A stretch of 55,858 nucleotides of DNA from an uncultured Bacteroidales bacterium. GTDB taxonomy: Bacteria > Bacteroidota > Bacteroidia > Bacteroidales > Marinilabiliaceae. The translations under genes and the position numbers were made by a program. This document shows, piece after piece, positions 1-55,858 of this stretch. Every line of letters begins with the position of its first letter. Within the stretch, counting starts at the first letter, position 1. The notes beneath the pieces are model-generated. The model saw only the letters and a list, made by a program, of their open reading frames with translations. It made no database searches and had not been told where the DNA came from. Where the stretch lies: the NCBI GenBank assembly GCA_945607565.1, contig CALYZD010000005.1, positions 1-55,858 of the forward strand, written 5' to 3'.

Positions 1-1343
1 AACTGCACCTCCAGGCCGTCGAGCGTCAGCGTCTGGATGAAGTCGCACATACGGGGGTTGGGACCGTTGATGTAGACGTCGCCGCCTATCTCGGTCTGCG
101 TGGCGCTCCACATCTGCTCGCCCCAGAGGGCGAAGAGCACGCCCACTTCGGTGCTGGCGCCCTGCTTGGAGGTGACCGATACGATGAAGCCGCTCTGCCA
201 GCCCGAATACATCTGTCCGGCGCAGCCGAACGAGTTGCTCCAGTTGGTGCAGGTGGCCGTGGCCGGGATCTCGAAGGTCAGCTCGGTGTTGTCGGCATTG
301 AGCGTGAAGTCGCTTGTCGAGCCGCTGCCGCACGAAACCGATTCAATCAAATCGAGGTTAGTGCCGGTCATGGTATACTTCGAACCCAAGAAATACGAGT
401 CGGCACTGGGCGACCACGGATCGGCCGGGGCAACAAAGAAGCCATCGGCACCAATCTCAGCAAACTTGTTGACGTTGGGGCCAACCACAGCGATGCTGCC
501 GGCCGTGCACTCAACCTCCGACAAGGGATACATCTTGACTTCGCCCGACTGTGCCTTGGCCGGCACTTTGAGGGTGATTTCGGTGGCCGACACTTTCACT
601 GCCTCGTCGGATGTGAGCACCTCTTGGTCACCGGCAAAAAGGATGCGCTCCACGAGGTTGAGGTTGGTGCCCGTCAGGGTTATCTCGTCAACGCCGGGAT
701 AGACGTTTTCGGTCTTGCTTATCGACTTGCACACCGGCAGCGTCACAATCAGTTCGGCGCTGGTGTAGACCATGTTCGAGCCGTCGGTCAGGCAGAGCTT
801 GCCGGTCTTGGCAGCCATTGGCACCACCAGTTTGATGAGGTCTTTGGTCTGAGCCACAAACGGAGTGTCGACCACGTTGCCCGTCGGGAACTCGACAGAC
901 ACAACCGACATCAGGTATTCGCCATTGATGGTAATCTCCTCGCCCGGAAGCACTTCGACCTTGCTGAAGCTACCAAAAGTGATAGGCTCGGTGAAGCCCA
1001 CCTGCGTTTTGGTCGTCACGTCGCCCGAGGCTGTGTGCAACGTCAGATAGCCGGGTTCGGCCTCTTTGGGAATGGTGATTCTGAACTTCTCGTCCGACTC
1101 AAAATTCAAGTCAGCCACTTTGATGCCGTTGGCAAATTCGACCGACTGCACCGTGTTGAGCTGGCGGCCTATGAATATCAGCTCACCGCCGCGCATTGCC
1201 GGCGACGGGCCGAAACTTTCGAGGCGGAAGCCCGAATTGCTGTCATCGTCGTCGTCGCAGGCGACGAAGGTCACGCTCATGAGCAACGTCAGCATGGCGC
1301 ACAGCGTTACGTACCCGAAGCGTCTTATATTTTTTGTCTGCAT
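1..1343 (-). CDS. IPT/TIG-repeat surface lipoprotein (partial, 3' end off window)
   Basis: Reading leftward from the ATG at 1343, the product starts MQTKNIRRFGYVTLCAML and has a hydrophobic signal segment ending in a lipobox-like VAC. Five aspartates follow the cysteine directly. An acidic run after the lipid-modified Cys is the known lipoprotein export signal for surface display in Bacteroidetes. The rest is a series of beta-rich repeats of about 80-90 residues with IPT/TIG-like phrases (VYPGVDEITLTGTNL, MTGTNLDLIESV). The gene is last in the visible susC-susD order, where SusE/SusF-type or SGBP-type glycan-binding proteins usually sit. At least 447 codons are present and no stop is reached. 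Inference: a cell-surface glycan-binding protein paired with the next gene. The ligand cannot be read from the sequence. Confidence 0.8.
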   Translation of the reverse strand, partial: MQTKNIRRFGYVTLCAMLTLLMSVTFVACDDDDDSNSGFRLESFGPSPAMRGGELIFIGRQLNTVQSVEFANGIKVADLNFESDEKFRITIPKEAEPGYLTLHTASGDVTTKTQVGFTEPITFGSFSKVEVLPGEEITINGEYLMSVVSVEFPTGNVVDTPFVAQTKDLIKLVVPMAAKTGKLCLTDGSNMVYTSAELIVTLPVCKSISKTENVYPGVDEITLTGTNLNLVERILFAGDQEVLTSDEAVKVSATEITLKVPAKAQSGEVKMYPLSEVECTAGSIAVVGPNVNKFAEIGADGFFVAPADPWSPSADSYFLGSKYTMTGTNLDLIESVSCGSGSTSDFTLNADNTELTFEIPATATCTNWSNSFGCAGQMYSGWQSGFIVSVTSKQGASTEVGVLFALWGEQMWSATQTEIGGDVYINGPNPRMCDFIQTLTLDGLEVQ

Positions 1344-1376
1344 AGTGATTGCTTTTAAGTTGATTAATACCATATC

Positions 1377-2579
1377 CTATTTTTCGAGCAGGCGGAAGTT
1401 GTCGAAGTCGATGTCGACGTCGCACGAGCCTTCAGAGCCGGCGAACTGACCCCAGAACATCACGCAGAAGCCGCGCAGCACGTCGTCGGCCGAGACGGTC
1501 TTGTTGAGGTCGGCGCCCGTCTTGTCCATGAGCGTGCCGCTGACCGACACGAACACTGTCTGCCACTCGCCGTCGGTGCTGAACTCGCCGGTGTCGGCCC
1601 AAGGTGCCCACATCAGCATGTCGGTCTCCCACGAGCCGGAGATGCCCGAGCCGAACTGGAACGACATGGGCGCCGAAGTCAGCCACGGAGTGTTGGTGCG
1701 CATCTCGAAGGCCAGGCAGGTGTTCTGGGTCACGGTGTAGTCGAGCGGAGCCATCGAGCCGGGCGTGCCAAAGGGGTTGCCCCAGTTCCAAGCCGATGTG
1801 CCCGGACCCTTGTAGTTCAGATAGTTGCCCGATACTGGTGCGTTACTGTTGGTCACAGTGGCCTTGTCGCTGCACCATATTTCGAGGTCCTTGCCATCCA
1901 TGTTGGCATAGACGTTGGAGCCCGAGATGTCGTTGACCTTGATCGAGTAGTAGGAGGTGCCATAGGCCGTGGTCACGCTCAGCAGGCCGGGGTTGGCACC
2001 GCCAAACGGAACCTGGCATTTGATGGTCTTGTAGTCTGTCGAGGTGACTTCGATTGTGGCGCCACCCGGGAAGTTGACCGTAATCGGGTCGGCCTCGGTG
2101 CCCACAAAATAGTTGCCCTTCAGCGTCAGGTTCTGGCCCTCGCGGAACACGAGCGAGCTGACGCTGCTGATGATTGGTGACGGGATGGTCGCTTCAAAGT
2201 CAACTTCGATCACCTTGCCGTTCTTGGCCGTCAGATACACCTTGTTGGTGATCTCGGTCGGGATGTAGGTCGGGATGGTCACCACAATGGCATTGTTGGT
2301 GATGTAGCACGGGTTGAGCGTTGCCTGGCAATTGTTGAAGTGGATGGCCGTCACGTTCGAGAGGTTCTCGCCAATGATGGCGATGACCTGACCGAGCGAA
2401 CCTGCCACAATCATCGAGTCGGACTCGGCAGCATAAGTGGTGCGGAAGTAGCGGACCACCGGATCGGCACCACTGTTGTCGTCGTCATCGTCGTCGCACG
2501 AGGTGAAGAACACCGGGACCGTCAGCAGCGATGCCAACAACCATATTACGGATAATTTATTTTTAAGAATGTTCATCAT
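1377..2579 (-). CDS. IPT/TIG-domain glycan-binding surface lipoprotein (SGBP-like)
   Basis: This 400-residue lipoprotein has a signal peptide (1-27) ending FFTSC, followed by six Asp residues that match the Bacteroidetes surface-export signal. Residues about 40-215 hold two IPT/TIG-like beta domains with phrases such as GQVIAIIGENL and GQNLTLKGNYF. The C-terminal half (about 216-400) is rich in Trp and aromatic residues (SAWNWGNPFG, MWAPWADTG, FCVMFWGQF) and ends in DIDFDNFRLLEK. That pattern resembles the C-terminal glycan-binding domain of SGBP-B-type proteins. It lies 3 nt downstream of susD and upstream of a second TIG lipoprotein. Its likely role is to hold a polysaccharide at the cell surface for the SusC/SusD pair. 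Start M1 or M2 is equally possible. Confidence 0.85.
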   Translation of the reverse strand: MMNILKNKLSVIWLLASLLTVPVFFTSCDDDDDDNSGADPVVRYFRTTYAAESDSMIVAGSLGQVIAIIGENLSNVTAIHFNNCQATLNPCYITNNAIVVTIPTYIPTEITNKVYLTAKNGKVIEVDFEATIPSPIISSVSSLVFREGQNLTLKGNYFVGTEADPITVNFPGGATIEVTSTDYKTIKCQVPFGGANPGLLSVTTAYGTSYYSIKVNDISGSNVYANMDGKDLEIWCSDKATVTNSNAPVSGNYLNYKGPGTSAWNWGNPFGTPGSMAPLDYTVTQNTCLAFEMRTNTPWLTSAPMSFQFGSGISGSWETDMLMWAPWADTGEFSTDGEWQTVFVSVSGTLMDKTGADLNKTVSADDVLRGFCVMFWGQFAGSEGSCDVDIDFDNFRLLEK

Positions 2580-2582
2580 GGC

Positions 2583-4448
2583 TTAATAGATTTTTGATTC
2601 ATCATAATAGTCGACCTGGCTGAAGTCGTAGTCAACGGCTTCTTCGCGCAGATGAGGATTCGACACATAATCGTCCTGCGAATACGGGATGGTGAACTCC
2701 TCGCCAACTTGGTTAACCGGAATGTTGTCATAGTATTTGTGCACGTTGTTCTCGCTTGCGAGGAAGTCGTCGAGCGTTGCATAGCCGCCGGGCTGGCCGA
2801 TCAGCTTGCCCTGATAGTATTCGGCGAGCGACACGTTGTAGTAGCCGCGGTCGTTGTTCTTCAGGTATTCCTTGGCGGTGGCGGGGTCGTAGTAGGAGAG
2901 GCGAACCAGGTCGAACCAGTTTTCGCCCTCGAAGCCGAGCTCCTTGCGACGCTGGTCGAGGAAGCCTTCGATGGTGGTGGGCACGGCGTCGTATCTGGCG
3001 GTGTTGCCGCTGTAGGCTCTCTCCTGCACCTTGTTCCATGCCTCCAGAGCCTTGCCGGTCACGCTGCCGTTGAGCAGGAAGTCGGCCTCGGCATAGCAGA
3101 GCAGCACGTCGGCGGTGCGGAGGAAGTGTATCGGGGTGTTCGAGCCTTGTTCTTGGGGTATGATGCCACACTCGGCCACGTGGTCGTTGACGTGTCCGTG
3201 GATGAACTTGACGCACTGTGCGCCCGTGTTACCCGACGATTCGGCTTCGCCAAGCATCGGATACAAGCCGTTGGCCTCGTCGACGTTCGTGCTATAGTTC
3301 CACGAAGCATAGAAGCCTTTCTTGTTGATGCCGTTTGCGGCCAAAGTCTGGTCCTGCGAGTCGCGCCACCAATACCAGATGTAGTCGCGATAGAGCAGCA
3401 TGTTGCCGCGGCGGCGCTGGTCGAGGGTGTCGGCACGGATGATGCTGCTCGGGATGACGAGCGGATCGACGCCGAAGAGTGCCTGATAGCCTCGCGTGGG
3501 AACCGACGACGAGCCCCAGCCCTGTGTGCCCGAGAACGTCGAGCCCATGTTGATGTCGACATGGATCTGGTTGATGGCCGTATAGGGGTCGTAGAGGGCA
3601 TACCAGTGGGTGGTGATCAAGCCTTCCTTGTTGTTGTCGCCGGTGGAGATGCGCCAGAGGTCGGGATAGACGGGTTCGAGCGGGTGCTTCGAGTAGTTGT
3701 CATACACCAGCTCGGCATATTCCTTTGACTTCTGGAGGAACGTCTTGTTGAGCGTACCGTCGACGCCGGCAGCCGTCAGATAGACTTTCGACAGCAAGCC
3801 ATAGGCCGAGTATTTGTCGACGCGGCCGGGCGAGTTCTCTTCGGGCAGCAGTTCGGCCGCGCGCTGCAGGGTCGAGATGATGTATTTATAGACGTCGATC
3901 TTCTTGTTGCGCCTCAGGTCGAACGACGTGCCCGACGAAACAATGTCGGCAGTGGAGTGAATGATGGGCACAGAACCCCAGATGCGCACTGCGTCGAAGA
4001 TGGCCATGGCCTTGAATACCATTATCTCGCCTGTGTATTTTGCCTTGGCCTCGCTCGATGCGCCGTTTCCGTAGAGCCTGATGTTGTCCATCTGCTGGTT
4101 GGACTGCGCTATGACGGCCCAGATGGAGTTGGACATGCCTTGCAGATAGGGGTCGGTCGAGGCGTTGGAGGTGATCATCAGCGTGAACACGTCGTCGTCG
4201 GATTTCTTCAGGTTGCCGGCCAGAGGCTCGAGCACCCACATCAGGCCACGCTGATAGTCGAACCACGGTGAACCATAGACAGTGTTGGCTGCCTGCTGCA
4301 CTTGGTCGTCGGTCTTGTAGAAGTCGGCGCAAGTGAAGTTGTCTTCGGTAGGCCGGTCAAGGAAATCGTCGCACGACGTCGTCAGCAGACCTGCCATGGG
4401 CAACGCGCAGCACAATCCGGCCAGTATATTATAGTTTCTTCTTTTCAT
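2583..4448 (-). CDS. SusD/RagB family nutrient-binding outer membrane lipoprotein
   Basis: The 621-residue product starts MKRRNYNILAGL and carries a lipoprotein signal ending TTSCDDFLD, the usual SusD opening, with acidic residues after the Cys. The body follows the SusD pattern: an N-terminal helical TPR-like part (FYKTDDQVQQAANTVYG) and a C-terminal RagB/SusD part with HFLRTADVLLCYAEA and RRKELGFEGENWFDLVRL, typical of the family. It ends 3 nt before the TIG lipoprotein gene, and its start lies 5 nt after the susC stop, so the genes are one transcript. It should act as the lid over the SusC barrel and deliver oligosaccharide or another polymer fragment to it. The substrate is unknown. Confidence 0.95.
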   Translation of the reverse strand: MKRRNYNILAGLCCALPMAGLLTTSCDDFLDRPTEDNFTCADFYKTDDQVQQAANTVYGSPWFDYQRGLMWVLEPLAGNLKKSDDDVFTLMITSNASTDPYLQGMSNSIWAVIAQSNQQMDNIRLYGNGASSEAKAKYTGEIMVFKAMAIFDAVRIWGSVPIIHSTADIVSSGTSFDLRRNKKIDVYKYIISTLQRAAELLPEENSPGRVDKYSAYGLLSKVYLTAAGVDGTLNKTFLQKSKEYAELVYDNYSKHPLEPVYPDLWRISTGDNNKEGLITTHWYALYDPYTAINQIHVDINMGSTFSGTQGWGSSSVPTRGYQALFGVDPLVIPSSIIRADTLDQRRRGNMLLYRDYIWYWWRDSQDQTLAANGINKKGFYASWNYSTNVDEANGLYPMLGEAESSGNTGAQCVKFIHGHVNDHVAECGIIPQEQGSNTPIHFLRTADVLLCYAEADFLLNGSVTGKALEAWNKVQERAYSGNTARYDAVPTTIEGFLDQRRKELGFEGENWFDLVRLSYYDPATAKEYLKNNDRGYYNVSLAEYYQGKLIGQPGGYATLDDFLASENNVHKYYDNIPVNQVGEEFTIPYSQDDYVSNPHLREEAVDYDFSQVDYYDESKIY

Positions 4449-4453
4449 AGCTG

Positions 4454-7400
4454 TTAAAATTGAATGTTAAGTCCAAAGTTCATGATTCGCGGAGATGGGT
4501 AGCGGCCGATGTCGACGCCGCTCACGTATCTTGTCGTCTGGCTCACGCCCACCTCGGGGTCCATGCCTTCGTATTTGGTGAAGGTGTAGACGTTCGACAG
4601 GTTGGCCGACAGTTTGGCGGCGTTGAGCTTGACGTAGGAGAGCCACTTCTTCGGGAAGTTGTACGAAAGCGATATGGACTTGATCTTGATGTAGGAGCCG
4701 TCTTCGACGTAGCGGTCCGAGTGGCGCGTGTTCTTGGCCGGGTCGCCCAGCACAATACGCGGCATCGAGGTGCCGGAGTTGAGTATGTAGCAGTTGGCCA
4801 CGTCGTCCTTGTTCACCAGCACGGCATGGTCGGCCACGTCGGTCAACTGGTTGTTCCACAGGCTCTTCATCGACGTCAGGGTGAGCTTGTTGTAGTTGAA
4901 GACGTCGTTGCCGTACGATGCCGTCAGGAACAGCGACAGCTCGAATCCCTTGTAGGTGAACGTGTTGGTCAGGCCGGCCACGAGGTCGGGGTTCGGGTCG
5001 CCAATCACGGTCATGTCCTTTTCGTTTATCACGCCGTTGCCGTCGAGGTCCTTGAACTTGACGTCGCCCACATACACGCCGTTGGTGCGGCTGATTTCCG
5101 TACCCTCGGGACGCGGGCTGTTGAGCAGGTCCTCGTAGCTCTGATAGAGCCCGTCGGTGCGGTAGCCGTAGAACTGATAGAGCGGCTCGCCGGCCTTGGA
5201 GATGGAGATGAAGTCGCCCACGGCATCCCACTGCGGACGGCCGTAGAGGGCGCTGTTGCCCGAGCCGCTCAGCGACACGAGTTCGTTCTTGTTGTGCGAC
5301 AATTGCAGGTTGGTGGTCCACTTGAAGTCCTTGCGGTCGATGTTGACCGAGGTGATGGTCAGCTCGACGCCCTTGTTCTGCATCTCGCCGAAGTTGCCCT
5401 TGGGAGCCGTCATCTTGTACGAGTCGTTGCCCTCGGTGCCCATATACGAGGGCAGCTGCATCGTCATGAGCATGTCTTTCGAGGTCTTCACGTAGTATTC
5501 GAAGATGAACTGGATGCGGTCGCGCAGGAAGTTCAGGTCGAGGCCAAAGTTCCACGACTCCTGCGTCTCCCACGAAATCTTTTCGTTGGCAATGTTGTTG
5601 ACCTGATAGCCCTTGCCCATCTGGCCTACGGTGATTGCCTTGCCCGACGAGCCCCATGCGAACGAGCCGATGTTGTCGTTGCCGACCTGGCCCCAGCCCA
5701 CACGGATGCGGCCATTGCTCATGATGTCGCGGGCAAATGCCATGAACGGCTCCTCGCTGAAGCGCCACGATGCCGAAGCCGAATAGAAGTCGCCCCAGCG
5801 GTTGCTCGGACCAAAGTTCGACGAACCGTCGCGACGGTAGGTGCCCGTCAGGTTATAGCGGCCCTTGTAGCCGTAGACAAGGCGTCCGAACAGCGACACG
5901 CGCGAGCCCGAGCCCCAGCCGGTGCTTATGGTGGGCGTGCCCGTGCCGAGCGACGGGTTGTGGATGTCGTTCGAGGTCAGGGCGGTGTTGGTGGTGCGGA
6001 TGTTCTCGTATTTCCATTCCGATGTCTCCTGGCCGAACATGGCCGTCACGTTGTGGTCTTCGAGGAACTGCTTGTTGTAGGTCAGGTAGTTCTTGACCTG
6101 CCAGTATTTGTTCTGGAACTGGCCGAGCGTCGACGAGTTGACCGTGTTCACCACCGAGCCGTAGTCGTAGGTCGGCTTGAAGGCGTATGAGTTGGTGAAG
6201 AGGTCGTTGAGCGAATACTCCGAGCGCAGCGTGAAGTCTTTCAGGAAGGTGATGTCGGCATAGAACGTGGCCTCCACGTTTCTTCTCCTGAGCTTGTTCT
6301 CGTTCTCCAGGGCCTGGGCCACCGGGTTCATGAACGAGTATCCGTCGCGCACGGTCGAGGCGTAGTTGCCGTCCATGTCATAGACGGGGATGTCGGGCGT
6401 GGACCATGTGGCCAGCGATATGATGCCGTCTTCGGAGTTGTTCATAATCAGCTTGTCCTTCGACACCGAGTAGGCGAAGTTGGAGCCCACCTTGAGCCAG
6501 TCGGTGACGTTGGCGTCCAGATTGATGCGGAAGTTGTAGCGGTCGAATGCCGAGCCGATGACCGTACCCTCCTGCTCGTAGTATCCGCCCGAAAGGTAGT
6601 AGCGGATGACGTCGGTGCCGCCCGAAGCGCTGACGTTGTGCTGCTGCATGAAGGCGGTGCGGAAGATGGCGTCCTGCCAGTCGGTGCCCTCGCCCAGTAT
6701 CGACGGGTCCTCATATTCGGCGGCGGAGTTCATCAGGTCGAGCTCCTTGGCCATGTCGACGCGATACTGCGCGAACTCGCGCAGATTCATCAGGTCGAGC
6801 GTGGTGCCCTGGTCCTGCCAGCCTATAGAGCCAGAGTATTCAAAGTGGGTCTTGCCCTTCTTGCCGCTCTTGGTGGTGATGAGCACCACGCCGTTGGCCG
6901 CGCGCGAACCGTAGATGGCCGAGGCCGAAGCGTCCTTGAGAATCTCCATCGATTCGATGTCGTCGGGCGACAGATTGGAGAGGGCCGAGAACGAGCTGAC
7001 CTCGCCGTTGCCCACGTTCAGGCCGTAGGTCAGGGCCGACGAGGGCGCCTGAACCGGCACGCCGTCGATGACGTAGAGCGGCTGGGCGTCCTTGGCGTTG
7101 AGCGTGGACGCGCCGCGAATCTGCACCTGCATGCCGGCACCGGGCTGACCCGAGTTGGCCACCACCTGCACGCCGGCAGCCTTGCCCTGCAGGGCCTGGT
7201 CGATGCCCGAGCCCACAAAGTCCTTGATGTTTTCGGCCGTCACCGACACCGATGCGCCGGTCAGACTGCTCTTCTTCATTGTGCCGTAGCCCACCACCAC
7301 CACGTCGTCGAGCTCGGTGGTCTCGGGTTTCAGCGTCACGTCGATGACCGAACGACCGGCCACGTCGACCGTCTGGGTGGTGAACCCGATGAACGAGAAC

Positions 7401-7621
7401 GACAGCTGCCTGTCTTCGGCCTGGAGCTGAAGGCTGTAGCGGCCCTCGTAATTGGTTATTGATCCCCGCGTAGTCCCGGGGACTACGACGGCCACGCCCG
7501 GTAGGGGCTGATTGGTGTCGTCCACTACGACACCGCTCACCGTTGCCTGCTGTGCATAGAGCCCCTGCAGGCCCAGCACTGCGAACAACAGCAGCCAGAT
7601 TAATCTACTAATCCTTTTCAT
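4454..7621 (-). CDS. SusC/RagA family TonB-linked outer membrane receptor
   Basis: The product is a TonB-dependent transporter of 1055 residues. I place the start at 7621 (MKRISRLIWLLLF) because a clean signal peptide ending LYAQQ follows; an open frame continues 27 codons further upstream but lacks signal character. Domains in order: signal peptide 1-23, carboxypeptidase-D regulatory-like domain about 27-108, the SusC hallmark VVVVGYGT, a plug (QALQGKAAGVQVV, QIRGASTL, PLYVIDGVPV), then a long barrel ending RIMNFGLNIQF. It would import a ligand across the outer membrane using TonB energy. It heads the visible susC-susD-lipoprotein operon and is divergent from an AraC-type regulator. No glycosidase lies inside the window. 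Confidence 0.95.
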   Translation of the reverse strand: MKRISRLIWLLLFAVLGLQGLYAQQATVSGVVVDDTNQPLPGVAVVVPGTTRGSITNYEGRYSLQLQAEDRQLSFSFIGFTTQTVDVAGRSVIDVTLKPETTELDDVVVVGYGTMKKSSLTGASVSVTAENIKDFVGSGIDQALQGKAAGVQVVANSGQPGAGMQVQIRGASTLNAKDAQPLYVIDGVPVQAPSSALTYGLNVGNGEVSSFSALSNLSPDDIESMEILKDASASAIYGSRAANGVVLITTKSGKKGKTHFEYSGSIGWQDQGTTLDLMNLREFAQYRVDMAKELDLMNSAAEYEDPSILGEGTDWQDAIFRTAFMQQHNVSASGGTDVIRYYLSGGYYEQEGTVIGSAFDRYNFRINLDANVTDWLKVGSNFAYSVSKDKLIMNNSEDGIISLATWSTPDIPVYDMDGNYASTVRDGYSFMNPVAQALENENKLRRRNVEATFYADITFLKDFTLRSEYSLNDLFTNSYAFKPTYDYGSVVNTVNSSTLGQFQNKYWQVKNYLTYNKQFLEDHNVTAMFGQETSEWKYENIRTTNTALTSNDIHNPSLGTGTPTISTGWGSGSRVSLFGRLVYGYKGRYNLTGTYRRDGSSNFGPSNRWGDFYSASASWRFSEEPFMAFARDIMSNGRIRVGWGQVGNDNIGSFAWGSSGKAITVGQMGKGYQVNNIANEKISWETQESWNFGLDLNFLRDRIQFIFEYYVKTSKDMLMTMQLPSYMGTEGNDSYKMTAPKGNFGEMQNKGVELTITSVNIDRKDFKWTTNLQLSHNKNELVSLSGSGNSALYGRPQWDAVGDFISISKAGEPLYQFYGYRTDGLYQSYEDLLNSPRPEGTEISRTNGVYVGDVKFKDLDGNGVINEKDMTVIGDPNPDLVAGLTNTFTYKGFELSLFLTASYGNDVFNYNKLTLTSMKSLWNNQLTDVADHAVLVNKDDVANCYILNSGTSMPRIVLGDPAKNTRHSDRYVEDGSYIKIKSISLSYNFPKKWLSYVKLNAAKLSANLSNVYTFTKYEGMDPEVGVSQTTRYVSGVDIGRYPSPRIMNFGLNIQF

Positions 7622-7690
7622 AAACGTTTTGATTTCAACAATTTGCATTAATCTACACCACTTAGAGTAATATAGACGATATAACTGATA

Positions 7691-7698
7691 CAAATGTA
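7691..7698 (-). promoter_or_regulatory. Candidate -7 element for the susC operon
   Basis: Read on the minus strand, this is TACATTTG, matching the Bacteroidetes -7 consensus TAnnTTTG. It lies 70 nt upstream of the chosen susC start. No TTTG is found 19-21 nt further upstream, as would be expected for an activator-dependent promoter; a direct repeat sits upstream instead (7731-7764). Confidence 0.35.
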
Positions 7699-7730
7699 TC
7701 ACTACACGTAGCAGCAGTATAATACTATCT

Positions 7731-7764
7731 TATCAGATGATCATACAATTATATCAAATGATTA
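7731..7764. promoter_or_regulatory. Direct repeat, 21-bp phasing, candidate AraC-family operator
   Basis: Two copies of a 13-mer, TATCAGATGATCA (7731-7743) and TATCAAATGATTA (7752-7764), differ at two positions and start exactly 21 bp apart, two helical turns. AraC-family activators classically bind two direct half-sites spaced this way. The site lies between the divergent AraC-type gene and susC, upstream of the susC -7 candidate. Binding by the neighbouring regulator is inferred. Confidence 0.45.
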
Positions 7765-7988
7765 ACCGTTTTTAACACATTGTCAGGGACAGTCTATAAA
7801 GGTACACAGTACTTTTTTAGTTGAAGCCTTGTTATTTAAAGCAAAAAAGCATATTATTGCCGTTGCTGGCCCCAGCGGAGAATAAGCATAAGTTCACAAT
7901 TGCGCCGTGTCTGTACTATAATATCATTGCGTCACAGGCAGCTCCGCCCGGCCTCGCCAAAAGCACCAACCATCAAAACGCACCGGCC

Positions 7989-8864
7989 ATGAATGAGATT
8001 ATCAACCGAGAGATAACGCCCTTCAACGACGACGATTCGTTCCTTGTGTTCGACCGTCGCAAGCACGGCTTCGACTTCCCGCTGCACTTCCACCCCGAAT
8101 ACGAACTCAACTTTGTGCGCAACGCAGCCGGCGCCCTGCGGGTGGTGGGCGACAGCACCGAGGCCATCGACGACATAGAGCTGGTGCTGCTGGGCCCCAA
8201 CCTGCCCCACTACTGGGACAACGGCCACTCCGACACCTCGCTGCTGATGCACGAGGTGACCATCCAGTTCCAGCCCGACATCTTCTCCGACTCGCTGCTG
8301 AGGCGCAAGATATTCAGGCCCATACACGAGATGCTGACGCAGTCCACACTGGGCATTGCCTTCTCGACCGACACGGCGCGCAGCCTCGAGCACCGCATAC
8401 TGCAGATGAGCGCCAAGTCGGGCTTCGGCTCGTTCATCGAACTGCAGAGCCTGCTCTACGAACTGGCGCTCTCGCGGGGGCAGCGCACCCTGTCGAGCGC
8501 CATGGCTCAGACGCGCGAGATGAACCAGGACGAGCGCATGATAAAGCTCCACAACTACATCCGCGACAACTATCAGAAGCGACTGATGCTGAAGGACGTG
8601 GCCGACCTGCTGAACATGAGCACCATATCGTTCACGCGATTCATCAAGCAGCGCACCGGCCGCAGCTACATTGACTACCTCAACGACATCCGCCTTGGCT
8701 ATGCGGCACGCATGCTGATAGAGACAGGCATGAGCGTGAGCGAGATATGCTTCAACTGCGGCTTCAACAACATATCCAACTTCAACCGCATATTCAAACG
8801 CACCCACGGCAAGACGCCGACGGAATACCGCATGTCGTTCGAAGGCATCCGCACAGTGTTCTGA
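7989..8864 (+). CDS. AraC-family transcriptional regulator with cupin-like sensor
   Basis: The 291-residue product starts at MNEIINREITPF. An open frame extends 56 codons upstream but reads as low-complexity leader, so I reject that start. Residues about 15-110 form a cupin-like sensor (FPLHFHPEYELNFV, then LLGPNLPHYW). Residues about 190-285 carry the two helix-turn-helix motifs of AraC proteins (LKDVADLLNMSTISFTRFIK and VSEICFNCGFNNISNFNRIFK), ending in the usual KTPTEYR. It is transcribed away from the susC operon across a 367-bp gap. Likely role: a ligand-responsive regulator of that operon, and perhaps of itself. The effector is unknown, although sugar sensing fits the context. Confidence 0.88.
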   Translation: MNEIINREITPFNDDDSFLVFDRRKHGFDFPLHFHPEYELNFVRNAAGALRVVGDSTEAIDDIELVLLGPNLPHYWDNGHSDTSLLMHEVTIQFQPDIFSDSLLRRKIFRPIHEMLTQSTLGIAFSTDTARSLEHRILQMSAKSGFGSFIELQSLLYELALSRGQRTLSSAMAQTREMNQDERMIKLHNYIRDNYQKRLMLKDVADLLNMSTISFTRFIKQRTGRSYIDYLNDIRLGYAARMLIETGMSVSEICFNCGFNNISNFNRIFKRTHGKTPTEYRMSFEGIRTVF

Positions 8865-8919
8865 CGCCGCAGCCGCACCTGCCGCCGTGCGGTGCGCATC
8901 AGTGCTGACCGATGCGCCA

Positions 8920-8998
8920 GAGCCGTCGGCTCAGGGCGTACGAGCCGTCGGCTCGTGACATCAGAGCCGTCGGCTCGCAGTGCATGAGCCGTCGGCTC
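8920..8998. repeat. Four 13-bp near-palindromic repeats at exact 22-bp period
   Basis: GAGCCGTCGGCTC occurs at 8920, 8942, 8964 and 8986. Each copy is identical and separated by a different 9-bp spacer, giving an exact 22-bp period. Each unit can form a GAGCC/GGCTC stem. The array fills the gap between the AraC-type gene and efp. There are no cas genes, and units and spacers are too short for CRISPR. Confidence 0.9.
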
Positions 8999-9016
8999 TG
9001 AGTGATGCGCTGGCGC

Positions 9017-9062
9017 GTGTGGCGAAAGGGCGCAGGCAGGTGTGGCAGAAGGGCGCAGGCGC
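9017..9062. repeat. Tandem 23-bp repeat, two copies
   Basis: Two adjacent 23-bp units begin GTGTGGC at 9017 and 9040 and share the core AAGGGCGCAGGC with few mismatches. They follow the 22-bp array directly. Together the two repeats occupy most of the 337-bp gap 8865-9201, where no gene is seen. Confidence 0.7.
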
Positions 9063-9117
9063 GTGCGGCGCGTGCCTGCCGGATGCCGTGCGGCGCGGGA
9101 GGCCGGCCCGCAGGGCA

Positions 9118-9147
9118 TAAAAAAACGGCCGACGCAATGTCGGCCGT
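9118..9147 (-). terminator. Rho-independent terminator of efp
   Basis: Stem ACGGCCGAC (9125-9133) pairs with GTCGGCCGT (9139-9147) around a 5-nt loop. On the minus strand a run of T follows the hairpin (9119-9125 read as A on plus). It lies 55 nt after the efp stop. Confidence 0.85.
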
Positions 9148-9201
9148 GTGGGGTTGACTGTCATGTCAGAATGGTGCGGTGCGCAAGGCGCCTGCGGCGG
9201 C

Positions 9202-9768
9202 TTATTTGACGCGCTCCACGTACGATTTGTCGCGTGTGTCGACCTTTATCTTATCGCCCTGGTTGACGAAGAGGGGCACCATGATGGTGGCTCCGGTGTC
9301 GACGGTGGCGGGCTTGAGCGAGTTGGTCGACGACGTGTCGCCGCGGACGCCCGGCTCGGTGTAGGTGACTTCGAAGATGATGAATGGCGGCAACTCTACG
9401 GCAAGCACCGTTTCGGTCTCGGCATGCACCACCACGTCGACCATCTGACCCTCTTTTAGGAGCTCGGGGTTGGCGAGGAGCTTGGCGTCGATGGGCAGCT
9501 GCTCGTAGGTCTCGCTGTTCATGAAGTTGTAGCCCATGTCGTCCTTGTAGAGGTACTGGTAGTTGCGGCGTTCGATGCGTGCCTCGGTGACGCGCACGCC
9601 CGAGTTGAAGGTGTTTTCGATGACCTTGCCGGTGGCCACGTTCTTGAGCTTGGTGCGCACGAATGCAGGGCCCTTGCCGGGTTTGACGTGGAGGAACTCG
9701 ATTATGAAATAGAGCTGGCCGTTGTATTCGATACACATGCCATTGCGAAAATCAGCGGTAGTTGCCAT
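9202..9768 (-). CDS. efp: Translation elongation factor P
   Basis: The 188-residue product has the normal EF-P length and its three beta-barrel domains: an N-terminal KOW-like domain with [11 protein letters not shown], a middle OB domain, and a C-terminal OB domain with [13 protein letters not shown] and [21 protein letters not shown]. The lysine expected at the tip of domain I is Lys32. EF-P rescues ribosomes stalled at polyproline stretches. It is transcribed alone from a strong Bacteroidetes promoter and ends at a clear terminator. Nothing unusual is visible. Confidence 0.97.
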
Positions 9769-9809
9769 ATCTTGGTTTTCTTAGTGTTTAGAATTGTTTG
9801 TTACGGCCG

Positions 9810-9841
9810 CAAAAATATATCTTTTGGCCAAAACGCACAAA
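9810..9841 (-). promoter_or_regulatory. efp promoter (-33/-7)
   Basis: On the minus strand TTTG (9838-9841), a 20-nt spacer and TATTTTTG (9810-9817) match the Bacteroidetes housekeeping promoter. The start codon lies about 40 nt further downstream. Confidence 0.7.
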
Positions 9842-9958
9842 CATAAGCCGTTTATTGGAATCCGAAAATTGCGGCGGTGCGTTTTTTTCGGGTGAGGCCG
9901 GGCGGCGTCCGGAGTTTTTTTTGGCAACTTTGCCGGCGTATTAAAGATTAGTCACAAC

Positions 9959-10019
9959 GAGTAGTGTCTGAACACGTAAGTCCGGTTGGTGCAGTGCGTG
10001 TGCGGACACTACTCTTTTT
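9959..10019 (+). promoter_or_regulatory. Structured leader with terminator and competing stem (attenuator-like)
   Basis: GAGTAGTGTC (9959-9968) pairs perfectly with GACACTACTC (10005-10014), followed by TTTTT (10015-10019), making an intrinsic terminator 35 nt before the transporter-kinase start. Inside it ACACG (9972-9976) pairs with CGTGT (9997-10001). An alternative pairing GTCCG (9980-9984) with CGGAC (10003-10007) would open the terminator arm. This is the layout of a transcription attenuator or small riboswitch. I do not recognise a known class, and no ligand can be assigned. Confidence 0.5.
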
Positions 10020-10054
10020 GTATCACGCAATGCCGCCGGAGGTGATGCAATATT

Positions 10055-11896
10055 ATGATAGAAAAGTCAGCTACCGGCAAGGCGGCCCGCTTGTGGACCG
10101 GCCCGTTTGTGCGCATCTGCCTTGTCAATCTGTTTGTGTTCGTCAACTTTCATGCCCTGCTGCCCACGTTCCCGTTCTTTGTGAGGCACTTGGGCGGCGA
10201 TACCGTGGCCATAGGCGTGGCCACGGCGCTCTTCAGCCTTGCGTCGATAGTGTCGCGCCCGTTTGTGGGGTGGATGGTCGACACTCGCGGCCGGTGCGCC
10301 ATTCTGGTGGCGGGCCTTGCGGGCATGGTCATGGCTCCGGCGAGCTATTGCGTGTCGGCGGGCATGGCTCTGGCCGTGGTGCTGCGCACGGCTCACGGCG
10401 TATTCCATGCGGCGGCAAGCAATTCGGCCTCGACGTGGGTGACCGACATTGTGCCGCCGAGCCGCATGGGCGAGGGTCTGGGAATGTTCGGGCTGTCGAT
10501 GGCCATATCCACGGCGCTGGCTCCGGCCATAGGCCTGACGCTGATGAACGCCTGCGGCTTTGTGCCGCTGTTTGCGCTCACGTCGGCCGTGGCGGTGGCG
10601 GCGCTTGCGGTGGGTGTGGGCATCAGGCCTCGCGGCTATTCGCTTGCGACGTCGCCGCTGAGCATTCGCGGGCTGTTCGAGCCCATGTCGGCGCCGGCGG
10701 CCGTCACGCAGTTCTTCTTCATGATGGCCTATGGCGTGGTCGAGGTCTATGTGGCCATCTATGCAGCCACGTGCGGGCTGCCTGGCGGCGGCGTCTACTT
10801 TGTGTTCATAGCCGTGGCCACGGTGGCCACGCGCTTTGCGCTGGGGCGCGCCATCGACCGCCGTGGCGAGGCGAGGCTGGTCTATGCGGGCAATGCCGCC
10901 ATTGTGGGCAGCATAGTGCTGCTGGTGTGCGCCCACAACGTGCCGTGCTATCTGCTGTCGGCCGTGCTGCTGGGCTTCAGCTTCGGGGCCATTCAGCCGT
11001 CGCTGCAGACCATGGCCATGCACGCCGTGCCGCCTCACCGTCGCGGTGCGGCCAACTCCACGTTCTTCGTGGCCTTCGACTCGGGCCTGGCGCTGGGCGG
11101 CTTTGCGGCCGGCGTGCTGATAGAGCGCATCGGGTTCGACGCCATGTTTCTGTGCATGATTGTGCCCTGCGCGCTGTCGACGGCATACTATTATATATAC
11201 GGACGCCGCCATCCGTCGTCGTTCAACCCGAGCTCGCGCACCGCCGCTCAGCCTGCGGCCGCGCCGACGCCCGCCACTGCCGACGCGCCGCTGGTGGTGA
11301 CCATATCGCGCGAGTATGGCAGCGGCGGCCACCGCATAGGCCAGATGCTGGCCCACCGGCTGGGCATAGCCTTCTACGACCGCGAGCTGATAGACCTCAC
11401 CGCGCAGCAGAGCGGCCTGGACCACGAGCAGGTGACCGGCAGCGAGCAGACCGTGGACGCGCGCCTGGCGTGCGACAATCCGGTGCAGACCGACGTCTAT
11501 CTGGCCCAGAGCCGGATAATAGCTCGGCTGGCCGCGCAGGGTCCGTGCGTAATAGTGGGCCGGCTGGCCAACTTCGTGCTGCGCGGGCGCCCCAACCGCT
11601 TCGACGTGTTCGTGTATGCCGACGCCAACGTCCGCGCCCGGCGGATAGCCGCGACCTGCGGCGTGGACGCCGACCGTGCGGCACAGATGGTGCAGCGCTC
11701 GGACCAGGAGCGGGCCGACCACTGCCTGCACTACACCGGCCGCCACTGGGGCGACCGCCACAGCTACCACCTGATGATAGACACGTCGGCCGTCAGCGAG
11801 AGCGAGGCCGTGGCCATGATAGCGGCGGCCGTGGGGCAGCGCCGGCGGCACGGCGCAAATAATGCTCCGAATGCGGCGCACGATGGTTGCCGATAG
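10055..11896 (+). CDS. MFS transporter fused to cytidylate-kinase-like domain
   Basis: This is a 613-residue two-part protein. Residues about 15-390 are a 12-helix major facilitator transporter with a motif-A-like loop (GWMVDTRGRCAIL) and the usual mid-protein break before RGLFEPMSAP. Residues about 410-605 match the cytidylate-kinase-like family: TISREYGSGGHRIGQ (glycine-rich nucleotide loop, about 417-431), FYDRELIDL, VIVGRLANFVLR, and RADHCLHYTGRHWGD followed by YHLMIDTS near the end. The kinase-like part should be cytoplasmic, after the last helix, joined by an Ala/Pro-rich linker (about 392-411). The transporter sequence resembles drug or metabolite exporters; the substrate is unknown. 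An attenuator-like leader precedes it, and ahcY follows from its own promoter. Confidence 0.85.
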   Translation: MIEKSATGKAARLWTGPFVRICLVNLFVFVNFHALLPTFPFFVRHLGGDTVAIGVATALFSLASIVSRPFVGWMVDTRGRCAILVAGLAGMVMAPASYCVSAGMALAVVLRTAHGVFHAAASNSASTWVTDIVPPSRMGEGLGMFGLSMAISTALAPAIGLTLMNACGFVPLFALTSAVAVAALAVGVGIRPRGYSLATSPLSIRGLFEPMSAPAAVTQFFFMMAYGVVEVYVAIYAATCGLPGGGVYFVFIAVATVATRFALGRAIDRRGEARLVYAGNAAIVGSIVLLVCAHNVPCYLLSAVLLGFSFGAIQPSLQTMAMHAVPPHRRGAANSTFFVAFDSGLALGGFAAGVLIERIGFDAMFLCMIVPCALSTAYYYIYGRRHPSSFNPSSRTAAQPAAAPTPATADAPLVVTISREYGSGGHRIGQMLAHRLGIAFYDRELIDLTAQQSGLDHEQVTGSEQTVDARLACDNPVQTDVYLAQSRIIARLAAQGPCVIVGRLANFVLRGRPNRFDVFVYADANVRARRIAATCGVDADRAAQMVQRSDQERADHCLHYTGRHWGDRHSYHLMIDTSAVSESEAVAMIAAAVGQRRRHGANNAPNAAHDGCR

Positions 11897-11916
11897 TGGT
11901 TTTATAGTTACTTTTG
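11887..11916 (+). promoter_or_regulatory. ahcY promoter (-33/-7)
   Basis: TTG (11887-11889), a 19-nt spacer and TACTTTTG (11909-11916) match the Bacteroidetes promoter. It overlaps the last codons of the transporter-kinase gene and leaves a leader of roughly 90 nt before the ahcY ATG. Confidence 0.65.
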
Positions 11917-12015
11917 CCGCGCAGGGCCGCACGCCGGCCAGGCCACAGTAACACAGTCAGACCCCGCGCAGGCCGGCAGCCTGATGCGGGCATAACCAAA
12001 AAAACAGAAACCAAC

Positions 12016-13446
12016 ATGTTAGAATTTGCCGACCAAACAGTCTACAACTATAAGGTTGCCGATATGTCGCTGGCCGATTTCGGCCGCAAGGAAATAGAGA
12101 TTTCGGAGGTGGAGATGCCCGGCCTGATGGCCCTGCGCAAGCGCTACGCCGGCCAGAAGCCGCTGAAGGGCGCACGCATCACAGGCTCGCTCCACATGAC
12201 CATCCAGACCGCCATCCTGATAGAGACGCTGGTGGAGCTGGGCGCCGACGTGCGCTGGTGCTCGTGCAACATCTACTCCACGCAAGACCATGCCGCGGCA
12301 GCCATAGCGGCCGCCGGAGTGCCCGTGTTCGCATGGAAGGGAGAGTCGCTGGCCGAATACTGGTGGTGCACCATGCGCGCCCTCGACTTCGGCAACGGCC
12401 TTGGCCCCAACCTGATAGTGGACGACGGCGGCGACGCGACCCTGCTGATACACAAAGGCGTGGAGTCGGAACGCAACCCCGAGATGCTGCACGCCGACTA
12501 CAGCAGCTGCGGCGAGGACTTCCGCGAACTGATTGAGCTGCTGTGCACGGTGCGCCCCAACGTGCCCGCCGACTACTGGACACGCATGGCCCAAGGCGTC
12601 AGAGGCGTGAGCGAAGAGACGACCACAGGCGTGCACCGCCTCTACCAGATGATGGAGCGCGGCGAACTGCTGTTCCCGGCCATCAACGTCAACGACTCGG
12701 TGACCAAGAGCAAGTTCGACAACCTCTATGGCTGCCGCGAGAGCCTGGCCGACGGCATCAAGCGCGGCACCGACGTCATGATAGCCGGCAAGGTGGCCGT
12801 GGTCTGCGGATACGGCGACGTGGGCAAAGGCTGTGCCCAGAGCATGAGAGGCTTCGGCGCACGCGTCATAGTGACCGAGATAGACCCCATCTGCGCCCTG
12901 CAGGCCGCCATGGAAGGCTACGAAGTCAAGCGCGTCGAAGACGTGGTGGAGCAGGCCGACATATTCGTGACCACCACGGGCAACTGCGACATAATCACCA
13001 TAGAGCACATGGAGCGCATGAAGGACCAAGCCATAGTGTGCAACATAGGCCACTTCGACAACGAGATTCAGGTCGACAAGCTCGAGAACTACCCCGGCAT
13101 ACGCGAGGTCAACATCAAGCCGCAGGTTGACAAGTTCATCTTCCCCGACGGGCACAGCATCATCCTGCTCAGCCGCGGCCGCCTCGTCAACCTCGGCAAC
13201 GCCACGGGGCACCCCAGCTTTGTGATGAGCAACTCGTTCACCAACCAGACGCTGGCCCAGATGGAGCTCTGGAGCAAGCAGTACGAAGTGGGCGTCTACC
13301 GCCTGCCCAAGCACCTCGACGAGGAAGTGGCGCGCCTGCACCTCGAAAAGCTCAGCGTGCACCTGACCGAGCTGACGCAGAAGCAGGCCGACTACATAGG
13401 CGTGCGCCCCGAAGGGCCCTACAAGGCCGACTTCTACCGCTACTGA
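12016..13446 (+). CDS. ahcY: Adenosylhomocysteinase (S-adenosylhomocysteine hydrolase)
   Basis: The 476-residue product starts at [23 protein letters not shown] (reading the first 12 residues, [12 protein letters not shown], fixes the start); the longer upstream frame has no family similarity. It splits S-adenosylhomocysteine into adenosine and homocysteine, clearing the inhibitor left by methyltransferases. Visible family signatures are [16 protein letters not shown], the [15 protein letters not shown] substrate region, the NAD-binding motif [25 protein letters not shown], and the C-terminal tail ending KADFYRY with the conserved Lys-x-x-x-Tyr-Arg-Tyr. A GC-rich hairpin without a T tail follows the stop. 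Confidence 0.97.
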
Positions 13447-13482
13447 CAAGGCACCGCCGCACACCCGGCGGCACACCCCATA

Positions 13483-13525
13483 CCGACCCCGGCAGGCATC
13501 GCACGTCGACGCCCGTCGGGGTCGG
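13483..13525 (+). terminator. Hairpin downstream of ahcY (no T tract)
   Basis: CCGACCCCG (13483-13491) pairs perfectly with CGGGGTCGG (13517-13525). No run of T follows, so it may be a 3'-end stabiliser or a weak terminator. Confidence 0.4.
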
Positions 13526-13577
13526 ACCGCTTGCGGCCAAGGCCCGTGCGGCAAAAGCAGCGGAAAATGTACGGCAA

Positions 13578-13609
13578 TTGTCAACAGAATCTAATTTAGG
13601 TTATATTTG
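13578..13609 (+). promoter_or_regulatory. Promoter of the 13667 lipoprotein gene
   Basis: TTG (13578-13580), a 21-nt spacer and TATATTTG (13602-13609) fit the Bacteroidetes -33/-7 pattern, 58 nt before the start codon. Confidence 0.65.
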
Positions 13610-13666
13610 CGCCTGATTTGCAACCGAACACACAGTATTATTAGCCACATTCAAAAAAATCTGAAC

Positions 13667-14479
13667 ATGAGAAAAATATCGACAGCAGCACTGGCAATGG
13701 CCGGATGCGCAATGATGATGAGCGGATGCCAATGCTCCGACAACGGCTCGACAGGCAGCGCCGCCATTGACCGCCAGAGCATCGAGACCAACGTGCGCGA
13801 ATTCGTCTACCCGCTGCCCACGGCATTCGAAGTGACCGAAATGCTCAACCGCATCGAAGCCGCCTACATCCAAGGCATCTGCAACGACCCGCAGAACATC
13901 GACCAGTATCTGACCGAAAGCCAGAAGGCGCTCAACCTCGGCGTCTACAGCGCCGACATGAGCTACGCCAGCACCTACAACCAGCACCAGAGCGTGGTCG
14001 ACTTCATGAACGTGTCGCGCAAGCTCATCGACGGCCTCGACATGACGGCGGCCATCGACCCCGAACTGCCCGAGAAGGTGGAGCGCTTCGAGAACAACAA
14101 GGACGAACTGATAAAGCTGATCTCCGAATCGTTCTACGACTCGTATGACTACCTCAACAAGAACGACCGCGGACCCATATCGATGCTGGTGGTGGCCGGC
14201 AGCTGGATCGAAGGCCTCTACATCACCACACACATCTCGGACGACACGTTCAACAACAAGGAGATGGTCAAGATAGTGATGTCGCAGAAGGAGCCGCTGA
14301 CCAAGCTGATGGAGCTGCTGGGCCGATATGCCCACGTGGACTACATCGAAAGCCTGCAGGCCGAACTGCAGCCCATCTTCGACATCTACTCGCAGGTGGA
14401 CGAGGGCAGCATCACCGAGAACCAGCTCGAAAGCATCAAGAAGTGCATCGACGCGGTGCGCTCCAAGATAATAGAATGA
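13667..14479 (+). CDS. Conserved-looking lipoprotein of unknown function
   Basis: The 270-residue product starts MRKISTAALAMAGCAMMMSGCQCSD; the signal segment and lipobox Cys place it in a membrane as a lipoprotein, and the shorter start at 13667 is chosen for this reason. There is no strong acidic run after the Cys, so a periplasm-facing position is as likely as the surface. The mature part is predicted mainly helical (FEVTEMLNRIEAAYIQG, ESLQAELQPIFDIYSQ) with no catalytic motif I recognise. It resembles hypothetical lipoproteins of Bacteroidales, but I cannot give a family name. It has its own promoter and is followed by hairpins. Confidence 0.75.
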   Translation: MRKISTAALAMAGCAMMMSGCQCSDNGSTGSAAIDRQSIETNVREFVYPLPTAFEVTEMLNRIEAAYIQGICNDPQNIDQYLTESQKALNLGVYSADMSYASTYNQHQSVVDFMNVSRKLIDGLDMTAAIDPELPEKVERFENNKDELIKLISESFYDSYDYLNKNDRGPISMLVVAGSWIEGLYITTHISDDTFNNKEMVKIVMSQKEPLTKLMELLGRYAHVDYIESLQAELQPIFDIYSQVDEGSITENQLESIKKCIDAVRSKIIE

Positions 14480-14540
14480 CACACGCAGGCAGACACGGCC
14501 GCACGCGCCGCACCGTCTGCCCCTGACACCACACACCGGA

Positions 14541-14579
14541 CGGGACACCGAGAGGCCGACGAAAGCCTGCGGTGTCCCG
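14541..14579 (+). terminator. Hairpin after the lipoprotein gene
   Basis: CGGGACACCG (14541-14550) pairs perfectly with CGGTGTCCCG (14570-14579), and AGGC/GCCT pairing extends into the loop. No T tract follows. Another shorter hairpin (GGCAGAC/GTCTGCC) lies just upstream. Confidence 0.45.
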
Positions 14580-14614
14580 CCTTGCTGTAGACCGCCCGCA
14601 GACGCACCCGCATC

Positions 14615-15106
14615 ATGACCACACCCGAACAGATATACCGCTTTCTGGACGACATCGGCATAGCCTACACCGTGGCCGAGCACCCGCCCACACCCACCAC
14701 AGCCGACGCCCTCAGGTATGCCCGCGCAGACGAGGGCACGCACTGCAAGAACATCCTGCTGCGCGACCACAAGGGCACGCACCACTATCTGGTGGTCTGC
14801 GACTGCCGCCACTCCATCGACATGGAGGCGCTGCAGCGGCAGCTGGGGCGCGGACGGCTCTCGTTCGCCTCGGCGGCAAGGCTGATGCGCCTGCTCGGCG
14901 TGCAGGCGGGGTCGGTCAGCCCGCTGGGCCTGGTGGCCGACACCGGGCACGCCGTGGAGCTGATAATGGACGAGCGGCTGCAGGAGTCGGACAGGCTGTC
15001 GTTCCACCCCAACGACTGCCGCCTGTCGCTGACGCTGACGCGCGAGGACTTCGCGAAATTCGTGCTGGCAACGGGCCGCACGCCCCTCTGGAAAAAACTC
15101 TACTGA
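14615..15106 (+). CDS. YbaK/ProX-type prolyl-tRNA editing (deacylase) protein
   Basis: The 163-residue product fits the INS/YbaK fold of free-standing aminoacyl-tRNA deacylases. Family features seen are YTVAEHPPTPTT near the N terminus (the PrdX/ProXp-type opening), the conserved lysine in HCKNILLRD, LSFASAARLMRLLGVQAGSVSPLGL, and the end phrase HPNDCRLSLTLTREDFAKFV. Such proteins hydrolyse Ala- or other mis-charged tRNA-Pro in trans. The exact editing substrate cannot be told from the sequence. It is a single gene between the unknown lipoprotein and the ABC protein. Confidence 0.85.
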   Translation: MTTPEQIYRFLDDIGIAYTVAEHPPTPTTADALRYARADEGTHCKNILLRDHKGTHHYLVVCDCRHSIDMEALQRQLGRGRLSFASAARLMRLLGVQAGSVSPLGLVADTGHAVELIMDERLQESDRLSFHPNDCRLSLTLTREDFAKFVLATGRTPLWKKLY

Positions 15107-15187
15107 GGCTGCCGCAGGCTGCCGAATGCCGAAAGTTGTGTTTATCTTTACGTCCGCATATAGTAACCTCAAAACCACAGACCGACA

Positions 15188-18100
15188 ATGAGCGAAGTAT
15201 TGCTTGAAGCCCTGATGCAACTGTTTGCACTGCTGACCGACGTCAAAAACTCTCGCGACACCGGCCGGGGCAAAGTCGAAGAATTCCTGGCTCGCCAGCT
15301 GAGCAACGAATACGTCAACAGATACCTCCTGCGCTACGACTACTACATCGACAACTTCCACCGCAACACATACAGCCACGACAACAGCATCCGCGAGCAG
15401 CAGTGGTCGGACAACCTGAACCGGATGATAGAGATATGCAACGAGCTGAACCGCGAAGTGGAGCTCGAAGCCAAGATTCTGATACTGAACTCGCTGCTCA
15501 ACCACATAGCCAAGCCCGACATCAGCGAGGACGAAGAGCGCTTCGTGGACACGCTGGCCGAGCATCTGCGCATCAACGCCAACGACTACTGGAACCTGAA
15601 GGCCTTCTCGCTCGAAGGGGCGGCATACGTGGCCGACAAGCACCGCCTGCTGCAGATAAGCGGAATGCCCGACAAGAGCAATCCCGACATCAAGCACATC
15701 TACAACCCCAAGCAGCAGGTGGTGATATGGGTGCTGCACATCAAGTGCACCAACACCTTCGTGTTCCGCTACAAGGGCGAGCGCAACCTCTACCTCAACG
15801 GTCACAAGGTCGAGGAGAACCGCATCTACCCCATGGAGCCCGGGTCGTTCATCAAGACCTCGCGGATGCGCCCGATCGATTACAGCAACATATCCGAAAA
15901 GTTCATAGCCCGGCAGGACCGCAGCCGCATCATCTACCGCGCCGTCGACATCGAATACAAGTTCAGCGACAGCCAGATAGGCATACACCGCTTCAGCTTT
16001 GTGGGCCAGAGCGGACAGCTGGTGGCCATCATGGGCGGCAGCGGCACCGGCAAGTCGACCCTGCTCAACCTGATGAACGGCAACTACCGGCTCAGCCACG
16101 GCAGCATCACCATCAACGGCTACAACCTGCACACCGAACGCGAGATGCTGCGGGGCGTGATAGGATACGTGCCGCAGGACGACATGCTCAACGAGGAGCT
16201 GACTGTATATGAGAACCTGAAGTTCAACGCGCGCCTGATATTCAACAATATGAGCAAGGAGAAGCAGGCCACCCTGATAGAAAAGGCCCTCAACGACTTC
16301 GACCTGGTGGAGGCGCGCAACCTGAAGGTGGGCACCAAGCTCAACAAGATTCTGAGCGGCGGACAGCGCAAGCGCCTCAACATAGCGCTGGAGCTGATGC
16401 GCGAGCCGTCGGTCCTGTTTGTGGACGAACCCACGTCGGGGCTCTCGTCGCTCGACTCGGAGAAGGTCATGCTGCTGCTCAAGCGCCAGGTGCTCAAGGG
16501 CAAGCTGGTGATAATCAACATCCACCAGCCCAACAGCGACCTCTACAAGCTGATAGACAAGCTGCTGATAATAGACAAGGGCGGCCGCATCATCTACAAC
16601 GGCAACCCGATGAACGCCATAGTCCACTTCAAGAAGAAGGCGCACTACGTCAACCCCGAAGAGCGCGAGTGCTATGTGTGCGGCAACGTCAAGACCGAAC
16701 AGCCCTTCCGCATCATAGAGGCGCGCATGGTCGACCCCTACGGACGACAGATAAGGCAGCGCAAGGTGAGCGCCGAGGAATGGTACGAGCAGTATCTGCA
16801 CGACTTTGAGGAGAAGTTCGACTGGAAATACAAGGAGAAGGTGCAGAAGGAGAAGCTGCCGCCCAACCTCTACTCCATACCCAACCGCCTGCGGCAGTTC
16901 AAGACCTACGCCAAGCGCGACGCCCTGAAGAAGTTCAAGGACGGGCAGTATCTGCTCATCAACATGTTCGAAGTGCCGCTGCTGGCCTGCATCCTCGCGC
17001 AGGCCACCAAATACATAGGCAGCGGCGCCGGATACCTCTACCACCTCAACACCAACATACCGGCCTACCTCTTCATGTGCGCGGTGGTGGCCATCTTCGT
17101 GGGGCTCAACGTCAGCGCCGAAGAGATAATCAAGGACCGCAAGCTGCTGCAGCGCGAGATGTTCCTCAACCTGAGCCGCTCGTCGTATCTCAACAGCAAG
17201 ATAATGAACCTGATGCTGATAGCCGGCGTGCAGTCGCTGCTGCTGGCGCTCATCGGCAACTACATTCTCGAGATACGCGGGATGCTGCTGGGATACTGGA
17301 TAATACTGTTCTCCACGTTCGTCTACGCCATAATGCTGGGCCTCAACATCAGCAGCGGCCTCAAGACGGCCGTGGCCATCTACGTGTCCATTCCGCTCAT
17401 CCTCGTGCCCGAGCTGCTCTTCAGCGGCACCATAGTCAACTTCGACCGCCTCCACCCGTCGATATCCGACCGGCAGTACGTGCCGCGCATAGGCGACATG
17501 ATGATTTCACGCTGGGCCTACGAGGCGCTCATAGTCCATCAGTTCAAGGACAACCGCTTCGAAAAGCACTTCTTCGACATCGAGCAGAAGCGGAGCGACG
17601 CCTCCTACATCAGCGCGTCGTGGATTCCGGAGCTCGACCGCATCAACGACGAGTGCCAGGCGGCGCAGCTCGCGAGCGACCAAGCCACCCTGGCCCGACG
17701 CACGCAGCTGCTGCAGAGCGAAATGACCAAGCTGACCGGCCGGCAGCCCCTCGGCCGCATCGACGCATCGACCTACGACAGCGACATGCACGCCGACATC
17801 AGGCAGCGCCTGGCAGACCTGCGCGAGCACTACCTCGACGCCTACAACCACTACAACCACCAGACCGACAGCATCTACAACGACATGGCACGCCGCATGG
17901 GCGGCACCGACAAGGTGGTGGCCTTCAAGAACCGATACGTCAACGCCACACTCGAAGACTGGGCACTCAACCGCAAGGACTTCAGGCAGATAGACGTCTA
18001 CGAAGACCTGATAGTGCGCAAGAAGCAGCCCGTCTACCACAACCCCACCAACAACTGGGGCCGGGCACACTTCTACGCGCCCAACAAACGCTTCTGCGGA

Positions 18101-18262
18101 ATGCTGGTGCCCACGCCTGTCTTCAACTGCATATTCATCTGGGTGATGAGCGGCATACTCTACGTCACGCTCTACTTCGACCTGCTGCGCCGACTGATAT
18201 CCTACATCGAGCACATCAGGCTCAGCCGCATGAACCGACGGCTGCAGAAACTGAGAATCTGA
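15188..18262 (+). CDS. ABCG-like ABC transporter with N-terminal TerB-like region
   Basis: This is a 1024-residue fused ABC protein. Residues about 1-130 are helical and resemble TerB-type domains (ILNSLLNHIAKPDISEDEERF, written as two parts: ILNSLLNHIAKPD and ISEDEERF). Residues about 175-235 look like a small beta domain, possibly FHA-like. The ATPase follows: Walker A GGSGTGKST (283-291), signature LSGGQRKRL (from 389) and Walker B FVDEPTSGL (Asp413, Glu414). The signature and the DEPTSGL wording are typical of the ABCG/White group. After about residue 560 come several membrane segments, then a long soluble insertion (about 780-960) and a final membrane segment. It is probably a homodimeric ABC-2-type exporter; the cargo is unknown. 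Confidence 0.85.
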   Translation: MSEVLLEALMQLFALLTDVKNSRDTGRGKVEEFLARQLSNEYVNRYLLRYDYYIDNFHRNTYSHDNSIREQQWSDNLNRMIEICNELNREVELEAKILILNSLLNHIAKPDISEDEERFVDTLAEHLRINANDYWNLKAFSLEGAAYVADKHRLLQISGMPDKSNPDIKHIYNPKQQVVIWVLHIKCTNTFVFRYKGERNLYLNGHKVEENRIYPMEPGSFIKTSRMRPIDYSNISEKFIARQDRSRIIYRAVDIEYKFSDSQIGIHRFSFVGQSGQLVAIMGGSGTGKSTLLNLMNGNYRLSHGSITINGYNLHTEREMLRGVIGYVPQDDMLNEELTVYENLKFNARLIFNNMSKEKQATLIEKALNDFDLVEARNLKVGTKLNKILSGGQRKRLNIALELMREPSVLFVDEPTSGLSSLDSEKVMLLLKRQVLKGKLVIINIHQPNSDLYKLIDKLLIIDKGGRIIYNGNPMNAIVHFKKKAHYVNPEERECYVCGNVKTEQPFRIIEARMVDPYGRQIRQRKVSAEEWYEQYLHDFEEKFDWKYKEKVQKEKLPPNLYSIPNRLRQFKTYAKRDALKKFKDGQYLLINMFEVPLLACILAQATKYIGSGAGYLYHLNTNIPAYLFMCAVVAIFVGLNVSAEEIIKDRKLLQREMFLNLSRSSYLNSKIMNLMLIAGVQSLLLALIGNYILEIRGMLLGYWIILFSTFVYAIMLGLNISSGLKTAVAIYVSIPLILVPELLFSGTIVNFDRLHPSISDRQYVPRIGDMMISRWAYEALIVHQFKDNRFEKHFFDIEQKRSDASYISASWIPELDRINDECQAAQLASDQATLARRTQLLQSEMTKLTGRQPLGRIDASTYDSDMHADIRQRLADLREHYLDAYNHYNHQTDSIYNDMARRMGGTDKVVAFKNRYVNATLEDWALNRKDFRQIDVYEDLIVRKKQPVYHNPTNNWGRAHFYAPNKRFCGMLVPTPVFNCIFIWVMSGILYVTLYFDLLRRLISYIEHIRLSRMNRRLQKLRI

Positions 18263-18337
18263 CGCCATTGGAGCGACAAATCGACAGTGGGCAGCGGTTT
18301 TTGGTTTGAAACAGTTACATGGTTGCATGATATTTAA

Positions 18338-18345
18338 TATATTTG
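18338..18345 (+). promoter_or_regulatory. Candidate -7 element for dapD
   Basis: TATATTTG matches TAnnTTTG 20 nt before the dapD start. A good -33 TTTG at the right distance is missing (the nearest, at 18305, is 29 nt away). Confidence 0.4.
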
Positions 18346-18364
18346 CAACCCAAAACGAAGAAAA

Positions 18365-19183
18365 ATGACCGAATTAAAAGAAATAGCAGAAAAAGCATGG
18401 GACGACCGCAGCCTGCTGGCCAGCCCCGAAGTGAAGAAAGGCATATTTGAAATAATCGAGCGGCTCGACAAGGGCCTGCTCCGCGTGGCCCAGCCCGAAG
18501 GCGACGGCAGATGGACGGTGAACGACTGGGTGAAGAAAGCCGTCATCCTCTACTTCCCGCTGCTCGACATGAAGACCACCGAGGCCGGACCGCTCGAATT
18601 CCACGACAAGATTCCGCTCAAGAGCAACTACGCCGAGCTCGGCGTCCGCGTGGTGCCGCAGGCCGTGGCACGCTACGGCGCCTACCTTGAGCGCGGCGTG
18701 GTGCTGATGCCCTCTTACGTCAACATAGGAGCGCACGTCGAAGCGGGGACCATGGTCGACACATGGGCGACCGTGGGCAGCTGCGCCCAGATAGGCAAGG
18801 GCGTGCACCTGAGCGGCGGCGTGGGCATAGGCGGCGTGCTCGAACCGGTGCAGGCCGCGCCGGTCATCATCGAAGACCACGCCTTCATCGGCTCGCGCTG
18901 CATAGTGGTCGAGGGATGCCACATCGGGACCGAAGCGGTGATAGGCGCCGGCACCGTGCTGACGGCGTCGACCAAGATAATCGACGTCACCGGCGACGAA
19001 CCCGTCATAATGAAAGGCGAAGTGCCCGCACGCTCGGTAGTCATCCCCGGCTCCTACGCCAAGAAGTTCCCGGCGGGCGAGTTCAGCGTGCCGGCGGCGC
19101 TCATCATAGGCAAGCGCAAGGAATCGACCGACCGCAAGACGTCGCTCAACCAGTGCCTGCGCGACTACAACGTCTCAATCTGA
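18365..19183 (+). CDS. dapD: Tetrahydrodipicolinate N-succinyltransferase
   Basis: The 272-residue product matches DapD in length and wording. It transfers succinyl from succinyl-CoA to tetrahydrodipicolinate in the lysine/diaminopimelate pathway, in the cytoplasm as a trimer. The N-terminal helical domain (WDDRSLLASPEVKKGIFE) is followed by the left-handed beta-helix hexapeptide repeats (VNIGAHVEAGTMVDTWATVG, GVGIGGVLEPVQAAPVIIED, AVIGAGTVLTASTKI) and the C-terminal segment GKRKESTDRKTSLNQ. A very long hairpin with a T tail ends the unit. Confidence 0.95.
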   Translation: MTELKEIAEKAWDDRSLLASPEVKKGIFEIIERLDKGLLRVAQPEGDGRWTVNDWVKKAVILYFPLLDMKTTEAGPLEFHDKIPLKSNYAELGVRVVPQAVARYGAYLERGVVLMPSYVNIGAHVEAGTMVDTWATVGSCAQIGKGVHLSGGVGIGGVLEPVQAAPVIIEDHAFIGSRCIVVEGCHIGTEAVIGAGTVLTASTKIIDVTGDEPVIMKGEVPARSVVIPGSYAKKFPAGEFSVPAALIIGKRKESTDRKTSLNQCLRDYNVSI

Positions 19184-19220
19184 CGGACGGGGCCCGTTTT
19201 GAAGCCTCGCCGAACACCAT

Positions 19221-19275
19221 AACGCAATTTGTCGTAATTTCGGGTCCCGAAAAGACGACAAGTTGCGTTCTTTTT
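19221..19275 (+). terminator. Long intrinsic terminator after dapD
   Basis: AACGCAATTTGTCGT (19221-19235) pairs with ACGACAAGTTGCGTT (19255-19269) with one mismatch. The loop itself folds TTTCGGG with CCCGAAA, and CTTTTT follows. It ends only 29 nt before the next start codon, so it could also gate the downstream gene. Confidence 0.85.
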
Positions 19276-19304
19276 GCAACCGTGACCACTCAAAACAATC
19301 AGAC

Positions 19305-19877
19305 ATGCAGAACTATCAGCAAGACATCAGGCAGGCCGTGGCGGCGCTCGAAGCCGGCGGCGTCATCCTCTACCCCACCGACACCGTGTGGGGCCTGGGC
19401 TGCGATGCGGCCAACGCCGAGGCCGTGGCCAGGATATACGCCATCAAGCAGCGGCAGGAGAGCAAGAGCATGCTGGTGCTGGTCGACTGCCCGCAGCGCA
19501 TGGCCGTCTACGTCGACACGGTGCCCGACGTGGCATGGGACCTGATGGAACTTGCCAACAAGCCCCTGACCATCATCTACGACGGCGCCAGGAACCTTGC
19601 CCCCAACCTGATTGCCGACGACGGCAGCATAGGCATCCGCGTCACCGCCGAGCAGTTCAGCCGCGACCTGTGCGCACGCTTCCGCCGGCCCATAGTGTCG
19701 ACCTCGGCCAACATCAGCGGCCGGCCCACGCCGCGCACCTTTGCCGAAATACCGGACGAAATCATAAGGCAGTGCGACTACGTGGTCGAATACCGCCGCA
19801 ACGACAACAGCACCCGGCAGCCGTCGGGCATAATAAAGCTCGGCGCCGACAGCCGGGTGAAGATTATCAGACCATAA
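19305..19877 (+). CDS. L-threonylcarbamoyladenylate synthase (Sua5/YrdC family)
   Basis: The 190-residue product is a single YrdC domain. It makes threonylcarbamoyl-AMP from threonine, bicarbonate and ATP for t6A37 tRNA modification. The signatures are GGVILYPTDTVWGLGCDA, KQRQESKSMLVLV, GIRVTAEQFSRDLC and STSANISGRPTPRTF. The start at 19305 is preferred to one 14 codons upstream, which would lie in the terminator hairpin. A thioesterase gene follows after 14 nt, so the two are probably co-transcribed. Assignment as tsaC or sua5 type is left open; the length fits the short TsaC form. Confidence 0.9.
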   Translation: MQNYQQDIRQAVAALEAGGVILYPTDTVWGLGCDAANAEAVARIYAIKQRQESKSMLVLVDCPQRMAVYVDTVPDVAWDLMELANKPLTIIYDGARNLAPNLIADDGSIGIRVTAEQFSRDLCARFRRPIVSTSANISGRPTPRTFAEIPDEIIRQCDYVVEYRRNDNSTRQPSGIIKLGADSRVKIIRP

Positions 19878-19891
19878 AAAACACGACAGCC

Positions 19892-20341
19892 ATGAGCGTA
19901 AAATATCCCATCGACATCGTCAACCACAAATTCTACGAAACGGTGGACGTACAGGTCCGCTTCAACGACATCGACATCTTCGAGCACGTCAACAACGCCG
20001 TCATTCAGAGCTACTTCGACCTGGGCCGCGTCACCTACCTCGAACGGATATACGGCAGGAACTTCTACCGCAACGACCAGGTGCTGATAATAGCCTCGAA
20101 CAAGACCGACTTCCACGATCCGGTGCTGATGGACGACGAGCTCGAAGTGCGGACGTCGATATACGAGATAGGCGTCAAGAGCCTGAAGATGATACAGGTC
20201 ATCTACGACCGCCGCAGCCACCGCATCAAGACCGTGTGCGACTCGGTGATGGTGGCCGTGCAGCGCAGCACCGGCACCAGCATCGAGCTGCCGCAGCAGT
20301 GGCGCGACGCCATCGAGATGTTCGAGAAGATGGCGCACTGA
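19892..20341 (+). CDS. Hot-dog fold acyl-CoA thioesterase (4HBT family)
   Basis: The 149-residue product has the 4-hydroxybenzoyl-CoA thioesterase/YbgC pattern. VQVRFNDIDIFEHVNNAVIQSYFD contains the catalytic-loop region with Asp and His-Val-Asn-Asn (given in two parts, VRFNDIDIFEHVNN and AVIQSYFD), followed by VTYLERIYG. The middle strands (LDELEVRTSIYEIGVKS-like) and C terminus fit a single hot-dog domain. It should hydrolyse short or aromatic acyl-CoA esters in the cytoplasm; the natural substrate is unknown. It follows the Sua5/YrdC gene by 14 nt. Confidence 0.85.
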   Translation: MSVKYPIDIVNHKFYETVDVQVRFNDIDIFEHVNNAVIQSYFDLGRVTYLERIYGRNFYRNDQVLIIASNKTDFHDPVLMDDELEVRTSIYEIGVKSLKMIQVIYDRRSHRIKTVCDSVMVAVQRSTGTSIELPQQWRDAIEMFEKMAH

Positions 20342-20464
20342 CGCCGCAGCTGACCGAAGTCATTTCCGGAGCCGCAGCCGCAGCCGTGGCCGGCGGCACC
20401 GACTGCATTAAAAGCCCACTGCCGCACCATAATAGAAAACAAATTCATAACTTGCGGCTTTGAT

Positions 20465-22609
20465 ATGCCTACACGATTAGAAATGACTCCGAAAACCCTG
20501 ATAACGCTCCTTTGCCTCGGCACGGCCACTGTGGCCGGCTCGCAGACAACCGACGAGCTTGACATGATGATCAGCCGGCTCGAAGCGGCCAGCGGCACCG
20601 AAAACGCACTGCCGATAGCCGACAGCGCCTACTCGCTTGCCACGGCACTGGGCGACACCGCCACGTCCGACTACGTGCTGATGAACCGCGTGTCGTGCCT
20701 GCAGCAGCTGTCGCTCTACGACAGCACCATCATCTGGGCCGACCGCGTGGAGCAGATACTGCGCCAGCACGGCAACTACGACTACATCTACCCCACCATC
20801 TACATCAGAATACTCAGCTACATTGAGGTGGGCAAATACCAGCTGGCCATGCAGCAGGCCAAGAAGCTGCTGGCCGAAGCCAACGAACGCGGCAGCCTCG
20901 TGGCCAAGATATACGCCATGGAGTGCCAGGGCCTGGTCAACTCCGAGCAGGGACGCGACGACGAGGCATTCGCCACCTACACCAACTGCCTCAACGAGAT
21001 AGAGAACAGCGGCAACGTCGAGGAACTGGGCTCGCTCAAGCTCGAAGTGGCCACCTTCCGCATACAGGCCGCGCAGCACATCGAAAACAAGAACCAGGCA
21101 CTGGCCGTGCTCGACCAGTACAGCAGAATCATCGAGGAGTTCGGCTCGTCGGACTCGAACGCCGCCGACATGTTCATCGAAGACTACCGGCTGATGATGC
21201 ACGTGTGCTACGCCAACATCTACATCGACACCAACAACCGCGACCAGGCACTGCGTCACCTCGAAATGGCGCAGGACATCTATGAGCAGTACCCGATTGT
21301 GGAAATGTACAAAGCCTACCTCAACGACGCACGGGCACGCCTCGAAATGCTCGACGGCAACTATCGCGAAGCCACCCTCTGCGCCGACAGCGCCGGCACG
21401 TTCTATCACCGCAACAATCAGACCAAGTCCGAAATAAAGGCACTGAGGCTGATGATGCGCGGACTCTACCTCTCGAAGCAGTACACCGACATCTACAACG
21501 TGGCCGAGCGCATCCTGACGCTCAACGACTCGCTCAACACCCAGAGCTACTCGAAGGCCGTGGAGGAATACCAGACCATGCTGCAGGTCGACAAGCTGAG
21601 CATGGAGGCCGACAAGCTGCAGATTGAAGCCGACAAGCTGCAGGCCCGCCAGACCATGTGGATATTCATCATCATCACAATAGTGGCCGTGTCGACCATC
21701 GTGGTGCTGGTCATGAAACGCAGACGCCAGCAGGAACGCCAGAAAATACTGAGCGAGCAGAAGAAACTGCTCGAAGAGGAAGTGGAACGGCAGACCAAGG
21801 AACTGCGCCTGCAGAAGACCGAAATCGAGATGAAGAACCGCGACATAACCGACAGCATCAACTATGCGCAGCGCATCCAGACGGCCATTCTCCCCAACCT
21901 CAACGCACTCAAGGACTGCGGCATCGAGGGCGCATTCAAGCTCTTCATCCCCTGCAACATAGTGAGCGGCGACTTCTACTGGAACTTCATAGGCAAGGAG
22001 AACATCATCTTTGCCTGCGCCGACTGCACGGGCCACGGCGTGCCGGGAGCATTCATGTCAATGATTGGCACCACCATCCTCAACGACCTGTGCGAGCATC
22101 AGCCCGAACCGCCCTCGCCCGCCGAACTGCTCGAACTGCTGCACATCAGCCTGCTGCAGGTGCTCAACCAGAGCGGCGAGTCGGCGTCGAAAGACGGCAT
22201 GGACATCGCCATCATCAACTACAACACCCGGACCCGCAAGGCCCAGATTGCCGGCGCACGACGCCCCACCTACGTCTACCGCAACGGCGAAATGGAGGAG
22301 TGCAAGGGCGTCAAGCGCAGCATAGGCGAGCGCGACTACACCCGCGAGACGCTCCCCTTCGTCGACCACGAATACGAGTTCGCCAAGGGCGACACCGTCT
22401 ACCTCTGCTCCGACGGCCTGGCCGACCAGTTCGGCGGCCCCACGCCCAACGGCAAGAGGCTCAAGAGCAGCGGCCTGACCAAGATGCTCAACACGCTGGT
22501 GGAACTGCCACTCGACCAGCAGGCGGCCAAAATCGAAGAAATGTACTACGAGTGGCGCGGCAGCTGCGAGCAGTTCGACGACATATCGCTCATCGGCATC
22601 CGCTTCTGA
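20465..22609 (+). CDS. TPR-containing membrane SpoIIE-family protein phosphatase
   Basis: The 714-residue product has an N-terminal signal-like segment; a start 6 codons later (20483, MTPKTLITLLCL) gives an even cleaner signal peptide. Residues about 30-390 are TPR-like helical repeats placed in the periplasm. One transmembrane helix follows (about 398-421, WIFIIITIVAVSTIVVLVM), then a charged coiled coil (about 422-470) and a cytoplasmic SpoIIE/PP2C-type phosphatase (about 475-714). Metal-binding features are VSGDFYW (Asp503), CADCTGHGVPGAFMSMIG and LCSDGLADQFGG. The domain order suggests a sensor that dephosphorylates an anti-sigma-antagonist-type partner. No such partner gene is adjacent. 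Confidence 0.85.
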   Translation: MPTRLEMTPKTLITLLCLGTATVAGSQTTDELDMMISRLEAASGTENALPIADSAYSLATALGDTATSDYVLMNRVSCLQQLSLYDSTIIWADRVEQILRQHGNYDYIYPTIYIRILSYIEVGKYQLAMQQAKKLLAEANERGSLVAKIYAMECQGLVNSEQGRDDEAFATYTNCLNEIENSGNVEELGSLKLEVATFRIQAAQHIENKNQALAVLDQYSRIIEEFGSSDSNAADMFIEDYRLMMHVCYANIYIDTNNRDQALRHLEMAQDIYEQYPIVEMYKAYLNDARARLEMLDGNYREATLCADSAGTFYHRNNQTKSEIKALRLMMRGLYLSKQYTDIYNVAERILTLNDSLNTQSYSKAVEEYQTMLQVDKLSMEADKLQIEADKLQARQTMWIFIIITIVAVSTIVVLVMKRRRQQERQKILSEQKKLLEEEVERQTKELRLQKTEIEMKNRDITDSINYAQRIQTAILPNLNALKDCGIEGAFKLFIPCNIVSGDFYWNFIGKENIIFACADCTGHGVPGAFMSMIGTTILNDLCEHQPEPPSPAELLELLHISLLQVLNQSGESASKDGMDIAIINYNTRTRKAQIAGARRPTYVYRNGEMEECKGVKRSIGERDYTRETLPFVDHEYEFAKGDTVYLCSDGLADQFGGPTPNGKRLKSSGLTKMLNTLVELPLDQQAAKIEEMYYEWRGSCEQFDDISLIGIRF

Positions 22610-22620
22610 CGCGCGCACAC

Positions 22621-22645
22621 AAAAAAGCCCTGCCCCTCGCAGGGC
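22621..22645 (-). terminator. Intrinsic terminator of the 22684 gene
   Basis: GCCCTGC (22627-22633) pairs with GCAGGGC (22639-22645) around a 5-nt loop. On the minus strand six T follow. It lies between the two convergent genes. Confidence 0.8.
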
Positions 22646-22683
22646 AGAGCTTCCAATATTTTCTGCTTGCCGACGCCGGCGCT

Positions 22684-23349
22684 CTATGCCGACATGGGGT
22701 CGAGAGTCGGATTGCGGCGCTCCATGACGTTCTGCCAGAGGGCGTAGATGTCGTTGCGCGACGAGCGGGCCACACCCTCGGTCTGCACCAGCTTGCTGCG
22801 CCTCGCTATGAGCAGTGCCCCCGACGGCGCGCTGCAGCTGTCGTTGGCCAGCACGAAGTCAATGTTGTGGTCGAACATGTCGGCAATCGACAGGACGTCG
22901 GCCACGCAATCCACAATCAGCACACGGCGATATTTGCGGCACAGGCGGCCGAGAGCCGTCAGCGTGCAGCGGTCGATGTCGGATGCGGTGAAGAGATGCC
23001 CGCAGCTGCGACCGGCGGCAAACATGGCCTCGACCGTGTCGGCAAGGCCGGCGTCCGAAGCGCTGACCACGGCAAACGGAATGTCGAGCGCCCGGCAGGC
23101 GTCGGCCACATAGCCGTCGGCTCCGGCGGTGGACACGATGACGACACTGCCGTCGAACGGGACGAGCGACGAGAGCACCGAGTCGGTCAGGAAGCGGCGG
23201 TCGGAGTTGACGAAGATGCCTTCGTAGCCGGTCAGGTAGAATTGTTCGGGGTGTATGTTCTGATGCGCAACGACCGTCTGATAGATGGAGCTGAGGCCGC
23301 TGAGCTGCATGAAGCTGTCGGACAAATCGTGAATTACGTGCGTTTCCAT
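22684..23349 (-). CDS. Aminotransferase class V-like protein, probable pseudoenzyme
   Basis: The product is 221 residues from METHVIHDLSDSF; a start at 23429 (MKKSRQHTCF) would add 27 residues. Its outline follows the large domain of 2-aminoethylphosphonate transaminase-like class V enzymes: GYEGIFVNSD in the place of the cofactor-phosphate loop, VVIVSTAGADGYVADACRAL for the NGAYG segment, and VLIVDCVAD (Asp147) for the Asp that binds the pyridine nitrogen. Where those enzymes have N-K-C with the Schiff-base lysine, this protein has NDSCSAPSG (169-177), so no PLP lysine is seen. It is also much shorter than the usual 360 or so residues. It is probably a non-catalytic homologue; function unknown. 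It is divergent from comM. Confidence 0.55.
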   Translation of the reverse strand: METHVIHDLSDSFMQLSGLSSIYQTVVAHQNIHPEQFYLTGYEGIFVNSDRRFLTDSVLSSLVPFDGSVVIVSTAGADGYVADACRALDIPFAVVSASDAGLADTVEAMFAAGRSCGHLFTASDIDRCTLTALGRLCRKYRRVLIVDCVADVLSIADMFDHNIDFVLANDSCSAPSGALLIARRSKLVQTEGVARSSRNDIYALWQNVMERRNPTLDPMSA

Positions 23350-23578
23350 AAGCGATGAGGTTATCAGGTAAAACTCGGTATCATGACAATCGTCGGGCAG
23401 AAAACACGTATGTTGTCGGCTCTTTTTCATTAAAAAAGTCGTGATCATGGGCCTGGGGGCGGCAACAGGGGCTTTTTTCACAAAAAGCGTCGTGGTTTTA
23501 ACTGTTTTATTCCAACATTTTGTAGTTTTAAGGATTGATAACAAACAGACCCCGCAAACCACTGCAAAACAACGCTCT

Positions 23579-25117
23579 ATGTTAGTAAAGACATACGGTT
23601 CGGCCGTCAGCGGCATCAACGCCTTCACCGTCACCATCGAAGTCAACGTGTCGCAAGGCATCAAGTTTTTCATAGTCGGGCTGCCGGACAACGCTGTGAA
23701 GGAGAGCCAGCAGCGGATGGAATCGGCCCTGAACGTCAACGGATGGCGCTGGCCCGGGCGCAAGATAGTAATCAACATGGCGCCGGCCGACATCCGCAAA
23801 GAAGGCTCGGCCTACGACCTGCCGCTGGCCATAGGCATCATGGCGGCGTCGGAACAGATCAGGCCCGACAATCTGCACCGGTATCTGATTATGGGCGAAC
23901 TGTCGCTCGACGGCAGCATCATGGCCGTCAAGGGCGTGCTGCCGATGGCCATCAAGGCAAAGGAGGAGGGCTTCGAGGGCTGCATCTTCCCGATGTGCAA
24001 CGCCCGCGAGGCGGCCATTGTGAAGGGAATCAAGATTTTCGGAGCGAGCACGCTGAACGATGTGGCCACCTTTCTCGAAACCGGCAGCGGCCTCGACGAG
24101 GTGACGGTGGACACCGACGAGGAGTTCGAGCGCGGCCTCGGCCTCAACGACTTCGACTTCTCGGAAGTCAAGGGTCAGGAGAGCGTCAAGCGGGCGCTCG
24201 AGATTGCGGCCGCCGGCTCGCACAACATCATTCTCATCGGCGCGCCGGGCTCGGGCAAGTCGATGATGGCCAAGCGCCTGCCGTCCATCCTCCCGCCGCT
24301 GACGCTCGATGAGGCGCTCGAGACCACCAAGATACACTCGGTGGCCGGCAAGATTCAGGGCGGCGCATCGCTGATAACCCGACGGCCGTTCCGCAGCCCG
24401 CACCACACCATCTCGGACGTAGCGCTGGTGGGTGGCGGCAGTTTTCCGCAGCCGGGCGAGATTTCGCTGGCCCACAACGGCGTGCTCTTTCTCGACGAGC
24501 TGCCGGAGTTCAAGCGGACGGTGCTCGAGGTGATGCGCCAGCCGCTCGAAGACCGCACCATCAGCATCAGCCGCGCCCGTCTGACCACCGACTATCCGGC
24601 CAGCTTCATGCTTGTGGCCAGCATGAACCCGTGTCCGTGCGGATATTTCAACCATCCGGAGCGCAAGTGCGTGTGCAGCCCGGGCATGGTCCAGAAGTAT
24701 CTGGGCCGCATCTCGGGCCCGCTGCTCGACCGCATCGACCTGCACATCGAGGTGGTGCCCGTGCCGTTCAACAAGCTGGCCGAAGCGCCTCCGGCCGAGT
24801 CGAGCGCCGCAATCAGGAAACGCGTGATGGCGGCCAGAGAGATACAGACCCTCCGATACCGCGACGAGACGGGGATTCACTGCAACGCGCAGATGACGTC
24901 GCGCATGCTCAGCAAATACGCCTCGCCCGACGAGAGCGGACGCCGCATTCTGAAACTGGCCATGGAGCGGCTGGGGCTGTCGGCACGGGCCTACGACAGG
25001 ATTCTGAAGGTGTCGCGCACCATTGCCGACCTCGAAGGCTCTGAGCGCATCACGTCGGCACACATCTCCGAAGCCATCCAGTATCGCAGCCTCGACCGCG
25101 ACACGTGGGGCAATTAG
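23579..25117 (+). CDS. comM: ComM/YifB family Mg-chelatase-like AAA+ ATPase
   Basis: The 512-residue product starts at MLVKTYGSAVSGINAF; the upstream open frame has no similarity to the family. It has an N-terminal Lon-protease-like S5 domain (about 1-165), the AAA+ core with Walker A IGAPGSGKSMMAKRLP, and the Mg-chelatase C-terminal helical domain. Four cysteines in NPCPCGYFNHPERKCVC look like the usual metal-binding insertion. ComM-type helicases promote branch migration during natural transformation; a broader role in recombination is possible. Its TAG stop overlaps the stop of the convergent gene by 4 bp. Confidence 0.93.
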   Translation: MLVKTYGSAVSGINAFTVTIEVNVSQGIKFFIVGLPDNAVKESQQRMESALNVNGWRWPGRKIVINMAPADIRKEGSAYDLPLAIGIMAASEQIRPDNLHRYLIMGELSLDGSIMAVKGVLPMAIKAKEEGFEGCIFPMCNAREAAIVKGIKIFGASTLNDVATFLETGSGLDEVTVDTDEEFERGLGLNDFDFSEVKGQESVKRALEIAAAGSHNIILIGAPGSGKSMMAKRLPSILPPLTLDEALETTKIHSVAGKIQGGASLITRRPFRSPHHTISDVALVGGGSFPQPGEISLAHNGVLFLDELPEFKRTVLEVMRQPLEDRTISISRARLTTDYPASFMLVASMNPCPCGYFNHPERKCVCSPGMVQKYLGRISGPLLDRIDLHIEVVPVPFNKLAEAPPAESSAAIRKRVMAAREIQTLRYRDETGIHCNAQMTSRMLSKYASPDESGRRILKLAMERLGLSARAYDRILKVSRTIADLEGSERITSAHISEAIQYRSLDRDTWGN

Positions 25118-27126
25118 AAACGATAGCGCGCCTGCAGCTTGAGCTCGGTGGTGTGCGAGGAGTTGACCTGCGTGTGGCCCGAACTGATGACCGACCGGTC
25201 GGAATAGCGGACGTGATGCACGCGCAGGCCAAGCGTCAGACTGTCAAGCGGTTTATACGAGACATTCATCAGCCCGGCAATGCCGCGGTTCTGGAACGAC
25301 GGAATCGAGAACGAATAGAGGACGTCGGGCAGGAAGGAATAGATGCGGCTGTAGTAATCGTCGGTGTCGAAGTGCGAAATCACCCAGTCGATGGTGAAGC
25401 GCGGCAGACGGTAGCGCACGTTCTGGCTTATCATGAAGCCGTTGGAGTGGAAGCGGCCGGCGTCGTAGCTTGTCAGGTCGAGTGTCGATCTGATGGTCAC
25501 ATAGTCGAAGACACTCTGCCACACCAGCTTGTACGACTTGCGGCTGTGCTCCACCAGCGCGCTGCCGCCGCCAATGGGCTGACGCTCGTTGCGGTCGTAT
25601 TTGAAGCGGAAGCGGAGCTCGCTGGCGGCCGACACGGTGCAGGTGGCGTGGAGCCGCATCACGCTGCCCGTCGACGGCGCCGGAACCTGATAGCGCATCC
25701 AACGATAACGATAGACATTGACACTGCCCAGCAGCGACAGCCTCGGCACGGGCGACAGCGACAGCGCGGCATAGAGGCCCTCCTCGCCGCCGGGCTGCGA
25801 CGAGCGCGAGAATGAGTTCTGATAAACCGAAAAATATTTGCGGCCGTAGTTGCGATAGGAGAGCGTGAAGCAGACGTCGCGCGGCAGCAGGAAATCGAAA
25901 TTCTGCAAGACGGCATATCCGCCGCCGCTCTGCCAGGCCACCTCGCCCGACATCGACAACGGCCTGTCGTAGAAGACGTAGTCGGCCGAGAGGGTCGTCA
26001 TGTCGCTGCCCGTGGGGTAGAACTTTTTGTAGGGCTTGTCGGGCTCGGCAAGTGGGATGCCCGAGTGCCAGTGGTTGACGCCGCAGCCGGCGGCCACCTT
26101 TTCGTGCGAATAGCGCGCATAGGCGCCGTAGAGCTGCTGACGGAGCGAGTGGCGCTTGGAGAGCTCGGAGGCCGTGCGGTGATAGCCGGTGGCGCTGATG
26201 CTCTGCATCCGCAGCGTCAGAGTGTCGTCGGCAAGCGTGGCGTCGCCCTTGGTCGACGAGGCGAAGGCCACGGCCGTGAGCGAACCCCACCGCGCCCTTG
26301 CCGCCAGGCCGCGCAGATAGCCGCTCTCGGTCGCCGAAAAGTTGGGCGCTATGCCGTTGAAACAACGCGTCACCGATGTCTGCATCGACGAAAAATCGAC
26401 CGCAAAGCCCGTCCACAGGCCCAGCCCCTGGCCGAAGCGCGCCGAATAGTTACCCAGAATGACCTGCTTCAGCCACGAGTTCCGGGGCTTGTAATTGACG
26501 AATCCCGACACGAAATCGGTGGTCGGATAGTAGCGCGAGAACATCGGCTCGCCGGCATCGTTCTCGAAAAGCAGTCCGCAGCGCAGCCGCTTGTTGGCCG
26601 TGAACTCCTGCTTGAGCAGGACCTTGTAGGGTCCGCCCTTGAAGGCAGCCTCGGTCGTGTCGGTCGCGGCCCGGTAGCCCACCGCGCGCGGCAGCGACGT
26701 CTGCACCCTCAGCAGCGATTTGCCGTGCACACGGAGGCGGCGCCGGCCCGTTATGCGGTGGTCGTAGCCGCCCACGTAGACATAGGGCATCAGCCGCACC
26801 ACGGCCAGACTGTCGAAGCCGGGCAGGCCGTAGAGTTCGGACACATCGGCAAAGCCGCCCGTCAGCACCTTGCGCGCTATCGACCTGACCATCAGCGGCG
26901 ACACGGCCGGCATGGCGCTCAGGGCGTCGTAGTCGGGGTCGTTGAGGTTGATGGGGTTCTCCTCTATTTCGGCCAGCGATTCGGCCAGCTCGTCGTTGGC
27001 CTCCGAGGCGCCGTCGTCCTGCATGTCTTCGAGGGCATAGGTCAGGCCGCCGTGCTCGTCGGCCACCTGAGCCGGCGTCAGTGCGCTCATCAGCAGAGCC
27101 ATCGCTGCAACGACGATTCTTTTCAT
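25114..27126 (-). CDS. Helix-hairpin-helix protein with predicted outer-membrane beta-barrel
   Basis: The 670-residue product starts MKRIVVAAMALLMSALTPAQV, a typical signal peptide. Residues about 60-120 contain two helix-hairpin-helix-like motifs of the ComEA kind (NPINLNDPDYDALSAMPAV and ADVSELYGLPGFDSL). The remaining 550 residues are alternating strands rich in Tyr, Arg and Ser, ending ELKLQARYRF with a terminal Phe, as in beta-barrels. This architecture recurs in Bacteroidetes as an uncharacterised family. ComEA-like motifs might bind DNA outside the cytoplasm, but that is speculation. The start overlaps the stop of the upstream barrel gene (ATGA), so they are co-translated. Confidence 0.75.
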   Translation of the reverse strand: MKRIVVAAMALLMSALTPAQVADEHGGLTYALEDMQDDGASEANDELAESLAEIEENPINLNDPDYDALSAMPAVSPLMVRSIARKVLTGGFADVSELYGLPGFDSLAVVRLMPYVYVGGYDHRITGRRRLRVHGKSLLRVQTSLPRAVGYRAATDTTEAAFKGGPYKVLLKQEFTANKRLRCGLLFENDAGEPMFSRYYPTTDFVSGFVNYKPRNSWLKQVILGNYSARFGQGLGLWTGFAVDFSSMQTSVTRCFNGIAPNFSATESGYLRGLAARARWGSLTAVAFASSTKGDATLADDTLTLRMQSISATGYHRTASELSKRHSLRQQLYGAYARYSHEKVAAGCGVNHWHSGIPLAEPDKPYKKFYPTGSDMTTLSADYVFYDRPLSMSGEVAWQSGGGYAVLQNFDFLLPRDVCFTLSYRNYGRKYFSVYQNSFSRSSQPGGEEGLYAALSLSPVPRLSLLGSVNVYRYRWMRYQVPAPSTGSVMRLHATCTVSAASELRFRFKYDRNERQPIGGGSALVEHSRKSYKLVWQSVFDYVTIRSTLDLTSYDAGRFHSNGFMISQNVRYRLPRFTIDWVISHFDTDDYYSRIYSFLPDVLYSFSIPSFQNRGIAGLMNVSYKPLDSLTLGLRVHHVRYSDRSVISSGHTQVNSSHTTELKLQARYRF

Positions 27127-27986
27127 TCGGCCGGCTTTTGGTTGAAGATTCCGCACACGGCAAACGACACGCCCGAGGTGACGCCAAGCTGCCGATGATA
27201 GCTGACGCCGGCGTTGACCGTCAGCAGGCCATAGGCAAAGCCCGCGCCGGCCGAGATGTTGAGCGGCGCCGACGACACGCCGAACGAGGCATAGAGGCGC
27301 CCGCCCGGCTCGACGCAGAGGGCCGCCTTGCCCACCGGGTCGGAGTCGAACCGCTTTTCGACTTCGCCCAGCACGCTGACGACGCCAAGACGCCACCTGA
27401 CGCCGAACTGCGCCGCTGACGGGCAGTCGGCCTCAACGTGGTCGTAGTCGAACGCGCTCTGCTCCACGTTGTGCAGGGCAAAGGCCACCACGCACTCCGG
27501 CACCGGCGAGTATTGGAAGCCGACCGAAGAGAATCCGGTGGTGGATTTAATGTCGTAGGGAATATACTGTGTGACAATATGATATCCAAAGCCGACCGAG
27601 ACCGGCACGCCAAATCGGCGCGAATATTGCAGGCCAAACGCCGTGAACCGGCTGACATCGTCGCCACAGACCGAAAACGAGCCGCCCACCGAGCCGAACG
27701 GCGTGCCCAGGCCAAGCCGCAACTGCCTTTCGGCCAGCTCTTTCAGCCCATAGGGCAGCACATACGAAACCATCATGTCCAAAGCCTCGATCGACGCCAG
27801 CTGGGCCGGATTGTCGGATGCCAGACTGATGCCCGCCGCCACCGAACCGATGTCGGCCGCGCCAATCGCCACCGCCTGACGGGCAACCACCTCCTGCGGG
27901 CACGAATTGCGAGCCAGACCCGCAAAGGCCAGCACCGCCATGACTTTTGCAACAAAAGATTTGGGAACATTCATTTTTTCAGACAT
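27123..27986 (-). CDS. PorV/PorQ-like outer-membrane beta-barrel protein
   Basis: The product is 287 residues from MSEKMNVPKSFVAKVMAVLAFAG; a start 4 codons later (MNVPKS) is equally plausible. After the signal peptide, AIGAADIGSVAAGISLASDNPAQLASI resembles the PorV/PorQ opening, in which a glycine-rich strand is followed by a D/NPAxL turn (key part LASDNPAQLASI). The rest is alternating hydrophobic strands (GVPVSVGFGYHIVTQYIPYD, LNISAGAGFAYGLLTVNAGV) ending near the TIG-like GVSFAVCGIF. It overlaps the HhH-barrel gene by 4 nt. A role with the type IX secretion machinery is possible by family resemblance only. Confidence 0.6.
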   Translation of the reverse strand: MSEKMNVPKSFVAKVMAVLAFAGLARNSCPQEVVARQAVAIGAADIGSVAAGISLASDNPAQLASIEALDMMVSYVLPYGLKELAERQLRLGLGTPFGSVGGSFSVCGDDVSRFTAFGLQYSRRFGVPVSVGFGYHIVTQYIPYDIKSTTGFSSVGFQYSPVPECVVAFALHNVEQSAFDYDHVEADCPSAAQFGVRWRLGVVSVLGEVEKRFDSDPVGKAALCVEPGGRLYASFGVSSAPLNISAGAGFAYGLLTVNAGVSYHRQLGVTSGVSFAVCGIFNQKPAE

Positions 27987-28038
27987 TTGGCATTCGCAGC
28001 GCAATAATAAACCAAATGTTGAAAAATACAAGCAACTG

Positions 28039-28605
28039 TTACTTTTTAATTTTTGACGGATTGCGGCTGATGAACTCCTTCCACGTCTTGGGCGCGGCTG
28101 TCTGCCCCGACGTCAGATTCCTGTTCTGCAGAAAGTGGCAGTAGGCGGCCGCCAGACCGTCGGTGGCGTCGAGATACTTGGGGATATCGTCGAAGCGCAG
28201 CATCTTCTGCAACATCATGGCCACCTGCTCTTTAGCCGCATTACCCTGCCCCGTTATGGCCTGCTTGATGCGCAGCGGGGCATACTCGCACACCGGAATG
28301 TCGAACTGCAGGACGGCCGCCATGCAGACCCCCTGAGCCCGCCCGAGCTTGAGCATGCTCTGCACGTTCTTGCCATAGAACGGAGCCTCTATCGCCATCT
28401 CGTCGGGCAGATAAGTCTCGGCCAACTGCTTGACTCTGGCAAAGATACGCTTCAGCTTCAGATACGGGTCATTCAGATCCTTGAGCTCGAGCACGCCCAT
28501 GGCAATCACCGTGGCATGGTTGCCGTTGACGCCCAGCACGCCATAGCCCATGACGTTGGTTCCCGGGTCGATGCCCAGAATCACTCTCTCAAACGACTCG
28601 TTCAC
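28039..28605 (-). CDS. ruvC: Holliday junction resolvase RuvC (GTG start)
   Basis: The 188-residue product starts with GTG at 28605 as (V/M)[19 protein letters not shown]; no ATG lies in frame nearby. The start overlaps the stop of the upstream gene as GTGA, which supports it. RuvC cuts Holliday junctions as a dimer with RuvAB. The catalytic acidic residues sit in GIDPGT (Asp), MAIEAPFYG (Glu) and [12 protein letters not shown] (two Asp). The tail after the RuvC core ([15 protein letters not shown]) is a short basic extension common in this phylum. Confidence 0.95.
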
Positions 28606-28913
28606 AGCAAGACGGCTTTTTTCATCATCGTGTTGAAATAGAGGCACTTTTCGCCATACTTGCCGGCCATCAGCTCGTTGAGCGCCGCCGAGCACTTCAT
28701 CACGTCGCCGAGCGCCTCGATCGACGGGCAACGCCACTGGCACGAAAAAGTCCGGCTGCCGGCCGTCTGAGCCGTCTTTTCGAGCTCGTAGATGTCGTTC
28801 TGCGCCTGCGGAGCCGCGTCGAGCATGTTGGGCAGATAGACCTCCTGAATCCACTGGCTCCATTGCCCGAAACTGCCCTCGTCGACCACGTAGGTGGTGT
28901 TGAATAGATACAT
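28602..28913 (-). CDS. DUF4286 family protein
   Basis: The 103-residue product starts [18 protein letters not shown]. It resembles the small DUF4286 family of Bacteroidetes, which have the same opening, a central [20 protein letters not shown]-like strand pair and an end like [13 protein letters not shown]. These look like dimeric alpha-beta (ferredoxin-like) proteins of unknown function. It overlaps ruvC by 4 nt and lies about 100 nt after serS, with a terminator between. Coupling to ruvC is probably only transcriptional. Confidence 0.8.
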
Positions 28914-28946
28914 TTTACGCTTCGTTTTGTTTGATGGAACAGACAG

Positions 28947-28985
28947 AAAAAATGCAGACGGCGCCGAAGTGTGACGACCGCCTGC
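28947..28985 (-). terminator. Terminator after serS
   Basis: GCAGACGG (28954-28961) pairs with CCGCCTGC (28978-28985), with one G-U pair when read as minus-strand RNA, followed by six T on the minus strand. Confidence 0.7.
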
Positions 28986-29013
28986 AGCTATCTGAAAAAA
29001 TGAAATGCGATTT

Positions 29014-30288
29014 TTAGTCAATCATGTCGAAGCCCGTGTACGGAACCAGCACTTTCGGGATGCGGATGCCCTCGGGCGTCTGGTTGTTTTCGAGCAGAGC
29101 GGCCACGATGCGCGGCAAGGCCAGAGCGCTGCCGTTGAGCGTGTGGGCCAGCTGAGTCTTCTTGTCGTTGCCCTCCTTGAATCTGAGTTTCAGACGATTG
29201 GCCTGGAACGATTCGAAGTTCGACACCGAGCTGACTTCGAGCCAGCGCTTCTGGGCGGCCGAGTAGACCTCGAAATCGTAGGTCAGGGCCGACGTGAAGC
29301 TCATGTCGCCGCCGCAAAGACGGACGATGCGGAACGGCAGTTCGAGTTTCTCGACCAGCCCGCGCACGTGCGCAACCATCTCGTCCAGAGCCTCATACGA
29401 CTTGTCAGGATGCGTAATCTGCACAATCTCGACCTTGTCGAACTGATGCAGGCGGTTAAGGCCGCGCACATCGGCGCCCCACGAGCCGGCCTCGCGACGG
29501 AAGCAGGCCGAATAGGCGCAGTTCTTCACGGGGAAGTCAGTCGATTTGAGAATCACATCGCGATAGATATTGGTCACAGGCACTTCGGCCGTCGGAATCA
29601 TATACAGATTGTCGAGGCCCACGTGATACATCTGGCCCTCCTTGTCGGGCAGCTGGCCCGTGCCGAAACCCGAATCCTCGTTGACCACAAGCGGCGGCAT
29701 CACCTCGTTGAAGCCGGCCTTGGCGGCCTCGTCGAGGAAGAAGCTGATGAGGGCGCGCTGCAGCCGGGCGCCCTTGCCCTTGTAGAACGGGAAGCCGGCC
29801 CCGGTCACCTTGATGCCGAGGTCGAAATCGATGATGTCGTATTTTTTGATGAGCTCCCAGTGCGGCTGTGCGCCGGCGGGCAGTTCAAACTCGTCGCAGC
29901 TCTTGTAGACCACCACGTTGTCGGCGGCGGTCCTGCCCTCGGGCACAAGTTTCGACGGCAGGTTGGGCAGCAACACCAGCTGGGCCTTGAGTTCGCGCTC
30001 GGCCTCAGTCAGCTTTTCGTCGAGAGCCTTGATCTTGGCCTTGATGTCCGACGTGCGGGCCTTGGCGGCCTCGGCCTCGTCTTTGCGGCCACTCTTGATC
30101 AGTTCGCCCACCGAGCGCGAAATGACATTCATCTCCTGCTGAAGCGCCTCGACCTCAGCCTGATACGATTTGCGCTCGTTGTCGGCGGCTATGATTTTGT
30201 CCACGATTGCGGTCGCGTCGAAGTTCTTGACCTTCAGGCGCTCGATAACAAAATCCTTGTTTTCCTGTATTAGCTTAAGCGTAAGCAT
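29014..30288 (-). CDS. serS: Seryl-tRNA synthetase
   Basis: The 424-residue product matches class II SerRS. The N-terminal long coiled-coil arm (about 30-105, many Glu/Lys/Ala heptads) binds the long variable arm of tRNA-Ser. Catalytic motifs include motif 2 (CFRREAGSWGADVRGLNRLHQFDKVE, key part CFRREAGSWG) and motif 3 (LNGSALALPRIVAALLENNQ, key part GSALALPR). It starts MLTLKLIQENKDFV and has the normal length. It lies downstream of rpmA on the same strand, separated by a weak hairpin. Confidence 0.97.
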   Translation of the reverse strand: MLTLKLIQENKDFVIERLKVKNFDATAIVDKIIAADNERKSYQAEVEALQQEMNVISRSVGELIKSGRKDEAEAAKARTSDIKAKIKALDEKLTEAERELKAQLVLLPNLPSKLVPEGRTAADNVVVYKSCDEFELPAGAQPHWELIKKYDIIDFDLGIKVTGAGFPFYKGKGARLQRALISFFLDEAAKAGFNEVMPPLVVNEDSGFGTGQLPDKEGQMYHVGLDNLYMIPTAEVPVTNIYRDVILKSTDFPVKNCAYSACFRREAGSWGADVRGLNRLHQFDKVEIVQITHPDKSYEALDEMVAHVRGLVEKLELPFRIVRLCGGDMSFTSALTYDFEVYSAAQKRWLEVSSVSNFESFQANRLKLRFKEGNDKKTQLAHTLNGSALALPRIVAALLENNQTPEGIRIPKVLVPYTGFDMID

Positions 30289-30306
30289 ACCTAAATTTTT
30301 AAATAT

Positions 30307-30350
30307 AAAATCTCCTGATTCTGATACCTTTAAGTAACAAAAACAGGAGA
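30307..30350 (-). terminator. Weak terminator after rpmA
   Basis: TCTCCTG (30311-30317) pairs with CAGGAGA (30344-30350) over a 26-nt loop. On the minus strand TTTTATATTT follows. It may let part of transcription through into serS. Confidence 0.45.
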
Positions 30351-30373
30351 CTGTAAATTCGTTGAAAGAAAAA

Positions 30374-30631
30374 TTATTCTGCCGGTACTACAGAAACATA
30401 CGACCTGTCATTTTTCTTCTTGGTGAAAGCTACCGTGCCGTCAACCAACGCATACAATGTGTGGTCCTTGCCCATGCCTACATTGTTGCCCGGGTGATGC
30501 TGAGTGCCTCTCTGACGGATGATGATGTTACCGGCCTTTGCACTCTGACCGCCGAATATCTTTACGCCAAGACGTTTGCTTTCCGATTCACGACCGTTCT
30601 TAGAACTGCCGACACCTTTTTTGTGTGCCAT
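30374..30631 (-). CDS. rpmA: 50S ribosomal protein L27
   Basis: The 85-residue product starts [22 protein letters not shown] with no N-terminal extension, so it does not need the Prp-type cleavage found in Firmicutes. [29 protein letters not shown] is the L27 core (key part [10 protein letters not shown]). Its N terminus reaches the peptidyl transferase centre. It follows rplU by 23 nt in the standard L21-L27 pair. Confidence 0.98.
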
Positions 30632-30654
30632 GGTATCTTAATGTTTTAAAAAGT

Positions 30655-30966
30655 TCAACCTAAAATGTTTTCAATCTGAATTTGTGTGAGGTACTGACGG
30701 TGACCGTTCAGCTTGCGATAGCCCTTTCTTCTCTTCTTGTGGAAGACGAGGACCTTGTCGCCCTTGCAGTGGGTGAGCACCTTGGCCGAAACCTTAGCGC
30801 CGTCCAGCACCGGAGCGCCAATCTTGACCGCACCATCGTTGTCAATCAAAAGAACTTTGTCAAATTCTACGGAAGAGCCTTCTTCCTGAGAAAGACGATG
30901 CACAAATATCTTCGAGTCTTTCTCTACCTTAAATTGCTGACCTGCAATTTCTACAATAGCATACAT
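30655..30966 (-). CDS. rplU: 50S ribosomal protein L21
   Basis: The 103-residue product starts [21 protein letters not shown] and ends with the L21 signature [16 protein letters not shown] followed by [10 protein letters not shown]. It binds 23S rRNA in the large subunit. It is the first gene of the rplU-rpmA unit, with a consensus promoter about 85 nt upstream and a leader able to fold. Confidence 0.98.
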
Positions 30967-31051
30967 TATAATAAACTATATTTTATTATCACCTGCAGGC
31001 GGGCTTCCACCATGGAACTACCACTTGACGAGCCATGCAGATTTTCCGGCG

Positions 31052-31083
31052 CAAAAGTACTACTTTTTTTTGTTTCCTCCAAA
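31052..31083 (-). promoter_or_regulatory. rplU-rpmA promoter (-33/-7)
   Basis: On the minus strand TTTG (31080-31083), a 20-nt spacer and TACTTTTG (31052-31059) form a full Bacteroidetes promoter. The leader to the rplU start is about 80 nt and contains the inverted pair CATGG/CCATG and the palindrome CCTGCAGG, so L21 leader autoregulation is possible but unproven. Confidence 0.7.
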
Positions 31084-31200
31084 CACTCAATCCGCTTCCG
31101 AGTCAAATTATCAGTCGGTTCGCGCCGGGCCGCTGGCCGCAAATCGAAATATATCCGTATTTTTACGACTGATTTCGATCACCAAAAACCGCTTTTTGCC

Positions 31201-31773
31201 ATGGACGATAAAATAGAACTCCACTTATACGGCCTGTCCAAATCCAACCAGAACGACGCTTTCGCACTCATCCTGAGCAGCATGAACAACGGCGCACGCC
31301 TCCCCATCGTGATTGGGCTTTCGGAGGCGCAGGCCATTGCGCTCGTCCTGGAAAAGATAACGCCGCCGCGCCCGCTGACCCACGACCTGTTCGTATCACT
31401 GGCGCAGAGCGTCGGCGTCACCGACATCGAAGTGCTGATCTACGACCTGCGCGATGGGATTTTCTATTCGAAACTGATCTGCCACGGCGCCACCGAATGC
31501 TGCATCGACGCCCGCACGAGCGATGCCGTGGCCATTGGCCTGCGCTTCGGCGACCGCTGCCGGATATTCGCCTACCGGCACGTGCTCGACAATGCCGGCA
31601 TCAGCACCGACCACGAGCATCACGCGGCGCCGCCGGCCGCCACGCCGCTGTCGGGCAAGAGCATCGGCGAGCTGCAGATAATGCTCGACAATGCCGTGAA
31701 GGCCGAGAAATACGAATTCGCGTCCGACATCAAGAAAGAGATTCTGAGGCGGCAGACCGACAGGCCGTTTTAG
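31201..31773 (+). CDS. Bifunctional nuclease (BFN/DUF151) with C-terminal UVR motif
   Basis: The 190-residue product starts MDDKIELHLYGLSKSNQND. Residues about 5-135 form a bifunctional DNase/RNase-type DUF151 domain (LPIVIGLSEAQAIALVLEKI, RPLTHDLFVSLAQSVGV, IDARTSDAVAIGLRFG). Residues about 153-186 are a UvrB/UvrC-type UVR helix pair (SIGELQIMLDNAVKAEKYE, ASDIKKEILRRQ). The fusion is common in Bacteroidetes. The family name comes from plant and Thermotoga homologues; the role in this organism is unproven. Its stop lies 5 nt from the convergent obgE stop. Confidence 0.88.
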   Translation: MDDKIELHLYGLSKSNQNDAFALILSSMNNGARLPIVIGLSEAQAIALVLEKITPPRPLTHDLFVSLAQSVGVTDIEVLIYDLRDGIFYSKLICHGATECCIDARTSDAVAIGLRFGDRCRIFAYRHVLDNAGISTDHEHHAAPPAATPLSGKSIGELQIMLDNAVKAEKYEFASDIKKEILRRQTDRPF

Positions 31774-31778
31774 CCGCG

Positions 31779-32771
31779 TCAGGCTTCCATCTGCTTCCAG
31801 AGCACGTCTTTGAGCTCCGTCACGCCCTCGCCCGTGTGCGACGAGAAGGCCACCGTGGGGATGCCCTCGGGGTGGACGGTCGAGATCTTGCGGCGCGCCT
31901 CGTCGTCGGCAATGTCGAGCTTGGAGATGGCCAGCACGCGGCGCTTGTCGAGGAGCTCGGGGTTGTACTTGCGGAGCTCGTTGAGCAGCACCCTGTATTC
32001 GGCCTCGATGTCGGCGGAGTCGGCCGGCACCACAAAGAGCAGGATGGAGTTGCGCTCTATGTGGCGCAGGAATCGCAGCCCGAGCCCGCGGCCCTCGCTG
32101 GCGCCCTCGATGATGCCCGGAATGTCGGCCATGCAGAACGAGCGGCCGTCGCGATACTCGACGATGCCCAGATTGGGCACCAGGGTGGTGAACGGATAGT
32201 CGGCTATCTCGGGCCGGGCGGCCGACACGGTGCTCAGCAGCGTCGACTTGCCGGCGTTGGGGAAGCCCACAAGGCCCACATCGGCAAGCACCTTGAGCTC
32301 CAGCACCACGGCCAGCTCCTCGCGGTCCTCGCCCGGCTGCGCAAAGCGCGGCGTCTGGAACGTGGACGAGCGGAAATGCCAGTTGCCCAGCCCGCCGCGG
32401 CCGCCGCGCGCCAGGATGCGCTCCTCCTTGTCTTCGGTAATCTCGAACAGCACCTCGCCCGTGTCGGCGTTCTTGGCCACGGTGCCCAGCGGCACCTCGA
32501 TGTAGGCGTCCGCGCCGTCGCGGCCGAACGAGCGCTGCTTGCCTCCGCCTTCGCCGTCTTTGGCAAACACGTGGCGGGCGAATTTGAGGTGGATCAGCGT
32601 CCAATACTGCGCATTGCCGCGCACTATGACATGTCCGCCACGGCCGCCGTCGCCGCCGTCGGGCCCGCCCTTTTCGACGAACTTCTCGTGCCGCAAATGA
32701 GCCGAGCCCGGGCCGCCATGACCCGACCGGCAGAATATCTTAACGTAGTCTACAAAATTTGAACTTGCCAT
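31779..32771 (-). CDS. obgE: Obg family GTPase
   Basis: The 330-residue product starts at [13 protein letters not shown]; the frame runs on upstream but without similarity. It has the glycine-rich Obg fold (1-158, with [18 protein letters not shown]) and then the GTPase domain: G1 GFPNAGKS (169-176), G3 DIPG (216-219) and G4 SKLD (283-286, where most Obg have NKxD or NKID). It ends soon after the G domain, as Bacteroidetes Obg do. It acts in large ribosomal subunit assembly. The adk gene is upstream, separated by a strong terminator. Confidence 0.95.
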
Positions 32772-32813
32772 TTTCTGGTGCTGTTTTGTTGTGATTTTCC
32801 GGAACTGTTCCGA

Positions 32814-32868
32814 CAAAAAAAGCAAACCATGAATGCGCCCACACGCGTGAGGCGCTCCATGGCTTGCT
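32814..32868 (-). terminator. Terminator after adk
   Basis: AGCAAACCATG (32821-32831) pairs with CATGGCTTGCT (32858-32868) with one mismatch, an inner GCGCC/GGCGC pairing extends it, and seven T follow on the minus strand. Confidence 0.8.
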
Positions 32869-32883
32869 GCTTTGCTGATACCG

Positions 32884-33456
32884 TTATTTGACGGCCGTGA
32901 TGGCCTTGCTGATCTCGGCAAAGATTCCGTTGATGGTGCCGACGCCCTTGATTGACGCCAGCTTGCCCTCTTTGGCATAGAAATCCTTGACCGGAGCGGT
33001 CTGCTCTTCGTAGACGCTGATGCGCTTCTCGATGGTCTCGAGGTTATCGTCGCTGCGGCCCGAAGTCTCGCCGCGCTTGAGCAGACGCTGCACGAGCTCT
33101 TCTTTCGGCACTTCGAGGTTGACCATTATCGAGACGTCGGTCTTGTAGGTCGCCAGCATTTCCTTGAGCGACTTGGCCTGCTCCACCGTGCGCGGGAAGC
33201 CGTCGAAAATGACGCCCGGCACGTTGCCTATTTTCTCGAGATAATTGTCGATCATGCCGATGATGATATCGTCGGGAACCAAGGCTCCCTTGTCGATGTA
33301 TTTTTTGGCGAGGAAGCCGAGCTCGGTGTTGCCGGTTATTTCCTTGCGAAGCAGATCACCTGTCGAGATGTGTGTCAGGTTGAATTCCTTGATGAGATTT
33401 TCGCTCTGTGTGCCCTTGCCCGATCCCGGAGGACCGAATATTACTACGTTAAGCAT
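32884..33456 (-). CDS. adk: Adenylate kinase
   Basis: The 190-residue product starts [17 protein letters not shown] (P-loop 8-16). It is the short form without the zinc/LID insertion. Further signatures are [25 protein letters not shown] and [15 protein letters not shown]. It balances ATP, ADP and AMP in the cytoplasm. It starts 8 nt after the hpt stop, so the two purine genes form one unit. Confidence 0.97.
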
Positions 33457-33464
33457 TTTTGCAG

Positions 33465-34001
33465 TTATTTTATTAGTGTATAGATGTCTCTCAGATTGCG
33501 GGCGTAGCCGTCGTAGTCGAGGCCGTAGCCGATGATGAAGTCGTTGGGGATGTCGAGGCCTACATAGTCGGGGCAGACGTCCTTCTTGCACGACTGCGGC
33601 TTGAACAGCATGGTCGCTATCCTGACGTCGGCCGCGCCGAGGCTGCGCACCTGGGCCACAAGGCCTTCGATGGTCACGCCGGTGTCCACGATGTCTTCGA
33701 CCAGCACCACGGTGCGGCCCTTGATGTCCTCGTTGAAGCCTATCAGCTGCTTGACCTTGCCGGTGGAGCCGGTGCCCTCGTAGGACGCCACTTTGACGAA
33801 CGTGATCTGGCACGGGATGCTGACGCGCTTCATCAGGTCGGCGGCAAACATGAACGCGCCGTTGAGGATGCATACAAACAATGGCGACTTGTCACTCAGA
33901 TCGGCGTTGATCTTCCCGGCCACACGGTCTACCGCTTCGAGAATAGTCTGCTCCGGGATGGAGGTTTCGAACTCTTTGTCAAGGACTTTTACTCTTGCCA
34001 T
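33465..34001 (-). CDS. hpt: Hypoxanthine phosphoribosyltransferase
   Basis: The 178-residue product is a type I phosphoribosyltransferase with the PRPP loop VVLVEDIVDTGVT (98-110, acidic pair Glu102-Asp103). Other features are FVCILNGAFMFAADL and VKVASYEGTGSTGKV. The C-terminal DYVGLDIPNDFIIGYGLDY is typical of bacterial HPRT. It salvages hypoxanthine, and perhaps guanine, to IMP or GMP. It is divergent from purE, the de novo counterpart. Confidence 0.95.
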   Translation of the reverse strand: MARVKVLDKEFETSIPEQTILEAVDRVAGKINADLSDKSPLFVCILNGAFMFAADLMKRVSIPCQITFVKVASYEGTGSTGKVKQLIGFNEDIKGRTVVLVEDIVDTGVTIEGLVAQVRSLGAADVRIATMLFKPQSCKKDVCPDYVGLDIPNDFIIGYGLDYDGYARNLRDIYTLIK

Positions 34002-34066
34002 TGTCTTTTTGCGCGCTTTAGGTTATTTGGTCTGTGTCGATGTCCGGCTCAAAATCGGACAATGCG

Positions 34067-34074
34067 CAAAAGTA
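34067..34074 (-). promoter_or_regulatory. Candidate -7 element for hpt-adk
   Basis: On the minus strand this reads TACTTTTG, 66 nt before the hpt start. The -33 region reads TTTTCG rather than TTTG. Confidence 0.45.
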
Positions 34075-34120
34075 TAAAAAAATAGAATGCCGAAAACTTT
34101 TTTCATGGGAGCTTGTCTGT

Positions 34121-34128
34121 TAGTTTTG
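34121..34128 (+). promoter_or_regulatory. Candidate -7 element for purE
   Basis: TAGTTTTG fits TAnnTTTG 26 nt before the purE start, with only a T-rich stretch in place of -33. The divergent hpt and purE promoters lie within about 60 bp, so their upstream regions overlap. Confidence 0.45.
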
Positions 34129-34153
34129 CCGCGTCAAAACAAACGTCAGAACT

Positions 34154-34669
34154 ATGCAACCAGCAGTAAGCATAATCATGGGCAGCACCTCCGACCTCAA
34201 GGTGATGGAAGGCGCCGCCAAGATTCTCGAAGATTTCGGTATCCCGTTCGAAATGAACGCATTGTCGGCACACCGCACGCCGCAGCAGGTGATGGACTTT
34301 GCCCGTGGCGCACGCGAGCGCGGCGTCCGCGTCATCATTGCCGGAGCGGGGGGAGCGGCGCATCTGCCTGGCGTGGTGGCGGCCATGACTCCGCTGCCCG
34401 TCATCGGCGTGCCCATCAGGGCCTCCATATCGATGGACGGCTGGGATTCGATGCTCTCGATGATTCAGATGCCTCCGGGCATTCCGGTGGCCACCGTCGG
34501 CATGGACAACGCGCAGAACGCCGGCATACTGGCGGCGCAGATTCTTGCCGTGGGCAGCGACGAGGTGATGCAGTGCGTAATCGACTACAAGAAATCGCTC
34601 GAAAAGAAAATCGAGAAAGCCAACCGCGAACTGGCCGAAATAAAGATCTGGAAGTTCAAGACCAACTGA
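34154..34669 (+). CDS. purE: N5-carboxyaminoimidazole ribonucleotide mutase
   Basis: The 171-residue product is class I PurE: SIIMGSTSDLKVMEGAAKIL, the catalytic-loop region FEMNALSAHRTPQQ with its Ser-Ala-His, and AGAGGAAHLPGVVAAMTPLPVIGVP. It moves the carboxyl of N5-CAIR to make CAIR in purine synthesis, as an octamer. It is a single gene ended by a very strong terminator. Confidence 0.97.
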   Translation: MQPAVSIIMGSTSDLKVMEGAAKILEDFGIPFEMNALSAHRTPQQVMDFARGARERGVRVIIAGAGGAAHLPGVVAAMTPLPVIGVPIRASISMDGWDSMLSMIQMPPGIPVATVGMDNAQNAGILAAQILAVGSDEVMQCVIDYKKSLEKKIEKANRELAEIKIWKFKTN

Positions 34670-34691
34670 CGGTCCGAATCCGCCACAAAGC

Positions 34692-34744
34692 CGCAGAGCG
34701 TCCCGAAGCCTGAAGTCTGCTTCGGGACGCTCTGCGTGTTTTTT
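34692..34744 (+). terminator. Strong terminator after purE
   Basis: CGCAGAGCGTCCCGAAGC (34692-34709) pairs perfectly over 18 bp with 34719-34736 around a 9-nt loop, followed by TG and six T (34739-34744). Confidence 0.92.
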
Positions 34745-34781
34745 CTGCCGGTGATGCGGAACCGGGCCGGCCTCCTTCATC

Positions 34782-36020
34782 TCATTTGCTGTTGAGCTCG
34801 CGGTCGCGGAAGCCCATCAGGTAGAGGATGGCGTCGAGGCCGTTGGCCGAGATGGCGTGCTGGGCGGTGGCTTTGACTTTGGGCTTGGCGTGGAATGCTA
34901 TGCCGAGGCCGGCCAGCTGTATCATAGGCAGGTCGTTGGAGCCGTCGCCCACGGCAATCACCTGCTCCAGATGCAGGTCTTCCTTGAAGGCCAGCAGGCG
35001 GAGCATCTCGGCCTTTTTGGCGCCGTCCACAATGTCGCCCACGTGGCGGCCGGTCAGCTTGCCGTTCTCCACCTCCAGCTCGTTGGCAAACACGTAGTCG
35101 ATTCCGAGCTTGTTTTTCAGATAGTTGCCGAAATAGTTGAATCCGCCCGAAAGGATGGCGGTCTTGTAGCCGTATTTCTTGAGGGTGGCGAACAGGCGTT
35201 CGGCGCCGTCGGTCAGCGGGAGGTTTTCGGCGATGTCCTTCATCACCGACACGTCCAGACCCTTGAGCAGGCTGACGCGCTTTTCGAAACTTTGACAAAA
35301 GTCAATTTCGCCGCGCATGGCCGACTCGGTGATGGCGCTCACCTGGTCGTAGACTCCGGCGCGGCGTGCCAGCTCGTCGATGACCTCGGTCTGGATGAGC
35401 GTCGAGTCCATGTCGAAGCAGACCAGGCGGCGGTTGCGCCGATAGATGTTGTCAATCTGGAAGGCGATGTCGACGCCGGTCTCCTTGGATATTTCGATGA
35501 AGTCGCGCTTCATCTTTTCGGCGTCGGCCAGATGCCCCCTGACCGAAAATTCGACCACCGTCTTGGCCTTGCTGTTCTGCACCACGTCGAGCGACGGACG
35601 GCCCGAGAGGCGCGTTATCAGGTCGATGTTCAGATTCTGCTCGGCTATGATGGTGGTGACGCGGGCCACGTGCAGCGCCGTCAGCCGCTGCGCCAGGAGC
35701 GTGATGATGTATCGCTCCTTGCCCTGCTGCGACACCCAGTCGTTGTAGGTGTTTTCGGGGATGGGCGTGAACTTGACGGTCAGGCCCAACTCGTAGGCCC
35801 TGAAAAGCAGGTCTTTCAGTATCGACGACGAGTCGCTCTTGTCGGTTATGGCGAAGAGGATGCCGAGGCCCAGGTCGTTGTGAATCACGGCCTGGCCGAT
35901 GTCGAGAATGTCCACATTGTGAGCGGCCAGGATGGATGTGAGCGTTGCGGTGACGCCGGGCTTGTCGGTTCCCTGAATATTCAGCAAGATGAGTTCTTTT
36001 CTTTTCTTCGTTTCGGACAT
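34782..36020 (-). CDS. serB: Phosphoserine phosphatase with ACT domains
   Basis: The 412-residue product starts MSETKKRKELILLNIQ. Two ACT-like domains (about 8-85 and 104-185) precede the HAD phosphatase. The nucleophile Asp203 and acid/base Asp205 are in FDMDST; motif II lies in AILSGGFNYF and the metal-binding Asp359 and Asp363 in GDGSNDLPM. It makes serine from phosphoserine, and the ACT domains may bind serine or another amino acid for feedback. A -7-like TATTTTTG sits at 36047-36054 on the minus strand, without a clear -33. Confidence 0.95.
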   Translation of the reverse strand: MSETKKRKELILLNIQGTDKPGVTATLTSILAAHNVDILDIGQAVIHNDLGLGILFAITDKSDSSSILKDLLFRAYELGLTVKFTPIPENTYNDWVSQQGKERYIITLLAQRLTALHVARVTTIIAEQNLNIDLITRLSGRPSLDVVQNSKAKTVVEFSVRGHLADAEKMKRDFIEISKETGVDIAFQIDNIYRRNRRLVCFDMDSTLIQTEVIDELARRAGVYDQVSAITESAMRGEIDFCQSFEKRVSLLKGLDVSVMKDIAENLPLTDGAERLFATLKKYGYKTAILSGGFNYFGNYLKNKLGIDYVFANELEVENGKLTGRHVGDIVDGAKKAEMLRLLAFKEDLHLEQVIAVGDGSNDLPMIQLAGLGIAFHAKPKVKATAQHAISANGLDAILYLMGFRDRELNSK

Positions 36021-36046
36021 TTTCGGTCTGTTTTTTTTGGTTTGGG

Positions 36047-36054
36047 CAAAAATA
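36047..36054 (-). promoter_or_regulatory. Candidate -7 element for serB
   Basis: On the minus strand TATTTTTG lies 27 nt before the serB start; the nearest TTTG upstream is only 14 nt away, so the -33 match is poor. Confidence 0.3.
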
Positions 36055-36096
36055 AATAGTTACTCACACAAAAAGTCGGTTTGCGGCCGCCGATTG

Positions 36097-37110
36097 CTAT
36101 GCGCCCGCGCAAAAATCGGCGTAGCTCCGGCAGTTCTGCGCCGCCTCGGCCAGCGTGCGGAAGGCGATGCCGGTGGCTTCGGTCACCCTTTGCGACGAAT
36201 AGACCGTCCGGCTCGTGACCGACCGCACCGACTGGCGCGTCAGCGCGAAGCGCAGCCCGCTGACTGCCGCCAAGGCGTCGAGCACGGTGGCTGCGGCCAT
36301 GAGCGCGGGGCGGCCGATGCGGACGCCGGGCTCGCGGCGGCCGTAGGCGCGGGCAAATGCCGTCTGGACGTCGCGAACGGTGCAGTTGTGCCCGCCCACC
36401 ACAAAGCGACGGCCGTAGGCCTGGGCGTCCATCAGGCGGCACATGCAGGCGGCCACGTCGCGCACGTCGACCACCGTGGCCGAGCCGTCGACGTAGAAGG
36501 GGACGCCCGCCGTCCGCGCTATGGCGCCGCTGCCCTGCGACGAGTCGGCCGGCCCCACGATGACTCCAGGGTTGACGATGACGGCGTTGAGCCCGGCATG
36601 AATCTGCTGCCACACAATCATTTCGGAGGCGAACTTGCTCTGCGAATAGACCGAGCGTCCGGCTGAGGGCTGCCATGGCGTGTCCTCGTCGGCCGGGCGC
36701 CCGTCGGCCGACGAGCCGACGGCCGCTATGGAGCTGACGTGGCACAGCGCTCCGACGCCCGCCTCGGCCACCGCCTGCACCACGTTGCGGGTGCCGTCCA
36801 CATTGCACCGCCACATGGCGCGGCCGCCCCGGCTCAGCGACACCTGCGCCGCCGTGTGGTAGACCTCGTCGGCGCCGGCAAAGGCGGCAAGGAGCGAATC
36901 GTAGTCGAGCACGTCGGCGCAGGCCCACCCGAGGCTGTCAAACTGCCGGCCGTCGGCGTCGCCATAGAAGGCGAAAAGCCGTCGCACCGAATCGAGCCGG
37001 GCGGCGTTGCGCCCCACGGCCACTACGCTGTGTCCGCGCTGCAGAAGTTCCCATAGCAGGTGCGAGCCCAGAAGTCCGGTCGCCCCCGTCACTATAACTC
37101 TTTTTGTCAT
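36097..37110 (-). CDS. Extended SDR: NAD-dependent epimerase/dehydratase family
   Basis: The 337-residue product has the Rossmann motif VTGATGLLGSHLLWELL (TGxxGxxG), the catalytic YSQSK (Tyr-x-x-x-Lys) and HVSSIAAVGSS with the conserved Ser. NPGVIVGPAD is also typical of extended SDRs such as dihydroflavonol reductase-like or nucleoside-sugar epimerases. The substrate is unknown. It follows the SpoIIE-type phosphatase gene with a 30-nt gap, so co-transcription is likely but a functional link is not evident. Confidence 0.88.
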   Translation of the reverse strand: MTKRVIVTGATGLLGSHLLWELLQRGHSVVAVGRNAARLDSVRRLFAFYGDADGRQFDSLGWACADVLDYDSLLAAFAGADEVYHTAAQVSLSRGGRAMWRCNVDGTRNVVQAVAEAGVGALCHVSSIAAVGSSADGRPADEDTPWQPSAGRSVYSQSKFASEMIVWQQIHAGLNAVIVNPGVIVGPADSSQGSGAIARTAGVPFYVDGSATVVDVRDVAACMCRLMDAQAYGRRFVVGGHNCTVRDVQTAFARAYGRREPGVRIGRPALMAAATVLDALAAVSGLRFALTRQSVRSVTSRTVYSSQRVTEATGIAFRTLAEAAQNCRSYADFCAGA

Positions 37111-37140
37111 TGTTGATTCTCGCTTGTGCTGCGGCGCGGC

Positions 37141-38388
37141 TCAGCCGTAACTGAGCAGTCCGTTCCGCAGAAATTCTATTCCCAGCGCCGAAATGTCGTC
37201 GGCGATCAGACCCTCGCTGATGTATTCGTCGACGTCCTGATGCACAAGGCGCATCATGTCGTCGACGCCGGTGGTGCCGGAGACTATGCTGGTGATGCTG
37301 AACATCCTCTCGTCGACCGGCGTGTCCTGAATCTCGACCAGCCCGTCGGTGAAGGCCAGCAGGCGCGCGCCCTGATGCACCGTGACGCTCCCGACCTCGA
37401 TGGTGGGGATGGTGTCGAACATGCCGAGACCGAGGCAGCCCTTGTCGAGCATGCGGATGCTGCGGTCGGAGGGGTCGTAGAGGATGGGAGGCAGATGGCC
37501 GGCGTTGATGTAGTGCAGCCGGCCGGTCACCTTGTTGTATCGGCCCACGAAAAAGGTGATGAACTTCTCGTTCGACGAGCTGTTGTTGACCCTCGCGTTC
37601 AGCTTCTTGACCAGCGAGCGCAGGCTGATGTAGGGCGTGAAGACCGAGCGCACCACGGCCTGGAAGTTGGACATCAGCAGGGCGGCCGCCATGCCCTTGC
37701 CCGACACGTCGGCAATGCAGAAGCCCACCGAGTAGCGCGAGAGGTTGATGACGTCGTAGTAGTCGCCGCCCACGCCAAGATGCGGGTGATAGAGCGAGCG
37801 GATGAGCAGGCGCGAACTCTGCGGGAGCGACGCCGCCGTGGGCACCAGTCCGGCCTGGATGCGCGATGCCAGCTCGAGCTCGTGGCGGATGGCCTCCTGC
37901 TTGAGCAGCGTGTTCTGCATCCGCTTGTTCTCGATGAAGACGACAATCAGGTTGGCTATTATCTGGATGAATTTGAGATGCTTGATGGTGGGGCTGATGC
38001 CGATGTCGTCGTCGATGTCGCCGATGAGCACAAAGCCGATGGGCTTGTACTTGTGATAGAGCGGGATGACGGCGTCGAAGCCTTCGAACACGGGCTGGTC
38101 CGACATGGTGATGGTCTGGATGGTGCGATAGGGAAGCAGGTCGCGCTCCACGTCGATGCGGTCGGCGGCTTCGAGGCCCACGCCGCTTGTCAGCAGGCTC
38201 TCCCAGCCGTGCTCGGTGCGGATGAAGACGAGCACGCGCGGCACGTTGAGCTCCTCGCGCAGAATCAGCTCGAACTCGGATATGAGCGCGTCGACCGAAT
38301 GCTCCTCGTTGATTGTCTGTGCGACATCGAGAATCACATTCAGCCGCTCCTTGTAGAGCCGTATGTTCTGATTGTTGGTCCGCGTCAT
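37141..38388 (-). CDS. GAF-domain SpoIIE-family protein phosphatase (RsbU-like)
   Basis: I choose the start MTRTNNQNIRLYKERL at 38388 (415 residues), because the alternative at 38409 falls where transcription would start from the -7 element at 38414-38421. Residues about 10-165 are a GAF-like sensor; a short helix linker (ELELASRIQAGLVP) leads to the PP2C-type phosphatase (about 185-415). Its metal-binding features are GVGGDYYDVI, CIADVSGKGMAAALLMS and LLAFTDGLVEIQD. Unlike the TPR-SpoIIE protein at 20465, it has no membrane segment and is cytoplasmic. The target is probably an STAS-type anti-anti-sigma factor elsewhere. Confidence 0.88.
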   Translation of the reverse strand: MTRTNNQNIRLYKERLNVILDVAQTINEEHSVDALISEFELILREELNVPRVLVFIRTEHGWESLLTSGVGLEAADRIDVERDLLPYRTIQTITMSDQPVFEGFDAVIPLYHKYKPIGFVLIGDIDDDIGISPTIKHLKFIQIIANLIVVFIENKRMQNTLLKQEAIRHELELASRIQAGLVPTAASLPQSSRLLIRSLYHPHLGVGGDYYDVINLSRYSVGFCIADVSGKGMAAALLMSNFQAVVRSVFTPYISLRSLVKKLNARVNNSSSNEKFITFFVGRYNKVTGRLHYINAGHLPPILYDPSDRSIRMLDKGCLGLGMFDTIPTIEVGSVTVHQGARLLAFTDGLVEIQDTPVDERMFSITSIVSGTTGVDDMMRLVHQDVDEYISEGLIADDISALGIEFLRNGLLSYG

Positions 38389-38413
38389 AGTCAATAAAAG
38401 TGCTGACAATTTT

Positions 38414-38421
38414 CAAATGTA
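38414..38421 (-). promoter_or_regulatory. Candidate -7 element for the GAF-SpoIIE gene
   Basis: On the minus strand this is TACATTTG, 26 nt before the chosen start; no convincing -33 is present. Confidence 0.35.
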
Positions 38422-38466
38422 ATAAAATATAAATGCCATCGCACCGTATGGGCATAATTAATGATT

Positions 38467-38991
38467 TTATAATTGCAGCAATCCTTCGGGCAGGCAGAAC
38501 ACCACGCGGCGCTCTTGGGCGTCGACGGTGTCGACGAGGTCGTCGTTCATCGGCACCAGCACCTCGCCGCCGTCGGGCCGCTCGATGACGAAGAGCGGAT
38601 TGCCGGCGACGCTGTCGTCGATGGCGGCTATGGTGCCGATGAGGCCGTGGCTGCGCTCCGACGCCTCGAAGCCCACCAGCATCTCGACCGTCACGTCGCC
38701 GTCCGCGTCGCCGAGCCACGAGCGGTCGACGTAGACGGCCGCTTCGGCTATCCGGCGGGCGTCGGCCTGCGAGTCGACTCCCTCGAACTTGACGAGGGCC
38801 TCCTCGGCGTTCCTGATGCGGAGCTCTTCGACGTAGAACGGCACCAGGCCGCCGCCAAGCTCGAGGAACAGAAATTCGTATGAAACGTCGTCGGTGCCGA
38901 AGCCGCCCGCCGTGCGGACCACCACCTCGCCGCCCACGCCGTGGGGTCGTGCGCAGACCGCCACTTTGACACAGTCGTCTTTGTTTATCAT
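38467..38991 (-). CDS. rimM: 16S rRNA processing protein RimM
   Basis: The 174-residue product starts MINKDDCVKVAVCARPHGVGGEV. The N-terminal RimM barrel holds VCARPHGVGGEVVV, and the C-terminal PRC-barrel contains GFEASERSHGLIGTIAAIDD, NPLFVIERPDGGEVLVPM and DAQERRVVFCLPEGLLQL, the last typical of RimM. It assists maturation of the 30S head with S19. Its usual partners rpsP and trmD are not adjacent here. Confidence 0.93.
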   Translation of the reverse strand: MINKDDCVKVAVCARPHGVGGEVVVRTAGGFGTDDVSYEFLFLELGGGLVPFYVEELRIRNAEEALVKFEGVDSQADARRIAEAAVYVDRSWLGDADGDVTVEMLVGFEASERSHGLIGTIAAIDDSVAGNPLFVIERPDGGEVLVPMNDDLVDTVDAQERRVVFCLPEGLLQL

Positions 38992-39013
38992 TTTGCCGTC
39001 AGTTTTTTGCGGG

Positions 39014-39021
39014 CAAAGATA
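39014..39021 (-). promoter_or_regulatory. Candidate -7 element for rimM
   Basis: On the minus strand TATCTTTG lies 23 nt before the rimM start; there is no clear -33. Confidence 0.35.
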
Positions 39022-39160
39022 GTGCAATCCGCCCATCGGAGCCCTTGCGCGGCGCCTCAAAAGCCCCGCGCCCGAAAAAATCTCGCGCCGCTGCCGTGGG
39101 CACAACGACCTGAGAGAAACACCGTTAGATGGTGCTGTTTGTCGAAAAGGAATAATTTTT

Positions 39161-39251
39161 TATCGTTTTTCGATAAAAATATTTTGAATATCGAAAAATT
39201 CGGTTTTCCTTTGCATATCGAAAAACGATAAATAAATAACGAAAAACGATT
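39161..39251. promoter_or_regulatory. Cluster of four TATCG-N5-CGATA-type operator sites
   Basis: Four 15-bp sites lie in 91 bp: TATCGTTTTTCGATA (39161-39175, perfect), TATCGAAAAATTCGG (39189-39203, right half degenerate), TATCGAAAAACGATA (39216-39230, perfect) and TAACGAAAAACGATT (39237-39251). Each is a hyphenated palindrome with an A/T5 centre. They surround the promoter-like element of the protease operon, whose third gene encodes a small helix-turn-helix regulator. Binding and repression by that regulator are inferred. Confidence 0.65.
39183..39213 (+). promoter_or_regulatory. Candidate promoter of the CPBP-DUF2975-HTH operon
   Basis: TTTG (39183-39186), a 19-nt spacer and TTCCTTTG (39206-39213) approach the Bacteroidetes consensus, with T instead of A at the second -7 position. 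One operator-like site lies in the spacer and another right after the -7 box, an arrangement suited to repression. Confidence 0.45.
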
Positions 39252-39257
39252 AAAGCT

Positions 39258-40004
39258 ATGTGGAAGAAAATACTGCTGACATTGGCCGTCTACTTCGGAA
39301 TCAACATAGTATTGAGCTGCAGCGTCGGCGCAACCGTGCTGCTCTACCCGAAAAGCATGGCCATCACGGTGGGGACCATAACGATAGCCTCGTCGGTCGG
39401 AGCGATACTGTTTGCAAGATACAACCGATATGCGACCATCGACAGGACGATGTTCACGACATCGAAAATCAGGATTCTGGTCCCGGCGCTGGTGGCGATG
39501 GCCGGCATGCAGGTACTGATGAGCTACCTGACCGAGGTGCTCGACTGGTACGACCTCAGCCTGGCCGTCATAGCAAGCATCGTCAAGACGCCGTTCGGCT
39601 TTGTGACGGTGGTGCTGGTGGGCCCGGTGCTCGAAGAGGTGATTTTCAGAGGCGTCATCCAGTCGAACGCGCGGGCAAGAAACAGCGGCACGGTGGCAAT
39701 CGTGATTTCGAGCGCGATATTCGCCGTCTGCCACATCAATCCGGCGCAGCTGATCCCGACCTTCGCCTTCGGGCTGCTGCTGGGATGGGCCTACGAGATA
39801 ACCGGCAGCCTGACCGTCAGCTCGCTGATGCACATTCTGAACAACGCCATCTGCGCAGCCTACATCTACATCTACGGCTACGAGCACAGTTTCGACAGCG
39901 TCTTCAGCAACGTGCCGGCAGCCCTGGCAGTGTCGGCCGCAGCGGTGGCAGCGTCGGTGTGGGCGATAGTCAGACTGACACGGAGCCGAACAGAAGTCGA
40001 ATGA
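39258..40004 (+). CDS. CPBP-family intramembrane metalloprotease (CAAX protease/Abi-like)
   Basis: This is a 248-residue membrane protein with about 7-8 hydrophobic segments. The conserved CPBP motifs are complete: LEEVIFRG (Glu126-Glu127, Arg131), FAVCHINP (His159) and SLMHILNN (His192, Asn195-Asn196). The family covers Rce1-like prenyl-protein proteases and bacterial members linked to bacteriocin self-immunity or membrane-protein processing. It heads an operon with a DUF2975 protein and a small HTH regulator, behind repeated operator-like sites. The substrate is unknown. It is unlikely to process CAAX proteins here, since no such system is visible. Confidence 0.88.
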   Translation: MWKKILLTLAVYFGINIVLSCSVGATVLLYPKSMAITVGTITIASSVGAILFARYNRYATIDRTMFTTSKIRILVPALVAMAGMQVLMSYLTEVLDWYDLSLAVIASIVKTPFGFVTVVLVGPVLEEVIFRGVIQSNARARNSGTVAIVISSAIFAVCHINPAQLIPTFAFGLLLGWAYEITGSLTVSSLMHILNNAICAAYIYIYGYEHSFDSVFSNVPAALAVSAAAVAASVWAIVRLTRSRTEVE

Positions 40005-40032
40005 AACAAACACACACTAACAACTGACCGTC

Positions 40033-40647
40033 ATGAAGAAGCTAAAGATTGTAGGCATTCTGGCCATAGCGTGCATCTGCATCGACCTCTACACATCGTA
40101 TCAGACACATCTGAAAGACTTTGTCCGCGGATTTGTGGACGGAGCGCAGCAGGCCAAGGCGGCCACGACCAAGGGCAAGACCGAAGACGGCTTCGACTAC
40201 GAGCTGGAGATTCGCGCCGACATCATGGTCGAGGGCCTGACCGAGGCCAACGCCAACGTCAGCATGATCAACGAGAAAATACCATTCAGGCTGCCGGTTG
40301 CATTGGGACTTTCGTTCTTCTCGTTCATGACGTTCGTCTATATCATCGGCTTCTGCGGCATCATCAAGCTGACGATAGACGTGCTGCATGGCAAGGTCTT
40401 CACCCGGACCAACGTGGTGATAATCCGACTGTTCGCCTACTCGAGCATCGGTCTCAGCATGGCCCAGCTGTGCCTTGAGGCCGCCGTGAACGACTACGTG
40501 ATGAGCCAGCTGACGATAGACGGATTCAGGATAATCAGCGTCCAGTTCAGCAACATTCAGTACTCGATGCTTGCCGTCATGGCCATCCTGGCAGAATCGT
40601 TTGCGATTGGGGTGAATATGAAGGAAGAACAGGATCTGACGATATAA
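40033..40647 (+). CDS. DUF2975-like four-helix membrane protein
   Basis: The 204-residue product has four predicted membrane segments: about 5-24, 95-121 (with LGLSFFSFMTFVYIIGFCG), 133-156 (with FAYSSIGLSMAQLCL) and 172-196 (with YSMLAVMAILAESFAIGV). A soluble loop (about 28-90) follows the first. Size, segment pattern and a neighbouring small HTH gene fit the DUF2975 family, which often travels with YozG-like regulators in bacteria. Its biochemical role is unknown. It begins 28 nt after the protease gene and ends 10 nt before the HTH gene. Confidence 0.72.
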   Translation: MKKLKIVGILAIACICIDLYTSYQTHLKDFVRGFVDGAQQAKAATTKGKTEDGFDYELEIRADIMVEGLTEANANVSMINEKIPFRLPVALGLSFFSFMTFVYIIGFCGIIKLTIDVLHGKVFTRTNVVIIRLFAYSSIGLSMAQLCLEAAVNDYVMSQLTIDGFRIISVQFSNIQYSMLAVMAILAESFAIGVNMKEEQDLTI

Positions 40648-40657
40648 AACAGGCAAT

Positions 40658-40870
40658 ATGATAATAGTGAACTTGGACGTAGTGATGGCGAAGCGCAAGA
40701 TGTCGCTGAGCGAGCTGGCCGAACGTATTGACCTGACACCGGCGAACCTTTCGATTCTGAAGACGGGCAAAGCCAAGGCTATCCGATTCAGCACTCTCGA
40801 AGCCATCTGCAAAGAACTCGACTGCCAGCCGGGCGACATTCTGGAATACAAAGAAGACACGGAAAAATAA
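40658..40870 (+). CDS. Small Cro/CI-type (YozG-like) HTH regulator
   Basis: The 70-residue product is just one helix-turn-helix domain: KMSLSELAERIDLTPANLSI as the HTH, then RFSTLEAICKELDCQPGDIL, the usual Xre ending. There is no sensor domain. It is the last gene of the operon whose promoter region carries four TATCG-N5-CGATA sites, each about the right length for one HTH dimer. The natural reading is an autoregulatory repressor of the protease-DUF2975 operon, possibly relieved through the membrane proteins. That is inference. Confidence 0.88.
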   Translation: MIIVNLDVVMAKRKMSLSELAERIDLTPANLSILKTGKAKAIRFSTLEAICKELDCQPGDILEYKEDTEK

Positions 40871-40906
40871 CATAAGACTTTAATAGACAACAAACAACAA
40901 CAGACG

Positions 40907-40949
40907 AAGCAGAGGCTCGCGAGCCTGTGCAGGGCCGCGCCTTTGCTTT
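40907..40949 (+). terminator. Hairpin after the HTH gene
   Basis: AAGCAGAGGC (40907-40916) pairs with GCCTTTGCTT (40939-40948) with one G-U pair; the loop contains the palindrome AGGCTCGCGAGCCT (40913-40926) that can fold instead. Only three T follow. Confidence 0.45.
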
Positions 40950-40967
40950 CAAAAAAACAACAAGACC

Positions 40968-41432
40968 ATGAAAAACAACAGATTCAGAACAGTTTTGGCC
41001 GCTCTGGCCATGATCACGCTTTCGAGCAGCACATTTGCCGAAAACTACATCTACGACATCAAAGAAGACCAGAACGGCAACGTGGTGGCACAGACCGTTT
41101 TTGAGGAGAACAACAGCATGCTGACCCCCAAGCTCAGGCACGCAATCAGCTACACGGCCGACGGCCGCATCAGCCGAAAGGACACGCAGAAGTGGAACGG
41201 CAAGAAATGGGTGCCCGAGTCGACCGTCGACTACACCTACGACGGCGACGCCACCACCATCGTGCTCACCCGCTGGGAAGGCAAGCGCAAGACCGTCAGG
41301 ACCTACTGCTTCGTGCACGGCACCGTGGAGGGCGACCAGTTCCTGACGCGCATCGACAGGCCCGACCTCGACAACATGACAGACATGATGGCCCGCACCG
41401 ACTCGATCGGCGGCATGAGAATCAGCCTTTAA
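40968..41432 (+). CDS. DUF3836-type secreted protein
   Basis: The 154-residue product has a signal peptide (MKNNRFRTVLAALAMITLSSSTFAE, about 1-25, with cleavage near TFAEN). The mature part resembles the DUF3836 family of Bacteroidales: YIYDIKEDQNGNVVAQTVFE, ISYTADGRISRKDTQKWNGK and YTYDGDATTIVLTRWEGK form a series of short beta-hairpin repeats in which each strand pair contains G-x-W or DG turns. No enzyme motif is visible, so it is likely a small exported beta protein of unknown function. A related gene follows at 41706. Confidence 0.75.
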   Translation: MKNNRFRTVLAALAMITLSSSTFAENYIYDIKEDQNGNVVAQTVFEENNSMLTPKLRHAISYTADGRISRKDTQKWNGKKWVPESTVDYTYDGDATTIVLTRWEGKRKTVRTYCFVHGTVEGDQFLTRIDRPDLDNMTDMMARTDSIGGMRISL

Positions 41433-41485
41433 TATCCGACAGACAACAACAGACAAGCAATAAACAATAGAGGTTCAGATGAGTG

Positions 41486-41520
41486 AGGCACCGGGTGCAG
41501 TGATGCGCTCGGTGCCTTTT
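41486..41520 (+). terminator. Terminator after the first DUF3836 gene
   Basis: AGGCACCG (41486-41493) pairs with CGGTGCCT (41510-41517), followed by TTT. Confidence 0.65.
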
Positions 41521-41569
41521 GCATTCACGCGCGCCCCACCCCTGGGCGGCGCCAAAAAGTTGACACCCC

Positions 41570-41586
41570 TGTCCAATTATTGGACA
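41570..41586. promoter_or_regulatory. 17-bp palindrome upstream of the second DUF3836-type gene
   Basis: TGTCCAAT-T-ATTGGACA is a perfect inverted repeat with a single central base, 120 bp before the gene start and 9 bp after a TTGACA. It has operator character; no regulator can be assigned. Confidence 0.4.
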
Positions 41587-41705
41587 TGGCTGACAAGCGG
41601 ACAAAATCGTTCGCTGTTGATAATCAGATACTTGAAATTGTGGCACAGCAGATGATAAAGCATTGGCAAACGATGATGAAAACAAAAATCAAAAACATAG
41701 AAACC

Positions 41706-42188
41706 ATGAAAACCATCAGTTTCATCAAAACAGCAATCGCCGCATCGGCACTGACAATCTTCACCACATCGGCCAAGGCCGAAGACAACAACTTCTTCTA
41801 CGACACCGTCTACTCCGAAAACGGCCAGCTCGAAAGCATCACGGCCTACCGCTTCGACGAACGCGCCAACGGCCTCAAGCCCGTCAGCCGCCGCACCTAC
41901 GCCTCCACCTCCGACGCCACCACCGTCAGCGTGGAGCTCTGCACCGACGGCAAATGGGTGGAATGCAGGCAGTATGAATACAACAGCCTCAACGCGTTCA
42001 CGCTCCGCATCACCTGCCGGACGCTCGACGGACACGGCCGCGTGGACCGCGTAGAGCAGACGACCTGCGTGGTGGACGCCGACCGCAACCTGCTCGCCGA
42101 GCAGACCTGCCGCTTCGACGCCCGGCAACGCGCCTGGGTCGAGACCTCATCGTTCAACAACGCCCAGATTGTGACGACACACAATTAG
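41706..42188 (+). CDS. Second DUF3836-type secreted protein
   Basis: The 160-residue product is taken from MKTISFIKTAIAASALTIFT, giving a standard signal peptide cut near TSAKAED. An open frame reaches back to 41580 but adds no signal character. The mature protein has the same layout as its neighbour: NNFFYDTVYSENGQLESITA, RRTYASTSDATTVSVELCTD, ending in a predicted strand WVETSSFNNAQIVTTHN. It differs from the first copy over most positions, so this is an old duplication or independent gain. It is followed by a long hairpin and then the AT-rich island. Confidence 0.65.
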   Translation: MKTISFIKTAIAASALTIFTTSAKAEDNNFFYDTVYSENGQLESITAYRFDERANGLKPVSRRTYASTSDATTVSVELCTDGKWVECRQYEYNSLNAFTLRITCRTLDGHGRVDRVEQTTCVVDADRNLLAEQTCRFDARQRAWVETSSFNNAQIVTTHN

Positions 42189-42225
42189 ATTTCCTGATAT
42201 TTGATTCGACAACAGACAGAGGAGC

Positions 42226-42261
42226 AAAGCCCGGTGTTTCGGCCACGAAACATCGGGCTTT
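42226..42261 (+). terminator. Hairpin after the second DUF3836-type gene
   Basis: AAAGCCCGGTGTTTC (42226-42240) pairs with GAAACATCGGGCTTT (42247-42261) over 15 positions with one G-U pair. No long T tract follows. Confidence 0.55.
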
Positions 42262-42521
42262 GTGCGTTCGGTGACGGATTTTTTGATTAGTTTTGGGTCA
42301 ACTTCGGGCCACCGGAAGCCCCGCAACGGGATGCCGACAGCGGCCTGGAGGGAAACATAGTTATACAAAGGCGTTTACACGCGCTTTGTTTTGATGTCAT
42401 TCAGAATTCTCGCAAAATTCAACGACTTCTCATCAGAGCAAAGCAACTGTAGATGCCTCATGGGTATGTATTATCGTGCCGGCAGACGCCATGACCGTTT
42501 GGCTCTGCGGCAGATAGACAT
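42262..42521. other. Intergenic stretch at the left edge of the AT-rich island
   Basis: No convincing gene was found. A promoter-like TAGTTTTG lies at 42288-42295 with no gene close behind it. Base composition shifts here from GC-rich to AT-rich toward the right, consistent with an insertion boundary. I found no clear terminal inverted repeats or target-site duplication. Confidence 0.5.
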
Positions 42522-42659
42522 ATGGCGTGGGGCTTCTGCGTTGCTCGTTCTATGGTGAGAAGGGCGATGCGAGAAGCCTTGAATGACGTGGAACGGGCGG
42601 CGGTAAAGTTCTCCAACATTGTATTATATCTACAGCAATATTTCTGCAATTTTTACTGA
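42522..42659 (+). CDS. Possible 45-residue ORF or gene remnant
   Basis: ATG at 42522 to TGA at 42659 reads MAWGFCVARSMVRRAMREAL and continues to a C-terminal VLYLQQYFCNFY. The amphipathic helix and aromatic end look protein-like rather than random, and a further open stretch with MGMYYRAGRRHDRLALRQID lies just upstream in another frame. It may be the broken end of an older gene. There is no family match that I can name, and a 63-codon ORF on the opposite strand overlaps it. Low confidence that it is expressed. Confidence 0.2.
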   Translation: MAWGFCVARSMVRRAMREALNDVERAAVKFSNIVLYLQQYFCNFY

Positions 42660-42668
42660 ATACTAAGT

Positions 42669-43010
42669 ATGGACAAGGCAAGAGTAGATACATTTCTTCT
42701 CACTAACAGAGAATGTTTTTCTGATGATGATATTCCAATGATTCGACAGAGAATGGAGTCCGCGGAAGATAGTAAATGGCAGGCTATTTCAACACTAAAT
42801 TTCAAGGATCCCCAAATAGCCTTAATGTTGTCAATTTTTGGAGGTCCTATTGGTGTTGATCGATTATATATAGGAGACTATCTGCTCGGTGTCTTCAAAA
42901 CAATAACGTGCGGAGGAGTATTGATTTGGGCTTTTGTGGATCAGTTTCTAATCCGCAAGGCTACAAAGGACAACAATAAAGAAATGCTAATGAATCTCTT
43001 AAACTTATAA
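42669..43010 (+). CDS. TM2-domain protein, copy 1
   Basis: This is a 113-residue membrane protein. The N-terminal region (about 1-45) is charged and helical and ends SKWQAISTLNFKDPQIAL. The TM2 domain follows: LSIFGGPIGVDRLYIGDYLLG with the DRxYxG signature between two membrane helices, then FKTITCGGVLIWAFVDQFLI. The C-terminal tail is KATKDNNKEMLMNLLNL. TM2 proteins are widespread in bacteria and mostly uncharacterised. It is AT-rich in codon use, unlike the flanking genes. Two close relatives follow in tandem. Confidence 0.88.
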   Translation: MDKARVDTFLLTNRECFSDDDIPMIRQRMESAEDSKWQAISTLNFKDPQIALMLSIFGGPIGVDRLYIGDYLLGVFKTITCGGVLIWAFVDQFLIRKATKDNNKEMLMNLLNL

Positions 43011-43014
43011 GTTC

Positions 43015-43439
43015 ATGGAAGCAAATAAGGTAGATTTATTTATGTTGTCAAAAGAGCAGCATGTTCCCGAATGCCCAGTTACCCTTACTGCGTGAAATGC
43101 TCATTAAAGCCAGTGATGAAGATTGGATAAAAATAAATGCTGCATCTTTATAAGAACCCAACAACAGCACTAATAATGTCATTTGCTGCTGGTACTTATG
43201 GAGCCGATAGATTTTATCTCGGGCAACCATTACTTGGAATAGGGAAACTATTTCTGACCTTATTTCTTGTAGCATGGCTTGTAGAAGTGGAAATTACAGA
43301 TACAGAAAACTGGATAGTCATAGTGCTTGGTTTATGCATCATTTTCGTACTGTTATTTTGGTATTTCATTGACATATTCCTTGTTTCTAAAACAGCTAAA
43401 GAACAGAACCTCAATATAATATTAACAATTTTAAATTAA
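43015..43439 (+). pseudogene. TM2-domain protein, copy 2, with two +1 frameshifts
   Basis: From ATG 43015 the frame gives MEANKVDLFMLSKEQHVPE, homologous to the starts of copies 1 and 3. The homology then shifts one base at about 43072 (an extra T) to AQLPLLREMLIKASDEDWIK, and again by one base at about 43150 to YKNPTTALIMSF, after which the TM2 domain (AAGTYGADRFYLGQPLLGIG) and the tail TAKEQNLNIILTILN are intact. Two single-base insertions, in two places, break a gene that is otherwise fully preserved. This may be a recent pseudogene, phase-variable slippage, or assembly error. The 100-codon ORF from 43137 alone lacks the N-terminal part. Confidence 0.8.
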
Positions 43440-43445
43440 AAAAGT

Positions 43446-43784
43446 ATGGACGCACAAAAAGTTGACATGTTCATCATGATAAACGGTAGCAACCTTCCTG
43501 AACAGAAGGTTTATTTTATCCGTGAGAAACTGCTTTCGCTTGATGATTCCAAGTGGGCTGCACTTTCTACAATTCAGTTCAAGAACCCTACAACTGCACT
43601 CCTTCTTTCCATTTTCTTAGGTTCCTATGGCATTGACCGTTTCTACATTGGTAACACTGGTATGGGAGTTGGCAAGTTGCTTACTTGTGGAGGTTTAGGC
43701 ATTTGGGCAATTATTGACTGGTTCATGATCTCTGGTTCTACTAAAGAGCAGAACTACAATAAACTTCAAGCCTATCTCTACTAA
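43446..43784 (+). CDS. TM2-domain protein, copy 3
   Basis: The 112-residue product starts MDAQKVDMFIMINGSNLPEQ. Its layout matches copy 1: an N-terminal helical segment with IREKLLSLDDSKWAALST, then FKNPTTALLLSIFLGSYGID with the TM2 signature FYIGNTGMGVGKLLTCGG, and a GIWAIIDWFMI membrane helix ending in STKEQNYNKLQAYLY. The DSKW-(A/Q)-(A/I)-S-T block and the TCGG block are shared with copy 1, so these are tandem duplicates. It lies 6 nt after copy 2. Confidence 0.88.
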   Translation: MDAQKVDMFIMINGSNLPEQKVYFIREKLLSLDDSKWAALSTIQFKNPTTALLLSIFLGSYGIDRFYIGNTGMGVGKLLTCGGLGIWAIIDWFMISGSTKEQNYNKLQAYLY

Positions 43785-43806
43785 ACGTCTCCATCTACTC
43801 TCAGCA

Positions 43807-44172
43807 TTGGCTTACATTATTGTTTGCCTTTGGCTGATTTCTGTAAAAGAGGGGCAAACGACAATAACCGTTTGTCCCTCTAAACTCATATACCACATAC
43901 CTTGCCCTGGATGTGGTGTTACAAGAGCCACATTACTTCTGCTAAAAGGACATATTGCTGATTCTCTAACTATGAACCCCAACTGCCTTTTTGCAATTAT
44001 TTTTTTATGCACTTATCCTATTTTGTTGCTATTAAGCGTAATAAGGAGGAAGCCATATCTCATGAACAGTTATCAGATGATGGATAAGATGTTGAAGAAC
44101 AAAACATGTTTATACACATTACTGGCAGGTGAATTGATAATCTGGTTGCACAATATTATAGTCGGAATTTAA
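43807..44172 (+). CDS. DUF2752 family membrane protein
   Basis: The 121-residue product has the DUF2752 hallmark HIPCPGCGVTRATLLLLKG after the first membrane helix, then helices with LFAIIFLCTYPILLLL and YTLLAGELIIWLHNIIVGI. No ATG is available; TTG at 43807 is the best start, although the frame stays open upstream through KRLHLLSALAYI into the end of TM2 copy 3, and that longer reading (starting nonstandardly near 43780) would complete the first helix. DUF2752 genes often neighbour TM2 genes in Bacteroidetes, as here. The CPxCG motif could bind metal or form a disulfide. Function unknown. Confidence 0.75.
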   Translation: MAYIIVCLWLISVKEGQTTITVCPSKLIYHIPCPGCGVTRATLLLLKGHIADSLTMNPNCLFAIIFLCTYPILLLLSVIRRKPYLMNSYQMMDKMLKNKTCLYTLLAGELIIWLHNIIVGI

Positions 44173-44262
44173 AGATTAAAGTTATTATTCCACGCTTTTT
44201 TTGTTGTTTCACCACGCGCCAAAATCCGGAGGGCCGTTTGGACAAACCATCAAGGACAAACC

Positions 44263-44853
44263 ATGAAAAACCTCGTCCCATCCGGCAAAGCATCAATCAT
44301 AATTCTGACCTTGGCAGCCACGGCGGCCTGCACGCCCAAGCGCCACGGCACCACGGCCGCCGGCAAGCCCTTCGACTGCACGATTGCCGTGCCCGAAACG
44401 GTCGACCTGGGGCTTTCGGTCTGCTGGGGCACGCACCTGGTGGGGCAGAGCCATTGGGCCGACACCGCCATCCTCGCCTTCGAATGGGCGGCCGCAGAGC
44501 CGGGCGGATGGTGGGACGACACCTTCTACAGCTGCCCCGGCCGCCCCGACAGCCTGCTGACGCCAGCGCCGCACCGCGATGCCGCAAGCGCGCTGCTGGG
44601 CCACGGCTGGAGGATGCCGACCAAGGCCGAAGCGCGCGAGCTCTACCGGATGTGCCGGGTCGAATATTTCGCCATCGACGGCCGGAAATACTAACGGCTG
44701 ACCGGCCCCAACGGCAACAGCCTGACGCTGAGGTCGTGCCCGTGGTGGACGGCCACGCGCTCGGCCCACGCCGACGACATGGCCGTGCTGAAAGACGGCT
44801 TCGAGATGCCACGCCGCTACATCTACCCCATCGTCGGCGTGCGCGACAGATAA
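44263..44853 (+). pseudogene. FISUMP-like lipoprotein gene with in-frame stop
   Basis: The frame opens MKNLVPSGKASIIILTLAAT with a lipoprotein signal ending TAACTPKR. It continues TVDLGLSVCWGTHLVG, WRMPTKAEARELYRMCR and then GRKY followed by TAA (44692-44694). Right after the stop, the same frame reads RLTGPNGNSLTLRSCPW and runs to MPRRYIYPIVGVRDR, ending at TAA 44851-44853. These two halves together make one FISUMP (major paralogous domain) protein, with LTGPNGNS as the usual core phrase. So the gene is interrupted by one nonsense codon and otherwise intact over 196 codons. The 143-residue truncated form would lack the domain end. Confidence 0.8.
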
Positions 44854-44856
44854 AGA

Positions 44857-44893
44857 AATCGCACGGGCGGCAGTGTCTGCCTCCCGTGCGATT
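44857..44893. terminator. Bidirectional terminator between the FISUMP gene and carA
   Basis: AATCGCACGGG (44857-44867) pairs with CCCGTGCGATT (44883-44893), and an inner GGCAG/CTGCC stem continues it. On the minus strand TTTCTTTA follows, ending the arginine-proline operon. Confidence 0.8.
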
Positions 44894-44926
44894 CCATTAT
44901 GGCTGGCTGCGCCCGTGGGGCGCGTG

Positions 44927-46006
44927 TCATTTTCTGATAAGGTCCACGAACTTGTCGAACAGCTTTTCGGTGTCGGTGGGACCGCTGCTGGCCTCGGGGT
45001 GGAACTGCGTGGAGAAGAACGGCTTGGACTTGTGGCGGATACCCTCGCAGGTGCCGTCGTTGATGTTGACGTATGAGGCTTCCCACTCGTCGGGCAAGGT
45101 GGCAAGGTCGATTGCGAAGCCGTGGTTCTGGCTGGTGATGTAGCAATGCGTGGTGCCGTTCTCGATGACCGGATGGTTGTGGGCGCGATGGCCGTATTTG
45201 AGCTTGAAGGTGGTGGCGCCGGCGGCAAGGCCCAGCAGCTGGTTGCCCAGGCAGATGCCGAAGATGGGCTTGCCGATGGCGATGGCCTTGCGGATGTTGG
45301 CGATGGTGACGCCGCACATCTGCGGGTCGCCCGGGCCGTTGGAGAGCATCAGCCCGTCGTAGTCCTCCTGCGTGAAGTCATAGTCCCAGGGCACCACGGT
45401 CACGGTGGTGTCGCGCCTGAGCAGGCAGCGCAGGATGTTGAACTTGGCGCCGGTGTCGACCAGGACGATGCGCTTGCTGCCGTTGCCGAACGTCATCTTC
45501 TCTTTGACGCTGACCATGTCGACCAGGTTGTCCTTGTTCGGGTCGTGGAAGTCGACCGCCGGGCCGCCCTCGATCTCTATCTTGCCAAGCATGGCGCCCT
45601 TTTCGCGCAGAACCTTGGTCAGTGCGCGGGTGTCGACGTCGAAGATGCCCGGCACCTTGTTTTCCTTGAGCCATTCGCCGAGGCTTTTCTGCGCGTTCCA
45701 GTGGCTGTATTCGAACGAATAGTCGGAAATGACGAGGCCCGAAATATGTATCTTGTCCGATTCGTAGAAGAGCGGGATGTCATTGGCGTCCTTTTCATTG
45801 ACCGGCACGCCATAGTTGCCGATGAGCGGGAAGGTTGAAACAAGGATCTGACCCTTGTACGAAGGGTCGGTGAGACTCTCGGGATAGCCGGTCATTGCGG
45901 TGTTGAACACAACCTCGCCCGCCACCGATGTTTCGTATCCGAACGACTTGCCCTCGAATACTGTGCCGTCTTCCAACGTCAACTTAATTTTCTTGAAATC
46001 AGACAT
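44927..46006 (-). CDS. carA: Carbamoyl-phosphate synthase small (glutaminase) chain
   Basis: The 359-residue product has the CarA N-terminal domain (LTLEDGTVFEGKSFGYE) and a class I glutaminase: nucleophile Cys252 in GICLGNQLLGL, with His336 and Glu338 in QFHPEAS. It supplies ammonia to CarB for carbamoyl phosphate, needed by ArgF' and for pyrimidines. It is the last gene of the operon. The 76-bp AT-rich gap from argH has a weak -7-like TAATTTCG (46053-46060, minus), so a separate promoter is possible. carB does not follow; the gene after carA is convergent. Confidence 0.95.
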   Translation of the reverse strand: MSDFKKIKLTLEDGTVFEGKSFGYETSVAGEVVFNTAMTGYPESLTDPSYKGQILVSTFPLIGNYGVPVNEKDANDIPLFYESDKIHISGLVISDYSFEYSHWNAQKSLGEWLKENKVPGIFDVDTRALTKVLREKGAMLGKIEIEGGPAVDFHDPNKDNLVDMVSVKEKMTFGNGSKRIVLVDTGAKFNILRCLLRRDTTVTVVPWDYDFTQEDYDGLMLSNGPGDPQMCGVTIANIRKAIAIGKPIFGICLGNQLLGLAAGATTFKLKYGHRAHNHPVIENGTTHCYITSQNHGFAIDLATLPDEWEASYVNINDGTCEGIRHKSKPFFSTQFHPEASSGPTDTEKLFDKFVDLIRK

Positions 46007-46082
46007 TATTGGATTTTCTTATTGTTAAAAATTCTTCGTTTTTAAGCCGATGCGAAATTATAAAAATTAGTCGAACTTGCCC

Positions 46083-47414
46083 CTACTTTATCAGGCTGTC
46101 GATAGCTTTATTGACCTTGTCGAACCCGAAGCCGGCCACCACGCCGTCCATCTTGGCGCGGATGCGGTCGGTGCAGAGGTTGCCGATGGAGCCCTCGTGG
46201 GTGTGGTGCAGCGTGCCGTGATATTCGAACTCGCCGCGCTCGATGGCCATGCCCACCTGCCGGTAGGCGTCGCGGAAGGGCACACCCTGGGCCGCCAGGT
46301 GGTTGACCTCTTCGACGCTGAAGGCCAGCTTGTATCTAGGGTCAGACATCACGTCGCGCACCACCTCCATGTTCTCGATGGCGTAGGTGGCGATGTCGAT
46401 GCAGTCGTCGATTTCGGCAAAGAGCGGAATGAACACTTCCTTGATTATCTGCATGTCGCGGAAATATCCCGAAGGCAGGTTGCCGGTGATGAGCCTGATG
46501 GTGTTGGCGGCGCCCTGAATCTTGTTGCAGTGCGCGCGAATCAGTTCAAAGACGTCGGGGTTCTTCTTGTGCGGCATGATGCTCGAGCCGGTCGTCATGG
46601 CCTTGGGCAGGCGGATGAAGCCGAAGTTCTGGCTTGTGTAGAGGCATCCGTCGACCGCCATGCGGCCTATGGTCTCGGCCACCGATGCCAGCGCGAAGGC
46701 TATGAGCCTCTCGGTCTTGCCGCGTCCCATCTGGGCGTAGACCACGTTGTAGTTGAGGTCGTCGAAGCCGAGCAGGCGGGTGGTGAGCGTGCGGTTGAGC
46801 GGTGCCGACGAGCCGTAGCCGGCGGCTGCTCCGAGCGGGTTCTGGTTGGTGACCTTCCAGGCCGCCTGCATCATCAGCATGTCGTCGGCAAGGCTCTCGG
46901 CGTAGGCGCCAAACCACAGTCCGAACGACGAGGGCATGGCCACCTGCAGGTGGGTGTAGCCGGGAATCAGGACGTCCTTGGTCTCCTCGCTGCGGCGCTG
47001 CAGGGCGGCGAAGAGGCCGAGCATCTTGCCGACCGTCTGCTCGATGCGGGCGCGCGAGTAGAGCTTGATGTCGAGCAGCACCTGGTCGTTGCGCGAACGG
47101 CCGGTGTGCACCTTCTTGCCGATGTCGCCCAACTTGCGCGTCAGCATCAGCTCGACCTGCGAATGCACGTCTTCCACATCGTCTTCAATCGCGAAGCGGC
47201 CCTCGCAGGCAGTCGCGTAGAGGCTCTTGAGCTCGGTGCAGAGCTGCTGCAGCTCGCTCTTTTCGAGCAGGCCCACGGTCTCGAGCATGGTGATGTGCGC
47301 CATGGTCCCGAGGATGTCGAAGGGTGCCAGGTGCAGGTCCATCTCACGATCGAGCCCGACCGTGAAGCGATCGATTTTTTCGTCTACCGAAAATCCTTTA
47401 TCCCAAAGTTTCAT
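46083..47414 (-). CDS. argH: Argininosuccinate lyase
   Basis: The 443-residue product starts MKLWDKGFSVDEKIDRFTVG. It has the fumarase/aspartase-superfamily signature GSSIMPHKKNPDVFE, with the catalytic-Ser loop, and HTGRSRNDQVLLDIKLYSR earlier. It splits argininosuccinate to arginine and fumarate. It is slightly shorter at the N terminus than the E. coli enzyme, as is common in this phylum. It follows the argE-like gene by 24 nt. Confidence 0.95.
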   Translation of the reverse strand: MKLWDKGFSVDEKIDRFTVGLDREMDLHLAPFDILGTMAHITMLETVGLLEKSELQQLCTELKSLYATACEGRFAIEDDVEDVHSQVELMLTRKLGDIGKKVHTGRSRNDQVLLDIKLYSRARIEQTVGKMLGLFAALQRRSEETKDVLIPGYTHLQVAMPSSFGLWFGAYAESLADDMLMMQAAWKVTNQNPLGAAAGYGSSAPLNRTLTTRLLGFDDLNYNVVYAQMGRGKTERLIAFALASVAETIGRMAVDGCLYTSQNFGFIRLPKAMTTGSSIMPHKKNPDVFELIRAHCNKIQGAANTIRLITGNLPSGYFRDMQIIKEVFIPLFAEIDDCIDIATYAIENMEVVRDVMSDPRYKLAFSVEEVNHLAAQGVPFRDAYRQVGMAIERGEFEYHGTLHHTHEGSIGNLCTDRIRAKMDGVVAGFGFDKVNKAIDSLIK

Positions 47415-47438
47415 GTTTCTCGTTTTGTGTTGATTTTT

Positions 47439-48473
47439 TCAAATGTTCAGTCCGTCGAGAAGTCTGACGTACGTTTCTATTCCGGAGCTTATCTCGTCGA
47501 AGCCGATGTATTCGTCGGCGGTGTGCGAGCGTGCCGAATCGCCCGGGCCTATCTTGACCGTCGGGAAGGGCATCAGCGCCTGATCGCTCATGGTGGGCGA
47601 CCCGAAGATCGGGATGCCGAGGCGCTGCGCCTGCTGCACCACGGGGTGCGACATGGCGATGGACGAGCTGTTGAGGCGCGTGGAGCGTTCGCTGACCTCG
47701 CAGTTGACGCTCCGCCTGATTTCGGCCAGGAGCTCGACGTTGCTGTACATGCCGTTGGGCCTGACGTCGACCACAAAGCGGCACTCGTCGGGCACCACGT
47801 TGTGCTGCGTGCCGGCCTCTATCTGCGTCACCGTCATCTTGACGCTGCCGAGGAACTGCGACACGCGGTCGAAGCGGTGGTTGCGGAACCAGTCGATGTC
47901 GGACAGGGCGCGGTAGATGGCGTTGTCGCCCTCGTTGCGGGCGGCGTGTCCGCTGCGGCCGCGGGCGGTGCAGTCGAGCACCATCAGGCCCTTTTCGGCC
48001 ACGGCCATCTGCATCCGCGTGGGCTCGCCAACTATGCCGAGGTCGACGCGGCCGAGCAATGGCAGCAGCGACTCGATGCCGCCGTGGCCGCTGACTTCCT
48101 CCTCGGCCGTGGCTGCAAACACGAGTTTGTAGGACTGCGGCCGCGACGCGAGCTGCATATACGCGCCCAGGAGGGCCACAAGCGGGCCGCCGGCGTCGTT
48201 GCTGCCGAGGCCGTAGAGCCGCCCGTCCTCAATGTCGGGCGCGAAGGGGTTGCGCGTGTAGCCCGCCGCCGGACGGACGGTGTCGATGTGCGAGTTGAGC
48301 AGGATGACAGGGCGGCCGTCGGCGCAGTCGTCGGGAGCCACCCACAGGTTGTTGCCGTACCGGCTGACCGGCAGGCCGCGCGAGGCCATCCATGCCTGCA
48401 GGACGTCGGCTGCGGCGGCTTCGTCGCGGCTGAACGAGGGAACGGCTATGAGTTGACGGAGAAGTTCGATCAT
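47439..48473 (-). CDS. argE: M20-family deacylase, acyl-ornithine/acyl-citrulline type
   Basis: This is a 344-residue M20 metallopeptidase-family enzyme with all metal-site residues: His62 (NSHIDTV), Asp93 (SNDAGG), Glu124-Glu126 with the general base (TAEEEV), Glu150 (VGEPT) and His317 (RSHTADE). It sits between argB and argH. With a succinylornithine-type ArgF' in the operon, its probable substrate is N-succinylcitrulline (or acetylcitrulline), releasing citrulline for ArgG. The symbol argE is by position and family; substrate choice is inferred. Confidence 0.88.
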   Translation of the reverse strand: MIELLRQLIAVPSFSRDEAAAADVLQAWMASRGLPVSRYGNNLWVAPDDCADGRPVILLNSHIDTVRPAAGYTRNPFAPDIEDGRLYGLGSNDAGGPLVALLGAYMQLASRPQSYKLVFAATAEEEVSGHGGIESLLPLLGRVDLGIVGEPTRMQMAVAEKGLMVLDCTARGRSGHAARNEGDNAIYRALSDIDWFRNHRFDRVSQFLGSVKMTVTQIEAGTQHNVVPDECRFVVDVRPNGMYSNVELLAEIRRSVNCEVSERSTRLNSSSIAMSHPVVQQAQRLGIPIFGSPTMSDQALMPFPTVKIGPGDSARSHTADEYIGFDEISSGIETYVRLLDGLNI

Positions 48474-48503
48474 GATCGGCGTTTTTTGGTGCGTGTTGTC
48501 GGT

Positions 48504-49277
48504 TCAGACTATGACCGTGCCCGAGTCGGTCCCCAGCATGTCGGCGCGCGTGATGACCACCCGGCTGACGCCCGAGTCGATTGCGGCAAAGGCGTTTTCG
48601 AGCTTCGGAATCATTCCGCCCTGAATGGTGCCGTCGGCCACATAGCGGGCAAAGAGTTCGCGGTCGATCTGCGGGATGACGCTCTCTTCGTCGTCGGGAT
48701 TGCTCAGGACGCCTTTTTTCTCGAAGCAGAAGGTCAGCGTCACGTCGAAATGCCGCGCGAAGGCCGTGGCGGCTTCGGACGCTATGGTGTCGGCGTTGGT
48801 GTTGAGCATGTTGCCCCTGCCGTCGTGGGTGAGCGGGGCCAGCACGGGCACCACGCCGCGCCGCACGAGGTCGGCCAGTATTTCGGAGTCGACCCGGCGG
48901 ACATCGCCCACAAATCCGTAGTCGACGTCCTTGACGGGCCGCTTGTCGCTGAGCATGTAGTTGAGGTCGGCGCCGGTGAGGCCGAGGGCATTGACGCCCA
49001 TCGACTGCAGGCGGGCCACCACCGTCTTGTTGACGAGTCCGCCATAGACCATCGTCACCACGTTGAGCATGGCCTCGTCGGTCACGCGGCGTCCGGCCAC
49101 CATGCGGCTCTCGATGCCGAGCTGCGAGGCTATGCGCGTGGCTGCGCGCCCGCCGCCGTGCACCAGGGCCTTGAGGCCGTCGAGGCAGGCGAATCCGGCC
49201 AGCAGCGCGGCCAGCGTGTCGGGTTCCTCCACCACCTGGCCGCCCACTTTGATGATATTGAGTTTCTGTTTCTGCAT
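48504..49277 (-). CDS. argB: Acetylglutamate (acylglutamate) kinase
   Basis: The 257-residue product belongs to the amino-acid kinase family. IIKVGGQVVEEPDTLAALLA and KALVHGGGRAATRIASQLG contain the N-terminal lysine and the GGG loop, with ESRMVAGRRVTDEAMLNVV after them. It phosphorylates the acyl-glutamate in the second step. In this organism the acyl group may be succinyl rather than acetyl. It lies 15 nt after argF'. The C-terminal half (GGMIPKLENAFAAIDSGVSR) carries the Lys that contacts ATP. Confidence 0.93.
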   Translation of the reverse strand: MQKQKLNIIKVGGQVVEEPDTLAALLAGFACLDGLKALVHGGGRAATRIASQLGIESRMVAGRRVTDEAMLNVVTMVYGGLVNKTVVARLQSMGVNALGLTGADLNYMLSDKRPVKDVDYGFVGDVRRVDSEILADLVRRGVVPVLAPLTHDGRGNMLNTNADTIASEAATAFARHFDVTLTFCFEKKGVLSNPDDEESVIPQIDRELFARYVADGTIQGGMIPKLENAFAAIDSGVSRVVITRADMLGTDSGTVIV

Positions 49278-49292
49278 GTCGTAGGCCGGTTT

Positions 49293-50246
49293 TCAGTTCT
49301 GCAATCCTTCGAGCATCCGCTTCATCACCACCTGAGCCGACACCACGCGGTTGGCGGCCTCGGGTATGACGATGCTGCGGGGCGAGTCGATGACCTCATC
49401 GGTCACAATCATGTTGCGGCGCACGGGCAGGCAGTGCATGAAGTAGGCGTTGTTGGTGACGTCCATCTGGCGTTTGCCCACCGTCCAGCTGCGGTCGGTG
49501 CTGAGTATCTTGCCGTATTCGGTGTAGGACGACCAGTTTTTGGCATAGATGAAGTCGGCGCCCTCGAAGGCGCGCATCTGGTCGTATTCGACGCGGGCGT
49601 TGCCGGCGAACTGCGGGGCGAGCTCGTAGCCCTTGGGGTGCGTGATGACGAAGTCGACGTCGGCCGCGTTCATCCACTCGGCAAACGAGTTGGGCACGGC
49701 CTGAGGCAGAGCTCTCGGGTGCGGTGCCCACGTCAGGACGACCTTGGGGCGAGGGGCGGCCTTGTGCTCCTCGATGGTGATGAGGTCGGCAAAGGCCTGG
49801 CACGGGTGCACGGTGGCCGATTCGAGGCTGATGACGGGCTTGCCCGAATATCTGATGAACTGGTTCAGAATGGTTTCGTTGTAGTCGAACTCACGGTTCT
49901 CGAACTGCGCGAAAGAGCGCACGCCGATGATGTCGCAATAGCTGCCGATGACCGGGATGGCCTCGCGCAGGTGCTCGGGCTTGTCGCCGTCCATCACCAC
50001 GCCCATCTCGGTCTCGAGCTTCCAGCTGTCGCCGTTGACGTTGAGCACTATCGCGTTCATGCCCAGATTCATGGCGGCCTTCTGGCTGCTCAGGCGGGTG
50101 CGCAGACTGCTGTTGAAAAATATCAGGATTATCGTTTTGTTCCTGCCCAGATGCTGCCATGCAAACGGGTTCTTCTTCACTTCGGCGGCTTCGGCCAATG
50201 CCTTTTCGATGTCGCCGATATCGCTGACGTGCAAAAATGTTCTCAT
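49293..50246 (-). CDS. argF': N-succinylornithine carbamoyltransferase (ArgF')
   Basis: The 317-residue product is the Bacteroidetes-type transcarbamylase. Carbamoyl-phosphate residues are in FFNSSLRTR (43-51) and the 80s loop reads MGVVMDGDKPEHLREA with Pro90. In the Bacteroides fragilis enzyme Pro90 selects N-succinylornithine, whereas the acetyl-specific Xanthomonas homologue has Glu at that place; this residue therefore supports succinyl specificity. HCLPVRRNMIVTDEV is the usual C-terminal motif. It converts the acylornithine to acylcitrulline, matching the deacylase downstream. It is next to argB (15-nt gap). Confidence 0.9.
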   Translation of the reverse strand: MRTFLHVSDIGDIEKALAEAAEVKKNPFAWQHLGRNKTIILIFFNSSLRTRLSSQKAAMNLGMNAIVLNVNGDSWKLETEMGVVMDGDKPEHLREAIPVIGSYCDIIGVRSFAQFENREFDYNETILNQFIRYSGKPVISLESATVHPCQAFADLITIEEHKAAPRPKVVLTWAPHPRALPQAVPNSFAEWMNAADVDFVITHPKGYELAPQFAGNARVEYDQMRAFEGADFIYAKNWSSYTEYGKILSTDRSWTVGKRQMDVTNNAYFMHCLPVRRNMIVTDEVIDSPRSIVIPEAANRVVSAQVVMKRMLEGLQN

Positions 50247-50286
50247 CTTGTATTCTGATTTTTAAGTTATTGTCTTTCTGGCCACA

Positions 50287-51540
50287 TCAGGCCGGACGCG
50301 TCTGCCCGCTGCCGGTCACCTGCCACTTGTAGCTCGTCAGCTCGCGCAGGGCCATGGGGCCGCGGGCGTGCAGCTTCTGCGTGCTGATGCCTATTTCGGC
50401 TCCGAGTCCGAACTGCGCGCCGTCGGTGAAGGCGGTGCTGGCGTTGACGTATACGGCCGCCGCGTCCACCTCGTTGAGGAACCGTGCGGCCGCCTGCGGG
50501 TCGTCGGTGATGATGGCTTCGGAATGCTTCATGCTGTGGCGGTAGATGTGTTCGAGCGCCTCGTCGATGTCGCCCACCGTTCTGATTGACATCCGCAGCG
50601 ACAGGAACTCGACGTCGTAGTCGGCCTCGGTCGAGCGCTTCAGGAGCCTGGGCGGATACGACGCGCTCAGGCTTTCGAACGCCTCGGCATCGGCCAGGAG
50701 CTCCACGCCCTTGTCGGCCAGCGGGCTGCATATCAGCGGCAGGTCGGCCAGACGCGAGCGGTGCACAATCAGGCAGTCGAGCGCGTTGCAGACGCTGACG
50801 CGGCGTGTCTTGGCGTTGCAGACCACGCGGGCGGCCATCTCGGCATTGCCGGCCGCGTCGAAATATGTGTGGACGATGCTGGCGCCGGTCTCGATCACAG
50901 GCACTTTGGCCTGCTGGCGGACGGCCTGAATCAGCCGTTGCGAACCGCGCGGAATCAGCACGTCGACAAAGCCGACCGCGTTCATCAGGGCTTCGGCCGC
51001 CTCGTGGCACGACGGCAGCAACTGCACCGTGTCGGTGTCAACCCCGTGGCGCCCGAGCACGTTGCGGATTATCTCCACAAGCTTCCGGTTGCTGTCGTCG
51101 GCATCGCGACCGCCCTTGAGCATGGCCACGTTGCCCGAGCGTATGCAGAGCGACGCCACGTCGACCGTCACGTTGGGCCGGGCCTCGTAGATGACGCCGA
51201 CCACGCCGAGCGGCACGCGCACTTTTCTGAAGTTCAGCCCGTTGTCGGCCGTATGGCTTTCCACCACTTCGCCCACCGGGGCTTCGAGCGACGCCACCTT
51301 GCGCACGTCGGCGGCAATGGCGGCTATGCGGTCTCGGGTCAGCAGCAGGCGGTCGTAGAGCGGGCTGGCCTTGTCCATCCGCGCCAGATCGCTCGCATTG
51401 GCCGCTACAATGGCGTCGGTCTGGGCGACCAGCGCGTCGGCCAGGTCGTTGAGGATGGCCTGCGTCCGGGCGGCGCCGATGGTCACGGTGTGGCGCGAAG
51501 CCTGCCGGGCCGCCTCGAAATATGATGAGAACTGACTCAT
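50287..51540 (-). CDS. proA: Gamma-glutamyl phosphate reductase
   Basis: The 417-residue product is an aldehyde-dehydrogenase-superfamily enzyme. Visible parts are FRKVRVPLGVVGVIYEARPN, the nucleophile-Cys region RRVSVCNALDCLIVH, and FLNEVDAAAVYVNASTAFTDG near the end with the family's GAEIGISTQKLHARGPM. It reduces glutamyl-5-phosphate to the semialdehyde, using NADPH. Its start overlaps the proB stop by 4 nt (ATGA), so the two subunits of the glutamyl-phosphate channel are translationally coupled. Confidence 0.96.
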   Translation of the reverse strand: MSQFSSYFEAARQASRHTVTIGAARTQAILNDLADALVAQTDAIVAANASDLARMDKASPLYDRLLLTRDRIAAIAADVRKVASLEAPVGEVVESHTADNGLNFRKVRVPLGVVGVIYEARPNVTVDVASLCIRSGNVAMLKGGRDADDSNRKLVEIIRNVLGRHGVDTDTVQLLPSCHEAAEALMNAVGFVDVLIPRGSQRLIQAVRQQAKVPVIETGASIVHTYFDAAGNAEMAARVVCNAKTRRVSVCNALDCLIVHRSRLADLPLICSPLADKGVELLADAEAFESLSASYPPRLLKRSTEADYDVEFLSLRMSIRTVGDIDEALEHIYRHSMKHSEAIITDDPQAAARFLNEVDAAAVYVNASTAFTDGAQFGLGAEIGISTQKLHARGPMALRELTSYKWQVTGSGQTRPA

Positions 51541-52622
51541 TTACTTTGATTTTCGTGATTGATGTAGAGATAATCGTAGTGGACCAGCGGCTTGGTGTGC
51601 TTCGAGCCCATCATCCTGACTGCCTTGTCCTTGTCCATTCCGGCGCGGCCTATTCCGAGCGTCTCGCCAGCCTCATCGATGATCAGCAGCAGGTCCGACT
51701 GCTTGAACTCGCCGTCGATGCTCACCACACCCGGCAGCAGCAGGCTGTTGGCCTTGTCGGGCGAGAGGATGGCGGCCTTGGCGCCGGCGTTGATGGTGAC
51801 GCGCGCCTTGGTGAAGCCTTCGGAATAGGCTATCCACTTCTTCACCGCGGGGCTCGGCTGCCCGGCCTCGAAGCAGGTGCACACAAAGTCAGGGTCGCCG
51901 CTGATGAGGCGCGTGATGACCTGCGGCCGGGCACCGTTGGCAATGTAGACCTCGATGCCCGAGTCGGCCGTCTTCTGCGCAATGCGGCACTTGGTCAGCA
52001 TGCCGCCGCGCCCGAAGTTCGACTTGGTCGTCTGGACGTATTGCGACATGTCGGCGCGGGGCGAGATGCGGCGGATGACCTGTGTCGACGCGTCGGCGGG
52101 ATTGCCGTTGAAGATGCCGTCTACATTGCTCAAGATCAGCAGTTTTCCGCAGTTCATCATCGACGACACGAGGCCCGACAGCTCGTCGTTGTCGGTGAAC
52201 ATGAGCGCCGTCACCGACACGGCATCGTTCTCGTTGATGATGGGCACCACGCGGCTGTCCCACAGCGCCTCGATGCAGTTGCGCATGTTCAGATAGTGCT
52301 CGCGCGTGCCAAAGTCCTGCTTGGTGACCAGCACCTGGCCGATGCGTATGCCGTGAGCGTCAAAGAGCTGCTTGTAGGTGTCAATCAGCTTGACCTGCCC
52401 CACGCTCGACAGCAGCTGGCGCCGACTGACGGGGTCGAGGTGCTCGTAGTTGGCAATCATGCTGCGGCCGGCCGCCACCGCTCCCGACGACACAAGGATG
52501 ACCCTGTGGCCCGAGGCGTGCAGCGCGGCAATCTCGCCCACCAGGTCCTGCATCCGGCTCACGTTGAGCGTGCCGTCGGCGCAGGTCAGGACGTTCGAAC
52601 CTATTTTGATTGTGACTGTCAT
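51537..52622 (-). CDS. proB: Glutamate 5-kinase
   Basis: The 361-residue product has the amino-acid kinase domain (about 1-255, KIGSNVLTCADGTLNVSRMQ, VILVSSGAVAAGRSMI and NFGRGGMLTKCRIA) and a C-terminal PUA domain (about 275-355, GAKAAILSPDKANSLLLPGVV). It makes glutamyl-5-phosphate, the first step of proline synthesis, and is usually feedback-inhibited by proline. It is 15 nt after proC and overlaps proA by 4 nt. Confidence 0.96.
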   Translation of the reverse strand: MTVTIKIGSNVLTCADGTLNVSRMQDLVGEIAALHASGHRVILVSSGAVAAGRSMIANYEHLDPVSRRQLLSSVGQVKLIDTYKQLFDAHGIRIGQVLVTKQDFGTREHYLNMRNCIEALWDSRVVPIINENDAVSVTALMFTDNDELSGLVSSMMNCGKLLILSNVDGIFNGNPADASTQVIRRISPRADMSQYVQTTKSNFGRGGMLTKCRIAQKTADSGIEVYIANGARPQVITRLISGDPDFVCTCFEAGQPSPAVKKWIAYSEGFTKARVTINAGAKAAILSPDKANSLLLPGVVSIDGEFKQSDLLLIIDEAGETLGIGRAGMDKDKAVRMMGSKHTKPLVHYDYLYINHENQSK

Positions 52623-52637
52623 TCGGTTGCAGGCTGA

Positions 52638-53411
52638 TTATTTACTTGAGGCGATGATGCCTTTGATGACAGCCGACGAGAAGCCAGCGTGCTCCAGAGC
52701 GTTGAGGCCCTTGATGGTCCAGCCGCCGGGCGTGGTCACCTTGTCGATTTCGGCTTCGGGATTGGAGCCGTTGCGCAGTATCAGCTCGGCCGCGCCCTTG
52801 ACCGTCTGGGCCACTATGGCAGCCGCCACGTCGGCCTTGAAGCCGAGCTCCACTCCGGCCTCGACCGAGGCGCGGATATATCGCAGCGCATAGGCTATGC
52901 CGCAGCCGCTGAGCGCCGTTGCCGCGCCCATCAGATGCTCTTCGATGAGCATTGCCGACCCTATTTTGCCGAAGATGTCGAGCACGACGGCGTTCTGCTC
53001 CGGCGTCGAATTGGCGGCCGAGACGAACGACATCGACTCGCCCACCGACGCGCCCGTGTTGGGCATCACCCTGAAGATGGGGCATTCGCCGCCTAAATAT
53101 TCGGCCAGCTTGGCGGTGGACAGGCCTGCCACCACCGACGCCACCAGCGTGCCCTTGCGCACCGACGGTGCCAGGCTGCGGCAGACGGCCTCGGCCATCC
53201 ACGGCTTGACGGCCACTATCATCACATCGGCCGAGGCCGCGGCGGCGGCGTTGTCGGTCGTGACGGTCATGCCGAGGGCGGAAAAGTCGGCCAGACGCGA
53301 GGCGTCGCGCCGCGTGACACAGATGTCGGCCGCCGGCACAAATTGGGATGCGGCCAGGCCTCGCGCTATTGCGCCACCCATGTTGCCTGCGCCTATTATG
53401 CTTATTTTCAT
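52638..53411 (-). CDS. proC: Pyrroline-5-carboxylate reductase
   Basis: The 257-residue product has the N-terminal NADP-binding motif IIGAGNMGGAIARGL, VMIVAVKPWM, and the dimerisation domain with the ProC signature (ALSGCGIAYALRYI; DKVTTPGGWTIKGLNALEHAG, key part VTTPGG). It makes proline from pyrroline-5-carboxylate. It follows argD by 4 nt and precedes proB by 15 nt. Confidence 0.95.
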   Translation of the reverse strand: MKISIIGAGNMGGAIARGLAASQFVPAADICVTRRDASRLADFSALGMTVTTDNAAAAASADVMIVAVKPWMAEAVCRSLAPSVRKGTLVASVVAGLSTAKLAEYLGGECPIFRVMPNTGASVGESMSFVSAANSTPEQNAVVLDIFGKIGSAMLIEEHLMGAATALSGCGIAYALRYIRASVEAGVELGFKADVAAAIVAQTVKGAAELILRNGSNPEAEIDKVTTPGGWTIKGLNALEHAGFSSAVIKGIIASSK

Positions 53412-53415
53412 TCTG

Positions 53416-54546
53416 TTATGCTTTTTGTAATACTTCCTTCAACGACACGATGAACTGTTGGGCCTCGGCCTTGCTGAGCACGAGCGGCGCCAGCAGGCGA
53501 ATCATGTTAGTGCCGGCCACTCCGGTGAAGATGTGCTTTTCGAAGAGCAGACGCTTGCGTATCTCGGCCATCGGGCCGTCGAACTCGATGCCGAGCATCA
53601 GGCCCACGCCGCGCACCGTCCGGATCTGCTCCGACTGCGGCATGTTGCTTATCAGATAGTTGCCGACCTCGGCGACGTTGTCAAGCAGACGCTCTTCGCT
53701 GATGATGTCGAGCACGGCATGAGCGGCCGCCATGGCCAGATAGTTGCCGCCGAACGTGGTGCCGAGCATGCCCTTGGTCGCCTTGAAGATGGGCGAAATC
53801 AGCACGCCGCCAATCGGGAAGCCGTTGGCCATGCCCTTGGCCATGGTGACGATGTCGGGCAGAATGCCGGACGATTCGTAGGCGAAGAAGCGGCCCGTGC
53901 GGCCGTATCCGCTCTGGACCTCATCCAGAATCAGCACCGTGCCGTGCTTGGTGCACAGGCGGCGCAGCTCCTGCAAGAATCCGGGCTGCGGGATGTTGAT
54001 GCCGCCCACGCCCTGTATGCCCTCGATGATGACGCCCGCCACGTCGCCCTTGGCCAGCTCGCGCTCCACGGCCTCGGCGTCGTTCAGGTCCACGAAGGTG
54101 ACGCGCTGCCGTGCGTTGAACGGCGACACTATTTTAGGATTGTCCGTCACCGCCACCGCGCCCGACGTGCGCCCGTGGAAGCTCTTGCGGAAGGCCACCA
54201 TGCGGTCGCGGCCGGTGTGGAACGATGCCAGCTTGATGGCGTTCTCGTTGGCCTCGGCGCCCGAGTTGATTAGGAACAGCGAATAGTCGTCGAGCCCGGT
54301 CATCTGCCCTATCTTGCGCGCCAGCTCCACCTGCATCGGGTTTCTGACGCTGTTGGAATAGAAGCCGATTCGGCCCAGCTGCTCGGTGATTGCCGCCACG
54401 TATTTCGGATGGCAGTGTCCGACAGAAACGACGGCATGGCCGCCGTAGAGGTCAAGATATTCCTGACCGTTTTCGTCCCAGACCTTGCACCCCAGAGCCT
54501 TGACCGGAGTGACGTCGAAAAGGGAATATACGTCGAAGAGATTCAT
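53416..54546 (-). CDS. argD: Acetylornithine-type aminotransferase
   Basis: This is a 376-residue class III PLP aminotransferase: LYGGHAVVSVGHCHPKYVAA, INSGAEANENAIKLAS, then DEVQSGYGRTGRFFAYE and the PLP-lysine region VTMAKGMANGFPIGG. It transaminates acyl-glutamate semialdehyde to acylornithine; with this operon the acyl group is probably succinyl. It is 4 nt before proC, an unusual direct link of an arginine and a proline gene. Confidence 0.93.
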   Translation of the reverse strand: MNLFDVYSLFDVTPVKALGCKVWDENGQEYLDLYGGHAVVSVGHCHPKYVAAITEQLGRIGFYSNSVRNPMQVELARKIGQMTGLDDYSLFLINSGAEANENAIKLASFHTGRDRMVAFRKSFHGRTSGAVAVTDNPKIVSPFNARQRVTFVDLNDAEAVERELAKGDVAGVIIEGIQGVGGINIPQPGFLQELRRLCTKHGTVLILDEVQSGYGRTGRFFAYESSGILPDIVTMAKGMANGFPIGGVLISPIFKATKGMLGTTFGGNYLAMAAAHAVLDIISEERLLDNVAEVGNYLISNMPQSEQIRTVRGVGLMLGIEFDGPMAEIRKRLLFEKHIFTGVAGTNMIRLLAPLVLSKAEAQQFIVSLKEVLQKA

Positions 54547-54571
54547 TCAGTCGTTTTTTTGTGTCCCGATG

Positions 54572-55537
54572 TCAAAATCCGGACGGTTTAAGATTGAGAC
54601 CTGTGTTTTCGGGCAGACCGAACATGAGGTTCATGTTCTCCACCGCCTGGCCCGAGGCGCCCTTGACCAGATTGTCGATGATGCTGACCACGTGCAGCTT
54701 GCTGTCGTATTTGCGGACGTAGAGCACGCACTTGTTGGTGTTGATGACCATCTTGAGGTCGGGGTTGAAGTCGACCACGCTCACGAAGGGCTCGTCCTTG
54801 TAGTAGGCCTTGTAGGCCTCCACGGCCTCGTCTTCGGGCATGTCGCAGTCGAAATAGACCGACGCGAGGATGCCGCGCGAATAGTTGCCGCGCATCGGCA
54901 CGAAGTTGAGCTGCCCGCCATACGACGGCGCCAGTGCCGAGAGCGTCTCCCTGATTTCGGCCAGATGCTGGTGGGTGAACGACTTGTAGACCGAGATGTT
55001 GTTGTCGCGCCAGCTGAAGTGCGTCGTCTCCGACGGCTTCTGGCCCGCGCCGGTCGAGCCGGTGATGCCGGTGACGTGGATCTCGCCCAGCCGGTCGGCC
55101 TTGGCCATCGGGAGCAGCGCAAGCTGGATGGCCGTGGCGAAGCAGCCGGGGTTGGCTATGCGGGCCGCCTTTCTGATGGATGCGCGGAAAGCCTCGGGCA
55201 GGCCGTAGACAAAGTCCTCGGCATCGGCATGGAGCCTGTAGTCGTTGCTCAGGTCGATGATTTTGCCGTCAAAGTCTTTCGGGAGCGACGCCACATACGA
55301 CTTCGACTTGCCGTGACCCATGCACAAGAAAATGACATCCACCGTGTTGACGGGCGCTTCTTCGGTGAAGACGAGCGTGGTCTCGCCAATCAGGTCGTGG
55401 TGCGCCTTCCAGACGGGCTCGCCGGCGTGGCTCGTGCTCTGGGCAAAGATTATCTCGGCGCACGGGTGATATATCAGAATGCGCATCAACTCGCCGGCTG
55501 TGTATCCGGCTGCGCCTATTATCCCTACTTTTATCAT
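54572..55537 (-). CDS. argC: N-acyl-gamma-glutamyl-phosphate reductase
   Basis: The 321-residue product has the Rossmann start VGIIGAAGYTAGELMRIL, the nucleophile in NPGCFATAIQLALLP, and VTGITGSTGAGQKPSETTHF followed by HQHLAEI. It reduces acylglutamyl phosphate to the semialdehyde, third step of the pathway. It lies 15 nt after argG and 25 nt before argD. Confidence 0.95.
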   Translation of the reverse strand: MIKVGIIGAAGYTAGELMRILIYHPCAEIIFAQSTSHAGEPVWKAHHDLIGETTLVFTEEAPVNTVDVIFLCMGHGKSKSYVASLPKDFDGKIIDLSNDYRLHADAEDFVYGLPEAFRASIRKAARIANPGCFATAIQLALLPMAKADRLGEIHVTGITGSTGAGQKPSETTHFSWRDNNISVYKSFTHQHLAEIRETLSALAPSYGGQLNFVPMRGNYSRGILASVYFDCDMPEDEAVEAYKAYYKDEPFVSVVDFNPDLKMVINTNKCVLYVRKYDSKLHVVSIIDNLVKGASGQAVENMNLMFGLPENTGLNLKPSGF

Positions 55538-55552
55538 GATTCTTGCTTGCGG

Positions 55553-55858
55553 TTACAATTCTTTTTCCAGTTTTTCGCCCTCGTCCCTGTGATTGGCATA
55601 GTAGACGCGCAGCGGCGTCGACAGCACCTTGATGAAGCCCTTGGCGTCTTCCGAGGTCCAGCCCTTCTGCATCTCGCCATATTCGCCAAACTTGGTCTTG
55701 ACCAGGTCGTCTGCCGACTCGACGCCCACGGTCGAGAACGTGCGGGGCATCAGCTGCATCGTCACGACGCCGTTCACGTTGCGCTGGCTCTCTTCGAGCA
55801 TGGCCTCTATGTCGCGCATCACCGGCTCCAGATACTGGCTCTCGTGCAGGAACATGCC
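55553..55858 (-). CDS. argG: Argininosuccinate synthase, C-terminal end (partial)
   Basis: The window edge cuts the gene. The visible 101 codons include the ArgG C terminus: FLHESQYLEPVMRDIEAMLE, VTMQLMPRTFSTVGVESAD and AKGFIKVLSTPLRVYYANHR. It condenses citrulline and aspartate. It is the first visible gene of the operon; the promoter and any argR lie beyond the edge. There is a 15-nt gap to argC. Confidence 0.9.
   Translation of the reverse strand, partial: GMFLHESQYLEPVMRDIEAMLEESQRNVNGVVTMQLMPRTFSTVGVESADDLVKTKFGEYGEMQKGWTSEDAKGFIKVLSTPLRVYYANHRDEGEKLEKEL

What the first reader, a model, noticed from the sequence alone, without database searches (positions are those of the whole stretch)
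10055..11896. MFS transporter fused to a cytidylate-kinase-like domain
A full 12-helix exporter or importer is joined through an Ala/Pro linker to a nucleotide-kinase-like domain that keeps its glycine-rich loop (SREYGSGGHRIG, Ser418-Gly429). Coupling transport to phosphorylation of the cargo, or gating transport by nucleotide, would be notable. ahcY, which produces adenosine, is the next gene, although it has its own promoter.
Basis: partly seen in the sequence, partly recalled or inferred. Interest (0 to 1): 0.6.

Follow-up and report, generated by a model that had tools for sequence, protein, structure and literature searches.

The report
Transporter fused to kinase-like domain
This gut-type bacterium makes one protein that joins a membrane transporter to a kinase-shaped domain whose family has lost the usual ATP-gripping lysine, and relatives of that domain sit beside or are fused to many unrelated transporters, which suggests a shared, still untested, control module for transport.

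Summary
The fusion is real: one 613-aa gene (10055-11896, +) with a complete 12-helix MFS transporter, a floppy Ala/Pro linker and a cytosolic Cytidylate_kin2 domain (PF13189). At least ten orthologous fusions (57-65% identity) exist in other Bacteroidales, so it is no assembly error. The glycine loop is conserved but is not a normal P-loop: in 117 related domains the Walker-A lysine position is never lysine, while an upstream Arg (R419) is nearly invariant. The ahcY neighbour is incidental. The main new result is that the same domain recurs with transporters of unlike cargo. It is fused to DUF6198/YczE-type membrane domains. As a separate gene it lies directly downstream of MATE pumps (13 of 29 sampled loci, also in this genome), SLC13 permeases, an amino-acid ABC transporter, the thiamine transporter ThiT and, one small gene away, an RND pump. 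The MFS-fused domain nests within the DUF6198-fused ones, so the membrane half was swapped. Best reading: a plug-in cytosolic regulatory module, probably ligand-sensing, not a cargo-phosphorylating kinase. Regulation, ligand and cargo are inferred, not shown. New variant of the known MFS plus C-terminal-domain fusions.

The parts
10055..11896 (+). Whole gene: MFS transporter - Cytidylate_kin2 fusion, 613 aa
10038..10046 (+). GGAGGTGAT, Shine-Dalgarno-like sequence 8 nt before the ATG
   Evidence: read directly from the sequence
10100..11203 (+). 12-helix MFS half (helices between residues 16 and 383; Pfam MFS_1 at 21-348)
11204..11287 (+). Flexible Ala/Pro linker, residues 384-411 (393-411 below pLDDT 50); variable in length and sequence among orthologues
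11294..11788 (+). Cytidylate_kin2 (PF13189) domain, residues 414-578
11306..11341 (+). Loop SREYGSGGHRIG (418-429): R419 where Cmk has the first Gly of the P-loop, G425 where it has the Walker-A Lys, H426 where it has Ser/Thr
12016..13446 (+). ahcY, next gene; 119 bp after the fusion gene; not a conserved neighbour, not part of the system

Best explanation
The protein is a DHA1-like MFS transporter, probably an exporter, that carries a cytosolic Cytidylate_kin2 domain on a flexible tether. The domain belongs to a family that works as an interchangeable accessory of membrane transporters. It is either fused to the transporter or made as a small protein from the next gene in the operon, and it most likely tunes transport by binding a nucleotide or nucleotide-like metabolite, as PII, CBS or UspA modules do or are thought to do. 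Shown by computation: the fusion and its conservation, an NMP-kinase fold with an altered P-loop, predicted cytosolic placement, and recurrent association with unrelated transporters. Inferred: that it binds a nucleotide, that it regulates rather than catalyses, and the direction of transport.
For: (1) Fused to MFS and, in a separate architecture, to DUF6198/YczE-like membrane domains. (2) As a separate gene it lies directly downstream, same strand, of MATE pumps in 13 of 29 sampled Bacteroidales loci (chance expectation about 0.1) and in this same genome, of a MATE pump in Roseburia, SLC13 permeases in Lachnospira eligens and Ruminococcus albus, an amino-acid ABC transporter in Treponema and ThiT in Subdoligranulum; in Fusobacterium it follows an RND pump and a PG0541-like small gene. 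(3) The tree of the domain puts all fused forms in one clade (100/99), with the MFS-fused clade nested among DUF6198-fused ones and a second MFS fusion (L092) elsewhere: the membrane half was swapped while the kinase-like half stayed. (4) The Walker-A Lys is absent from all 117 domains, yet R419 (116/117) and G422 (117/117) are kept, so the site is constrained but is not a standard ATP site. (5) A close relative (L044, about 70% identical MFS) nests inside the fused clade without the domain, as expected of a dispensable accessory.
Against: No binding, activity or transport data. Conserved polar residues (R419, D442, R503, R553, H559, Y560) could equally be an unusual active site. Many stand-alone copies have no transporter next to them (L128, L131, L143, L149 and others). 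The MATE linkage is partly one inherited operon, so independent events are fewer than loci. A long flexible linker suggests tethering more than rigid allosteric coupling.
Confidence: 0.55

Rival explanations
1. Cargo kinase: the domain phosphorylates the transported molecule at the inner face of the membrane, trapping it inside or tagging it for export.
For: NMP-kinase fold, Z about 14-17 to CMP kinases; several acceptor-side residues such as R503 and R527 align with Cmk Arg residues; strong conservation of the pocket.
Against: Walker-A Lys and Ser/Thr replaced in the whole family; partner transporters carry chemically unlike cargo and include exporters; the MFS half exists without the domain.
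Confidence: 0.15
2. Signal or metabolic enzyme tethered to the membrane: the domain makes or consumes a small nucleotide, or a phosphorylated metabolite, with unusual chemistry (an Arg in place of the Lys), and transporters are only its anchor or share its pathway.
For: Conserved R419, G422, D442, R503, H559 and Y560 look like an active site; many stand-alone copies without a transporter neighbour.
Against: Recurrent placement with many transporter classes is hard to explain for a general enzyme.
Confidence: 0.2
3. Passenger: the fusion is selectively neutral or serves only stability or placement of the transporter.
For: Rare and patchy (1 of 71 genomes of the family); domain lost or absent in L044, L045, L048 and L060 (60-type MFS locus).
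Against: The kinase-like half keeps 45-55% identity and invariant motifs across deep divergence, and was kept through a change of membrane partner.
Confidence: 0.1

Closest known systems
Cytidylate_kin2 (PF13189) proteins of known structure: 3hdt (Clostridium symbiosum), 3fdi (Eubacterium ventriosum)
   Same: Same Pfam family, same fold (Z 24.3 and 23.0), same REYGSGG/REFGSGG loop
   Different: Deposited as single-domain chains of 223 and 201 residues with no function assigned; not fused to a transporter
(d)CMP kinase (Cmk, PF02224 / TIGR02173)
   Same: NMP-kinase fold, Z about 14-17; several acceptor-side residues align
   Different: Cmk has GxxxxGK[ST]; this family has RxxxxGG[HR]; far below the curated cut-off for (d)CMP kinase
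MFS transporters with C-terminal soluble domains (CBS, cNMP-binding, PAS, UspA; reviewed in PMC10710835, which cites Willson et al. 2019, not held here)
   Same: A soluble domain added at the C terminus of an MFS transporter; UspA is likewise found fused or in the transporter's operon
   Different: This kinase-like domain is not among the examples named in the passages read; whether Willson et al. 2019 listed it could not be checked
DUF6198/YczE-Cytidylate_kin2 fusions of Bacteroidales
   Same: Same C-terminal domain, closest relatives in the tree
   Different: Membrane half is a shorter YczE/YitT-like domain instead of MFS
Transporter-associated small regulators: PII proteins such as SbtB, and the PG0541 family
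   Same: Small cytosolic partner encoded beside or acting on transporters; a PG0541-like gene lies next to this domain in Fusobacterium
   Different: Different fold; SbtB-type regulation is reported from experiment (PMC10710835), here it is inferred

Membership tests
Major Facilitator Superfamily (MFS_1, PF07690) | Profile match above gathering score | tested here: met
   176.5 bits vs 33.4
Major Facilitator Superfamily (MFS_1, PF07690) | 12-helix MFS fold, both ends cytosolic | tested here: met
   Model and fold matches, Z about 40 to VMAT, VAChT and NorA; K+R 18 in predicted inside loops vs 2 outside
DHA1-type exporters | Drug/H+ antiport activity | not testable with these tools
   Only similarity to NorA and VMAT
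Cytidylate_kin2 (PF13189) | Profile match above gathering score | tested here: met
   166.8 bits vs 28
Cytidylate_kin2 (PF13189) | Family loop R-x-x-G with the fold of 3hdt/3fdi | tested here: met
(d)CMP kinase (Cmk) | Walker A GxxxxGK[ST] | tested here: not met
   R419...G424-G425-H426 aligned ungapped with Cmk G...GK[ST]; no Lys at that position in 117 domains
(d)CMP kinase (Cmk) | Curated equivalog cut-off TIGR02173 | tested here: not met
   37.4 bits vs 102.1
MFS transporters with a C-terminal regulatory domain | Soluble domain fused after the last helix in a conserved protein | tested here: met
MFS transporters with a C-terminal regulatory domain | Ligand-dependent change in transport | not testable with these tools
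   Needs biochemistry

The most novel reading that the evidence does not exclude
Cytidylate_kin2 is a widespread, previously unrecognised family of transporter regulators: an NMP-kinase fold turned into a ligand sensor with an arginine-based phosphate loop, plugged by fusion or operon into MFS, DUF6198, MATE, SLC13, ABC, ECF and perhaps RND transporters in Bacteroidota, Clostridia, Spirochaetes and Fusobacteria.
Probability: 0.42. Interest if true: 0.75.

Novelty: new variant of a known kind. Interest (0 to 1): 0.55.

Why it matters
Direct, post-translational control of bacterial transporters is poorly mapped, and MFS fusions with domains of unknown role are a recognised gap (PMC10710835). If this module is a general nucleotide sensor for exporters and importers, it would tie drug export and nutrient import in gut bacteria to the cell's energy or nucleotide state, and it would give a function to a large family now named only by resemblance to cytidylate kinase.

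Tried and rejected
Assembly artefact: rejected by ten orthologues. A functional link to ahcY: no relative of it in the other fusion loci. A purine-nucleoside transporter: only 21.1 bits to PunC against a cut-off of 430. A canonical P-loop kinase: loop residues not met. Open frames on the minus strand and in other frames over the gene are the usual by-product of G+C-rich coding sequence. Literature: no paper found on this fusion, or on PF13189 with transporters, beyond one expression table. Plasmid tblastn found no full-length fusion. The whole-model fold search listed only MFS rows, so the kinase-like domain was folded and searched alone. L178 looked like a second example of the L092-type fusion but is the L037 gene again. 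The test of a single MFS-fusion clade did not finish.

Full report
Observation. The window holds one uninterrupted 613-codon gene at 10055-11896 on the + strand, with a GGAGGTGAT sequence 8 nt before its ATG. Pfam finds MFS_1 at residues 21-348 (176.5 bits) and Cytidylate_kin2, PF13189, at 414-578 (166.8 bits), both far above their cut-offs.

Not an artefact. A pattern scan of genome contigs returned full-length fusions at 57-65% identity from Millionella massiliensis (a 2.9 Mb contig) and from several Bacteroidales MAGs. One further orthologue turned up in a family-wide search (L088). The fusion is nevertheless rare: 1 of 71 genomes of the window's family, 1 of 393 sampled from its order, 2 of 399 in a second family and 1 of 200 in a third.

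Anatomy. AlphaFold2 on the orthologue alignment gives a 12-helix MFS half and a separate alpha/beta domain, with residues 393-411 below pLDDT 50. The MFS half matches VMAT, VAChT and NorA, which points to a DHA1-like exporter, but cargo and direction are unknown. Positive charges put the C terminus in the cytosol: 18 K+R in predicted inside loops against 2 outside. The kinase-like domain alone folds well (pLDDT 86). Its best matches are the two solved members of its own family, 3hdt (Z 24.3) and 3fdi (Z 23.0), followed by CMP kinases at Z about 14-17.

The altered P-loop. Profile alignments place SREYGSGGHRIG ungapped on the Cmk Walker A. R419 takes the place of the first Gly, G425 the place of the Lys and H426 the place of the Ser/Thr. 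Across 117 distinct related domains collected here the Lys position is never Lys, R419 is Arg in 116 and G422 is Gly in 117. So the loop is strongly conserved, but it is a family-specific loop and not a canonical nucleotide-kinase loop. The protein falls far below the curated (d)CMP kinase cut-off (37.4 vs 102.1 bits).

The domain travels with transporters. Other open frames with this domain proved to be DUF6198/YczE-type membrane proteins with the same C-terminal domain. Stand-alone copies in Bacteroidales often start a few bases after a MATE transporter gene on the same strand: 13 of 29 loci in an order-wide sample (MATE identity by Pfam). The window's own genome has such a pair too, a 223-aa copy after a MATE gene (L058). 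With about ten MatE domain hits per genome, roughly 0.1 such neighbours would be expected. That figure ignores relatedness; the 13 loci come from about eight families. In plasmid-collection records the copy follows a MATE gene in Roseburia, an SLC13 permease in Lachnospira/Eubacterium eligens and Ruminococcus albus, an amino-acid ABC transporter in Treponema and ThiT in Subdoligranulum. In Fusobacterium vincentii it follows an RND pump and a small gene that weakly resembles the PG0541 transporter-associated family (35.7 bits, below its cut-off of 45). In F. nucleatum a cytidylate-kinase-like gene is listed among induced genes together with an RND permease of neighbouring locus number (PMC9848294). 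About half of the sampled stand-alone copies have no such neighbour.

Evolution. In a maximum-likelihood tree of 71 domains all fused forms make one clade (100/99). The main MFS-fused clade (100/98) is nested among DUF6198-fused domains, and the lone distant MFS fusion L092 (about 28% identical overall) groups with a DUF6198 form, so the tree needs two changes for the MFS label. The membrane half seems to have been exchanged while the kinase-like half was kept. Close relatives of the MFS half without the domain exist (L044, L045, L048, L060); L044 lies inside a supported clade of fused proteins, which indicates at least one loss or a second gain. The L044 gene ends in a stop right after the MFS part, with no kinase-like remnant seen in the frame shown.

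Interpretation. A domain that follows transporters of drugs, amino acids, thiamine and SLC13 substrates, by fusion or by operon, is more likely a common regulator than an enzyme for each cargo. The loss of the Walker-A Lys fits a sensor better than a phosphotransferase. The precedent is strong in kind: MFS transporters carry C-terminal CBS, cNMP-binding, PAS and UspA domains, and UspA also occurs in transporter operons (PMC10710835). What is new here, as far as the held literature shows, is this domain, its altered loop and the breadth of its transporter partners. The claim of regulation is inference; the ligand, the cargo and the direction of control are unknown.

The suggestion of nucleotide gating survives as the leading idea. 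Cargo phosphorylation is disfavoured, and the ahcY link fails because no relative of the window's ahcY was found in the other fusion loci.

Noticed in passing
L058:2214-4307 (own genome, G000:C19): The window's genome also carries a MATE gene followed at once by a stand-alone Cytidylate_kin2 gene, so the organism has both the operon form and the fused form.
   Followed up: yes
L092 (G797:C1:1967612-1969453): A very divergent second MFS + Cytidylate_kin2 fusion (about 28% identical) in one genome; probably an independent fusion.
   Followed up: partly
L168:2-3579: Fusobacterium vincentii: RND permease, PG0541-like small protein and Cytidylate_kin2 in a row.
   Followed up: partly
L143, L144, L149: Stand-alone Cytidylate_kin2 genes lie beside a gene that reads like a Ppx/GppA phosphatase (judged from sequence, not scanned).
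   Followed up: no
L128, L136: Stand-alone copies follow a gene that reads like acetylglutamate kinase (argB), not a transporter (judged from sequence, not scanned).
   Followed up: no
L043:1181-2967: This fusion gene is split over two frames (frameshift in the MFS part): either a sequencing error in the MAG or a broken gene.
   Followed up: no
L077: A PF13189 match that keeps GELGSGKTT, a canonical P-loop, unlike the rest; possibly a link between Cmk and the altered family.
   Followed up: no
L041: A MAG labelled Akkermansiaceae carries a fusion that groups with those of Bacteroidales; the label or the binning is probably wrong.
   Followed up: no
L003/L059 (G000:C78): A second stand-alone subfamily (about 237 aa, SR[EQ]YGC loop with an insertion) is common in Bacteroidota and showed no MATE neighbour in the loci examined.
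   Followed up: partly
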